DNA of 54,410 nt. Source: Burkholderiaceae bacterium. GTDB lineage: Bacteria > Pseudomonadota > Gammaproteobacteria > Burkholderiales > Burkholderiaceae_C. Location of the stretch: positions 1 to 54,410 of the forward strand of contig JABWBN010000004.1 of assembly GCA_013360485.1 (NCBI GenBank), read 5' to 3'. This document shows, piece by piece, positions 1 through 54,410 of the stretch (within the stretch, counting starts at the first letter, position 1; each line of letters starts with the position of its first letter). The notes under the pieces are model-generated. The model saw only the letters and a program-made list of their open reading frames with translations, was not told the origin of the DNA and did not search any database. The position numbers were made by a program, and so were the translations under genes.

Positions 1-2
1 CT

Positions 3-1847
3 GCGCCGGCGAAGCCGCGACGTCCACGGCGCAAGCCTGACGCCATTGAGGTCGCTGCCGCCGACGTTGTGGGATCCGGCGAGGCGCAGATCCAACCCGC
101 TGACCTCTCGGTGCCCAACGATGAGCCCACCGAGGCTCGCGACGCATCGAGTGTCGAGCCGAGGACGCGTCGGGGACGTCGGCGCAGCGCCGACGGTGCC
201 GCTGGGCCCGACGAGGCTGCGACAGACGCGCCGGCGGCCTCGGTGTCACCGATGGCGCCGCCCGATGCGACCGAGGTTCACGTGTCCGCAGGGGCTGAGC
301 CCGGCGCGGATGTCGAACCATCGCCCGAGGCTGTGTCCACCGGCTTGTCTGCAGACGACACGCGTCGACGCAGCAGGGGGCGTCGCCGAGGACGGCGGGG
401 TGCAGCAGAACGATCCGATGGCGGGTACGAAGCGGGGCGCGATGCCGTTGACGACCGTGACGGCGGCGATGGGGGCGATGCCACCGATGAGGCGGAGTCG
501 CCCGACGCCCAGCCGGCCATTCCGGCTGCGGTGCTGCCCGTCGACGCCGGCGAGACCTTTGCCGACGTTGTCTCGGGAGCCTACGATGCGGTCGCGCCAG
601 AGGACATCTCAGTGGTTCCGGAGCGCCGCGTCCTTCTGCCCGAGCCCGATGCACCCAAGTTGCACAAGGTGCTGGCGCAGGCCGGCATTGGCTCGCGCCG
701 CGACATGGAGGACCTCATTGCCGATGGTCAGGTAACGGTCAACGGCCAGCCCGCACACATTGGCCAGCGCATCTCGTTCGGCGACCACATCAAGGTCGCC
801 GGAAGGCCCGTCAAGGTTCGCATTGCGCCGCCGCCGCCGCGCGTGCTGGCTTATCACAAGCCGGTAGGTGAAGTCGTCACAAACGACGACCCTCAGCATC
901 GGCCCACGGTCTTTCGTCGGCTGCCGCGCCTGCCGCACGGCAAGTGGCAATCGGTCGGTCGACTGGACATCAACACCGAAGGCCTGCTGCTGTTCACGAA
1001 TTCGGGTGAACTGGCCAATCAGCTGATGCATCCGCGGTTCGGCGTCGAGCGCGAGTACGCCGTGCGGGTGCTGGGCACACTCGATTCCGAGGCGCGGCAG
1101 CGCCTGCTCGACGGTGTCGAGATCGACGGCCAGGTGGCCGGCTTCCGTTCGATCGAGGACGGCGGTGGCGAGGGAGTGAACCACTGGTACCGTGTGGTCA
1201 TCACGGAGGGACGCAACCGTGAGGTGCGCAAGCTGTTCGACGCCGTGGGTCACGGGGTCAGCCGCTTGATCCGCATCCGCTATGGCTGCGTGGTTCTGCC
1301 GCGGGGGTTGAAGCGAGGCGTATGGGTTGACCTGGCCGAGACCGACGTGCGGGCGCTGCGGCGCCTGGCGCAGCCCGGCCAGGCGCCGGGTGAGCAGCGA
1401 GCCGACCGCGGATCCGATCGCGATGGCGAGCGGCGCGGGAAACCCCGCCGCAATCGACGAGGCCGCGGCGGCAAGCCCGACGAGCGCGCAGTTCCGCGCG
1501 ACGATGCCTTCGAGGGCATGGACCACGGTCCGATTCCCAACCCGCTGCAACAGACGTTCGACTTGCGCGCCATCCGTGAAGCACGCAAACCCCGACGCGA
1601 GTTCTCCGAAGACGGCCCGATTCCGAACCCGCTGGAGCAGACCTACGACAGGCGGTTCGTGCAGAAGCAGCGGGGGCCCGGCGGTGGCGGTCGTGGCGGC
1701 AAGGGCGGCGGCCAGGGTGGTGGACAGCCCGACCCCATGCGGACTTCGGTGGGCTACATCGGTGCCGACGCTTTCGTGCGCAAGCTTCAGAACACCGGCG
1801 GTGGGGGTGGCGGTGGGCGCGGAGGCAGGCGTCGAGGCGGCCGCTGA
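3..1847 (+). CDS. rluB: Ribosomal large subunit pseudouridine synthase B (5' partial)
   Basis: RluB makes pseudouridine in helix 89 of 23S rRNA (position 2605 in E. coli). The reading frame is open to the left edge, so the start may lie outside; a GTG at 69 gives 592 residues. In that numbering, about 195 residues of acidic and Arg-rich low-complexity sequence come first, then an S4 RNA-binding domain (about 197-245, beginning [16 protein letters not shown]) and the pseudouridine synthase domain (about 258-430) with the catalytic GRLD motif followed by [15 protein letters not shown]. After it comes a basic tail with two copies of GPIPNPL(Q/E)QT(F/Y)D and a Gly/Arg-rich end. Such tails are common in Burkholderiales RluB. 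It is followed by ndk, the usual order in the group. The function is clear; the N-terminus is not. Confidence 0.93.
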
Positions 1848-1876
1848 CGGCCGACGACGGCCAACGACGGCAGACG
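1847..1876. repeat. Three tandem 10-bp units just after rluB
   Basis: Three imperfect copies of ACGGC(C/A)(G/A)ACG begin at the last base of the rluB stop codon. They lie in the 189-bp rluB-ndk gap. They may be a relic of the repetitive 3' end of rluB; no function is evident. Confidence 0.5.
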
Positions 1877-2036
1877 GTTGCGCAGGTGATGCGTGCGCAG
1901 GCGAATCGGCGGATCGAGCTCCCAACAGGCTAAGGTCTGGCCCGCTTCGCGGCGTCTCCCTTGGCCAGGGACTGACACCGTCGCCCGTTAGAATTCGCGG
2001 TTTGTCTCAACAGCCATCGATCCAGGAGCACTACAC

Positions 2037-2462
2037 ATGGCCATCGAACGTACGCTATCGATCATCAAGCCCGACGCCGTGGCAAAGAACGTGATCGGGC
2101 AAATCTATGCACGCTTCGAGGGTGCCGGTCTGAAGATCGCAGCCGCCAAGATGGCGCACCTGTCACGTGGCGAGGCCGAGGCGTTCTATGCCGTGCACAA
2201 GGCGCGTCCGTTCTTCAAGGACCTCGTCGAATTCATGATTTCGGGGCCGGTGATGATCCAGGTGCTCGAGGGTGAGGGCGCCATCGCCAAGAATCGTGAA
2301 CTGATGGGTGCCACCGACCCGAAGAAGGCCGACAAGGGAACGATCCGGGCCGACTTCGCCGACAGCATCGACGCCAATGCGGTTCACGGCTCCGATGCGC
2401 CGGAGACCGCCGCTGTGGAAGTGGCGTTCTTCTTCCCCGGCATGAACGTCTACAGCCGCTGA
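2037..2462 (+). CDS. ndk: Nucleoside diphosphate kinase
   Basis: Ndk moves the gamma-phosphate of ATP to nucleoside diphosphates through a phosphohistidine, balancing NTP and dNTP pools in the cytoplasm. The protein is 141 residues, the normal bacterial length. It starts with the canonical [15 protein letters not shown], and the active-site histidine is H117 in NAVHGSD. The ATG is preceded by CAGGAG, a good ribosome-binding site. A TAGAAT hexamer at 1989-1994 could be a -10 box, but I find no matching -35, so a promoter here is only a suggestion. The gene sits between rluB and rlmN, the conserved betaproteobacterial order. Confidence 0.98.
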
Positions 2463-2484
2463 TCGCGGTTGTCCGAGCGCAGCA

Positions 2485-3621
2485 GTGGGCGTCGACCGGG
2501 TCAACCTGCTCGAGTTCGATCTCGACGGCCTGGCCGCCTACTGCCAGCAGCGTGGCGAAAAGCGCTTTCGCGCCGTCCAACTGTTCCGCTGGATTCACCA
2601 GAAGGGCGCGACCGGGTTCGACGAGATGTCCGACCTGGCGCGTTCGCTGCGCTCGAAGCTGTCCACACAGGCTGAAATTCGGGCACTCACCCTGCTGACG
2701 GAGCAGGCCTCGGCCGATGGCACCGTCAAATGGCTTTTCGACGTCGGCGGCGGCAACGCAGTCGAGACCGTCTTCATTCCCGAGGACGATCGAGGTACGC
2801 TGTGCGTGTCGTCCCAGGCGGGTTGCGCCGTTGGCTGTCGGTTCTGTTCCACGGGGCACCAGGGGTTCAGCCGCAACCTTTCCACCGGCGAGATCGTCGC
2901 GCAGCTGTGGCATGCCGAACACCAATTGAGGGTTCGGCTTGGCCTCGGGCCGGGCGAGCGTGCCGTCACCAACGTGGTGATGATGGGCATGGGCGAGCCG
3001 TTGCAGAACTACGCGGCGCTGGTGCCCGCACTGCGCGTGATGCTCGACGACCACGGGTACGGCCTTTCCAGGCGGCGCGTCACGGTGTCCACGTCGGGCG
3101 TGGTGCCCATGATCGATCGCCTGCGCGCTGACAGTCCGGTGGCGCTGGCGGTGTCATTGCATGCGCCCAACGACGCCCTTCGCGATCAACTGGTGCCGCT
3201 GAACCGCAAGTACCCGCTGGATGACTTGTTGTGCGCCTGCAGGCGCTACCTCGAGGCGGCGCCGCGCGACTTCATCACCTTCGAGTACTGCATGCTCGAG
3301 GGAGTGAACGACACGTTGGAACTGGCGCAGCAATTGGTGGATCTCGTCCATGGTGCGGATCGATCCAAGCGCGTGCCATGCAAGTTCAATTTGATTCCTT
3401 TCAACCCATTCCCACAGTCGGGGTTGCGACGCTCGTCTCGCGAGCGTGTGCAGGCGTTCGCGAAGGTCCTCCAGGACGCCGGCATCGTGACGACGGTACG
3501 CCGCACGCGCGGCGACGACATCGATGCCGCGTGCGGCCAGTTGGCTGGCGAGGTGCAGGATCGAACGAACGTGCAGACCCGAATGGTGCGACCCGTGATC
3601 CGCATCGAAACTACGGGCTGA
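2485..3621 (+). CDS. rlmN: Dual-specificity 23S rRNA/tRNA adenine-C2 methyltransferase RlmN
   Basis: RlmN is a radical-SAM enzyme that methylates C2 of A2503 in 23S rRNA and A37 of some tRNAs. The 378-residue protein has the radical-SAM cluster motif CxxxCxxC (C114, C118, C121, in [12 protein letters not shown]), the [10 protein letters not shown] segment, and near the C-terminus C350 in ACGQLAGEV, matching the methyl-carrying cysteine region of the family. The start is a GTG 22 nt after ndk; no ATG in this frame fits the family N-terminus, which here begins close to [10 protein letters not shown]. The lipoprotein gene follows after 40 nt, as in other Burkholderiales. Confidence 0.96.
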
Positions 3622-3661
3622 TCCCGCGGGAGTAGTCGCGCGGCAACCAGGAGAATCGTCG

Positions 3662-4459
3662 ATGCGGATGGATTGGCCGGGTTTGTGTGTCCTGCTGGTA
3701 GCGCTGGCGGGGTGTGCGGGCACGCCGGGCGATGGCCCCGGCGGCGACTTGCGCGAGCGGGCAACTGCCTCGGACCAGTCCGACTCCGAACGGCGCGCAC
3801 GCGTTCGCCTCGAACTCGCGAGCGCGTACTTCGCCCAGGGGCAGACCGACACCGCACTCGACGAGCTCAAGCTGTCGATCGCGGCCAATCCAAACCTGAG
3901 CGACGCCTACAACCTGCGCGGCCTCATCTATGCCAGCCTGGGCGATGACGCCCTGGCCGAGGACAGCTTCCGGCGCGCGTTGCAGATCGATCCACGCGAC
4001 GGCGGGACGATGCACAACTACGGGTGGTACCTGTGCCAACGGCAGAAGTTCGCGCTGGCGCAGGCGCAGTTTCAGGCTGCGCTGGCACAGCCGCAATACC
4101 GCGATGCCGCACGCACGCACCTCGCTCGCGGGATTTGCCTCACTCGCGTGGGCGACTGGGTACAGGCCGAGGCCGCCCTGATGCGCTCCTATGAACTCGA
4201 TCCAGCCAATCCCGGAACTGCCTTGAACCTGTCCGAGGTACTGCTGCGCCGGGGCGAACTCACACGGGCGCGGTTTTATGTCGGTCGTGTCAACGCGCAG
4301 CCGGCTACGACCAACGCGCAGTCGCTCTGGTTGGCGGCCCGCATCGAACACCGAATGGGCAACGTGCGCGGGGCCAATGATCTCGGCGAGCAGATGCGCA
4401 GCCGTTTTCCGAAAGCGCCGGAGGTGAGCCTGTTCGACCGGGGGCGTTTCGATGAGTGA
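3662..4459 (+). CDS. pilW: TPR lipoprotein, type IV pilus biogenesis/stability protein PilW (PilF)
   Basis: PilW/PilF is an outer-membrane lipoprotein that helps the PilQ secretin assemble for type IV pili. The 265-residue protein starts with a short signal peptide ending in the lipobox LAGC (about residues 15-18). Tetratricopeptide repeats follow, for example ARVRLELASAYFAQGQTDTA, DAYNLRGLIYASLGDDALAE and DGGTMHNYGWYLCQRQKFA. The last one matches the distinctive MHNYGWYLC segment of the PilW family. The gene overlaps rodZ by 8 nt, implying translational coupling. Whether this organism makes pili cannot be judged from the window. Confidence 0.88.
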   Translation: MRMDWPGLCVLLVALAGCAGTPGDGPGGDLRERATASDQSDSERRARVRLELASAYFAQGQTDTALDELKLSIAANPNLSDAYNLRGLIYASLGDDALAEDSFRRALQIDPRDGGTMHNYGWYLCQRQKFALAQAQFQAALAQPQYRDAARTHLARGICLTRVGDWVQAEAALMRSYELDPANPGTALNLSEVLLRRGELTRARFYVGRVNAQPATTNAQSLWLAARIEHRMGNVRGANDLGEQMRSRFPKAPEVSLFDRGRFDE

Positions 4460-5393
4460 GGCGGTCTACCGCAGCGGCGAGGGCGCGGGCGCTCTGCTGC
4501 GCGCGGCGCGCCAGCAGCAGGGCTTGCACATCGACGCGCTGGCCGCCTCGATCAAGGTGCCGGTGGCCAAGCTGGAGGCGCTGGAGAGCGGCCGATACGA
4601 CGCCTTGCCGGATGCCACCTTCACGCGCGCGCTGGCCCAGACAGTGTGTCGCGCGCTCAAGATCGATGCGCAACCGGTGCTGGCACAACTGCCTGCCCCC
4701 AGTTCACCGGTGCTCGAACGGGTCGACCAGGGATTGAACACGCCCTTTCGCGACAGACCGGGGCGTCTGGTTCCGAGCGAATGGGTGCCCTGGCGGCATC
4801 CGGCCGCGTGGGCGGTGGGCGTGTTGCTGGCTGCTGCGGTGGCTTTCGTGCTGATGCCGAGCTCCTGGGTTGCGGGATGGATGCCCGACGCGCCGGAATC
4901 CGGCGCGGTCGGCGTGACAGGACAGCCGGCCAAGGGGGCAGATGAGGGCATCACAAGTACAGCTCCGGTTCCCACTTCGACACCGGCAGATGGGGGGACT
5001 GTGACCTCGGCTGCAAGTCCGAACGCTGATTCTGGCGCTCGGGCTCCCGCTGCAGCACCCGTCCCGCCCCTGCAGCCCGGTGGGCCAGCCGCGACGACCG
5101 CCGACTTGGCTGAACCAGCCGCCCGATCCCTCGCAGCCGACACCGGCGAACAGGCCATCCGCGGAGCGCGTCTTCGTGCAAGCGAAACCACCTGGGTGCA
5201 GGCCACCGATGGCCGCGGGCAGGTGCTGGTGTCGCGGCTGTTGGAAGCCGGGGAGGTGGTCGATCTCGATGGCGCAAGGCCACTGCGCCTGCGCATCGGC
5301 AACGTGCGCGGGGCTGAACTGGTCTACCAGGGACAGCGCATCGACATTGCGTCCCGGGCCCGTGAAAACGTGGCAACCGTGGAACTGCCCTGA
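4452..5393 (+). CDS. rodZ: Cytoskeletal membrane protein RodZ
   Basis: RodZ links the MreB cytoskeleton to the inner membrane and helps set rod shape. The 313 residues show an N-terminal Cro/CI-type helix-turn-helix (about 10-75, with [19 protein letters not shown]), one transmembrane segment (about 118-140, [20 protein letters not shown]), a Pro/Ala/Thr-rich periplasmic linker and a C-terminal DUF4115 domain (about 235-313, with [21 protein letters not shown]). The 8-nt overlap with pilW and the ispG gene 32 nt downstream give the standard pilW-rodZ-ispG arrangement. The HTH in this family contacts MreB and is not known to act mainly as a DNA-binding regulator. Confidence 0.92.
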
Positions 5394-5425
5394 GTCAACT
5401 CATCGACCATCTGGTCCAGCCGTTC

Positions 5426-6730
5426 ATGTCCGACCTTGCCCCCGACCTCTCCGAGCCGATATCGGCGGCGATGCCGCAACGCCACCCGACGCTTCAAGCC
5501 CGCGTTGCGTGGGGGTCCCGAGTCGTCACGATAGGCGGCAATGCGCCGGTGCGCGTGCAGTCGATGACCAACACCGATACCGTCGATGTCATAGGCACGG
5601 CCATCCAGGTCAAGGAGCTCGCCCAGGCGGGCTCCGAACTCGTGCGCATCACGGTCAATACACCCGAGGCCGCGCAAGCGGTGCCTGCGATCCGCGAACA
5701 GCTCGATCGCATGGGCGTCGACGTTCCGTTGGTGGGCGACTTCCATTACAACGGCCACACACTGCTGACCGAGTACCCCGAGTGCGCGATCGCGCTGTCG
5801 AAGTACCGCATCAACCCCGGCAATGTCGGCAAGGGTGACAAGCGTGACCGCCAGTTTGCGCAGATGATCGACGTGGCTGTGCGGCACGGGAAGGCCGTTC
5901 GTATCGGCGTGAACTGGGGCAGCCTGGACCAGGAACTCCTGGCTGCGCTGATGGATGAGAACGCGCGCCGCCCTGTGCCGTGGGAAGCACGCCAGGTGAT
6001 GTACCAGGCGCTGGTGCAGTCTGCGCTGCAGTCGGCCAACTGGGCCGAAGAACTTGGACTTCCGGCGGGGCAAATCATCATCAGTTGCAAGGTCAGCGGG
6101 GTACAGGACCTCGTCACGGTCTACCGGGCGCTGGCAGATCGATGCCGATACCCCCTGCACCTGGGCCTGACCGAAGCCGGCATGGGGACGAAGGGGACCG
6201 TGGCGTCATCGGTGGCACTGGGCCTGCTGCTGCAGCAGGGCATTGGTGACACCATACGTGTGTCGCTCACACCCCAGCCTGGAGAGTCGCGCACCCAGGA
6301 GGTGGTGGTGGCCCTGGAGGTTCTGCAGGCCTTGGGCCTGCGCAGCTTCAACCCCAGTGTGACGGCCTGCCCGGGCTGCGGCCGCACGACGAGCACCACC
6401 TTCCAGGAGTTGGCCAAGCAGATCGACGACCATCTGCGTGCCATGATGCCGGTTTGGCGCGAGCGCTACCCGGGTGTCGAGGCCATGAAGGTGGCGGTCA
6501 TGGGCTGCATCGTCAACGGGCCGGGTGAGAGCAAGCATGCGGACATCGGCATCAGCCTGCCCGGCACCGGTGAGTCCCCGGCCGCACCGGTCTTCATCGA
6601 CGGACAAAAGGCCATGACCCTGCGTGGCGAAGGCATCGCCGAGGAGTTTCACCGCATCGTCGAGAGCTACATCGAGCGGCGTTTCGGTGCAATCACCGAC
6701 GCACACCGCTCGCCGATCGCCGATCGCTGA
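5426..6730 (+). CDS. ispG: 4-hydroxy-3-methylbut-2-en-1-yl diphosphate synthase
   Basis: IspG (GcpE) is the iron-sulfur enzyme that turns methylerythritol cyclodiphosphate into HMBPP, the next-to-last step of the MEP isoprenoid pathway. The 434-residue length is typical of betaproteobacteria. The [4Fe-4S] ligands are visible as C315 and C318 (ACPGCGRTT) and C361 ([11 protein letters not shown]). The N-terminal TIM-barrel half carries [14 protein letters not shown] and GDFHYNGH. With dxr and uppS farther along the window, it shows the organism uses the MEP route to supply undecaprenyl phosphate. Confidence 0.97.
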
Positions 6731-6780
6731 GCAGCCGGTCACGGGGCGCAGCACCTAGGCTGCCCCATCCGATCCACTGA

Positions 6781-8103
6781 ATGCACGACCGGGCCCACGC
6801 GGGCCCAAGCAACGATATGGCCGACCAATTGCAAGCCGTCAAAGGCATGAACGACATCCTGCCGCCGGAATCGGCGCGTTGGGAATGGTTCGAAGACAAG
6901 GTGCGCGCGCTCATGCGCCGTTATGCCTACCTCAACGTGCGCACGCCCATCGTGGAGCCCACGCCTCTGTTCGTGCGTGGGCTGGGCGAGGTGACCGACA
7001 TCGTCGAAAAGGAGATGTACTCGTTTGTCGACTCGATGAATGGCGACGCGCTTTCATTGCGGCCGGAGAACACCGCCGGCGTCGTGCGTGCGGCCATCGA
7101 GCATTCCTTGCTCTATGACGGTGGCAAGCGCCTGTACTACATCGGCCCCATGTTCCGCCACGAGAAGCCGCAGCGTGGCCGCTACCGCCAGTTCCACCAG
7201 GTCGGCGTGGAGGCGCTGGGCTATGCCGGGCCTGATGTCGACATCGAAGTGATCCTGATGGCCCGGTCACTGTGGTTGGACTTGGGCCTGACCGACGTCC
7301 GGCTGGAACTCAACAGTCTGGGCCAGCCCGAGGAACGGCGTGCCCATCGGGCGGCGCTGATTGCCTATCTTCAGGCCCACGAGGCGAGCCTTGATGCCGA
7401 GGCTCGCCGACGCCTGCACACCAACCCGTTGCGCATCCTGGACACCAAGAACCCGGCCATGCAGGCGCTGGTCGAAGGTGCGCCTCGGCTGGTGGACTAC
7501 CTCGGAGAGGACTCGCTGCGGCACTTCGATGCCGTGCGCAAGGGGCTCGATGCGGTGGGGCAGCCCTACGTGCTCAATCCGCGCCTGGTCAGGGGGATGG
7601 ATTACTACAACCTCACCGTGTTCGAGTGGGTCACGCCCCGGCTGGGCGCACAGGGCACGATCTGCGGCGGCGGTCGTTACGACGGCCTGATCGAGATGAT
7701 GGGCGGCAAACCCACGCCGGCCGTCGGCTGGGGCATGGGAGTCGAGCGGGTGCTGGACCTGCTGGTGCAGTGCGGCATCGAAGCACCCAGCCCTGTGCCT
7801 GACGCCTATCTCATCGTGCCCGATGTTCAGGCAATGGCAGATGCCACGGTGCTGGCCGAGGCCCTGCGCCGCCACGGTGTGTGCGTGCTGATGCATGCCG
7901 CCGGGCGCGAGGGGCCTGGCAGCATGAAGTCGCAGTTCAAGCGTGCCGACGCCAGTGGTGCGCGCTACGCGCTGGTACTGGGGTCGGACGAGCGGGCACA
8001 AGGCATGGTGGCGGTGAAGAACCTGCGTGATGCCGCTGCCGGGCAACACCTTCGCGCACTGGCCGCCGCCCACGCCTGGGCCAGTCAACTGCGCAACGCA
8101 TAA
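6781..8103 (+). CDS. hisS: Histidyl-tRNA synthetase
   Basis: This class II aminoacyl-tRNA synthetase charges tRNA-His. The protein has 440 residues from ATG 6781; an ATG at 6817 ([17 protein letters not shown]) fits the family N-terminus better and would give 428. Class II motifs are visible: motif 2 around [22 protein letters not shown], histidine-binding segment [15 protein letters not shown] and motif 3 at [19 protein letters not shown]-terminal anticodon-binding domain follows. The gene follows ispG and precedes yfgM by 29 nt, the usual arrangement. The paralogue HisZ at 15.4 kb lacks the synthetase-specific parts. Confidence 0.97.
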
Positions 8104-8132
8104 TCCACCCCTTCGACCACCGACGGCGCGTC

Positions 8133-8795
8133 ATGGCCAATCCCCTCGACCTGCAGGAGCAGGAACAACTCGACGAACTCAAGGCGTTCTGGAAGCAGTA
8201 CGGCAACGCGATCACCTGGGCGCTGACGCTGGCACTGCTGGCGTTCAGCGGCTGGAGTGGCTGGGGCTGGTGGCAGCGCGAGCAGGGCGTGAAAGCCGGG
8301 GCGATGTTCGAAGAGCTCGACAAGGCCGCTGCAGCGGGCGATGCCGAACGCGCGCAGCGCGTGATGACCGACCTGAAAGAGCGGCATCCAGGAACCACAT
8401 ACGCGCACCAGGGCGCCTTGTTGGCCGCGCGGGTGCTCGCAGAAAAGGGCCGCGGTGACGACGCACGCGCAGCGCTGACGTGGGTCGCCGAGCAGGCGCC
8501 CGACGATGCGTACCGGGCGTTGGCCCGGCTGCGGTTGGCGGCGCTGCTGCTGGATGCCAAGAAGCACGACGAAGCACTCAAGGCGCTGGACGTGTCCATG
8601 CCCGAAGAATTCACTGCGTTGGTGGCCGACCGCCGCGGCGACGTATTGTTGGCCATGAAGCGGCGCGACGAGGCCGTGGCGGCCTACCGAAGTGCATACC
8701 AGGGCCTGGATGACAAAGTGGATTACCGCCGGTTGGTCGAAGCCAAGCTGGCGGCATTGGGTGCAGCGGTTGCTGCATCAGGGGCGACGCGATGA
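8133..8795 (+). CDS. yfgM: YfgM-type ancillary SecYEG translocon subunit (TPR membrane protein)
   Basis: YfgM is a single-span inner-membrane protein with a periplasmic TPR-like domain; in E. coli it associates with SecYEG and PpiD and passes on secreted proteins. The 220-residue protein begins MANPLDLQEQEQLDELKAFW, the family signature, then has one transmembrane helix (about 28-47) and helical TPR-like repeats to the end. It sits between hisS and bamB, the conserved position, and its stop overlaps the bamB ATG by 4 nt. Confidence 0.9.
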   Translation: MANPLDLQEQEQLDELKAFWKQYGNAITWALTLALLAFSGWSGWGWWQREQGVKAGAMFEELDKAAAAGDAERAQRVMTDLKERHPGTTYAHQGALLAARVLAEKGRGDDARAALTWVAEQAPDDAYRALARLRLAALLLDAKKHDEALKALDVSMPEEFTALVADRRGDVLLAMKRRDEAVAAYRSAYQGLDDKVDYRRLVEAKLAALGAAVAASGATR

Positions 8796-9973
8796 TGCAG
8801 CTACGCATTGCCGAGGTACTCGGTACGAAGGTCCCGCCCATCTCCCGGCTGCTCTCGCGTGCAGCGATCACCAGACTGTCGGCCGGGGTACTTTTGGTCT
8901 CGCTCGGTGCGTGTTCGAGTGGCGGCCGCCCGAATCCCACACCGCTGGAGCCGGTGCAACCGCAGATCGCAGGACGACAGGTCTGGAGTGTGCGGCTTGA
9001 CAGCGTGCGCTTTCCACTGGCCGTTGCTGCGCGCGATGGGCAGTTCGTCATCGCGGGTACCGACGGAACGGTGATGGCGCTGGATGCACAGAACGGCGCA
9101 ATCCGCTGGCGGGCACAGGCCGGCCGTTCGCTGAGCGCAGGCGTGGGCAGCGACGGTCGATATGCGGCCGTCGTGACCACAGCCAATGAGTTGGTGGTGT
9201 TCGAGCGTGAGACCCGCCTTTGGTCGGCGCCACTGAACTCGCGCACCAGTACGGCGCCACTTGTCGCTGGCGAGCGCGTCTTCGTCATGGGGGTCGATCG
9301 GGTTGTCCACGCATTCGACGTGCTGGACGGACGGCGCCTATGGACTTACCGGCGGGCCGGAGAGCCGCTCACGCTGGCACAACCCGGCGTGGTGGCGGCA
9401 TACAAGGACACGCTGGTCGTCGGCCAGGGCGCATCCCTGGTAGGGCTGGATCCGCTCAAGGGAACGCTGCGCTGGGACGTGCCGGTGACATCGCCGCGTG
9501 GCACCAATGAAGTCGAGCGGTTGAACGATCTTGTCGGACCGTTGCTGAGGGCAGGCGACACGCTGTGCGCCAGGGCGTTCCAAACCGCTGTCGGATGCGT
9601 GTCGGCCGACCCGGCACGCCTGCGATGGAGTCGCCTGGCCGGGGGGCACAATGCCGTGGGTGGCAACGCCGAACTGGTCGCGGGCGCCGATGCATCGGAC
9701 AGGATCACCGCTTGGCGAAGTGGCGCTGGCGAGATCGCCTGGACAAACGAACGCTTGCTGTATCGCGGACTGTCGGCGCCGCTCGTGGTGGGCAAGACGG
9801 TCATTTTCGGGGACTTGGAAGGGCAGGTGCACTTCCTGTCGAGCATCGACGGTCGCGTCCAACTTCGATTGCCCACCGATGGCACGCCCGTTGTGGCGCA
9901 GCCGGTGGTTTCAGGCACGACCACGCTGGTCGTCACGCGCGCCGGCGGCGTCTACGCCTTCCGGCCCGAGTGA
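8792..9973 (+). CDS. bamB: Outer-membrane assembly lipoprotein BamB
   Basis: BamB is a beta-propeller lipoprotein of the BAM complex that helps BamA insert outer-membrane proteins. The 393-residue product has a lipobox LGAC at about residues 40-43, giving an unusually long 40-residue pre-sequence; the true start may be later, although the ATG used here overlaps the yfgM stop (ATGA). The mature part consists of PQQ-type beta-propeller blades such as VMALDAQNGAIRWRA, VHAFDVLDGRRLWTY and LVGLDPLKGTLRWDV. Its partner bamA lies at 32.9 kb in this window. Confidence 0.95.
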   Translation: MMQLRIAEVLGTKVPPISRLLSRAAITRLSAGVLLVSLGACSSGGRPNPTPLEPVQPQIAGRQVWSVRLDSVRFPLAVAARDGQFVIAGTDGTVMALDAQNGAIRWRAQAGRSLSAGVGSDGRYAAVVTTANELVVFERETRLWSAPLNSRTSTAPLVAGERVFVMGVDRVVHAFDVLDGRRLWTYRRAGEPLTLAQPGVVAAYKDTLVVGQGASLVGLDPLKGTLRWDVPVTSPRGTNEVERLNDLVGPLLRAGDTLCARAFQTAVGCVSADPARLRWSRLAGGHNAVGGNAELVAGADASDRITAWRSGAGEIAWTNERLLYRGLSAPLVVGKTVIFGDLEGQVHFLSSIDGRVQLRLPTDGTPVVAQPVVSGTTTLVVTRAGGVYAFRPE

Positions 9974-9994
9974 CCCATTGCCGGGACAGCCGAC

Positions 9995-11332
9995 GTGAAA
10001 CCGGTGATTGCACTGGTCGGAAGGCCCAACGTAGGCAAGTCCACGTTGTTCAACCGTCTGACCCGCACCCGCGATGCCATCGTGGCAGACTTCGCCGGGC
10101 TCACGCGCGACCGACACTACGGCGACGGGCGCCAGGGAGGTCGCGAGTTCATCGCGATCGATACCGGGGGTTTCGAGCCCGAAAAGCCATCTGGCATCGT
10201 GGCTGCGATGGCGCGCCAGACGCAGCAGGCGGTCGCTGAAGCCGACGTGGTCGTGTTCGTCGTCGATGCCCGAACCGGGGTGAGTGGGCAGGACCACGAC
10301 ATTGCGCGCTACCTGCGCACCGCAAACAAGCGCGTCGTGCTGGCAGTGAACAAGGCCGAAGGCATGCTCGATGCGCCCCAACTGGCCGAGTTTCACGAAC
10401 TGGGAATGGGCGAACCACACGCTGTATCGGCCGCCCACGGGCAGGGAATTCGCAGCCTTCTGGAGGCGGCGTTGGTCGACTTTCCGGAGGAATCGGCCGA
10501 GGAAGTGCCCTGCGAAGGCGCGCCGATCCGCCTGGCTGTCGCCGGGCGACCCAACGTCGGCAAGTCCACGCTCATCAACACCTGGCTGGGGGAGGAGCGC
10601 CTGGTCGCGTTCGACCAGCCCGGCACGACCCGCGACGCGATCCGAGTGCCGCTGGAGCGCGGCGGCCAGCAGTTCGAACTGATCGATACCGCCGGCCTGA
10701 GGCGTAAGGGCCGTGTGTTCGAGGCCATCGAGAAGTTCTCGGTCGTCAAGACATTGCAGGCAATTGCCGACGCACATGTCGTGGTTCTGCTCATCGACGC
10801 CACGCAAGGGGTGAGCGACCAGGACGCGCATATCGCCGGCTACATTCTTGAAGCCGGCCGAGCGGTGGTCATAGCGGTCAACAAGTGGGATGCCGTCGAC
10901 AGCTATCAGCGCGAGATGCTGGCGCGATCGATCGAGCAGCGGCTGGCGTTCCTGCGCTATGCACCGGTGCTCCACATCTCGGCACTCAAGCGCCAGGGCT
11001 TGGGACCGTTGTGGAAGTCGATCGCTGAGGCGCATGCATCGGCCACCCGCAAGCTGCCTACGCCGGTTCTGACGCGCTTGTTGCGCGATGCTGTGGAGCA
11101 TCAGGCGCCCAAGCGCGCCGGAATGTTCCGACCGAAGCTGCGTTATGCCCATCAGGGTGGCATGAACCCGCCGGTCGTGGTGATACACGGCAACGCGCTC
11201 GATCACGTGACGGCTGCCTACAAGCGCTACCTGGAAGGGCGCATACGCGATCACTTCAAGCTGGTTGGAACGCCCTTGCGCATCGAGATGAAATCGTCGC
11301 GCAACCCGTTTGCCGAAGGCTCGGACGAGTGA
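9995..11332 (+). CDS. der: Ribosome-biogenesis GTPase Der (EngA)
   Basis: Der is an essential GTPase with two tandem G domains that acts in 50S subunit maturation. The 445-residue protein shows the G1 motif GRPNVGKST twice (about residues 9-17 and 183-191), each with its own DTGG/DTAG switch and NKxE/NKWD specificity motif. A KH-like domain follows at the C-terminus. The start is GTG, 21 nt after bamB; the family N-terminus ([16 protein letters not shown]) leaves no room for another start. The gene order bamB-der-hfq-hflX is standard for betaproteobacteria. Confidence 0.97.
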
Positions 11333-11442
11333 GTTGCCCCTCTGGCGAGGCCCTGCCGGCGGGCTGTGGGGGAGGCGTCCCGCGGGATGACGTGCAATGT
11401 GATAAGGTGCCGTCTCCTGGAACTCTCAACACGGAGCATATC

Positions 11443-11688
11443 GTGTCGAACAAAGGGCAACTTCTACAAGACCCCTTCTTGAACCTGCTGCGCAAGGAGC
11501 ACGTGCCGGTCTCGATCTATCTTGTCAACGGTATCAAGTTGCAGGGGCATATCGAGTCTTTTGACCAATACGTCGTCCTTCTGCGCAACACCGTCACCCA
11601 GATGGTCTACAAGCACGCCATTTCCACTGTTGTGCCTGGTCGACCGGTGAACTTCCATGCCGCCGATGCGGCACCAGCGCAAGGGTAA
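11443..11688 (+). CDS. hfq: RNA chaperone Hfq
   Basis: Hfq forms a hexameric Sm ring that promotes sRNA-mRNA pairing. I start it at GTG 11443, giving 81 residues ([16 protein letters not shown]), because homologues begin exactly there and an ACGGAG ribosome-binding site precedes it; the longer frame back to 11329 would add unrelated sequence. Sm1 ([19 protein letters not shown]) and Sm2 ([10 protein letters not shown]) motifs are intact. The C-terminal tail is very short, as in many betaproteobacteria. A 110-bp gap after der could hold its own promoter, but I see no convincing hexamers. Confidence 0.97.
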
Positions 11689-11714
11689 GCGTCGCCATCC
11701 GAGAGCAGCACATC

Positions 11715-12935
11715 GTGTCGGGCCTCGAGGCGCCCGAAGCGCGCGAAGACGCGCCAGCCCGCGCCATTCTGGTTGGAGTGGATTTGGGGGATGGGTCCTC
11801 GTTCGACCCGACGCTGGACGAACTCGCCCTGCTTGCCGAATCTGCCGGAGACGAGCCTGTGGCTCGTGTCGTTGCGCGACGCAAGGCTGCCGACCCTGCG
11901 TTGTTCGTCGGTTCGGGCAAGGCCGACGAAATCAAGGCGCTGGTTCTGGCCCACGGCGCACGCGGTGTCATCTTCGATCAGGCGCTGTCGCCCGCGCAGC
12001 AGCGCAACCTCGAGCGTCATATCGGGGTGCCGGTAGCTGACCGTACCGCTCTGATCCTCGAAATATTTGCCGAGCGGGCTCAGAGCCATGAGGGCAAGCT
12101 GCAAGTCGAACTGGCGCGGCTGCAGTACCTGGCGACGCGCCTGGTCAGACGCTGGTCTCACCTCGAGCGTCAGCGCGGCGGCGTCGGCCACCGGGGCGGA
12201 CCGGGCGAGGCCCAGATCGAGCTCGACCGGCGGATGATCGGTGAGCGCATCAAGACGGTGAAGGCGCGCCTGGAGCGCGTGCAGCGGCAGCGCGGCACAC
12301 AGCGCCGGGCTCGGCACCGCAGCGGCACGTTCCGGGTCTCGTTGGTGGGCTACACCAATGCCGGCAAGTCCACGCTGTTCAATGCGTTGGTCAAGGCGCG
12401 TGCGTACGCTGCCGACCAGTTGTTCGCGACCCTGGACACGACCACCCGTTCGCTCTATCTCGACGACCTGGCCGCCAGCGTGTCGCTGTCGGACACCGTA
12501 GGTTTCATCCGTGATCTGCCGCACAAGCTCGTCGAGGCGTTTCAGGCAACGTTGCAAGAAGCCGCGGACGCGGATCTGCTGCTGCATGTGGTCGATGCGT
12601 CCAGCTCCAACCTGCGCGAGCAGCGTGAAGAGGTCGAGCGTGTGCTCGCCGAGATCGGGGCCGCCGACATTCCGCAACTGCTGATTTACAACAAGCTCGA
12701 TCGGGTACAACCGCCACCTCGCATCTTGCAGGACTGGATCGAACGGCAGCCCGGTGTTTGGGCGCCCCGGTTGTTTCTCAGTGCGGCCGATGGTACGGGG
12801 CTGGCCAACCTGCGCGTGTGGCTGGCGCGCGCCGCGCGGGGGGAGCCCTTGAACCCCCACGCCCCGGCCCCAATTGACGCTGCACCATCCCCGCCGCATT
12901 GCGGGATATCCGAGCCCGGTGCAACCGTGGCCTGA
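11715..12935 (+). CDS. hflX: Ribosome-associated GTPase HflX
   Basis: HflX is a GTPase that splits stalled or stressed 70S ribosomes. The 406-residue protein has the N-terminal HflX domain with the Gly-rich segment RGGVGHRGGPGEAQIELDRR, a coiled linker, and a G domain with G1 GYTNAGKST (from residue 212), G3 DTVGFIRDLP and G4 NKLD. The start is GTG, 26 nt after hfq. It is followed by hflK and hflC, the hfq-hflX-hflK-hflC order known from E. coli, but it acts separately from the HflKC membrane complex. Confidence 0.96.
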   Translation: MSGLEAPEAREDAPARAILVGVDLGDGSSFDPTLDELALLAESAGDEPVARVVARRKAADPALFVGSGKADEIKALVLAHGARGVIFDQALSPAQQRNLERHIGVPVADRTALILEIFAERAQSHEGKLQVELARLQYLATRLVRRWSHLERQRGGVGHRGGPGEAQIELDRRMIGERIKTVKARLERVQRQRGTQRRARHRSGTFRVSLVGYTNAGKSTLFNALVKARAYAADQLFATLDTTTRSLYLDDLAASVSLSDTVGFIRDLPHKLVEAFQATLQEAADADLLLHVVDASSSNLREQREEVERVLAEIGAADIPQLLIYNKLDRVQPPPRILQDWIERQPGVWAPRLFLSAADGTGLANLRVWLARAARGEPLNPHAPAPIDAAPSPPHCGISEPGATVA

Positions 12936-12962
12936 GCCTGAGGCATTACCATTGCCCCCCAA

Positions 12963-14225
12963 ATGAATACCCAACCGCACTCCATGGGTTCCGAGTCACC
13001 CCCCACGTCGGTGAACGGCTGGCGCCGCCGCTTGGGCATCTGGATGAGCAATAGCCGCAACGACGGCCCGCCAGACCTGGATGAGTTGTGGCGCGACTTC
13101 AATCGCAAGCTCGGCGGTCTGTTCGGTGGCCGCGGGGGGTCGGGCAGACCACCCGAACCACGCGGTGACGGCCCTTCGTTCCAGCCTGACATGAAGAGCG
13201 CGGGCGTCGGCGCCGGCCTCATCGTCGTGGTCGTTGCACTCATCTGGGCTGGCAGCGGATTCTTCATCGTCCAGGAAGGCCAGCAAGCCATCATCACGAC
13301 TTTCGGTCGCTACTCCAACACGGTTGACGCAGGCTTTCAGTGGCGCATGCCGTACCCGATTCAGGAGCATGAGACGGTCCCGGTCACGCAACTGCGGACC
13401 ATGGAGGTGGGGCGCAACACCATTGGGCAAACCACTGGATTGCGCGACTCGTCGATGCTCACCCAGGACGAGAACATCATCGACATCCGGTTCACGGTGC
13501 AGTACCGCCTCAAGGACGCCAAGAACTATATTTTCGAGAACCGTGATCCCGACAAGGCTGTCGAGCAGGCCAGTGAGTCGGCGGTGCGGGAGATCGTCGG
13601 CCGCAGTCAGGTCGACTCGGTTCTCTACGAGCAGCGTGACGCCATCGCTGCTGATCTGGTCAAGTCCGTTCAACAACAGCTCGATCGACTGAAGGCTGGC
13701 ATCCTGATCGTGAATGTCAACGTGGGCAGCGTACAGGTGCCCGAGCAGGTACAGGCCGCCTTCAACGATGCGGTCAAGGCCGGCGCAGACCGCGACCGGT
13801 TCAAGAACGAAGGCGAGGCCTACGCGAGCGATGTCATACCCAAGGCGCGAGGGTTGGCAGCGCGGCTGCGCGAGGAAGCGGAGGGCTATCGCCAGCGGGT
13901 GGTTGCACAGGCGGAGGGCGATGCGCAGCGCTTTCGCTCGGTGTTGGCCGAGTACCAGAAGGCGCCAGCAGTGACCCGCGACCGTCTATACATCGACACC
14001 ATGCAGCAGGTCTACAGCAACGTCAGCAAGGTCATGGTCGATTCTCGCGCGGGGTCAAACCTACTCTATCTGCCGCTGGACAAGCTGGTTCAACAGACGT
14101 CATCGACGGCAGCCGCTGCAACCCCGATGGCACCCGCACTGGCGGCAGAGGGCGGTACGGTGTTCGGCAGTCCCGATGCACGTGCGCGTGAGAGTGGTCG
14201 CAGTCGTGACCGCGATGGTCGCTGA
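12963..14225 (+). CDS. hflK: FtsH modulator HflK
   Basis: HflK and HflC form a large membrane cage around the FtsH protease and tune its access to membrane substrates. The 420-residue protein has a cytoplasmic Gly/Pro-rich N-terminus containing the family motif GPPDLDELWRDFNRKL, one transmembrane segment (about 81-104, GLIVVVVALIWAGSGFFIV), then a stomatin/prohibitin (SPFH) domain and a coiled-coil region to about 360. A second ATG at 12984 is possible. hflC follows 15 nt downstream. Confidence 0.95.
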   Translation: MNTQPHSMGSESPPTSVNGWRRRLGIWMSNSRNDGPPDLDELWRDFNRKLGGLFGGRGGSGRPPEPRGDGPSFQPDMKSAGVGAGLIVVVVALIWAGSGFFIVQEGQQAIITTFGRYSNTVDAGFQWRMPYPIQEHETVPVTQLRTMEVGRNTIGQTTGLRDSSMLTQDENIIDIRFTVQYRLKDAKNYIFENRDPDKAVEQASESAVREIVGRSQVDSVLYEQRDAIAADLVKSVQQQLDRLKAGILIVNVNVGSVQVPEQVQAAFNDAVKAGADRDRFKNEGEAYASDVIPKARGLAARLREEAEGYRQRVVAQAEGDAQRFRSVLAEYQKAPAVTRDRLYIDTMQQVYSNVSKVMVDSRAGSNLLYLPLDKLVQQTSSTAAAATPMAPALAAEGGTVFGSPDARARESGRSRDRDGR

Positions 14226-14240
14226 CAGGAGTCTCCAGAC

Positions 14241-15140
14241 ATGAACCGCATTGGGCTCGTCGTGGCCACGGTACTCGCGGCGCTGATGCTGGCGTCGTCC
14301 ACGGTGTTCGTCGTCAAGCAGACGCAAGTGGGCGTGGTGTACGCATTGGGTGAGATCCGCGAGGTCGTCACCGAACCCGGCTTGAGATTCAAGCTGCCCC
14401 CGCCGCTGCAAAACGTCGTTTTCCTCGACAAGCGCATTCAAACGTTGGACAGCCCGGAGACGCGCCCCATATTCACCGCAGAGAAAAAGAGCTTGGTGAT
14501 CGATTGGCTGGTCAAATGGCGCATCACAGAGCCGCGGCAATTCATCCGCAACAACGGCACCGATATCCGCAACCTCGAGTCGCGGCTGAGCCCGGTGGTA
14601 CAGGCTGCCTTCAACGAGGAGGTCACCCGCCGTACGGTCCGGGGTGTGCTTTCTGACGAGCGCGACAAGGTGATGCAAGACGTGCGCAATCGCCTCGTCG
14701 CCGAAGTCAAGGCATTCGGAGTCGAGATCGTCGATGTCCGGATCAAGCGAGTCGACTTCGTGGCCGACATCACCGATAGCGTGTACCGCCGGATGCAGTC
14801 CGAGCGGCAGCGGGTAGCCAACGAGCTTCGTTCCCAGGGTTCGGCCGAGGGTGAAAAGATCAAGGCCGACGCAGACAAGCAACGCGAAGTCATACTGGCT
14901 GAAGCCTACCGCGATGCCCAGAAGGTAAAAGGCGAAGGCGATGCGCGCGCCTCGGCGTTGTATGCCGATGCGTTTGGCCGCGACCCGCAGTTCGCGCAGT
15001 TCTACCGCAGTCTGGACGCCTACCGAGCTTCGTTTCGCAACCGCAGCGATGTGATGGTGGTCGATCCCACGAGCGAATTCTTCAAGGCGATGCGCTCGGG
15101 CGGCGCGGCAGCGACGGGTACCGGCGGCGGGAATCGTTGA
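14241..15140 (+). CDS. hflC: FtsH modulator HflC
   Basis: HflC is the second SPFH-domain subunit of the HflKC complex that encloses FtsH. The 299-residue protein starts with one N-terminal transmembrane anchor (about 3-24), then the SPFH domain (TQVGVVYALGEIREVVTEPG) and a long helical coiled-coil region (about 165-250, rich in Glu/Lys/Arg and Ala). The Gly-rich C-terminus is variable. It follows hflK by 15 nt and is almost certainly co-transcribed with it. Confidence 0.95.
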   Translation: MNRIGLVVATVLAALMLASSTVFVVKQTQVGVVYALGEIREVVTEPGLRFKLPPPLQNVVFLDKRIQTLDSPETRPIFTAEKKSLVIDWLVKWRITEPRQFIRNNGTDIRNLESRLSPVVQAAFNEEVTRRTVRGVLSDERDKVMQDVRNRLVAEVKAFGVEIVDVRIKRVDFVADITDSVYRRMQSERQRVANELRSQGSAEGEKIKADADKQREVILAEAYRDAQKVKGEGDARASALYADAFGRDPQFAQFYRSLDAYRASFRNRSDVMVVDPTSEFFKAMRSGGAAATGTGGGNR

Positions 15141-15152
15141 GGCTGCTGAAGC

Positions 15153-15338
15153 ATGCCGGAGTTGCTACTGGGTGCGCTGGGCCTGATGCTGGTGGTCGAG
15201 GGCCTGCTGCCATTCCTGGCACCTGGTGTTTGGCGGCGCGCGTTTCAGGCGGCGTTGTCGCTGACAGATGGTCAACTGCGCTTCGTGGGACTGACCAGCA
15301 TGATCGTGGGTCTTCTGGTGCTCATGTTCTGGCACTGA
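15153..15338 (+). CDS. DUF2065 small membrane protein (YjeT-like)
   Basis: This 61-residue protein belongs to the DUF2065/YjeT family, usually found directly after hflC in proteobacteria; its function is unknown. Two hydrophobic helices (about 3-21 and 44-60) flank a basic/amphipathic stretch with PGVWRRAFQ and LSLTDGQLRFVGL, the family signature. It starts 12 nt after hflC, so it probably shares the hflK-hflC transcript. Confidence 0.88.
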   Translation: MPELLLGALGLMLVVEGLLPFLAPGVWRRAFQAALSLTDGQLRFVGLTSMIVGLLVLMFWH

Positions 15339-15363
15339 CTGTCGCGGGGCGGCCCGGTAGAAT
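15335..15363 (+). promoter_or_regulatory. Candidate sigma-70 promoter for hisZ-purA
   Basis: CTGACT (15335-15340) and TAGAAT (15358-15363) are separated by 17 bp, a good match to the sigma-70 consensus. Transcription would begin near 15370, about 20 nt before the hisZ ATG. It overlaps the end of the DUF2065 gene. Confidence 0.55.
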
Positions 15364-15390
15364 GCCGCTTTTAACCGCCCGGTGTCGTTC

Positions 15391-16563
15391 ATGACTTCAG
15401 CCTGGCTGCTGCCCGAGCACATCGCCGATGTGCTTCCATCAGAGGCGCGGCGTATCGAGGAACTGCGGCGTCAGCTGCTCGAGCGCGCCGGCAGCTACGG
15501 TTTCGAGCTGGTCATTCCACCACTGCTCGAGCATCTGGAGTCGCTGTTGACTGGGGCAGGTCACGCTCTGGACCTGCGCACATTCAAGCTGGTCGACCAA
15601 CTCAGCGGGCGCACGCTGGGGCTGCGAGCCGATGCCACGCCGCAGGTGGCGCGCATTGACGCACACCTGCTCAACCGGCAGGGTGTTGCCAGGCTGTGCT
15701 ATTGCGGGCCGGTGCTGCACACCCGCCCACAGGCGGCGCATGCCACCCGCGAGCCACTCCAGCTGGGTGCGGAGATCTACGGCCATCCCGGGCTGGAGGC
15801 CGACTTCGAGATCCAGGAACTCGCGCTCGACTGCCTGGGAGCCGCCGGTGTGGCGGCGCCAGTGATCGACATCTCGGACGTGCGCATCCTTCGTTCTGCC
15901 TTGGTGGGGGTCGCGTTGGAGGCGGCTGCGTTGGACGACGTGGTTTCGGCGCTGGCAGCAAAGGACGCGCCGGCATTGCGTAGTCTGGCCCGGAGTTGGC
16001 CGATTGCGGCGCGGCGCTCAATTGAGGCCCTGCCCGAGCTCTACGGTGACCTTTCGGTGCTGGATCGCGCGTCCAGGGAACTGGGTGATCATGCGGGGTT
16101 CGCCAAGGCAATCAACGAGATGCGATGGCTGGCTGAGCAGGTCGGCCGTGCGCATCCTGCTGCCAGAGTTGGTTTCGACCTGGCAGACATGGGTGGCTAC
16201 GGCTACTACAGCGGCGTGCGCTTCGCCATCTATGCACACGGCGCAGCCGATGCCGTTCTCCGCGGGGGGCGCTATGACGAAGTCGGTGCCGTGTTCGGTC
16301 GAAATCGGCCGGCAGTCGGCTTCAGTGCCGACCTCAAGGTGTTGGCCGAGCTCATGGCGCCGGAGCCGCCCCGGTGCGCCGTGCTTGCCCCCTGGAGCGA
16401 CGACACCGCGCTGCGAGCGGTCGTGCGAGAACTTCGCCAGCAGGGCGAGACCGTCGTGTATGCCCTGCCCGGGCATGAGCACGAGGGCGAGGAGTACGCC
16501 TGCGACCGTGAGCTTGTGTCCCGCAATGGCAACTGGGAATTGCAGGCTTTGCCGGCACGCTGA
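15391..16563 (+). CDS. hisZ: ATP phosphoribosyltransferase regulatory subunit HisZ
   Basis: HisZ resembles the catalytic core of histidyl-tRNA synthetase but does not charge tRNA; it partners the short form of HisG and gives feedback control of the first step of histidine biosynthesis. The protein is 390 residues from ATG 15391 (a GTG three codons earlier is possible). Family features are [13 protein letters not shown], the pseudo-motif 2 region [13 protein letters not shown] and [16 protein letters not shown]. There is no anticodon-binding domain. The hisZ-purA pairing after hflC is typical of betaproteobacteria. Confidence 0.94.
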
Positions 16564-17949
<1,386 letters not shown>

Positions 17950-17963
17950 AACGGAGCAACGAG

Positions 17964-18485
17964 ATGCTGACCGACGACGGCAAGCACCTGTATGTGTCGT
18001 GGGACGAATACCACCTGCTGATCGAGCGCCTGGCGCTGCGGGTGGCGGCCTCGGGTTGGGAGTTCGACCAGATCCTGTGCCTGGCGCGCGGCGGCATGAG
18101 GCCCGGCGACGTGATTTCGCGCGTGTTCGACAAGCCGTTGGCCATCATGTCGACCAGTTCCTATCGTGCGGAGGCAGGCACGATCCAGGGGCGGCTGGAC
18201 ATGGCGAAGTACATCACCATGCCCAAGGGCGAGCTTGCCGGACGGGTGCTGCTGGTCGATGACCTGGCCGACTCCGGCATTACCCTTAGGGCCGTCGTCG
18301 ATCGCCTGAGGGGTGTACCGGCGATTCGTGAGCTCCGCTCGGCGGTGATCTGGGTGAAAGGGGTCTCCAGCTATACGCCGGACTATTACGTCGAGATGCT
18401 GCCGACCAGCCCGTGGATACACCAGCCGTTTGAGGAATACGACAATCTGCGTCCTGATGGGTTGGCGCGCAAGTTCACCGTTTGA
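17964..18485 (+). CDS. Purine-type phosphoribosyltransferase
   Basis: This 173-residue type I phosphoribosyltransferase has the PRPP-binding loop VLLVDDLADSGITL (about residues 95-108) and the LARGGMRPG segment that contacts pyrophosphate. The family includes hypoxanthine/xanthine-guanine salvage enzymes, and its place 14 nt after purA fits purine salvage; the exact base is not determined by sequence alone. ACGGAGCAACGAG before the ATG is a good ribosome-binding site. Confidence 0.85.
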   Translation: MLTDDGKHLYVSWDEYHLLIERLALRVAASGWEFDQILCLARGGMRPGDVISRVFDKPLAIMSTSSYRAEAGTIQGRLDMAKYITMPKGELAGRVLLVDDLADSGITLRAVVDRLRGVPAIRELRSAVIWVKGVSSYTPDYYVEMLPTSPWIHQPFEEYDNLRPDGLARKFTV

Positions 18486-18627
18486 CGGATGCACGCCGCC
18501 GTGTCGAACAGGCGCGGGTTTCGAGAGAGCGTCTCGGTGTACTGCGCGGTTCTTGTCGGATCTGGATGGCCGCGCCTATGCGTTGCCATCATGCGTCGTC
18601 AAGGCACGCATCGGACGCACAAAACAA

Positions 18628-18657
18628 GAAAGGCCGGAACATGTGTGCCGGCCTTTC
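18628..18657 (-). terminator. Rho-independent terminator of the tRNA-Leu gene
   Basis: A perfect 10-bp inverted repeat (GAAAGGCCGG / CCGGCCTTTC) with a 10-nt loop lies 35 nt past the tRNA 3' end. Read leftward it is followed by a T-rich tract (TTGTTTTG). It could also stop rightward transcripts from the phosphoribosyltransferase gene, though the tail on that side is poor. Confidence 0.8.
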
Positions 18658-18692
18658 GAGGATCCCGCTCAATCGCGGGTATTCAATGAATG

Positions 18693-18777
<85 letters not shown>

Positions 18778-18793
18778 AGGTACTGAAGCTAGG

Positions 18794-18823
18794 AGTATAG
18801 CATCAAGGCAACAAAACAAACAA
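18794..18823 (-). promoter_or_regulatory. Promoter of the tRNA-Leu gene
   Basis: On the minus strand TTGTTT (18823-18818) and TATACT (18799-18794) are 18 bp apart. The -10 lies about 16 nt before the mature tRNA 5' end, so the precursor leader would be about 10 nt. It occupies most of the space between the tRNA and the rnr start. Confidence 0.75.
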
Positions 18824-18849
18824 GTGCGCCGCCGCTGGGCGCGGCGCTG

Positions 18850-21072
18850 ATGAGTGAGGTCGATGGCACCGTGACAGGCCATCGTGATGGCCATGGCTTC
18901 GTCAAACGCGACGACGGCGAGGCCGACATCTACCTGTCTGCGCAGGAAATGCGTGCAGTGCTGCACGGCGACCGGGTGAGGGTGCGCGTGGTTCGATATG
19001 ACCGCAAGGGCCGCCCGGAGGGGCGCGTGCTCGATATCGTCGAGCGCCGTCGTGTGCCCATCATCGGGCGACTCTTGCACGAGAACGGTGTCTGGCTGGT
19101 CGCGCCAGAGGACCGCCGATTCGGGCAGGACATCATCCTGCCCAAGAACGCCACGGCCAACGCCACGGTGGGGCAGGTGGTTGCGATCGAACTGACGGAG
19201 CCGCCGTCCATGTACTCGCAGCCGGTTGGACGCGTCACTGAAGTGCTGGGAGAGATCGACGATCCGGGAATGGAGATCGAGATCGCGGTGCGCAAGTTCG
19301 AAGTTCCGCACCGCTTTTCGCCCGAGACGCTGGCCCAGGCCGCGGCGCTGCCCGAACGCATCCGACCGGTCGATCGACGTCAGCGCATCGACCTGACCGA
19401 TGTGCCGCTGGTGACGATCGATGGCGAGGATGCGCGAGACTTCGACGATGCGGTGTACTGCGAGCCCTACAAGCGCGGCAGGGGCAAGGCCGCCGTACAC
19501 GGCTGGCGGCTGGTGGTGGCGATTGCCGATGTCAGCCACTACGTCAAGCCAGGCGAGCCGCTGGATGCCGATGCATACGAGCGCGCCACTTCGGTGTATT
19601 TCCCGCGGCGCGTGATTCCCATGCTGCCCGAGAAGCTCTCGAACGGGCTGTGCTCGCTGAATCCCGACGAAGAGCGGCTGTGCATGGTCTGCGACATGGT
19701 GGTCGATGCCGGAGGCGACATCGAGGCCTACCAGTTCTATCCGGCGGTGATGCGCTCGCATGCACGCCTGACCTACACGGAAGTAGCTGCGATCCTCGGC
19801 AACACACGCGGCGGCGAGGCCCAGCGCCGGGGCGCGCTGGTGCCGCACCTGTTGAATCTGCACGATGTCTATCGCGCGCTGCTCAAGCACCGTGGCACCC
19901 GGGGTGCGGTCGACTTCGAGACGACCGAGACGCAGATCATCTGCGACGAGCGTGGTCGCATCGAGAAGATCGTTCCCCGCACCCGAACCGAGGCCCACCG
20001 GTTGATCGAAGAGGCCATGCTGGCGGCCAACGTGTGTGCCGCCGGCTTTGTCGAAGCGCACCAGCACGCCGCGCTGTACCGCGTGCATGAGGGCCCGACG
20101 CCGGAGAAGCGGCTGACTCTCCAGAACTACCTCAAGGCTCTGGGTTTGGGTTTCCCGCTGAGCGACGAGCCACGGCCGGGTGAGTTGCAGGCCATTGCGC
20201 AGGCGACGAAAGATCGTGTCGACGCAGCGCAGATCCACGCAATGCTGCTGCGCTCAATGCAGCAGGCCATCTACACGGCCACCAACAGTGGGCACTTCGG
20301 GCTGGCCTATGAGGCCTACACGCACTTCACCAGCCCGATCCGTCGCTATCCAGACCTGCTCGTGCATCGCGTGATCAAGGCGCTGCTTCACGGTAGGCGC
20401 TACCACTTGGCCGGAAGTGCGGTCGACGAGCCGGCTGCAGCTGCAGCGCCAAGCCGCAAGACGCCTGCCGCAAAGGGCGACCGGCGCGTCGCCGTGCCCA
20501 GCCATGAGGCCGAGTTGTGGGAGGCCGCTGGCGCGCATTGCAGTGCCAATGAGCGCCGGGCCGATGAAGCTTCACGCGATGTCGAGGCATGGCTCAAGTG
20601 CCGCTTCATGCGTGACCATCTGGGCGAGGAGTACGCAGGCACCGTGAGCGCCGCAACCGGCTTCGGCATTTTCGTCACGCTCGATGAACTCTACGTCGAG
20701 GGTCTTGTTCACATCACCGAACTGGGCGGCGAGTACTTCCGGTTCGATGAAGCGCGCCAGGAACTGCGTGGGGAACGCAGCGGCGTCCGCTATGTGGTGG
20801 GCAGCCGTGTACGCGTGCAAGTCAGCCGCGTCGACCTCGACAGCCGACGCATCGACTTTCGCATCGTGCGCGAGGAGTCGGGTGAAGCGTTGTTGACGCG
20901 GACGCGGCGCACCGGCGCAGCCGAGCAGGAGTTGGCCGATGTGAAGGTTCGCGATCGTGCGACCAAGGCGGCACGAGCTCGGGCTGTGGCCACAAAGGCA
21001 ACAGCAGGCAAGACCCGTGCGGCGAGAGCGAAAACCTCGGCGACCGCACCGCGAGGGCGCAAGGCTCGATAA
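18850..21072 (+). CDS. rnr: Exoribonuclease R, lacking the N-terminal winged-helix domain
   Basis: RNase R is a processive 3'-5' exoribonuclease that degrades structured RNA, including rRNA fragments. The 740-residue protein starts almost at once with the cold-shock domain (GTVTGHRDGHGFVKRDDGEAD). The RNB catalytic domain has DGEDARDFDDAVYCE, with the acidic metal ligands, and FTSPIRRYPDLLVHR. An S1 domain (about 595-680) and a Lys/Ala/Arg-rich tail follow. E. coli RNase R is 813 residues and has an HTH_12 domain first; here the frame is closed by TAG at 18790-18792 and the tRNA promoter lies directly upstream, so no room remains for it. ATG 18850 is the only standard start. Confidence 0.95.
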   Translation: MSEVDGTVTGHRDGHGFVKRDDGEADIYLSAQEMRAVLHGDRVRVRVVRYDRKGRPEGRVLDIVERRRVPIIGRLLHENGVWLVAPEDRRFGQDIILPKNATANATVGQVVAIELTEPPSMYSQPVGRVTEVLGEIDDPGMEIEIAVRKFEVPHRFSPETLAQAAALPERIRPVDRRQRIDLTDVPLVTIDGEDARDFDDAVYCEPYKRGRGKAAVHGWRLVVAIADVSHYVKPGEPLDADAYERATSVYFPRRVIPMLPEKLSNGLCSLNPDEERLCMVCDMVVDAGGDIEAYQFYPAVMRSHARLTYTEVAAILGNTRGGEAQRRGALVPHLLNLHDVYRALLKHRGTRGAVDFETTETQIICDERGRIEKIVPRTRTEAHRLIEEAMLAANVCAAGFVEAHQHAALYRVHEGPTPEKRLTLQNYLKALGLGFPLSDEPRPGELQAIAQATKDRVDAAQIHAMLLRSMQQAIYTATNSGHFGLAYEAYTHFTSPIRRYPDLLVHRVIKALLHGRRYHLAGSAVDEPAAAAAPSRKTPAAKGDRRVAVPSHEAELWEAAGAHCSANERRADEASRDVEAWLKCRFMRDHLGEEYAGTVSAATGFGIFVTLDELYVEGLVHITELGGEYFRFDEARQELRGERSGVRYVVGSRVRVQVSRVDLDSRRIDFRIVREESGEALLTRTRRTGAAEQELADVKVRDRATKAARARAVATKATAGKTRAARAKTSATAPRGRKAR

Positions 21073-21080
21073 CTCATCGA

Positions 21081-21104
21081 GCGACCCCATGTGCCGCGGG
21101 TCGC
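21081..21104. terminator. Hairpin between convergent rnr and nnr
   Basis: GCGACCC and GGGTCGC form a 7-bp stem around a 10-nt loop in the 42-bp gap between the two convergent genes. There is no U-tract on either side, so it may only slow polymerase or protect 3' ends. Confidence 0.3.
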
Positions 21105-21114
21105 GGTTGGTGCG

Positions 21115-22629
21115 TCACCCAAGATCGACCCATTGCTCGACCAGTTCGGCGGCGCGCATCGCGTGATGGCCCGGTGCCTGATCGGCTGTGTGCCCGTGCA
21201 ACCAGGCGGCGTCCGCCGCGATGTCGACGCCATCGTCCGATGCGCGCGTGGCCCACGTGCCACCAAGCCAGCCGGCCAACACGTCGCCTGTGCCGGCGGC
21301 TGCCAGCCGGGCATTGCCGGTCGGGTTGATCCGAGGCAACACTTCCGGACGCGGGCCTGCCATCACGGTGCCCGAGCCCTTGAGCAGCACGGTGCACGAC
21401 AGCTCGTGCGCCAGTGAGCGCGCAGCCCCGAGCCGATCGGCCTGGATCTGCGATGCAGAACTGCCCAGCAGGCGCGCGGCCTCCAGCGGATGTGGAGTCA
21501 GGACGCTGGCAAGGCCGCGTGCGGCGCGCGAACGCAGCGCGCGCTTCAGTGCCGGTGAGGCGGCAATGGCGTTGAGGGCATCGGCATCCAGCACCAGCCG
21601 TGCAGCATGGTGGATGACGGCTGGAAGAGCGGCTGCGATGGCCTCACCGCCACCGCACCCACATACGACGGTGGCCGCTGCCAAGTGAACCGGCGCAGTG
21701 GCGGAGTCGAACGGCCGCAGCATCAGCTCCGGCCAGGTTGGGTCGAGCGACAAGGCGGCTGAGTCCAACAGCGCCAAGTAGACGCGGCCGGCGCCAGCGG
21801 CCAGTGCGGCCCTCGCTGCCAGCACCGCGGCGCCGACCATACCGGCTGCACCGCCGATCACCCGAACATCGCCGAAGCTGCCCTTGTGTTGGCTGTGCAG
21901 CCGCCGCTGGGGGTGCGGCGGCGCACTGAGCCAAGCGTCTGGCGGTGTGGCATCGTCCACTCCGAGCCGGGCAAGCCAGACCGTGCCGGCATGGTCACGC
22001 CCGTGATGGGTGAACAAGCCCGGCTTGAGCGTGAGCATGGCGAGTGTGTGGGAGGCACGAACGGCCGCGCCGCCGATCACGCAGCCGGTGTCGACGGCCA
22101 GTCCCGAGGGCACGTCAGCCGCGAGGACGGGCGCACCCTGCGTGCCATTGATGGCGTCGATGGCGGCTGCGATCACCCCCTCGGGGGGTCGGCTGGCCCC
22201 GATGCCCAGCACCGCATCGATCACCAGATCGACCGCGCCTGCTGACGGCGCGACAGGCCCCGCGGTATCGAGGTTCACTTCGGCCTCACGCGCCATGGCC
22301 AGTGCGCGTGCGGCGTCGGCCGACGGGCTGGAATCGCCGGGCAACAGGGTCGCACGTATGCGCCAACCGCGACTGGCAAGCTCGGCCGCCGCCACCAAGC
22401 CGTCTGCGCCGTTGTTCCCTGGTCCGCACACGACCCAGGCGCTGCGCGCTCGCGGCGCGATCGCCACGGCCAACCTGGCCAGGCTGGCGCCGGCACGCGC
22501 CATCAAGGTGAACTCGGGAACCGTCGCCAGCGCATTGCGCTCGATGGTGCGTGTGCTGGCCACGCCATGCAGCGACCAACCCCGCCGGGATGGCAACACG
22601 CGGTCAACGAGCAGTGCGGGCGGTTGCAT
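21115..22629 (-). CDS. nnr: Bifunctional NAD(P)H-hydrate epimerase/ADP-dependent NAD(P)H-hydrate dehydratase
   Basis: Nnr repairs hydrated NAD(P)H: the N-terminal YjeF_N domain epimerizes R- and S-forms and the C-terminal ribokinase-like domain dehydrates the S-form with ADP. From ATG 22629 the protein has 504 residues; a TTG at 22704 overlapping the dadA stop would add 25. The epimerase half carries VVCGPGNNGADGLVAA and AADVPSGLAVDTG. The dehydratase half carries GSFGDVRVIGGAAGM, LTPHPLEAARLLG and the active-site GTGDVLAGWLGG. It is the last gene of a leftward amidase-dadA-nnr unit. Confidence 0.93.
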   Translation of the reverse strand: MQPPALLVDRVLPSRRGWSLHGVASTRTIERNALATVPEFTLMARAGASLARLAVAIAPRARSAWVVCGPGNNGADGLVAAAELASRGWRIRATLLPGDSSPSADAARALAMAREAEVNLDTAGPVAPSAGAVDLVIDAVLGIGASRPPEGVIAAAIDAINGTQGAPVLAADVPSGLAVDTGCVIGGAAVRASHTLAMLTLKPGLFTHHGRDHAGTVWLARLGVDDATPPDAWLSAPPHPQRRLHSQHKGSFGDVRVIGGAAGMVGAAVLAARAALAAGAGRVYLALLDSAALSLDPTWPELMLRPFDSATAPVHLAAATVVCGCGGGEAIAAALPAVIHHAARLVLDADALNAIAASPALKRALRSRAARGLASVLTPHPLEAARLLGSSASQIQADRLGAARSLAHELSCTVLLKGSGTVMAGPRPEVLPRINPTGNARLAAAGTGDVLAGWLGGTWATRASDDGVDIAADAAWLHGHTADQAPGHHAMRAAELVEQWVDLG

Positions 22630-22700
22630 GGCCGGATTGTGCGACGTGCAGGCTCTTACGGCGTTCAGGCGCCGCCGGCGGCTGGCTGGCAGCGCCGGAT

Positions 22701-23975
22701 TCAACGCAGGCGATCAGGCGTGAACCCGGACGGGTCGATGGCTGGTGTGCGGCCGGCCACCAGGTCGGCCAGTAGACGTGCGGAGCCGGCGCACAGTGCC
22801 CAGCCGCTGCTGCCGTGACCCAGATTGATCCACACCCCTGCCGGTCCGGCGCGGCCGATGACCGGGGGGCCATCGGGCAGCATCGGACGCGCACCCTTCC
22901 AAGCTTGCACCTGCGCCAGTTGCGCGCAACCTGGAAACCAGTCGTCGAGAACCTTGTACAAGGTGCTCAATGCAGCCGGGTTGTGAATGTCCAGACGTCC
23001 ACCCAATTCGGCACTGCCGGCCACGCGCACCCGCTGGCCGAGACGACTCACGGCGACCTTGAGCTGCTCATCCATGATCGCCGAACGAGGCCCGATGTCG
23101 GGGTGCCCTTCGAAGTGCCGCAACGGGGCGGTGATCGAGTAACCATGGACGGCGATCATCGGAACACGTACACCCAGAGGCGCCAGCAGCGACACCGAAG
23201 GCAACGCGGCGCACACCACGATGGCGTCGAACGATTCCGTGATGCCGCCGACGGCGGTGTCGCATGCAATCGCGTGCACGCTGGGCTTGGAGCCGGGCTC
23301 GATGCGTTGGACCTCGTGCTGGAAACGAAAGTCCGCACCGCGCCGCTGCGCCTCCAGCCGCAACAGGTGGGCGAACTGGCGGCAATTGCCCACCAGCGCA
23401 CCCGGCAGGTGTATGGCTGCGAGCAGTGGCGTCGCGGGGTTCAGACCAGGCTCGATCTGCCTGGCGCTCTTGGCATCGACGAGATGGAAGGACTCGCCCA
23501 GCTCAGCCAGGAGCTTCAGTCCCGTCCTGGCCTGCTTGAGTTCCCGCTGCGAGCGCAGCAGGACCAGGTATCCGTCCGTGCGTTCGAAATCCAGGCGCAA
23601 GTCGTGCGACAGCGCGCGCAGTCGGTCGTGGCTGTCCCGCGCGAGCCGATGCATGGACGCGCGGTGCCCGGCACTGGTGCGTGCATCACAGGCGCGCCAC
23701 CATCGCCACATCCATCGCCACTGCCCGGGGGCGCCCAGGCTGGCAATGCGCAGCGGTGCGTGGCGACCGGCGAGGTGGCCCAGCATCTTGCGCGGCATGC
23801 CGGGCGCCGCCCAGGGTGCCACATATCCTGGCGCAACGACGCCTGCATTGGCGAAGCTGGTTTCCTCCGCGACCGATGCGCGGCGCTCAAAGACGACGAC
23901 CTCATGACCGTCGCACTGGAGCTCGTAGGCGGTGGTCACGCCGACGATGCCGGCGCCAACGACGGCGATCTTCAT
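22701..23975 (-). CDS. dadA: D-amino-acid dehydrogenase (DadA-type FAD oxidoreductase)
   Basis: DadA oxidatively deaminates D-amino acids at the inner membrane and passes electrons to the respiratory chain. The 424-residue protein opens with the Rossmann FAD motif GAGIVGVTTAYEL (residues 7-19), then the family hallmark SFANAGVVAPGYVAPWAAPGM, and ends with the C-terminal FAD-contact region INLGHGSSGWALCAGSARLL. The start codon overlaps the amidase stop by 4 nt. The substrate range (D-Ala or broader) cannot be read from sequence. Confidence 0.92.
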   Translation of the reverse strand: MKIAVVGAGIVGVTTAYELQCDGHEVVVFERRASVAEETSFANAGVVAPGYVAPWAAPGMPRKMLGHLAGRHAPLRIASLGAPGQWRWMWRWWRACDARTSAGHRASMHRLARDSHDRLRALSHDLRLDFERTDGYLVLLRSQRELKQARTGLKLLAELGESFHLVDAKSARQIEPGLNPATPLLAAIHLPGALVGNCRQFAHLLRLEAQRRGADFRFQHEVQRIEPGSKPSVHAIACDTAVGGITESFDAIVVCAALPSVSLLAPLGVRVPMIAVHGYSITAPLRHFEGHPDIGPRSAIMDEQLKVAVSRLGQRVRVAGSAELGGRLDIHNPAALSTLYKVLDDWFPGCAQLAQVQAWKGARPMLPDGPPVIGRAGPAGVWINLGHGSSGWALCAGSARLLADLVAGRTPAIDPSGFTPDRLR

Positions 23976-25354
23976 GGTGCGCCAGTACCTGTTGTAGCCA
24001 TGCCGCGTCCAACAGCCAGAGCGGCTTCGGCGCCTTCGGCCAGGTCGAGCAGCCTCTCGTCCGCGCCTGCCGCAGCCCACATCATCAAGCCCACGGGGGC
24101 GCTGCCTGTCGGGTGGCAAGGCAAGGACACAGCGCAACCATCGAGCATGTTGACGACCGATGGATTGCGCAGCAGCAATGCGTTGACACGGAAGAACGCC
24201 GCATCGTCTTGGGTCAGGGGCGCCATGGGCGGGGCCACAATGGGCACCGTCGGGCACAGCAGGGCGTCGTACTGGCGGGTCGCGGTTTCGATCTCGACGA
24301 CCCAACGTCCGCGCGCTTCGTGCAACTCGATGTAGTCGGCTGCGCTCATCCGCGCGCCGCGCTCGATGCGCAACGCCACACGCGGGTCGTACTCGGCACG
24401 CTGCAGGGGAAGGTGCCGCCGGTGCCAGGCCCAGCTCTCGGCTGCTGCGAAGCTGCCGAGTGCCTGCCACTCGGCCAGGCGGGCCAACTGCGGCAGCTCG
24501 ATCGTTTCGATATGTGCGCCAGCACGCGACAGCACGCCCAGAGCTGCATCGAAGGTGCTGGCCACCACGGGTTCGAGGTCGTCGAGGACCAGCGTCGAGG
24601 GCACCGCCAGACGCGCCGAGCGCAGTGGAAGTGCCACGCGCACGCCGGCCGGGGCGAGTTCCATCCCGCACAGCACGGCATCGACAAGACGCGCATCGTG
24701 TGTGTCCCGCGTGATGGCGCAGACGGTATCGAGGGTGGTCGACAGCGCAATCACACCGGCGCGCGGAACGCGCCGCTGCGTGCCCTTGAAGCCGACCAGC
24801 CCCTGCAGCGCGGCAGGAATCCGGATCGAGCCGCCGGTGTCCGAGCCCAGGGCGGCACGGCAGGCGCCGGCGGCCACGGTTACCGCACCGCCGCTGGTCG
24901 AGCCACCCGGAATGCAGGCCGTTGAACCCGGCATCGCCGGATTGATCGGCGTACCCAGGTGTGGATTGATGCCGACGCCCGAGAAGGCGAACTCGCTGAG
25001 ATTGGTGTGCCCCATCAGCAGTGCGCCGGCAGATCGAAGTCGGGCCACTGCCAGGCTGTCGGCCGCCGCTGGCGCAGCCTTTGCCAGCACCCTCGAGCCT
25101 GCGGTCGTGGGATGACCGGCGACATCGAACAGGTCCTTCACCGATAGTGTCCAGCCTGCCAGCGGACCGAGTGGCTGCGAGGCCGCGCGCAAGATGTCGA
25201 GGCTTCGCGCACTGGCTCCTGCACTTTCGTCGAATCGACGCACCCAGGCATGCTGACAGACCTTCGAGTCGGCGACCGCGATGGCTTGGGCGAGGTTGTC
25301 CGCGAAGCTCTGGCCGGCGCCTGCTATAATCTTTGGGTTTACCTGGAGGGCCAT
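23972..25354 (-). CDS. Amidase-signature family hydrolase (AtzE/GatA-like)
   Basis: Enzymes of this family hydrolyse carboxamides with a Ser-cisSer-Lys triad. The 460-residue protein shows the lysine in LSVKDLFDVAG, the Gly/Ser-rich signature PGGSTSGGAVTVAAG and the nucleophile region LGSDTGGSIRIPAALQG, so it should be active. It resembles stand-alone amidases (AtzE-type) more than GatA, and no gatB or gatC is nearby. The 4-nt overlap with dadA suggests joint use of an amino-acid amide or similar compound, but that is an inference. The start at 25354 is uncertain: no ribosome-binding site is visible, and the rpsB promoter lies inside this frame. Confidence 0.85.
   Translation of the reverse strand: MALQVNPKIIAGAGQSFADNLAQAIAVADSKVCQHAWVRRFDESAGASARSLDILRAASQPLGPLAGWTLSVKDLFDVAGHPTTAGSRVLAKAAPAAADSLAVARLRSAGALLMGHTNLSEFAFSGVGINPHLGTPINPAMPGSTACIPGGSTSGGAVTVAAGACRAALGSDTGGSIRIPAALQGLVGFKGTQRRVPRAGVIALSTTLDTVCAITRDTHDARLVDAVLCGMELAPAGVRVALPLRSARLAVPSTLVLDDLEPVVASTFDAALGVLSRAGAHIETIELPQLARLAEWQALGSFAAAESWAWHRRHLPLQRAEYDPRVALRIERGARMSAADYIELHEARGRWVVEIETATRQYDALLCPTVPIVAPPMAPLTQDDAAFFRVNALLLRNPSVVNMLDGCAVSLPCHPTGSAPVGLMMWAAAGADERLLDLAEGAEAALAVGRGMATTGTGAP
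25322..25330 (+). promoter_or_regulatory. Extended -10 promoter of rpsB-tsf
   Basis: TGCTATAAT is a perfect extended -10 element. The -35 is poor: GCGAAG at 17 bp, or TTGTCC 23 bp upstream. Transcription would begin near 25337 and leave a leader of about 185 nt before the rpsB ATG, the size expected for the S2 autoregulatory leader known in related bacteria. It lies within the 5' end of the opposing amidase gene. Confidence 0.7.
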
Positions 25355-25521
25355 GCGCTATGACGGTGCGGCCGCAGGTGAACTCAATCGCGAACCGGCC
25401 AACTGAAGAAGGTGTCGCGCAGGCCCGCAACAGCCGAAGCACCCCCGACTGTGGGTGTCTCCCGTGTGGTGGACCTTGCGCGATTCGCGCCGGATTCTAG
25501 ACCCAACCTTTGGAGTGCTCC

Positions 25522-26265
25522 ATGTCCGTCACGATGCGTGAAATGCTGGAGGCGGGTGTCCATTTTGGACATCAAACCCGCTTCTGGAACCCCAAGATGG
25601 CGCCGTTCATCTATGGCCATCGCAACAAGATCCACATCATCAACCTCGAGAAGACGCTTCCGAAGTTCGAGGAGGCGATGAAGTTCGTGCGCCAGCTGGC
25701 TGCTCGCCGCGGCACGGTCCTGATGGTAGGTACCAAGCGTCAGGCGCGGGATGTGATCGCCCTCGAGGCGCAGCGCGTGGGTATGCCCTTCGTCGACCAG
25801 CGCTGGCTCGGCGGCATGCTGACCAACTTCAAGACCGTCAAGGGATCTTTGAAGAAGCTCAAGGACATGCAGGCCCAGAAGGAAGCCGGTCTCGAGCAGA
25901 TGACCAAGAAGGAAGCGCTGATGTTCGAGCGGGAGCTGACCAAGCTCGAGAAGGACATCGGTGGCATCCAGGACATGAACGCACTGCCCGATGCGTTGTT
26001 CGTCATTGACGTTGGCTATCACAAGATCGCGGTGGCCGAGGCCAAGAAGCTCGGCATTCCCGTGATCGGCGTGGTCGACACCAACCATTCGCCCGATGGC
26101 ATCGACTACGTCATCCCCGGTAACGACGACTCCGCTAAGGCCGTGGCACTGTACGCGCGTGCCGTTGCGGACGCCGTGCACGACGGCAAGGCCAATGCCA
26201 TCAACGAGGTGGCTCAAGTCGCCGCCGGCACCGACGAGTTCGTCGAGGTCAGCGAAGACGCCTGA
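25522..26265 (+). CDS. rpsB: 30S ribosomal protein S2
   Basis: S2 binds late to the 30S subunit and is needed for S1 binding. I start at ATG 25522 ([20 protein letters not shown], 247 residues), preceded by TTTGGAG; the frame extends four codons further upstream but the family N-terminus is here. S2 signatures are [22 protein letters not shown] and [24 protein letters not shown]. In proteobacteria S2 represses its own rpsB-tsf mRNA through the leader. Confidence 0.98.
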
Positions 26266-26290
26266 GCGTCGCCCCAACACCAATGAACGA

Positions 26291-26313
26291 GGGGCTGTCA
26301 CAGCCCCTTTTTC
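26291..26313 (+). terminator. Attenuator-like terminator between rpsB and tsf
   Basis: GGGGCTG-TCA-CAGCCCC forms a 7-bp GC-rich stem with a 3-nt loop, followed by TTTTT. Placed between co-transcribed genes, it probably terminates part of the transcripts and lowers tsf output relative to rpsB, as known for the E. coli rpsB-tsf gap. Confidence 0.75.
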
Positions 26314-26334
26314 TCAGCGAACGGAGATTTGAAG

Positions 26335-27231
26335 ATGGCAGCAATCACTGCAAGCATGGTCGCCGAACTGCGCGCCAAGACCGACGCCCCGATGATGGAG
26401 TGCAAGAAGGCGCTGACCGAGGCCGAAGGCGACATGGATCGCGCGGAGGAAATCCTGCGCGTCAAGCTGGGCAACAAGGCCGGCAAGGCGGCCTCGCGGG
26501 TCACTGCCGAGGGCGTGGTCGCCGCTGCGGTCCAGGGGAACACGGGTGCGCTGGTCGAAATCAACTGCGAGACCGACTTCGTTTCGAAGAACGAATCCTT
26601 CCTGGCTTTCGCGAAGGCCTGCGCCGCCCTGGTGGCCGAGCAGAACCCTGGCGATGTCGCCGCGCTCGCTGCACTGCCGTACAGCCAAGACGGGTTCGGC
26701 CCGACGATCGACGACGTGCGCAGGGGCCTTGTGGGCAAGATCGGTGAGAACATGTCGATCCGCCGATTCCGGCGCTATGCGGCAGGTGGCAAGCTCGCCT
26801 ACTACCTGCACGGCACGCGAATCGGTGTGATCGTCGAGTTCGACGGTGACGACGTGGCGGCCAAGGATGTGGCCATGCATGTCGCGGCCATGAAGCCGGC
26901 GGCGCTTTCTGCAGCCGATGTGCCCGCCGAACTGGTCGAAAAGGAGCGCAAGATCGCCACCGAAAAGGCGGCGGAGTCTGGCAAGCCGGCCGAGATCATT
27001 TCCAAGATGGTCGAAGGCTCGGTGCAGAAATTCCTGAAGGAGGTCTCGTTGCTCGACCAGGTGTTCGTGAAGGCTGCAGACGGCAAGCAGACGGTCGGCG
27101 CGATGCTCAAAGAGAAGGCCACGGCGGTCAAGGGCTTCACGCTGTATGTGGTGGGCGAGGGCATCGAGAAGAAGACGGACGACTTTGCAGCCGAGGTGGC
27201 TGCACAAGTGGCCGCCGCCAAGGGCCAGTGA
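26335..27231 (+). CDS. tsf: Elongation factor Ts
   Basis: EF-Ts is the nucleotide-exchange factor that releases GDP from EF-Tu. The start is ATG 26335 ([20 protein letters not shown], 298 residues), two codons inside the longest frame; homologues begin there and GGAGA lies just upstream. The UBA-like N-terminal domain has [20 protein letters not shown], and the core contains the [10 protein letters not shown] segment that contacts EF-Tu. Confidence 0.98.
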
Positions 27232-27313
27232 AACCCGGGGGTGGCTGTGCTGGCACGGCTTGGCGCCCCTTAAACTCCCCCCCATCTGTTCCTGCACCCG
27301 AGAGCCCTGACGC

Positions 27314-28024
27314 ATGCCGGCCTACAAGCGTATCCTCCTCAAGCTGTCCGGCGAAGCCCTGATGGGTGACGACGCCTACGGCATCAACCGAGCCACCATC
27401 GTGCGCATGGTGCGTGAGGTGGCCGAGGTCACCTCGCTGGGCTGCGAGGTTGCGGTGGTGATTGGCGGAGGGAACATCTTTCGTGGCGTGGCAGGCGGCT
27501 CGGTCGGAATGGATCGTGCCACAGCCGACTACATGGGCATGCTTGCCACGGTGATGAATTCCCTGGCCTTGGCCGACACCATGCGCCAGGAGGGCATGAC
27601 GGCACGCGTGATGTCGGCCATCAGCATCGAACAGGTGGTTGAGCCATACGTTCGACCCAAGGCGCTGCAGTACCTCGAAGAGGGCAAGGTGGTGATCTTC
27701 GCCGCCGGCACCGGCAACCCGTTCTTCACCACCGACACCGCCGCGGCGTTGCGCGGCGCCGAGGTCGGGGCCGAGATCGTGCTCAAGGCCACCAAGGTCG
27801 ACGGTGTCTATACCGCCGATCCGCGCAAGGACCCCACCGCCACTCGCTACGCCTCGGTGAGTTTCGACGAGGCGATCACCCGCAACCTGCAGGTGATGGA
27901 TGCGACCGCGTTCGCGCTGTGCCGCGACCAGAAACTGCCGATCAAGGTGTTTTCGATCTTCAAGGTCGGCGCGTTGAAGCGGGTGGTGCAGGGCGAGGAC
28001 GAGGGTACGCTCGTCCACGTTTGA
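27314..28024 (+). CDS. pyrH: UMP kinase
   Basis: PyrH phosphorylates UMP to UDP in pyrimidine synthesis and is a hexamer regulated by GTP and UTP. The 236-residue protein of the amino-acid kinase family begins [17 protein letters not shown] and includes the IGGGNIFRG and [16 protein letters not shown] motifs. It follows tsf by 82 nt in the standard rpsB-tsf-pyrH-frr order. Confidence 0.98.
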
Positions 28025-28042
28025 GCCAGGAGTGCACACACC

Positions 28043-28603
28043 ATGACCATTGCCGACATCAAGAAGACCGCGGAGACCAAGATGGCCAAGTCCGTCGACG
28101 CGTTCAAGGCCGAGTTGCAGAAGATCCGCACGGGACGCGCTCACCCGGGCATCCTTGACCAAGTGCACGTCGACTACTACGGATCGATGGTTCCGATCAG
28201 TCAGGTGGCCAATGTCTCGCTGCTGGATGCACGCACGATCAGCGTGCAGCCTTGGGAGAAGGGCATGGGTCCCAAGATCGAAAAGGCCATTCGCGAAAGT
28301 GACCTGGGGCTCAACCCGTCTGCGCAGGGCGACCTGCTGCGCGTGCCAATGCCGCCGCTGACCGAAGAGCGTCGCAAGGATCTCACCAAGGTGGTCCGTC
28401 ACGCTGGCGAGGAAGCCAAAGTGGCGGTGCGCAACCTGCGTCGCGACGCCAATGAGCACCTGAAGCGTCTGCTCAAGGAAAAAGCAGTTGCAGAAGACGA
28501 GGAGCGGCGTGCCCAGGACGACGTGCAGAAGCTGACCGACCGCACGGTGGCAGAGATCGACAAGCTCGTGCATTCGAAAGAAGCCGAGATCCTCGCGGTC
28601 TGA
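28043..28603 (+). CDS. frr: Ribosome recycling factor
   Basis: RRF splits post-termination ribosomes together with EF-G. The 186-residue protein has the expected length and the RRF features [12 protein letters not shown] and [21 protein letters not shown] in its three-helix bundle. An AGGAG ribosome-binding site lies upstream. It is followed 1 nt later by uppS. Confidence 0.98.
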
Positions 28604-28604
28604 G

Positions 28605-29348
<744 letters not shown>

Positions 29349-29357
29349 TCGACTGGC

Positions 29358-30245
29358 ATGCTGCGGCTGCGCGTCATCACCGCCCTGGCTCTGATGGCCG
29401 TGCTGTTGCCAGCGCTGTTTGCGCCGGGCCCGCTGCCATTTGCGCTGCTGGCGTTGGCTGCGGTCAGCGCGGCGGGCTGGGAGTGGGCAAGGCTCAACAC
29501 CATGCACGCTGAACACCCAGGCGCCCAGGGTCAGACGGTGCGGCCGCCGGTCGACAACGCAGCATGGTCCTTGGGCAGCGGCGCGATCCTGGCCGTCGCC
29601 TGCCTGGCCACCGGCTACTGGTGGCCCGGCGGACCTGGCGGCAGCGGCTTGTGGTGGGTCGCAGCGACGCTTTGGATCGTCGGCGGCACCTGGGCGCTTA
29701 GGGCCGGACCGGCGGGCTGGGGTCGACAACCCGTTGCGCTGCGCTGGCTGTTGGGACTGGTGCTGCTGTGGTTGGCGTGGCTGGCCATGGTGCAGGCCCG
29801 CACCCTGGGTATCAATTTCCTGCTGTCGATCCTGTGTGTGGTCTGGGCCGCCGACATCGCCGCATACTTTGGTGGGCGTGCCTTCGGTCGCCGCAAGCTG
29901 GCTCCGTCCATCAGTCCCGGAAAAAGCTGGGAGGGTGTGTACGCGGGGGTCCTGGGCGTTCTTGTATTGGCGCAGCTGTGGATCAACGCCGATGCGCGCT
30001 GGACCTTGGACTCGCCCAGCTTGTTTACCTTGCTAGACCGGCACCTGGGTACCGCTTTGTCGATGCTGGCGTGTGCGGCATTGGCCGGGCTCAGTGTCAT
30101 GGGTGACCTCTTCGAATCGCTGGTCAAGCGCAGTGCCGGCGCCAAGGACTCGAGCGCATTGCTTCCGGGGCACGGCGGGGTGCTCGATCGCATCGATGCA
30201 CTGCTGCCAGTACTACCGGCCGCTTTGGCGCTGGCGATGCTTTGA
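29358..30245 (+). CDS. cdsA: Phosphatidate cytidylyltransferase
   Basis: CdsA makes CDP-diacylglycerol from phosphatidate and CTP at the inner membrane, the branch point for all phospholipids. The 295-residue protein is mostly transmembrane helices and ends with the CDS signature: SLVKRSAGAKDSSALLPGHG followed by GVLDRIDALL. It follows uppS by 9 nt. A 61-nt gap separates it from dxr. Confidence 0.95.
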   Translation: MLRLRVITALALMAVLLPALFAPGPLPFALLALAAVSAAGWEWARLNTMHAEHPGAQGQTVRPPVDNAAWSLGSGAILAVACLATGYWWPGGPGGSGLWWVAATLWIVGGTWALRAGPAGWGRQPVALRWLLGLVLLWLAWLAMVQARTLGINFLLSILCVVWAADIAAYFGGRAFGRRKLAPSISPGKSWEGVYAGVLGVLVLAQLWINADARWTLDSPSLFTLLDRHLGTALSMLACAALAGLSVMGDLFESLVKRSAGAKDSSALLPGHGGVLDRIDALLPVLPAALALAML

Positions 30246-30306
30246 CGCGCGCCACGGAATTCGCCCGCGACTTCGCCGTTCCCCAGTCTGACTAGAGCAG
30301 TTCAAC

Positions 30307-31491
30307 ATGCGTCAACGCGTTTGCATCCTCGGGGCTACGGGTTCGGTAGGTCGGAACACGCTGGACGTGATCGCCCGGCATCCGCAGCGGTTTGAGGTGT
30401 TTGCACTGAGTGCCCACGCCCGCATGGACGATCTCGTTGCATTGTGCGAGCAGTGGCGGCCGCCGTATGCAGCCGTGGGCGATGCGGCGCAGGCAACCGA
30501 TGTGGCGGGTCGCCTGCGCGCCGCCGGATTGTCCACGGAGGTGGTGCATGGTTCGCAAGCGTTGTGCGAGCTCGCTGCGCACCCGGAGGTGGACAGCGTG
30601 ATGGCCGCCATCGTTGGTGCGGCGGGGTTGGCACCGTGCCTGGCGGCTGCGGCGGCCGGCAAGAGGCTGATGCTTGCCAACAAGGAGGCTCTCGTGGTTG
30701 GGGCGGGCCTGTTCATGCGCACGGTTCGTGAGGGCGGCGCCACGCTACTGCCGATCGATAGCGAGCACTCGGCCATCTTCCAGTGTTTGCCCGCAGATCG
30801 CCGGGAGTGGGCCGGTCTGATCGATCACATTGTCCTGACGGCCTCAGGCGGGCCGTTTCGAAGCCGCGACCCACATACGCTGTCGGCCGTCACGCCGCAG
30901 GAGGCCTGTGCGCACCCGAACTGGGTGATGGGGCGCAAGATCTCGGTGGACTCGGCCACGATGATGAACAAGGCACTCGAAGTGATCGAGGCCCGCTGGT
31001 TGTTCGGGCTGGAGCCCGAACAGATCCGGGTCATGATTCACCCGCAAAGCATCATTCACTCGATGGTCGTGTGTCGCGATGCGTCGGTGCTGGCCCAGCT
31101 GGGCACGCCGGACATGAAAGTGCCGATCAGCGTCGGACTGGCGCATCCGCGGCGGATGGAATCCGGCGCTCCATCGCTGGATTTCGGCAGCGTGGGTGCG
31201 CTGACCTTCGAACCCGTCGACGGCGAGCGATTCCCGGGCTTGGACCTGGCCTACCAGGCACTGCGGGAGCCCGAGGGATGCACCGCCGTGCTCAACGCAG
31301 CCAATGAAGTCGCAGTCCAGTCGTTTCTAGACGGGCGCATGTGCTACACGGATATCCACCGGGTCAATGCCGCCACTCTCGAACAGGTAACCCCTGGACC
31401 TGGAGAAGCAGGGTCGCTGGAGGCTCTGCTCGAACTGGATGGTCGCGCCAGGCGGGCTGCTGTCGCGCTGGTCAAGGAGTACGCGGCATGA
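30307..31491 (+). CDS. dxr: 1-deoxy-D-xylulose 5-phosphate reductoisomerase
   Basis: Dxr (IspC) converts DXP to MEP with NADPH, the first committed step of the MEP pathway that ispG continues. The 394-residue protein has the NADPH-binding motif ILGATGSVGRNTLDVI at its start, LANKEALVVGAG, the metal/substrate motif PIDSEHSAIFQ and the flexible-loop region NWVMGRKISVDSATMMNK. Its stop overlaps the rseP ATG by 4 nt. Confidence 0.98.
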   Translation: MRQRVCILGATGSVGRNTLDVIARHPQRFEVFALSAHARMDDLVALCEQWRPPYAAVGDAAQATDVAGRLRAAGLSTEVVHGSQALCELAAHPEVDSVMAAIVGAAGLAPCLAAAAAGKRLMLANKEALVVGAGLFMRTVREGGATLLPIDSEHSAIFQCLPADRREWAGLIDHIVLTASGGPFRSRDPHTLSAVTPQEACAHPNWVMGRKISVDSATMMNKALEVIEARWLFGLEPEQIRVMIHPQSIIHSMVVCRDASVLAQLGTPDMKVPISVGLAHPRRMESGAPSLDFGSVGALTFEPVDGERFPGLDLAYQALREPEGCTAVLNAANEVAVQSFLDGRMCYTDIHRVNAATLEQVTPGPGEAGSLEALLELDGRARRAAVALVKEYAA

Positions 31492-32870
31492 TCACCACCG
31501 TCCTGGCCTTTCTCCTGACGCTGGGCGTGCTCATCGTCGTGCACGAGTACGGACACTATCGGGTGGCCGTTGCCTGCGGCGTGAAGGTCCTGCGCTTCTC
31601 TGTCGGATTCGGCCGTGTGGTCTGGCGACGTCAGAACGGTCCAGACAGCACCGAGTTCGTGTTGTCGGCGCTGCCACTGGGAGGCTACGTGCGCATGCTC
31701 GACGAGCGCGAGGCACCCGTGGCTTCACACGAGCTCGCGCGTGCTTTCAACAGGCGTCCGTTGTGGCAGCGCTCAGCCATCGTCGCGGCGGGGCCGCTGG
31801 CCAACCTTGCGTTGGCCGTTTTGCTCTACGCCTCGGCGCACTGGGTTGGGTTGGACGAGCCCAAGGCTGTGCTGGGGTCGCCTGTCGCGCAGTCACCAGC
31901 CGAGCGCGCTGGCTTGCGATCGGGTGACTGGGTGCGGGCCTGGCAGGATCCAAAGGGCCAGTGGCATGACATCAGCGCCATGACTGACTTGCGCTGGCAG
32001 ATCACCCAGGCGGCGATGGAGCAACAGCCCCTGGACCTTCTGGTCACCGATGCTCGCGGCCAAGGCCGCCGGCAGGTGCGTCTGCCTCTGGACGAACTGA
32101 AGCCCGAGGATGTCGACGCGTCGTTGATGCGGCGCGTCGGTCTCGGAAGCGCCTACAGCGAACCGGTGCTGGGCGAAGTGAAGCCCGGAGGGCCAGCCGA
32201 CCGCGCTGGTCTCATGCCCGGCGACACAGTGCTTCGCGTCGATGGCCAACCGGTGCCCGACGCGCAGGTGTTGCGCGAGCGCATCCGTGAGGCCGTGCGC
32301 GATGGCCAGGCGCAGACGCTGACCTGGGTCGTGCAGCGCAAGGACCGGTTGCTGGAACTGGACGTGACGCCGCGCGTCGTCCAAGAGGGCTCTGGTGATA
32401 GCACCCGTTCGATCGGCCGGATCGATGCGGTTCCAGGGCGAGCGCCGGAAATGGTGAAGGTGCAGTTGGGTTTTGTCGACGGGCTTGCGCAGGGCGCATC
32501 GCGAACCTGGGAGATGTCGGTGCTCACGGTTCGCATGCTGGGACGCATGCTCGTTGGCGAGGCTTCGGTGCGCAACTTGAGCGGCCCGCTGACAATCGCG
32601 GACTATGCTGGCCAGTCGGTCACCCAGGGCTTGGCTTACTACCTGGGCTTTCTGGCGATGGTCAGCGTCAGTCTGGGCGTGCTCAACCTGCTGCCGTTGC
32701 CGATCCTCGATGGGGGGCACCTGATGTATTATCTTTTCGAGGGTCTCACCGGCCGCCCGGTGTCCGAGTTGTGGCTCGCGCGCCTGCAGCGCGGCGGCAT
32801 CGCAGTCCTGCTGGCGATGATGTCGGTGGCTCTCTTCAACGACGTGGCCCGCCTGCTGGGCCTGCACTGA
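31488..32870 (+). CDS. rseP: Site-2 intramembrane protease RseP
   Basis: RseP cleaves the anti-sigma factor RseA within the membrane in the envelope stress response and also clears signal-peptide remnants. I start at ATG 31488 (460 residues), overlapping the dxr stop, because the metalloprotease motif HEYGH (H19, E20, H23) must lie in the first helix; the longest frame begins earlier inside dxr. Two PDZ domains (about 110-200 and 220-300) are followed by the second active-site motif NLLPLPILDGGHL. The rseP-bamA-skp neighbourhood fits its envelope role. Confidence 0.96.
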   Translation: MITTVLAFLLTLGVLIVVHEYGHYRVAVACGVKVLRFSVGFGRVVWRRQNGPDSTEFVLSALPLGGYVRMLDEREAPVASHELARAFNRRPLWQRSAIVAAGPLANLALAVLLYASAHWVGLDEPKAVLGSPVAQSPAERAGLRSGDWVRAWQDPKGQWHDISAMTDLRWQITQAAMEQQPLDLLVTDARGQGRRQVRLPLDELKPEDVDASLMRRVGLGSAYSEPVLGEVKPGGPADRAGLMPGDTVLRVDGQPVPDAQVLRERIREAVRDGQAQTLTWVVQRKDRLLELDVTPRVVQEGSGDSTRSIGRIDAVPGRAPEMVKVQLGFVDGLAQGASRTWEMSVLTVRMLGRMLVGEASVRNLSGPLTIADYAGQSVTQGLAYYLGFLAMVSVSLGVLNLLPLPILDGGHLMYYLFEGLTGRPVSELWLARLQRGGIAVLLAMMSVALFNDVARLLGLH

Positions 32871-32879
32871 ATCCACCGC

Positions 32880-35186
32880 ATGCTTGCTTTCCCTTCGCCG
32901 TGCCTGATTCGTCCCGCGGCTGTGGCCGTGGCTGTCATTGCCGCCTTCGCTGCGCCGCCAGCGCGTGCGGTCGAACCCTTCGTGCTGGCTGACATCCGAG
33001 TCGAGGGTCTGCAGCGAACCGATCCCGGCACCGTGTTTGCAGCGCTACCGTTTCGCGTAGGCGATACCTACACCGATGACAAGGGGGCTGCCGCTCTTCG
33101 GGCGCTCTTCGCCACCGGCCTGTTCAAGGACGTGCGCATCGAGATCGATGGCAAGGTGGCGGTGGTGGTGGTCGAGGAGAGACCCGTCATTCAGACGGTC
33201 ACCTTTGTCGGGTTGCAGGAGTTCGACAAGGACGTGCTGGTCAAGTCGCTCAAGGACGCTGGCATCGGTGAGGGTCTGCCGTTCGACAAGGCGTTGGTCG
33301 ACCGCGCGGAGCAGGAGATCAAGCGCCAGTATCTGGCTCGCAGTCTCTATGGTGCAGAGGTGGTGACGACCATCACGCCTGCCGAGCGCAATCGCGTCAA
33401 TGTGACGTTCACGATGACGGAGGGTGATGCCGCCCGGATCAGCGAGATCCGAATCAACGGCAGCAAGGCTTACAGTGAATCCACGCTCAAAGGGCTGATG
33501 GATCTCACGGTGGGTGGGTGGTTGACCTGGTACACGAAGAACGATCGCTACTCCCGTGCAAAGCTCAATGCAGACCTCGAGACGATTCGTTCGTACTACC
33601 TGAATCGAGGCTACCTCGAGTTCGAAATCGAGTCGGCCCAGGTCACCATTTCGCCTGACAAGCAGGACATCGCGATATCGATCACCGTGCGCGAGGGGCA
33701 GCCTTACGTGGTCACGGCAGTGCGCCTGCAGGGTGAGTGGCTCGGCAAGGACGACGAATTCAAGGAGCTCGTCGCGATACGCCCGGGGCAACCCTATCGT
33801 GCATCCGCAGTGGCCGAGACCACCAAAGCGATGAGCGACCGGTTCGGTGTCTACGGCTATGCCTTTGCGCGCATCGAGGCCCGGCCGGAAGTGGACAGGG
33901 CAACCGGTCAGGTGGCGCTCACGTTGCTCGCCGACCCGCAACGCCGGGTGTACGTTCGGCGTATTGATGTGGCCGGCAACACCAGAACGCGCGACGAAGT
34001 GGTTCGGCGCGAGTTTCGCCAGCTCGAGTCGTCCTGGTACGACGGCCAGCGCATCAAGTTGTCGCGCGAGCGCGTTGACCGGCTGGGCTACTTCAAAGAA
34101 GTGAACATCGACACCAACGAGGTTCCGAATTCGCCTGATCAAGTGGACCTTGCCGTCAATGTGACTGAACGACCTACAGGCAACTTGATGTTTGGCGTGA
34201 CGTTCTCCAGCGCCGAGCGGCTGGCCCTGAACGCATCCGTACGGCAGGACAACGTGTTCGGATCTGGCAACTACCTTGGCTTCGAGGTCAACACGAGCAA
34301 GAGCCAGCGCAGCTTGGTGTTCAGCACGGTTGACCCCTACTACACAGTCGACGGAATCTCGCGCTCCCTGGACCTCTACTACAAGACGTCCAAGCCGTTC
34401 AACAGCCTGGGCGACCAGTATCAGATCAGCAGCCCTGGGGCGGCCGTGCGTTTCGGTGTGCCGTTCAACGACTTCGATACCGTGTTCTTCGGCATCGGCG
34501 CGGAGCAGACCCGTATCGGAGCCACATCGGGTATCCCGAACTCGTACTTCGAGTACCGTTATCGCTATGGTCCCAGCAGCAGTTCGCTGCCCCTCACGGT
34601 GGGTTGGGCTCGCGACGAGCGCGACAGCGTACTTACGCCTACGGCGGGTCGGTACCAGCGTGTCAATCTGGAGTGGAGCGTGGCAGGCGACGTGCGCTAT
34701 GCCCGGGCCAACTTGCAGTACCAGGAGTTCTTTCCCTTCCTGAACAACCGCCTGACGCTCGGCGTGAACGCCGAACTCGGGTGGGGCAAGGGGCTGGGTG
34801 GCCGCCCCTACCCGGTGTTCAAGAACTTCTACGGGGGTGGATTGGGGTCGGTACGTGTCTTCGAGCAAAGCTCGTTGGGCGTGATCGACCCCACGGGGGC
34901 CTATATCGGTGGCGCCCGCAAGCTCAACCTCAACGCGGAGCTGTACTTCCCGGTTCCCGGCACGGGCAACGACAAGAGCCTGCGCATCTTCGCGTTCGCC
35001 GATGCCGGCAATGTCTGGCGCGAGGGTGAGCGCATGGACGCGGCATCGCTGCGCGCCTCGGCGGGTCTGGGTCTGTCCTGGATCTCGCCAGTCGGCCCTC
35101 TGAAGCTGAGCTTCGGTACGCCGCTGCGCAGCAAGCCCACAGATAGAATCCAACGTTTCCAATTCCAGATCGGGACTTCGTTCTGA
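32880..35186 (+). CDS. bamA: Outer-membrane assembly factor BamA
   Basis: BamA is the Omp85 protein at the heart of the BAM complex that inserts beta-barrel proteins into the outer membrane. The 768-residue precursor has a signal peptide (cleavage near ARAVEP, about residue 30), five POTRA domains (about 33-430) and a 16-strand barrel ending in the aromatic C-terminal beta-signal (FQFQIGTSF). Loop features such as GVTFSSAERLALNASVRQDN and VGWARDERDSVLTPTAG are typical. The stop shares one base with the skp start. Confidence 0.97.
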   Translation: MLAFPSPCLIRPAAVAVAVIAAFAAPPARAVEPFVLADIRVEGLQRTDPGTVFAALPFRVGDTYTDDKGAAALRALFATGLFKDVRIEIDGKVAVVVVEERPVIQTVTFVGLQEFDKDVLVKSLKDAGIGEGLPFDKALVDRAEQEIKRQYLARSLYGAEVVTTITPAERNRVNVTFTMTEGDAARISEIRINGSKAYSESTLKGLMDLTVGGWLTWYTKNDRYSRAKLNADLETIRSYYLNRGYLEFEIESAQVTISPDKQDIAISITVREGQPYVVTAVRLQGEWLGKDDEFKELVAIRPGQPYRASAVAETTKAMSDRFGVYGYAFARIEARPEVDRATGQVALTLLADPQRRVYVRRIDVAGNTRTRDEVVRREFRQLESSWYDGQRIKLSRERVDRLGYFKEVNIDTNEVPNSPDQVDLAVNVTERPTGNLMFGVTFSSAERLALNASVRQDNVFGSGNYLGFEVNTSKSQRSLVFSTVDPYYTVDGISRSLDLYYKTSKPFNSLGDQYQISSPGAAVRFGVPFNDFDTVFFGIGAEQTRIGATSGIPNSYFEYRYRYGPSSSSLPLTVGWARDERDSVLTPTAGRYQRVNLEWSVAGDVRYARANLQYQEFFPFLNNRLTLGVNAELGWGKGLGGRPYPVFKNFYGGGLGSVRVFEQSSLGVIDPTGAYIGGARKLNLNAELYFPVPGTGNDKSLRIFAFADAGNVWREGERMDAASLRASAGLGLSWISPVGPLKLSFGTPLRSKPTDRIQRFQFQIGTSF

Positions 35187-35704
35187 TGATCACCAAGCTA
35201 ATCAAGTCCGTCGCCATTGCGACCGTCGCGGTCGCGGCACTGTCCACGGCACAGGCGCAAGAGCTGAAGATCGGCTACGTGAACAGCGAGCGGGTGCTGC
35301 GGGAGGCGGCGCCGGCCAAGGCTGCGCTGGCTCGAATGGAGAACGATTTCGGCAAGCGCGACCGGGAGCTGAACGAACAGGCAGCACGTTTCAAGGCAGC
35401 AGCCGAGCAGTTGGAGAAAGACGCTCCAACGCTGGCCGAGAGCGAGCGCAACCGCCGACAACGCGATCTGGTGGAACAGGAACGTGACATCCAGCGCAAG
35501 CGCCGGGAATTCCAGGAAGACTTGAACCAGCGACGAAACGAGGAAACCCAGGCGCTGGTCGAACGCGCGAACAAGGTCATCAAGCAGATCTTCGACGCCG
35601 AGAAGTACGACCTCATCATTCAGGATGCCGTGTTCTTCAGCCCGCGCGTCGACATCACCGACAAGGTGATCAAGGCGCTCAACGGCGCAGCCGCGGGTCG
35701 CTGA
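35186..35704 (+). CDS. skp: Periplasmic chaperone Skp (OmpH)
   Basis: Skp is a trimeric jellyfish-like holdase that carries unfolded outer-membrane proteins to BAM. The 172-residue precursor has a signal peptide ([20 protein letters not shown], cleaved before QELKIGYVN) and long charged helices (about 55-130) that form the tentacles. The start overlaps the bamA stop by one base, giving tight coupling. lpxD follows 28 nt downstream, the usual arrangement. Confidence 0.95.
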
Positions 35705-35732
35705 GGCGACACCGCACGCTTGGGTCGCCGCG

Positions 35733-36758
35733 GTGTCGGGTGTCCGGCTTGCCGAGATCGTTGCGGCGCTGGGTGGTGAGCTGCTGGGCGAGCCCGGCTT
35801 GGTCATCCGTCGGTTAGCACCGCTCGATACGGCCGCTGACGACGCACTGGCGTTTCTGGCCCATCCTCGCTATTTGCAGCAGTTGGCCAAAACTGCGGCG
35901 GCCTGTGTCATCGTCGGGCCGGCCCAGCGCGAAGCGGCGGCGCTGCGTGGGGCAACCATAGTCGCGGATGACCCCTACCTCTACTTCGCGAGGCTTACGC
36001 AGTGGTGGGCTCGGATGCATGGGCGCACCACGGTCGCCGGCGTCCATCCTTCCGCCGTCATCGAGCCTGGCGCTGTGATCCACCCCGCGGCATGGATCGG
36101 CCCTTTGGCCGTGATCGGTGCGCGTGCGCACGTGGCAGCGGGCGCAGCGATCGGTGCCCATTGCACGGTGCAAGCCGATGCCCGCATCGGCGAAAACACC
36201 CGGCTCCATTCCCGCGTGCACATCGGCGAAGGCTGCCTGATCGGTGCGCGCGGAATCGTCCATCCTGGGGTCGTGATCGGTGCCGATGGATTTGGTTTTG
36301 CTGCGCACGAAGGCGAGTGGATCAAAATCGAGCAGCTGGGCGCGGTGCGCATCGGTGACGACGTCGAAATCGGTGCCAATACCTGTATCGACCGCGGCGC
36401 ACTCGAAGACACCGTGATCGAAGACGGTGTCAAGCTCGACAACCTGATTCAGGTCGGCCACAACGTGCGAATCGGCGCACACAGCGCCATGGCCGGATGC
36501 GTTGGTATTGCCGGCAGCGCCCGCATTGGGCGCCACTGCACGGCAGGCGGTGGCGCCATCATTCTGGGACACCTGGAGTTGGTCGATCACGTTCACATCA
36601 CGGCGGCGACCGTGGTCACCCGGTCGATCTTGAAGCCGGGGCAGTACAGTGGCCTGTTTCCCTTCGATGACAATGCATCCTGGGAGAAGAACGCGGCCAC
36701 GCTGCGCCAGTTGCACAGCCTGCGCGAGCGCCTGAGAGCGCTGGAGAAGAAATCATGA
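35733..36758 (+). CDS. lpxD: UDP-3-O-(3-hydroxyacyl)glucosamine N-acyltransferase
   Basis: LpxD adds the N-linked hydroxyacyl chain in the third step of lipid A synthesis. The 341-residue protein starts at GTG 35733 (no ATG nearby), with an N-terminal uridine-binding domain and then left-handed beta-helix hexapeptide repeats from about residue 100 (for example [20 protein letters not shown]). The catalytic His is in [10 protein letters not shown]. Its stop overlaps the fabZ ATG by 4 nt. Confidence 0.96.
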
Positions 36759-37207
36759 CCGCCCCCGTTCTCGACATCCACCAGATCCTGCGCAAGCTGC
36801 CGCACCGCTACCCCATCCTGCTGGTCGACCGCGTGCTCGAACTCGAACCCAGCGTTCGGATCAAGGCGCTGAAGAACGTCACCATCAACGAGCCGTTCTT
36901 CATGGGTCACTTCCCGCAGCGCCCAGTGATGCCAGGGGTGCTGATGCTCGAGGCGCTGGCGCAAGCAGCGGCTTTGCTGTCGTTTCAATCGAACGGGCAG
37001 ACGCTGGACGACGACACCGTGGTGTATTTCGTGGGCATCGATGCAGCGCGGTTCAAGCGCGTGGTCGAGCCCGGCGATCAGTTGGTTCTCGAAGCCGCCA
37101 TCGAGCGCGCCAAGGCGGGGATCTTCAAATACAAGGCCCGCGCGAGTGTCGACGGCGAGACCGCCGTCGAGGCCGAGTTGATGTGCACCATGCGCAAGGT
37201 CGCATAA
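36755..37207 (+). CDS. fabZ: 3-hydroxyacyl-ACP dehydratase FabZ
   Basis: FabZ dehydrates 3-hydroxyacyl-ACP in fatty-acid elongation and competes with LpxA for 3-hydroxyacyl chains. The 150-residue hot-dog-fold protein has [15 protein letters not shown] and the catalytic His/Glu pair in [20 protein letters not shown]. It overlaps lpxD by 4 nt and precedes lpxA by 16 nt, so the two competing uses of one substrate are co-expressed. Confidence 0.98.
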
Positions 37208-37223
37208 CCGGCATGGCCTGTCC

Positions 37224-38012
37224 ATGACCCGCATCCACGCCACCGCCATCGTCGACCCGGCAGCTGAACTGGCTGAGGATGTCGAGGTGGCGGCCTACGC
37301 CGTGATCGGTGCCCACGTGCGGGTGGACGCTGGCACGCGCATCGGGGCCCACTGCGTGATCGAGGGACATACCAGCATCGGCCGCGACAACCGCATCTAC
37401 CAGTTCGCCTCGATCGGAGCGGCTCCGCAGGACAAGAAGTATGCCGGTGAACCGACCCGCCTGGAGATCGGGCACGGCAATACGATCCGCGAGTTCTGCA
37501 CCATCAACACCGGCACCGCCCAGGACGAAGGTGTGACACGTCTGGGCGACGACAACTGGATCATGGCCTACGTGCATATCGCGCACGACTGCCGCATTGG
37601 TAGCCACACCATCATCGCCAATGCCACGCAGCTTGGCGGGCACGTGCACCTGGGCGACTGGGCATTTCTGGGTGGACTGTCCGGTATCCATCAATTCGTC
37701 CGGATCGGCGCCCACGCGATGACCGGCTTTCAAACCCGGCTGGCGCAGGACCTGCCTCCGTTCATCACTGCGGCGGGCAATCCGGCGCAGGCCACTGGCA
37801 TCAATGCCGAGGGCTTGCGTCGGCGTGGCTACACGCCCGAGCGCATCGCGCGGGTCAAGCAGTTGCATCGAACCATCTATCGGCAGGGCCTGACGCTGGC
37901 CGCAGCCATGGACGCACTGCGCGGCCTGGCCGATGATGCTCCTGGTTCGGCGGTCGACGTGTCGATGATGCTGTCGTTCCTGGGCGAGGCTGAGCGCGGC
38001 ATCGTGCGTTGA
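37224..38012 (+). CDS. lpxA: UDP-N-acetylglucosamine acyltransferase
   Basis: LpxA starts lipid A synthesis by moving 3-hydroxyacyl from ACP to UDP-GlcNAc. The 262-residue protein begins with hexapeptide repeats (MTRIHATAIVDPAAELAEDV), contains the catalytic His region MAYVHIAHDCRIG and HQFVRIGAHAMTG, and has a C-terminal helical domain. It precedes lpxB with no gap. Confidence 0.97.
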   Translation: MTRIHATAIVDPAAELAEDVEVAAYAVIGAHVRVDAGTRIGAHCVIEGHTSIGRDNRIYQFASIGAAPQDKKYAGEPTRLEIGHGNTIREFCTINTGTAQDEGVTRLGDDNWIMAYVHIAHDCRIGSHTIIANATQLGGHVHLGDWAFLGGLSGIHQFVRIGAHAMTGFQTRLAQDLPPFITAAGNPAQATGINAEGLRRRGYTPERIARVKQLHRTIYRQGLTLAAAMDALRGLADDAPGSAVDVSMMLSFLGEAERGIVR

Positions 38013-38014
38013 CG

Positions 38015-39163
38015 ATGGGCGAGGGCGCCGCCATCACTGTCGCGATGGTGGCCGGCGAGGCCTCTGGCGATCTGTTGGCCGGACTTCTGCTTGCCGGACT
38101 GCGTTCGCGATGGTCAGGGTTGCGTGCGGTCGGGATCGGTGGTCCGCGCATGGCAGCGCAGGGCTTCGAGTCGTGGTGGCCGCACGAGCGGTTGGCCGTG
38201 TTCGGGTATGTGGACGCATTGGGTCGCCTGCCTGAGTTGCTGGGCATACGTCGGCAATTGGGGCGGCGCTTGCTGGCGGCGCGACCGCAAGTCTTCGTCG
38301 GCGTCGACGCACCGGACTTCAATTTCGGTCTCGAGTCACGTCTTCGCGCTGCCGGCATTCCCACCGTGCACTTCGTATGCCCGTCGATCTGGGCGTGGCG
38401 GGGCGAGCGGGTGCATCGCCTGGCCCGCGCCGCCGATCACGTGCTCTGCCTGTTCCCGTTCGAACCGCCGCTGCTGAAGCAGCATGGCGTTTCGGCCACC
38501 TTCGTCGGGCATCCGCTGGCCGACGCCATTGCATTGACACCGCCCCGTACGCAGGCGCGGGCGGCATTGGGTCTGGCCGAGGAGGCCACCGTCGTGGCAC
38601 TGCTGCCCGGTAGCCGCCAAAGCGAGGTTGACCTGATCGCACCGCTGCTGGTCGCTGCAGCGGCACGCCTGGCGCGGGCCCGGCCCGCATGCCGGTTCGT
38701 GCTTCCGATTGTGCCGGGCCTGCGGGAGTCGGTGGATGACGTGCTGCGGCGCGAAGCGCCCGCGCTGGCTGTGCAGTGCCTGGATGGCCGCTCGCATGAA
38801 GCGCTGGCGGCGTGCGACCTCGCGCTGGTGGCCAGCGGCACGGCAACTCTCGAAGCTGCGCTGTTCAAGCGCCCCATGGTGATCACCTACCGGATGTCGT
38901 GGTTGAACTGGCAGCGCATGAAGCGCATGCGCTACCAGCCCTGGGTCGGACTGCCCAACATCCTGTGCAATGAGTTCGTCGTGCCGGAGCGCATCCAGGA
39001 TGACGCCACGCCGGAGAACTTGGCGAGCGACGCCATCGCGTGGCTGGATGACCCCGAGCGCGTGCGCTCGGTTCAGGCCCGATTCGATGAACTGCACCGG
39101 ATGTTGCGCCAGGACACCGCACGAAAGGCCAGCGATGCCATCGCGTCGATCATCCAAGCCTGA
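38015..39163 (+). CDS. lpxB: Lipid-A-disaccharide synthase
   Basis: LpxB condenses UDP-diacylglucosamine with lipid X to form the lipid A disaccharide. From ATG 38015 the protein has 382 residues; a TTG two codons earlier overlaps the lpxA stop. GT19-family features are [14 protein letters not shown], the [13 protein letters not shown] segment, [12 protein letters not shown] and [20 protein letters not shown]. The rnhB start lies inside its last codons, so the two genes overlap by 29 nt. Confidence 0.96.
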
Positions 39164-39815
39164 GCCGGTGCAGTTGGGGCTGGTCTGGGATGGCCCCGGG
39201 CTGGTTGCCGGCGTCGACGAGGCGGGCCGCGGTCCCCTGGCCGGTCCGGTGGTGGCTGCGGCGGTGATCCTGGACGAACTCCATCCGATCGTCGGCTTGG
39301 CAGACTCCAAGGTGCTGACACCGAAGCGTCGTGAGCGCCTGTACGACGAAGTCCGCGCCAAGGCGCTGGCTTGTTGCATCGCCCAGGCCAGTGCCGAGGA
39401 AATCGATCGTCTGAACATCCTGCAGGCCAGCCTCCTGGCGATGCGTCGAGCGGTGGACGGCCTGCGTCTGACACCCCATCGCGTGCTCGTCGACGGCAAC
39501 CGCGTGCCTGTCTTGCGGGCGCCGGCCGAGGCGGTGATTGGGGGCGACGCGAAGGTGCAGGCGATCTCGGCTGCCTCCATCCTGGCCAAGGTGCATCGCG
39601 ATCGGCTGTGCAAGGAGATGCATGCGCAGCATCCGGGCTACGGATTCGACGTGCACAAGGGCTACCCCACGCCTGCACATCTCACAGCGCTTCGAACGCT
39701 GGGCCCGTGCGAAGAGCATCGGCGCAGCTTCGCACCGGTTCGCCAGGCGCTTGCGGCCATGACTGGCTGCAGTGCCCTTGCGGACGGCGTAGCCAGAAGG
39801 CGCGTCGAGCCATGA
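39135..39815 (+). CDS. rnhB: Ribonuclease HII
   Basis: RNase HII cuts RNA in RNA-DNA hybrids and removes misincorporated ribonucleotides. I start at ATG 39135 (226 residues), which has an AAAGG ribosome-binding site; a GTG at 39168 would give 215 and also fits. The catalytic residues lie in [20 protein letters not shown], with [13 protein letters not shown] and the C-terminal [10 protein letters not shown]. It overlaps lpxB at its start and the next gene (ATGA) at its end. Confidence 0.96.
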
Positions 39816-40603
39816 GCTCGCCCCAGCGGATCACGTCGCGCGAAAACCCCCTGCTTGTGCGGGTGCGCAAGCTGGCTCGGGGGGCAGACCGTCGCCCCGC
39901 TGACGCCGCCGGGCAGATGGCCTGGCTGGAGGGCGAGCACCTTTGCGTGGCACTGAGGCTGCGCGGGGGCCGTCCTGCTCAGGCATTGGTGGCGGAATCC
40001 GCCTGGAACCAGCCGAACATGCGCGAGGCGGTGGAAGGCCTGGACCGAGTGGCGGTGATTCCCGACGCGCTGTTTGCCGGGATCAGTGGCCTGGAGTCGC
40101 CCGCGGGTATCGGGTTCTTGTGGCCCGTACCTGCGCCTGCCGCGGTGCGCCCCGATGCGAAGTGCGTCATCCTCGATCGGCTTCAAGATCCCGGTAACGT
40201 GGGAAGCATCCTGCGCACGGCGGCGGCGATGGGGTTTTCGCAGGTACTGGCATTGCGTGGAACCGTCGGGCTGTGGTCACCGAAAGTGTTGCGGGCGGGC
40301 ATGGGTGCGCACTTCGGCCTGACGCTGCACGAGGGGTTGCAGCCGGCCGACCTTGACGCACTGACGGTGCCCTTGCTTGGAACCAGCCTGCAGGCGCAGG
40401 CCATGCTGCACGGCAGCACACTGCCAACACCTTGTGCCTGGGTGTTCGGTCACGAAGGGCAGGGGGTCGACCCAGGCCTGCTCGCTCGCTGTGCGTTGCA
40501 ACTGCGCATCGCACAGCCGGGGGGCGAGGAATCCTTGAACGTGGCTGCCGCGGCAGCGGTGTGCCTGTACGAGTCCTGCAGGCAATTCCTGTCCGCTGGG
40601 TGA
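39812..40603 (+). CDS. SpoU/TrmH-family rRNA 2'-O-methyltransferase
   Basis: This 263-residue SPOUT methyltransferase probably methylates a ribose in 23S rRNA or tRNA. The N-terminal substrate-binding domain starts [16 protein letters not shown]. The three SpoU motifs are present: motif 1 [20 protein letters not shown], motif 2 [11 protein letters not shown] and motif 3 [20 protein letters not shown], which form the SAM-binding knot. The ATG overlaps the rnhB stop by 4 nt. The exact target cannot be assigned from sequence. Confidence 0.93.
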
Positions 40604-40709
40604 GCATGGTGCAACGCAGTGTGGTGGCTCGCGGCAAAGCCGAACGACGTTGCCGCGGCCAGCGCCCCCAACGGGAGGTGCGCAGGCACAGCTGCTGGAC
40701 GGGGAAGCC

Positions 40710-41534
40710 TCAGTAGATCAGGCGGTCGGGTCGGATGTCCCGCAAGATGGTGGTGGCGATTTCCTCGATCGACTTGTGTGTGGAGCTCAGCCATCCAATG
40801 CCGTGCCGGCGCATCAGCGACTCTGCGTCGCGGACCTCCTGGCGGCAGTTCTCGAGCGCTGCATAGCGGCTGTCGGGCCGCCGCTCGTGGCGAATCTGCG
40901 CCAGCCGTTCCGGGTCGATGGTCAGACCGAAGCACTTGGCCAGATGGGGGTTCAAGGCGGATGGGAGGCGGCCGCGCTCGAAGTCCTCGGGGATCAGCGG
41001 GTAGTTGGCTGCCTTGATGCCGTGCTGCATGGCCAGGTACAGCGATGTCGGCGTCTTGCCGCAGCGACTGACACCGACCAGGATCACATCGGCATTGGCG
41101 AGGTTGCGTGCGGACTGGCCATCGTCGTGAGCCAGGGAAAAGTTGATCGCCTCGATGCGGTCGTGGTATTCGCGGCTCTTCGCCGCATCGGAAAAGCGGC
41201 CGACACGGTGATTGGACTTGATGCCGAACTCGGCCTCGAGCGGCTCCACGAATGCCTTGAACATGTCGAGCACCAAGCCGCGGCATCCCGGGTCGGTGAC
41301 GATGTCGCGGATGTCGTCGTTGACCAGCGTGATGAATACGATGGGGCGGCGCCCCTCGCTGTCGGCTACCTTGTTGATCTCCTCGACGACCGATCGGGCT
41401 TTGTCGGCCGAGTCGATGAACGGTCGGCGGACGTGACGCGGCCTGGCTGAGAACTGCGCCAGGATGGAGTTCCCGAAGGTCTCGGCTGTGATGCCGGTGC
41501 CGTCCGAGACAAAGAACACGCTTCGATGAGGCAT
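40710..41534 (-). CDS. ppsR: Phosphoenolpyruvate synthase regulatory protein (PSRP)
   Basis: PpsR (DUF299) is a bifunctional ADP-dependent kinase and phosphate-dependent phosphorylase that switches PEP synthase off and on by modifying a threonine. The 274-residue protein has a P-loop-like motif GVSRCGKT (residues 154-161) and the family start [19 protein letters not shown]. It is divergent from its target ppsA across 206 bp, so a shared control region is likely, but I find no convincing operator there. Confidence 0.96.
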
Positions 41535-41740
41535 GGAGGTGGCGCCGCGATGACGCTTTCAGCCGGAGTTCAGGGATCATAGGGGCTTCGTCCGTAGAAT
41601 CACCGCCCAAGCGCGACCCCAGATGCTGCGAACTTTGCGATGAGCACCGCCTGCCTACAACTCGAATCGACACACGCAGGCGCGCGTGCCCGCCATGCAG
41701 CCGGGACGGCACCGGTTTCTCACCATCACGGAGCTTCCCC

Positions 41741-44158
<2,418 letters not shown>

Positions 44159-44197
44159 GTGCTGAACTCGACTGGCTGTTCGCAGGCGTGGCGCTCA

Positions 44198-46288
44198 ATG
44201 ACACTGGAGACCACCCGCCGGTTCACACAGCGGTTGCACCGCCGCTATGCCGGGTACACGCTCGGTGTCATCGCGTTCGTCATCGTGCTCGCGGCTGCCG
44301 AGCGCAGCGGATGGCCGCGCCATTGGATCGGCGGCAGCTTCCTGGTTGCCACGGTGTTGGTCTATGCCGGCATCGGCTTGTTCAGCCGCACAACCGACGA
44401 GGCCGAGTACTACGTAGCGGGGCGGCGCGTGCCCGCGATGTACAACGGCATGGCCACCGCCGCCGACTGGATGTCGGCGGCGTCCTTCCTGGGCACGGCA
44501 GGGGTGCTCTACCTCCAAGGATACGGTGGTTTGGCCTACATCATCGGCTGGACTGGCGGCTACTGTCTGGTCGCGGTGCTACTGGCGCCCTACCTGCGGC
44601 GTTTTGGCCAGTTCACCATCCCTGATTTTCTGGGCGCTCGCTATGGCGGGGTGCTTCCGCGACTGATCGGCGTGGCCGCGGCCGTGACCGTTTCCTTCGT
44701 CTACGTGGTGGTTCAGGTCTACGGCGTGGGCTTGATCACGTCGCACCTGACCGGCTTCAGTTTCGAGATCGGGATCTTCGTCGGGCTCGGCGGCGTACTT
44801 GTGTGCTCGTTCCTTGGCGGCATGCGCGCGGTTACGTGGACGCAGGTAGCCCAGTACATCGTACTGATCCTCGCCTACATGGTCCCGGTGGTCTGGATGA
44901 ACCTCAGCCAGACGGGCTCCTGGACGCCACTGCTGACCTATGGCCACCAGTTGCGTGTGGTCGTTCAACGTGAGGGCGAGTTGTTGGCCGACCCGGCCGA
45001 ACGCCAAGTCCAGGCGATCTGGGCACATCGCGCAGAAGAGGCGCGACGCAAACTGGCCGATGTGCCCGCCGCCATGGTCGAGGACGCGCAGCGGCTGGCG
45101 CGGGAGCGCGAGTCCCTGCGCGCAGAAGACGCCCCGCTGGCACGCATCCAGCAGATCGAGCGAGCGATCCGCCGGCAACCACGTACTGAAGCCGGTGCAC
45201 GCGCCACCTATGAGCGCGATCTCACACTGGCGCTCCAGCAGTCGCAGCCACTGGCGGGGGTGTCCCCTCAAACTGAGCCCTTCGCACAGCCGGGTGACAG
45301 TGGTGCGAAGGAGGTAGGTGCGCAGATCGCCTCTCGGCGCAACTTCCTGGCACTGGTTTTCTGCCTGATGATGGGCACGGCTGCCATGCCGCATGTGCTG
45401 ACACGCTACTACACGACTGCGTCAGTGGCCGATGCCCGACGGTCGGTAGGGTGGTCCCTGGCGTTCATCGTGCTTCTGTACTTGTGTGCGCCGGCATTGG
45501 CGGTCATGGTGAAGTATCAGGTCTTCACCGAGTTGGTCGGGACATCGTTCGGGTCGCTGCCTGACTGGCTGCGCCGGTGGTCACGCCTGGACGCTGGGCT
45601 GGCTTGGGTGCAGGACGTCAACGGCGATGGAGTGCTGCAGTTCGGCGAGTTGCGTCTGGCCAGTGACATGCTCGTGCTGGCGGCTCCCGAATTGGGCGGA
45701 TTGCCGCTGGTGGTGACCTACCTGGTGGCCGCGGGGGGCTTGGCTGCGGCGCTTTCCACAGCCGACGGCCTGCTGCTGACGATTTCGAACGCGTTGTCGC
45801 ATGACCTCTATTACCGCATCCTGAATCCTCGCGCGTCCGCGGTCCGCAGGGTGATGTTCTCCAAGCTGATGGTCCTGGTGACGGCGGTGGGTGCGGCGTG
45901 GGTGGCATCGTTGCGGATTGCCGGCATCTTGCCATTCGTGACCGCTGCGTTCTCGCTGGCTGCTGCCGCCTTTTTCCCGGCATTGGTGGCGGGCGTGTTC
46001 TGGCGCCGAGCCAACAGGGCTGGTGCCACTGCGGGCATGTTGGTCGGCCTGACCGTCTGCGCCGGCTACATGGTGGCCGGCCTGACGCCGGCTCGGTCGT
46101 GGCTGGGCTGGACACCAGAGCCCGTGCGGTGGTTCGACATCGAACCGGTCTCGGCCGGCGTCTTTGGCGTGCCCGCCGGTGCGCTCGCGCTGGTGCTGGT
46201 GAGCCTTCTGACGCCACCGCCTGCCCGCGAGCAGATCGAGATGGTTGACCGCTTGCGGCGCCCAGAACCCGTCCGCATCAAGGACTGA
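44198..46288 (+). CDS. Sodium/solute symporter (SSS family, VC_2705-like) with a coiled-coil insertion and EF-hand-like loop
   Basis: This is a member of the SSS transporter family with about 13 transmembrane helices; the VC_2705 group includes acetate/carboxylate-type permeases, but the substrate is not known. From ATG 44198 it has 696 residues; GTG 44159 would add 13. The core motifs [35 protein letters not shown] and [20 protein letters not shown] are clear. A charged helical insertion of about 130 residues (roughly 44940-45330) interrupts the helices, and a perfect EF-hand loop, [12 protein letters not shown] (45614-45649), lies in a later loop. It follows ppsA by 39 nt, which could fit a role in gluconeogenic substrate uptake; that link is an inference. 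Confidence 0.85.
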
Positions 46289-46310
46289 CCCCCGGACTGC
46301 AGTGTCGGGC

Positions 46311-46316
46311 TATAAT
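46311..46316 (+). promoter_or_regulatory. Candidate -10 box for the rpsF operon
   Basis: A consensus TATAAT lies 112 nt before the rpsF ATG. The best -35 candidate, CTGACC (46285-46290), is 20 bp away, longer than ideal. The remaining leader would be about 105 nt. Confidence 0.45.
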
Positions 46317-46428
46317 CTTCAGCTTTTTCCAGCGCGAGGCCCCTAGGGGAATTCAAGCGCAACTTGCCACACCGGCGTACCGACGCCGCCGGGTGGCTTC
46401 CGATCCACGGAACCCACAAGGAGTGTTC

Positions 46429-46791
46429 ATGCGTCATTACGAGATCGTGCTCGTGATCCACCCGGATCAAAGCGAGCAGGTTCCAGCCATGCTGGAGCGT
46501 TACAAGGGCATCGTCACCGCCGCCGGCGGCAAGGTGCACCGGGTCGAGGACTGGGGCCGCCGTCAGATGGCCTACATGATCCAGAAGCTCGCCAAGGCGC
46601 ACTATGTGTGCCTGAACATCGAGGCCTCCAAGGAGACCCTGGCAGAGCTGGAGACCGGCTTCCGCTACAACGATGCCGTGCTGCGCCACCTCACGGTGGC
46701 CAAGAGCAAGGCCGAAACCGCGCCGTCGATCATGATGAAGGCGGTCGAGAAGGAAGAGGCCCGCAAGGCCGCCCAGGAGGCCAGCGCCTGA
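46429..46791 (+). CDS. rpsF: 30S ribosomal protein S6
   Basis: S6 binds the central domain of 16S rRNA together with S18. The start is ATG 46429 ([18 protein letters not shown], 120 residues), preceded by AAGGAG; the longer frame to 46393 is not part of the family. The central [19 protein letters not shown] is characteristic. The C-terminal tail is Lys/Glu/Ala-rich. It is the first gene of rpsF-priB-rpsR-rplI. Confidence 0.97.
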
Positions 46792-46832
46792 TCGACGACA
46801 GCACCGCTGCGACCCGCGACGGTGGGGCAGGC

Positions 46833-47114
46833 CTGAACCGATTGGTTCTGACGGCCCGACTGGTCGAACGAGGGGCGCTGCGCTACACGCCAGCCGGACT
46901 GCCGGCCCTCGACCTCAAGCTTCAGCATGAGTCAGTGGCCACCGAGGACGGACAGTCGCGCAAGGTCTCCCTGGAGATCAAGGCCCTGGGCGTGGGCGCG
47001 ATCACGCAGCCCTTGGGTGCGCTGGCATTGGGCAGTCCTGGCGACTTCGCCGGCTTCCTGGCCACAACCCGCAACGGCCGCGGTCTGCTGTTCCACATCA
47101 CGTCGCTCGCCTGA
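46833..47114 (+). CDS. priB: Primosomal replication protein N (PriB), non-ATG start
   Basis: PriB is a small OB-fold single-strand DNA-binding protein that helps PriA and DnaT reload DnaB at stalled forks. The 93-residue protein matches PriB throughout (RLVLTARLVERGALRYTPAG, LDLKLQHESV, LLFHIT). No ATG or GTG in this frame lies near the family N-terminus. Homologues begin MNRL, which aligns exactly with CTG AAC CGA TTG at 46833, and GTGGGG lies 5 nt upstream of this CTG. A TTG at 46842 is the alternative. The position between rpsF and rpsR is canonical. Confidence 0.88.
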   Translation: MNRLVLTARLVERGALRYTPAGLPALDLKLQHESVATEDGQSRKVSLEIKALGVGAITQPLGALALGSPGDFAGFLATTRNGRGLLFHITSLA

Positions 47115-47155
47115 CGAGCCCCGTATCCATACCCAAGATCTGAAAGAGGTGCATC

Positions 47156-47446
47156 ATGGCCCCGCCCCGTGGCAAAGGTAAGTTCTCGAAGGACCGCAAG
47201 CCCAAGCGCAATCAGCAGTCGCTGCTGTTCAAGCGCAAGCGCTTCTGCCGCTTCACCGTCGCTGGTGTCGAGGAAATCGACTACAAGGACATCGACGTCC
47301 TGCGCGACTTCGTTGGCGAAAACGGCAAGATCACGCCGGCGCGCCTGACGGGCACGCGCGCGTTCTACCAGCGCCAGCTCACCACCGCCATCAAGCGCGC
47401 GCGCTTCCTGGCGCTGCTGCCCTACAGCGATCAGCATCGCGTCTGA
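47156..47446 (+). CDS. rpsR: 30S ribosomal protein S18
   Basis: S18 pairs with S6 on the 30S platform. The 96-residue protein contains the S18 signature from [20 protein letters not shown] to [10 protein letters not shown] and [20 protein letters not shown]. The N-terminal extension ([19 protein letters not shown]) is basic and common in betaproteobacteria. AAAGAGGTG precedes the start. rplI follows by 16 nt. Confidence 0.97.
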
Positions 47447-47462
47447 GCAAGGAGACATCGAC

Positions 47463-47915
47463 ATGCAAGTGATCCTGCTCGACAAGGTGGCCAACCTGGG
47501 CAACCTGGGTGACGTCGTCAAAGTAAAGGACGGCTACGCCCGCAATTTCCTGATCCCGACCAAGCGCGCTCGTCGCGCCACCGATTCGGCGATCAAGGAA
47601 TTCGAAGCCCGCCGCGCCGAATTGGAAAAGGTCGCCGCAGAGAAGCTGGCTGCCGCCCAGGCTCTGGGCGAGAAGATGGCCGGCAAGACCGTCACCGTCT
47701 CGCAGAAGGCCGGCGTCGACGGCCGTCTGTTCGGCTCGGTGACGAACGCTGACATCGCCGAAGGCCTCAAGAAGCTGGGCTTCGATGTCGTCAAGGCGCA
47801 AGTGCGCCTGCCCAACGGCCCGCTGAAGACTGTGGGCGAGCACCCGGTTTCGGTTGCGGCGCACACTGACGTGGTGGTCGACGTGACCGTCCAAGTGGTG
47901 GCCGAGGCGGAATAA
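47463..47915 (+). CDS. rplI: 50S ribosomal protein L9
   Basis: L9 binds domain V of 23S rRNA and helps prevent frameshifting. The 150-residue protein opens with the L9 signature [20 protein letters not shown] and [13 protein letters not shown], then a long connecting helix (about 42-75) and a C-terminal domain. AAGGAG is the ribosome-binding site. A terminator follows 50 nt after the stop. Confidence 0.98.
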
Positions 47916-47964
47916 CCTCCGCACGAACACCCGCGCGCCGTCCTCCGGCCGCGTGCAGAACAAT

Positions 47965-47988
47965 GGGCCGGCACTGCCGGCCCTTTTT
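47965..47988 (+). terminator. Rho-independent terminator of the rpsF-priB-rpsR-rplI operon
   Basis: GGGCCGG-CACTG-CCGGCCC is a perfect GC-rich hairpin followed by TTTTT. The stem can extend to 9 bp. It separates the ribosomal operon from dnaB. Confidence 0.88.
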
Positions 47989-48128
47989 CATGGGTGCACC
48001 CGGCGCGGATGCACTCATGCGGATCGCGGGCATGGCCGTTGTCGCGATTTCCCCTGCATGCCCACCGCATCTCCACAGCCTTGCCCACAGGGCGCGTGGC
48101 CGGTCCCGAATATGATGAACGGCTCACC

Positions 48129-49541
48129 ATGAACACTGCACTGCGCAACGCCGATGCTGCCCCGATGGACGACGAGGTCGCCCGGCTGCGGGTCCCGCCG
48201 CATTCCACGGAGGCCGAGCAGAGCGTGCTCGGCGGCCTGCTGATCGACAACCTCGCCTGGGATCGCGCCGGTGACGTGGTGACCGACAGCGACTTCTATC
48301 GGTATGAGCACCGCGAGATTTTCAATGCCATTGCCACGCTGATCAACGCCAGCAAACCGGCTGATGTCATCACCGTGTACGAGCAACTGCAGAGCGTGGG
48401 CAAGGCCGATGCGATCGGCGGGCTGGCTTACCTCAATGCCCTGGCTCAGAGCGTGCCCAGTGCCGCCAATCTCAGGCGTTATGCCGAGATCGTGCGTGAG
48501 CGCGCGATCCTGCGCAAGCTCATCTCGGCGTCAGACGAAATCGCCACCAGTGCCTTCAACCCGCAGGGCCGACCGGTGTCGCAGGTACTCGACGAAGCCG
48601 AGGGCAAGATCTTCAAGATCGGCGAGGAAGGGCAACGCAACAAGCACGGTTTCGTCAGCATCAGCCAGCTGGCGGTGCAACTGATCGACCGGGTGACCGA
48701 GCTGTATGAGAACGGTGCCGAGGAAGTGACAGGCGTGCGCACCGGCTTCTATGACATGGACCGCATGACCGCCGGCCTGCAGAAAGGGGACCTGGTCATC
48801 CTGGCAGCGCGCCCATCGATGGGCAAGACCGCTTTTGCGTTGAACATTGCCGAGAACGTGGCTGTGAGCGAAGGCCTGCCGGTGCTGGTGTTCTCCATGG
48901 AAATGGGTGCTTCGCAACTGGCACTGCGCATGGTCGGGTCGCTCGGGCGCATCGACCAGAGCGGGCTGCGCACGGGGCGCATCAAGGACGACGAGTGGGG
49001 GCGCCTCACCGAGGCGGTCGACAAGCTCGGCAAGGCGCCCCTGTACATCGACGAGACCCCGGGCCTCAACCCGGCCGAGTTGAGAGCGCGTGCACGCCGC
49101 ATGGCGCGCCAGTACGGCGGCACCCTGGGCCTCATCGTCATCGACTACCTGCAACTGATGAGCGGCACGGCCAAGTCCGACGGCGAAAACCGGGCCACCG
49201 AGCTGTCGGAAATCTCACGCAGCCTGAAGGCGCTGGCCAAGGAACTGCAATGCCCGGTGATCGCGCTGTCGCAGCTCAACCGCTCGGTCGAGACGCGCAC
49301 CGACAAGCGGCCCATGATGAGCGATCTGCGCGAGTCCGGCGCTATCGAGCAGGACGCCGACGTCATCATGTTCATCTACCGCGACGAGTACTACACGAAG
49401 GACCAGTGCAAGGAACCCGGCGTGGCCGAGATCATCATTGGCAAACAGCGCAACGGCCCGGTGGGTACGATCAAGCTGACTTTCCTGAAGCCGTTGACGA
49501 AGTTCGACAACATGGCCGCGGGCAGCGGCGGCGAGTACTGA
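48129..49541 (+). CDS. dnaB: Replicative DNA helicase DnaB
   Basis: DnaB is the hexameric helicase that unwinds DNA 5'-3' at the fork. I start at ATG 48129 (470 residues); the longer frame adds non-family sequence. The N-terminal domain starts RVPPHSTEAEQSVLGGLLID, and the RecA-like domain has the Walker A AARPSMGKTAFALN, Walker B LIVIDYLQLM and the arginine-finger region. No intein is present. It lies after rplI as in most betaproteobacteria, with its own 140-bp upstream region past the terminator. Confidence 0.98.
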   Translation: MNTALRNADAAPMDDEVARLRVPPHSTEAEQSVLGGLLIDNLAWDRAGDVVTDSDFYRYEHREIFNAIATLINASKPADVITVYEQLQSVGKADAIGGLAYLNALAQSVPSAANLRRYAEIVRERAILRKLISASDEIATSAFNPQGRPVSQVLDEAEGKIFKIGEEGQRNKHGFVSISQLAVQLIDRVTELYENGAEEVTGVRTGFYDMDRMTAGLQKGDLVILAARPSMGKTAFALNIAENVAVSEGLPVLVFSMEMGASQLALRMVGSLGRIDQSGLRTGRIKDDEWGRLTEAVDKLGKAPLYIDETPGLNPAELRARARRMARQYGGTLGLIVIDYLQLMSGTAKSDGENRATELSEISRSLKALAKELQCPVIALSQLNRSVETRTDKRPMMSDLRESGAIEQDADVIMFIYRDEYYTKDQCKEPGVAEIIIGKQRNGPVGTIKLTFLKPLTKFDNMAAGSGGEY

Positions 49542-49587
49542 TCGGCCCCTGAACCTGCCGACAGGCGCGCAAGCGCAGGCTGGGCGC

Positions 49588-51213
49588 TCAGGTTCGGACC
49601 ACCAGGCCGCCAGGGGATCGGCCGGTGCGGCGCACACCGGCCAGGTGGGTGATGGGCTGACAGTAGCGACGCTGCAGCGCTGCGGCCTCGGCCAGAAGCG
49701 CGTCCTGGCCTTCGATGGCGCCGGCATGGCGACGCGCGACAAGGCCGGCCATCTCGATGAGCTTGGCATTGCGCGTGTCGGTGCCCTGGCGCAGCAGCTC
49801 GGCGACCGCCACTCCGGGGCGTCCTCGCACCGAGTGGGCCATGGCCTCCTCGGCGATGGCGGTGATGGTGGCGTGGCAGCCGCGTATCACCGAGGCCACC
49901 GGTTCGCGCCGCTGGGCCGATGCGACCAGGACTTCGGTCACGGCCTTCGAGACGCAGAAGCGCATCGCGATGGCGCGCGCCAGGTTCTCCATCTCGTCGG
50001 GCTCGACCGCATCCGAGGGCAGTCGCGTCCACAGCGCCAGCAGGATGTTTGATGCCTCGACGTCGAAGCCGTCGTCGTCGACACCTGCGGCCAGGCTTCG
50101 CGCCAGGGCCACGGCTTCATCACTCTTGCGCGCCAGCAACAGCCGCAGCGCGCTGGACGCGACTTCCATGCGCTGCAGGCGGCGGGAGTCGGGGTGCCGC
50201 TCCAAGAACTTGCGGATCAAGTCGCAGGCCACCCCGAGCGCCTTGGTGTCGGCCGTGTCATGGCGCAGAAGTGCCAGCAACATCAGCGTCAGCGCATCGA
50301 ACAGCTTGGACTTCAGCCCCATGGCGACCACGCGGTCCAGCATGCGGATCGCTTCGTCGCGCTCGCCTTCGTAGAACGCCAGCGTGCCGCAATGCTGCAG
50401 GCGCAGCATGCACCCGGGCGTGAGCTGCGCGGCCGTGCGGTAGGTCATCAGAGCGTTCGAGAATTCACCCTGGTCCACCTGCAGCCGCCCGAGGACGTCG
50501 TAGCCGTCGGCATGCTCGGGGCTGTCGCGCAGCAGCGCTTCCACGGTTCGCCGCGCGGGTGTCACTTCCCCGGCTGCGAACTGCGCCCGACCAACTCCCA
50601 GGCGCGCCCAGGGAATGTTCTTCTCATTGGCCACCGTTTCGTAAATCTGCCGGGCCTCGGCCTGCCGGTCCAACTTCAGCAGCAACTCGGAAGCCAGGCG
50701 GGCACAAAAGAGCCAGTACGACTCCCGCGCGTGGTAGCGGCGCAGGCAGAGCTTGGCTGCCTCGGCGTGGCGACCTTGTTCCAGGGCCTCGAAGATGTCG
50801 CACAGCACACGCTTGCGGCGCCGCGCCTCGATCAAGCGCTCACCGAGTGCTTGGGCGGTGTAGGGCTTGAGCAGGTAGCTGTCCAGCGCGGCCTCGGCCG
50901 CCTCGACCACCTTCGAGTAGGTGGCTTCGCCCGTGACCATGATGAAAACGGTGGAGTAGGGCAGCAGGTTCTCGCGACGCAACTCGTCGAGCAGGTCCTG
51001 GCCCGACATGTCGGTGCCCTCGAAGTGGTAGTCGCACAGGACGATGTCGTAGGGCCGCTGCTCGAGGGCGAGCCGCGCTTCGGTCACCCGGCTGGTCTGC
51101 TTGACGTGGCCGACGCCAAGGTCGCGCAACTGAGCCGCCATCACGCTGCGCGATGTCGGATTGCCGTCGATCACCAGGGCGTGGGCGCGATCGATGTCGC
51201 GGTCGATCATCAT
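49588..51213 (-). CDS. Response regulator with receiver domain and TPR region
   Basis: The 541-residue protein has an N-terminal receiver domain (about 10-135) with the phosphoacceptor Asp in DIVLCDYHFEG, the Thr switch in FIMVTGEA and the conserved Lys in SYLLKPYT. The rest is a helical region with TPR-like repeats (for example ESYWLFCARLASELLLKLDR and ALMTYRTAAQLTPGCMLRLQ) and no DNA-binding or enzymatic output domain. It should therefore act through protein contacts. Start at ATG 51213, the first of two adjacent ATGs after a G-rich ribosome-binding site. No histidine kinase gene is nearby. The target is unknown. Confidence 0.85.
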   Translation of the reverse strand: MMIDRDIDRAHALVIDGNPTSRSVMAAQLRDLGVGHVKQTSRVTEARLALEQRPYDIVLCDYHFEGTDMSGQDLLDELRRENLLPYSTVFIMVTGEATYSKVVEAAEAALDSYLLKPYTAQALGERLIEARRRKRVLCDIFEALEQGRHAEAAKLCLRRYHARESYWLFCARLASELLLKLDRQAEARQIYETVANEKNIPWARLGVGRAQFAAGEVTPARRTVEALLRDSPEHADGYDVLGRLQVDQGEFSNALMTYRTAAQLTPGCMLRLQHCGTLAFYEGERDEAIRMLDRVVAMGLKSKLFDALTLMLLALLRHDTADTKALGVACDLIRKFLERHPDSRRLQRMEVASSALRLLLARKSDEAVALARSLAAGVDDDGFDVEASNILLALWTRLPSDAVEPDEMENLARAIAMRFCVSKAVTEVLVASAQRREPVASVIRGCHATITAIAEEAMAHSVRGRPGVAVAELLRQGTDTRNAKLIEMAGLVARRHAGAIEGQDALLAEAAALQRRYCQPITHLAGVRRTGRSPGGLVVRT

Positions 51214-51366
51214 GCCCGGCCCCCCTCGGTCGGGAAGGCGGGTCGGCGGCGACACGGCGGGTTGGCACTGGGCATGGCAGATGGCGTGACAGGGGCTCCT
51301 TCCGCCATATCGGCCATTCCCGGCGCCGCCTTGAGCCGTGCAGCCGGAACGGTTGTGACAGGCCGT

Positions 51367-52518
51367 CTACTTGAACAGGTCCTTCACCCGGTCGGTCCAG
51401 CTCTTGGCATTGGGCGAGTGCTTGTCGCCGCCCTTGCGCAGAGACTCGTCGAGCTCGCGCAGAAGCTTGCGCTGGTGCTCGGTGAGCTTGACGGGTGTTT
51501 CGACCGCCACATGGCAGTACAGATCGCCCGGGTAGCTGGATCGCAGTCCCTTGATGCCCTTGCCGCGCAGGCGGAAGGTCTTGCCGTGTTGCGTGCCTTC
51601 GGGCAGTTCGATCTCGGCCTTGCCGCTGAGGGTGGGAACTTCGATGGCACCGCCAAGCGCGGCTGTGATCAGTGAAACCGGCACTGTGCAGTGCAGGTCG
51701 TCGCTGTCGCGCTCGAAGATATCGTGTTCCTTGATGCGGATCTCGATGAAGAGGTCGCCCGGCGGCCCTCCGTTGGTTCCTGGCTCGCCGTTGCCCGTGG
51801 AGCGGATGCGCATCCCCTCGTTGATGCCGGCGGGTATCTTGACCTCGAGCGTCTTCTGCCGCTTGATTCGACCGGCACCGTTGCAGCTGGTGCACGGCTC
51901 GGGAATGATCTTGCCGCTGCCATGGCAGTGTGGGCAGGTTTGCTGGATGCTGAAGAAGCCCTGCCGCATGTGCACCGTGCCGCTGCCGTTGCAGGCCGTG
52001 CAGGTCTTGGCGCTGGTGCCGGGCTTGGCGCCGCTGCCGTGGCAGGCGTCACAGGTATCCCAGCTGGGAATGCGGATCTGGGCATCCTTGCCCAGAGCGG
52101 CTTCCTCCAGGGTGATTTCCATCGCGTAGGACAGATCGGCCCCGCGGTACACCTGCGAGCCGCCACCGCCGCCGCGACGACCTCCGTTGAAGATGTCGCC
52201 GAAGATGTCACCGAAGGCCTCGGCGAAGCCGCCGAAACCCTCGGCACCGGCGCCGCCGCGGAATCCAGCGCCCATCCCGCTGTTGGGGTCGACGCCCGCG
52301 TGGCCATACTGGTCGTAGGCTGCGCGCTTCTGCGTATCGGAGAGCATCTCGTAGGCCTCCTTGGCCTCCTTGAACTTCTCCTCGGCCTTCTTGGCGTCGT
52401 CACCCTGGTTGCGGTCAGGGTGGTGCTTCATGGCCAGCTTGCGGTAGGCCTTCTTGATGTCGTCGTCGGTCGCGTTGCGGGGCACGCCCAGGACGTCGTA
52501 GTAGTCGCGCTTGGCCAT
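51367..52518 (-). CDS. dnaJ: Chaperone protein DnaJ
   Basis: DnaJ hands unfolded proteins to DnaK and stimulates its ATPase. The 383-residue type I DnaJ has the J-domain with HPD ([10 protein letters not shown], about 30-40), a Gly/Phe-rich linker, four zinc-finger repeats ([32 protein letters not shown]) and the C-terminal substrate-binding domain. It is complete, but its normal upstream partner dnaK is represented only by a short tail at 52626. Confidence 0.98.
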
Positions 52519-52625
52519 CGATCACTCGAAAGGGTAGGAATCGATTCGCCGCGCCGGGCCGCGGGCAGCGCCCGCCGGCTCGAGCGCGGCGCGTCTTCAG
52601 CTCGGGCCGCTAGGCCCGGCCCAGG

Positions 52626-53354
52626 TCACTTCTTGACTTCCTTGAACTCGGCATCCACGACGTTGTCGTCGGCCGGGCGCTTGGCTTCGCCTTGCGGCGC
52701 GGCTTCGGTCGGCGTGCCCGCCGGCTTCCAGCGCAGCGCGGCATTCGGCACCTTGACCACGCTCTCTCGGCTGTCGGTGATGATGCGCGCCGTCGCCGTC
52801 ATGCCGGGAAGCAGCTTGCGCTGCGCATTGTCGGCCGTGATCACGACGACATAGGTGACGACGTTCTGGACCGTCTGCGGCGCCAGGCGGATCTGCTTGA
52901 CCTCGCCGCGGAACTCCGGCGGCACGACGACGACCGAGTCGTCGGCGGTCTTGACGATCAGCTTCTTCACCGACGGGTTCTTCACGAGATCGGGCAGCAA
53001 GCCCTTCTCGGTCGACGTCAGCACGATGCCGTCGGCGCGGCGCTCGAGGCGCAGCATGCCGAACTTGCGGATGTTCTCGCGGACGTCGCGCTCGACGTTC
53101 GGCGGCACCGGATAGCGCGCGTGCGCGCGCAGGAACTCGAGGATCGCATCGGCCGTCAGGCCGGCCGCCGCGGCGTTCCAGATCGACAGCGGCGTGATCC
53201 GGTAGGTGTGGAAGAACTCGGGGGACTTCTCGAGCTCCGCGAACAGCGACAGGAAGTCCCGGCACTCGGTGAACCCGGGTGACGCGACCTCGAGCAGCAC
53301 CGTGCGATCCCCCTGGACCGTCAGCGATCGGACGTCCGGACTCTGGGCGTTCAT
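52626..53354 (-). CDS. Chimeric ORF: XPB-helicase N-domain / MacA-type adaptor fragment / DnaK C-terminal tail
   Basis: The 242-residue frame is a patchwork of three unrelated families. Residues 1-~150 match the N-terminal domain of bacterial XPB-type DNA helicases (TVLLEV, FAELEKSPEFFHTYRITPLS, IWNAAAAG, YPVPPNVERDVRENIRKFG). Residues ~150-215 match the beta-barrel/membrane-proximal part of MacA/HlyD efflux adaptors (TVQNVVTYVVVITADN, LLPGMTATARI, KVPNAALRWKP). The last ~20 (PADDNVVDAEFKEVKK) are the C-terminus of a betaproteobacterial DnaK. No helicase motor, adaptor hairpin, or DnaK ATPase is present. Its ATG overlaps the uvrA stop (ATGA). It is most likely an assembly or rearrangement product and unlikely to work as a protein. 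Confidence 0.8.
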   Translation of the reverse strand: MNAQSPDVRSLTVQGDRTVLLEVASPGFTECRDFLSLFAELEKSPEFFHTYRITPLSIWNAAAAGLTADAILEFLRAHARYPVPPNVERDVRENIRKFGMLRLERRADGIVLTSTEKGLLPDLVKNPSVKKLIVKTADDSVVVVPPEFRGEVKQIRLAPQTVQNVVTYVVVITADNAQRKLLPGMTATARIITDSRESVVKVPNAALRWKPAGTPTEAAPQGEAKRPADDNVVDAEFKEVKK

Positions 53355-54410
53355 GCGATCGACTCCCCGGCCTTGCGAGCGCGCTTCAGGTCCCGCTTGA
53401 GGAAGCGGCCGGTTTCGGACGTCGCGCAGCTCGCGACGACCTCGGGCGAGCCTTGCACCAACACGCGTCCTCCTTCTTCGCCGCCACCCGGGCCGAGGTC
53501 GACGATCCAGTCGGCGCACCGGATCATCTCCGGGTTGTGCTCGATGACGACGACGGTGTTGCCGGCGTCGACCAGGCGGTCGAGCACTTCGAGCAAGCGC
53601 GCGGTGTCGTCGACGTGCAGTCCGGTCGTCGGTTCGTCGAGCAGGTACAGCGTCGAGCCCTGTTCGGCCTTGCCGAGTTCGGCGGCGAGCTTCACGCGCT
53701 GCGCTTCGCCGCCCGACAATTGCGTCGCCGGCTGACCGAGCCGGAGGTAGCCGAGCCCGACGTCGTGCAGCAGTTGCATCGTGCGCTGGATCGCACGGTG
53801 GTTCTGGAAGAAGTCGAGCGCGGCGTCGACCTCGAGGTCGAGCACCTCGGCGATCGACTTGCCGCCGTAGGTCACGGCCAGCGTCTCGCGGTCGAAGCGC
53901 TTGCCGTCGCAGACTTCGCACGGCACGTAGACGTCCGACAGGAAGTGCATCTCGATCTGGACGAAGCCCTTGCCCTCGCACGCCGCGCAACGACCGCCGG
54001 CCTGGTTGAACGAGAACCGCTTCGCGGTGAAGCCCTTCATCCGCGCCTCGGGCGTCGACGCGAAGATCGCGCGGATGCGGTCGAACACGCCGGTGTACGT
54101 CGCCGGGTTCGACGCCGGCGTCGGACCGAGCGGACTCTGGTCGACGACGATCATCTCGTGGATCGACTTCGGCAGCGTCAGGCGCGTGAACGGCTCGCCG
54201 CCGCGAACCTCGCCGGCCAGTCGCGAGCGCAGCGCCGGCTCGAGCACGTCCATGACCAGCGTCGACTTGCCGGAGCCGGACACGCCGGTGACCACCGTCA
54301 GGCCGCCGATCGGCAAGCTGACGTCGACGCCTTTCAAGTTGTGCAGGCGCGCGCCGACGACTTCGATCGCACCGCGATCGTTCGCGCGCCGTCGTTGCGG
54401 TAATGCGATG
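53351..54410 (-). CDS. uvrA: Excinuclease ABC subunit UvrA, C-terminal part (5' partial)
   Basis: UvrA is the damage sensor of bacterial nucleotide excision repair. The frame is open to the right edge and gives about 353 residues of the second ATPase half: Walker A GVSGSGKSTL, the SPLGPTPASNPATYTGVFD segment, a zinc finger (CAAC...CEVC), the ABC signature QLSGGEAQRVKLAAELGK and Walker B YLLDEPTTGLH. The stop overlaps the XPB-like start by 4 nt, suggesting an operon in the source genome. It is upstream of the chimeric junction, so it need not come from the same organism as the rest of the window. Confidence 0.93.
   Translation of the reverse strand, partial: IALPQRRRANDRGAIEVVGARLHNLKGVDVSLPIGGLTVVTGVSGSGKSTLVMDVLEPALRSRLAGEVRGGEPFTRLTLPKSIHEMIVVDQSPLGPTPASNPATYTGVFDRIRAIFASTPEARMKGFTAKRFSFNQAGGRCAACEGKGFVQIEMHFLSDVYVPCEVCDGKRFDRETLAVTYGGKSIAEVLDLEVDAALDFFQNHRAIQRTMQLLHDVGLGYLRLGQPATQLSGGEAQRVKLAAELGKAEQGSTLYLLDEPTTGLHVDDTARLLEVLDRLVDAGNTVVVIEHNPEMIRCADWIVDLGPGGGEEGGRVLVQGSPEVVASCATSETGRFLKRDLKRARKAGESIA

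Follow-up and report, generated by a model that had tools for sequence, protein, structure and literature searches.

An in-frame DnaK-adaptor-XPB chimera at the end of a Burkholderiaceae contig, almost certainly a metagenomic mis-join

Chimeric contigs can arise in short-read metagenome assembly when shared k-mers or sequencing errors connect different genomes, as a review describes (PMC7299287). The contig end presented here likewise mixes the sequence of several genomes in one contig, and it differs from the interspecies chimeric contigs treated in that review (PMC7299287) in that apparently three sources follow one another within ~0.3 kb and a single reading frame is kept across them. The window (the whole stretch of 54,410 nucleotides that was analyzed) is the entire contig C266 of a Burkholderiaceae metagenome-assembled genome (MAG) of 4.32 Mb in 378 contigs, 84.69% complete. 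An ORF check of the window finds, at 52626-53354 on the minus strand, a single open frame of 242 aa with an ATG start, located where dnaK is expected beside dnaJ.

Each of three described families accounts for part of this frame (Table 1). It resembles the bacterial DNA repair helicase XPB (NF045503) in its N-terminal region but is without the helicase core, which lies on a separate Planctomycetota contig (L040); it shares at least the last 16 residues of DnaK (HSP70) with 6 of 10 congener tails but is without the HSP70 domain; and it holds one piece of an RND/MacA periplasmic adaptor (TIGR01730, PRK11578), the remainder of which is missing.

Table 1. Features at the right end of the window
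Feature	Coordinates	Strand	Basis and remarks
dnaJ, complete, native	51367..52518	-	Pfam DnaJ, DnaJ_C, DnaJ_CXXCXGXG; identity to congener G016
3' end of dnaK	52626..52676	-	Left part of chimeric frame; at least the last ~17 codons plus stop; boundary possibly up to ~52710
RND/MacA-type periplasmic adaptor gene piece	52677..52892	-	RND_mfp match; left edge +/- ~30 bases
XPB-type helicase, N-terminal 154 codons, Planctomycetota, cut by join	52893..53354	-	Identity to L040; Helicase_C_3, NCBIfam XPB
uvrA, C-terminal 352 codons, Planctomycetota, open at contig end	53351..54409	-	NCBIfam UvrA

Three families in one frame

The original prediction, that a DnaK tail, a MacA-type adaptor, and an XPB N-domain are joined in one frame, is borne out by profile searches together with the congener tails, and aligning the 242-residue product to these families, as had been proposed, recovers all three. 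The XPB portion matches Pfam Helicase_C_3 at residues 11-135 (E 2.9e-34) and NCBIfam repair_heli_XPB (NF045503) at residues 11-155 (E 1.9e-41; model positions 2-148 of 548), the latter at 142.2 bits against a cut-off of 610 bits that includes the helicase core. The middle of the frame matches RND_mfp (TIGR01730; E 2.1e-8, 33.5 bits against a curated cut-off of 94.9), with model positions 201-266 of 322 covered by 56-68 residues of the frame, and MacA (PRK11578; E 0.005, 16 bits against a curated cut-off of 342); on its own, the adaptor piece has no match in Pfam. The HSP70 domain (PF00012) is absent from the three Pfam families listed for the frame, and the DnaK portion is recognized instead by its last 16 residues, PADDNVVDAEFKEVKK; of the 10 congener loci with a DnaK tail, 6 have exactly these residues and 4 have changes. 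Among PDB sequences, the frame has matches to XPB chains (best E 2.1e-8) and, up to E 1, to no adaptor or DnaK chain.

The prediction had placed the adaptor fragment near 52680-52715 and the XPB domain near 52895-52920; these positions lie close to the joins and do not describe the extents of the pieces. The XPB join falls at 52892/52893. At the other join, identity to G016 ends at 52676 and the weaker matches of other congeners (G004, G010, G011, and G017; 80-84%) reach 52690-52700, so the dnaK/adaptor boundary is placed at about 52676-52710, and the residues in between, EAAPQGEAKR, have no clear likeness to the G016 tail or to any MacA relative. The alignments would thus fix this boundary to about 30 bases, and the DnaK tail in the frame comprises about 17 to 27 codons.

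Where the flanking sequences continue

The body of dnaK lies elsewhere in the same MAG. Own-genome HSP70 matches occur on contigs C8, C2, C100, and C268, the strongest of them on the minus strand of C8 from base 78, and on that strand the dnaK frame reaches the first bases of the contig still open. (The contig start truncates this dnaK, L008 1-1889, and annotation would call it partial.) The congener G016 matches the window at 50465-52676 with 96.5% identity, the match ending at G016 position 2212, and matches the first 3,775 bases of C8 with 92.7% identity, the match starting at G016 position 2220. On these coordinates C266 and C8 would adjoin as neighbors with ~7 bases between them, an adjacency read from the order in this one relative. 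More broadly, 30 relatives were searched and 11 congener loci examined; 10 of these loci have dnaK directly upstream of dnaJ, and in the eleventh, L061, the sequence stops 5 bases past dnaJ.

An arrangement of this kind could in principle be a real rearrangement, in which a Planctomycetota uvrA-XPB segment had been transferred beside a broken dnaK to give a true XPB-N/adaptor/DnaK-tail fused gene in a living cell, and the fact that all pieces share a strand and an open frame would fit such an event. Against this stands the location of the remaining dnaK, at the matching end of C8 and in the congener's order, as does the behavior of the XPB part, which has base-for-base identity with a contig from a different, Planctomycetota MAG and loses it precisely at the join.

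That contig (L040; JAEUIB010000074.1, contig k141_166007 of Planctomycetota MAG-32) emerged from a protein scan of genome contigs with XPB-N; of the 31 loci recovered, 19 have Planctomycetota, Planctomycetes, or Phycisphaera in their titles. Bases 1-124 of L040 are identical to the window from 53016 down to 52893, after which the two diverge and L040 runs through the remainder of XPB as far as the stop codon. Of the 30 other loci, 25 match XPB-N and then, within 4 bases, the L040 continuation; in the remaining loci, the XPB-N match stops short in four and there is no continuation match in one (L034). Searching the genome of L040 with window positions 52501-54410 returned the 124-base match and nine matches of 34-52 bases, and nothing else. 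Among the window's own genome and its relatives (40 genomes in total), the XPB model found some match in 39 and none above the cut-off; among the matches listed, all but this piece begin at model position 166 or later, and the piece is the sole match to the XPB N-terminal region.

Composition gives the same answer for the whole of 52893-54410. A third-order model contrasting 81.8 kb of the window's genome with 26.8 kb of the genome of L040 was applied to stretches of equal length, with each native stretch left out of its own model when scored and with locus L050, which overlaps L045, omitted (the run that includes it is unchanged in result). The segment scores -0.0420 per base, within 0.001 of the mean of 14 Planctomycetota stretches (-0.0429; highest, -0.0184), and none of 34 native stretches is as low (mean, 0.0570; lowest, 0.0288); the expectation that composition differs to the left and right of ~52.7 kb was therefore correct. 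The segment, which comprises XPB-N and half of uvrA, is Planctomycetota DNA.

Within this segment, the uvrA part matches the NCBIfam UvrA model at E 9.9e-153 (model positions 601-942 of 943); the native uvrA of the window's MAG is on contig C373. The uvrA stop shares 4 bases with the XPB start (53351-53354; minus-strand ATGA), an overlap suggestive of translational coupling between the two genes in the Planctomycetota source. Immediately upstream of XPB, uvrA is found in 7 of the 31 loci (L012-L017 and L028), and a uvrA match of any kind in 9 of the 31; several of the 31 loci include little upstream DNA. The closest loci, L012-L014, share 67-69% aa identity with the window in UvrA and 68-74% in XPB-N. 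The UvrA DNA-binding domain has no match in the genome of L040 (G001), and controls were positive in 13 of 14 genomes; uvrA is therefore missing from that Planctomycetota bin, as if it had gone elsewhere.

A separate observation concerns UvrA itself: in L014 and in the Planctomycetota loci L013, L015-L017, and L028, the C-terminal part of UvrA matches twice, ~2.9 kb apart in one open frame. This frame is 1,922 codons from stop to stop in L016, 1,995-1,999 codons and open at the locus edge in L015, L017, and L028, and 1,157-1,425 codons and open in L013 and L014. Judged from these frames, the six loci look like they carry a double-length UvrA directly upstream of XPB, and NCBIfam includes a long UvrA model (PRK00635) of 1,809 positions.

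The adaptor piece and the retained frame

Both sides of the chimera thus continue naturally elsewhere, dnaK on C8 and XPB on L040. For the adaptor piece between the joins, no continuation was found in the window's genome or in samples of 398, 399, and 397 genomes. Its closest relative among 18 loci is L067 (61% aa). At the protein level, its sole other match in the window's genome is on C237 (43% aa). The 398 genomes of the phylum (own included) gave 46 matching genomes, the best other match having 74% DNA identity, and the 399 genomes of the family (own included) gave 153, the best long match having 75% identity; the family sample also yielded 83% over 83 bases, with higher identities solely over shorter stretches. 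A further 397 genomes were drawn from the family of G327, chosen because its MacA-like ORF (L067) is nearest at the protein level; here 156 match, and the best 5 of the 156 are at 71-77%. None of these searches returned a donor, and since all three are samples from larger groups, the sampling may just have missed it.

By composition, the adaptor piece (52677-52892) is not Planctomycetota-like: it scores 0.0235, a value as low as which is reached by 12 of 81 native stretches of the same size and as high as which is reached by none of 61 Planctomycetota stretches. Because this value is within the native range and a donor was not found, the piece may be native DNA that is absent from the 84.69% complete bin. 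The caution that everything right of ~52.7 kb is of uncertain origin accordingly resolves into two parts: 52893-54410 is foreign, on both L040 identity and composition, and the adaptor piece, with its native-range composition, may be native.

At the XPB/MacA join, XPB of L040 reads PPEFRGEVKQALIRIG and the MacA relative L067 reads TFRGRVKQIRLGSQNVQNVV at the corresponding place, such that F-R-G-x-V-K-Q is encoded on both sides. The residues GEVKQ had been singled out as common to XPB and MacA, and at the protein level they are. The accompanying suggestion, that the join falls on a short shared stretch, is demonstrated on the XPB side; on the MacA side it rests on a relative, and we infer that the real adaptor donor carried the FRGEVKQ word as well.

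A join on such a word keeps the frame by itself. When unrelated genes of the window's genome were compared with those of the Planctomycetota loci, 43 of 54 exact 15-base words were in frame, as were 1,269 of 1,688 words of 12 bases; these counts leave out the 40 of 1,148 gene pairs that match at E <= 1 (with homologous pairs left in, the 15-base count is inflated to 323 of 334), come from genes picked by GC at codon positions rather than by annotation, and score overlapping words of one match separately. With 43 of 54 shared words in frame, the keeping of frame across the joins is unsurprising, and the argument that chance would rarely give two clean in-frame joins does not hold. This also removes force from the case for a genuine cellular gene fusion, since the frame is kept as expected for word-matched joins; together with the positions of dnaK and XPB described above, we regard a real rearrangement as extremely improbable.

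Origin of the contig end

The contig end is almost certainly a mis-join that arose while the metagenome was sequenced or assembled, judging from the sequence comparisons presented here, and the suspicion of an assembly artifact is upheld by the dnaK body on C8 and the Planctomycetota DNA at 52893-54410. In outline, the contig of the MAG, proteobacterial by its gene content, would have broken off within the 3' end of dnaK; assembly would next have taken up ~0.2 kb of an adaptor gene and would then have passed into the uvrA-XPB gene pair of a Planctomycetota organism. The joins would lie on short words common to both sequences, the MacA/XPB join on the FRGEVKQ codons, and both organisms would presumably have been present in one sample.

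How the path was made is a further matter. Neighboring contigs of a k=141 graph are expected to overlap by 141 bases. No 15-base word occurs both in C8 and in the part of the window beyond 50 kb, and a search of the own genome for a contig overlap at the window's left end, which would reveal the assembler's word size, matched only the window itself. At odds with the simplest k=141 graph are thus the overlap with L040, which is 124 bases long, and the absence of any overlap with C8. In one sub-case of the mis-join, chimeric molecules would have existed in the sequencing library, although in no cell: template switching at short shared words would have made the fragments, and the assembler would have reproduced them faithfully. 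Template switching and a k-mer join account equally well for the word shared at the XPB/MacA join, but two switches within ~0.2 kb, abundant enough for assembly, would be unusual, and we consider this route unlikely.

By whichever route the mis-join arose, the chimeric frame is not a gene, and there is no protein product to explain. Everything between ~52.7 kb and the end of the contig should be left out of the MAG's genome, and neither cross-phylum gene transfer nor gene fusion should be claimed from it. In GC-rich genomes, moreover, a reading frame left intact by a join only weakly supports a real gene, because short words common to unrelated coding genes mostly lie in the same frame.
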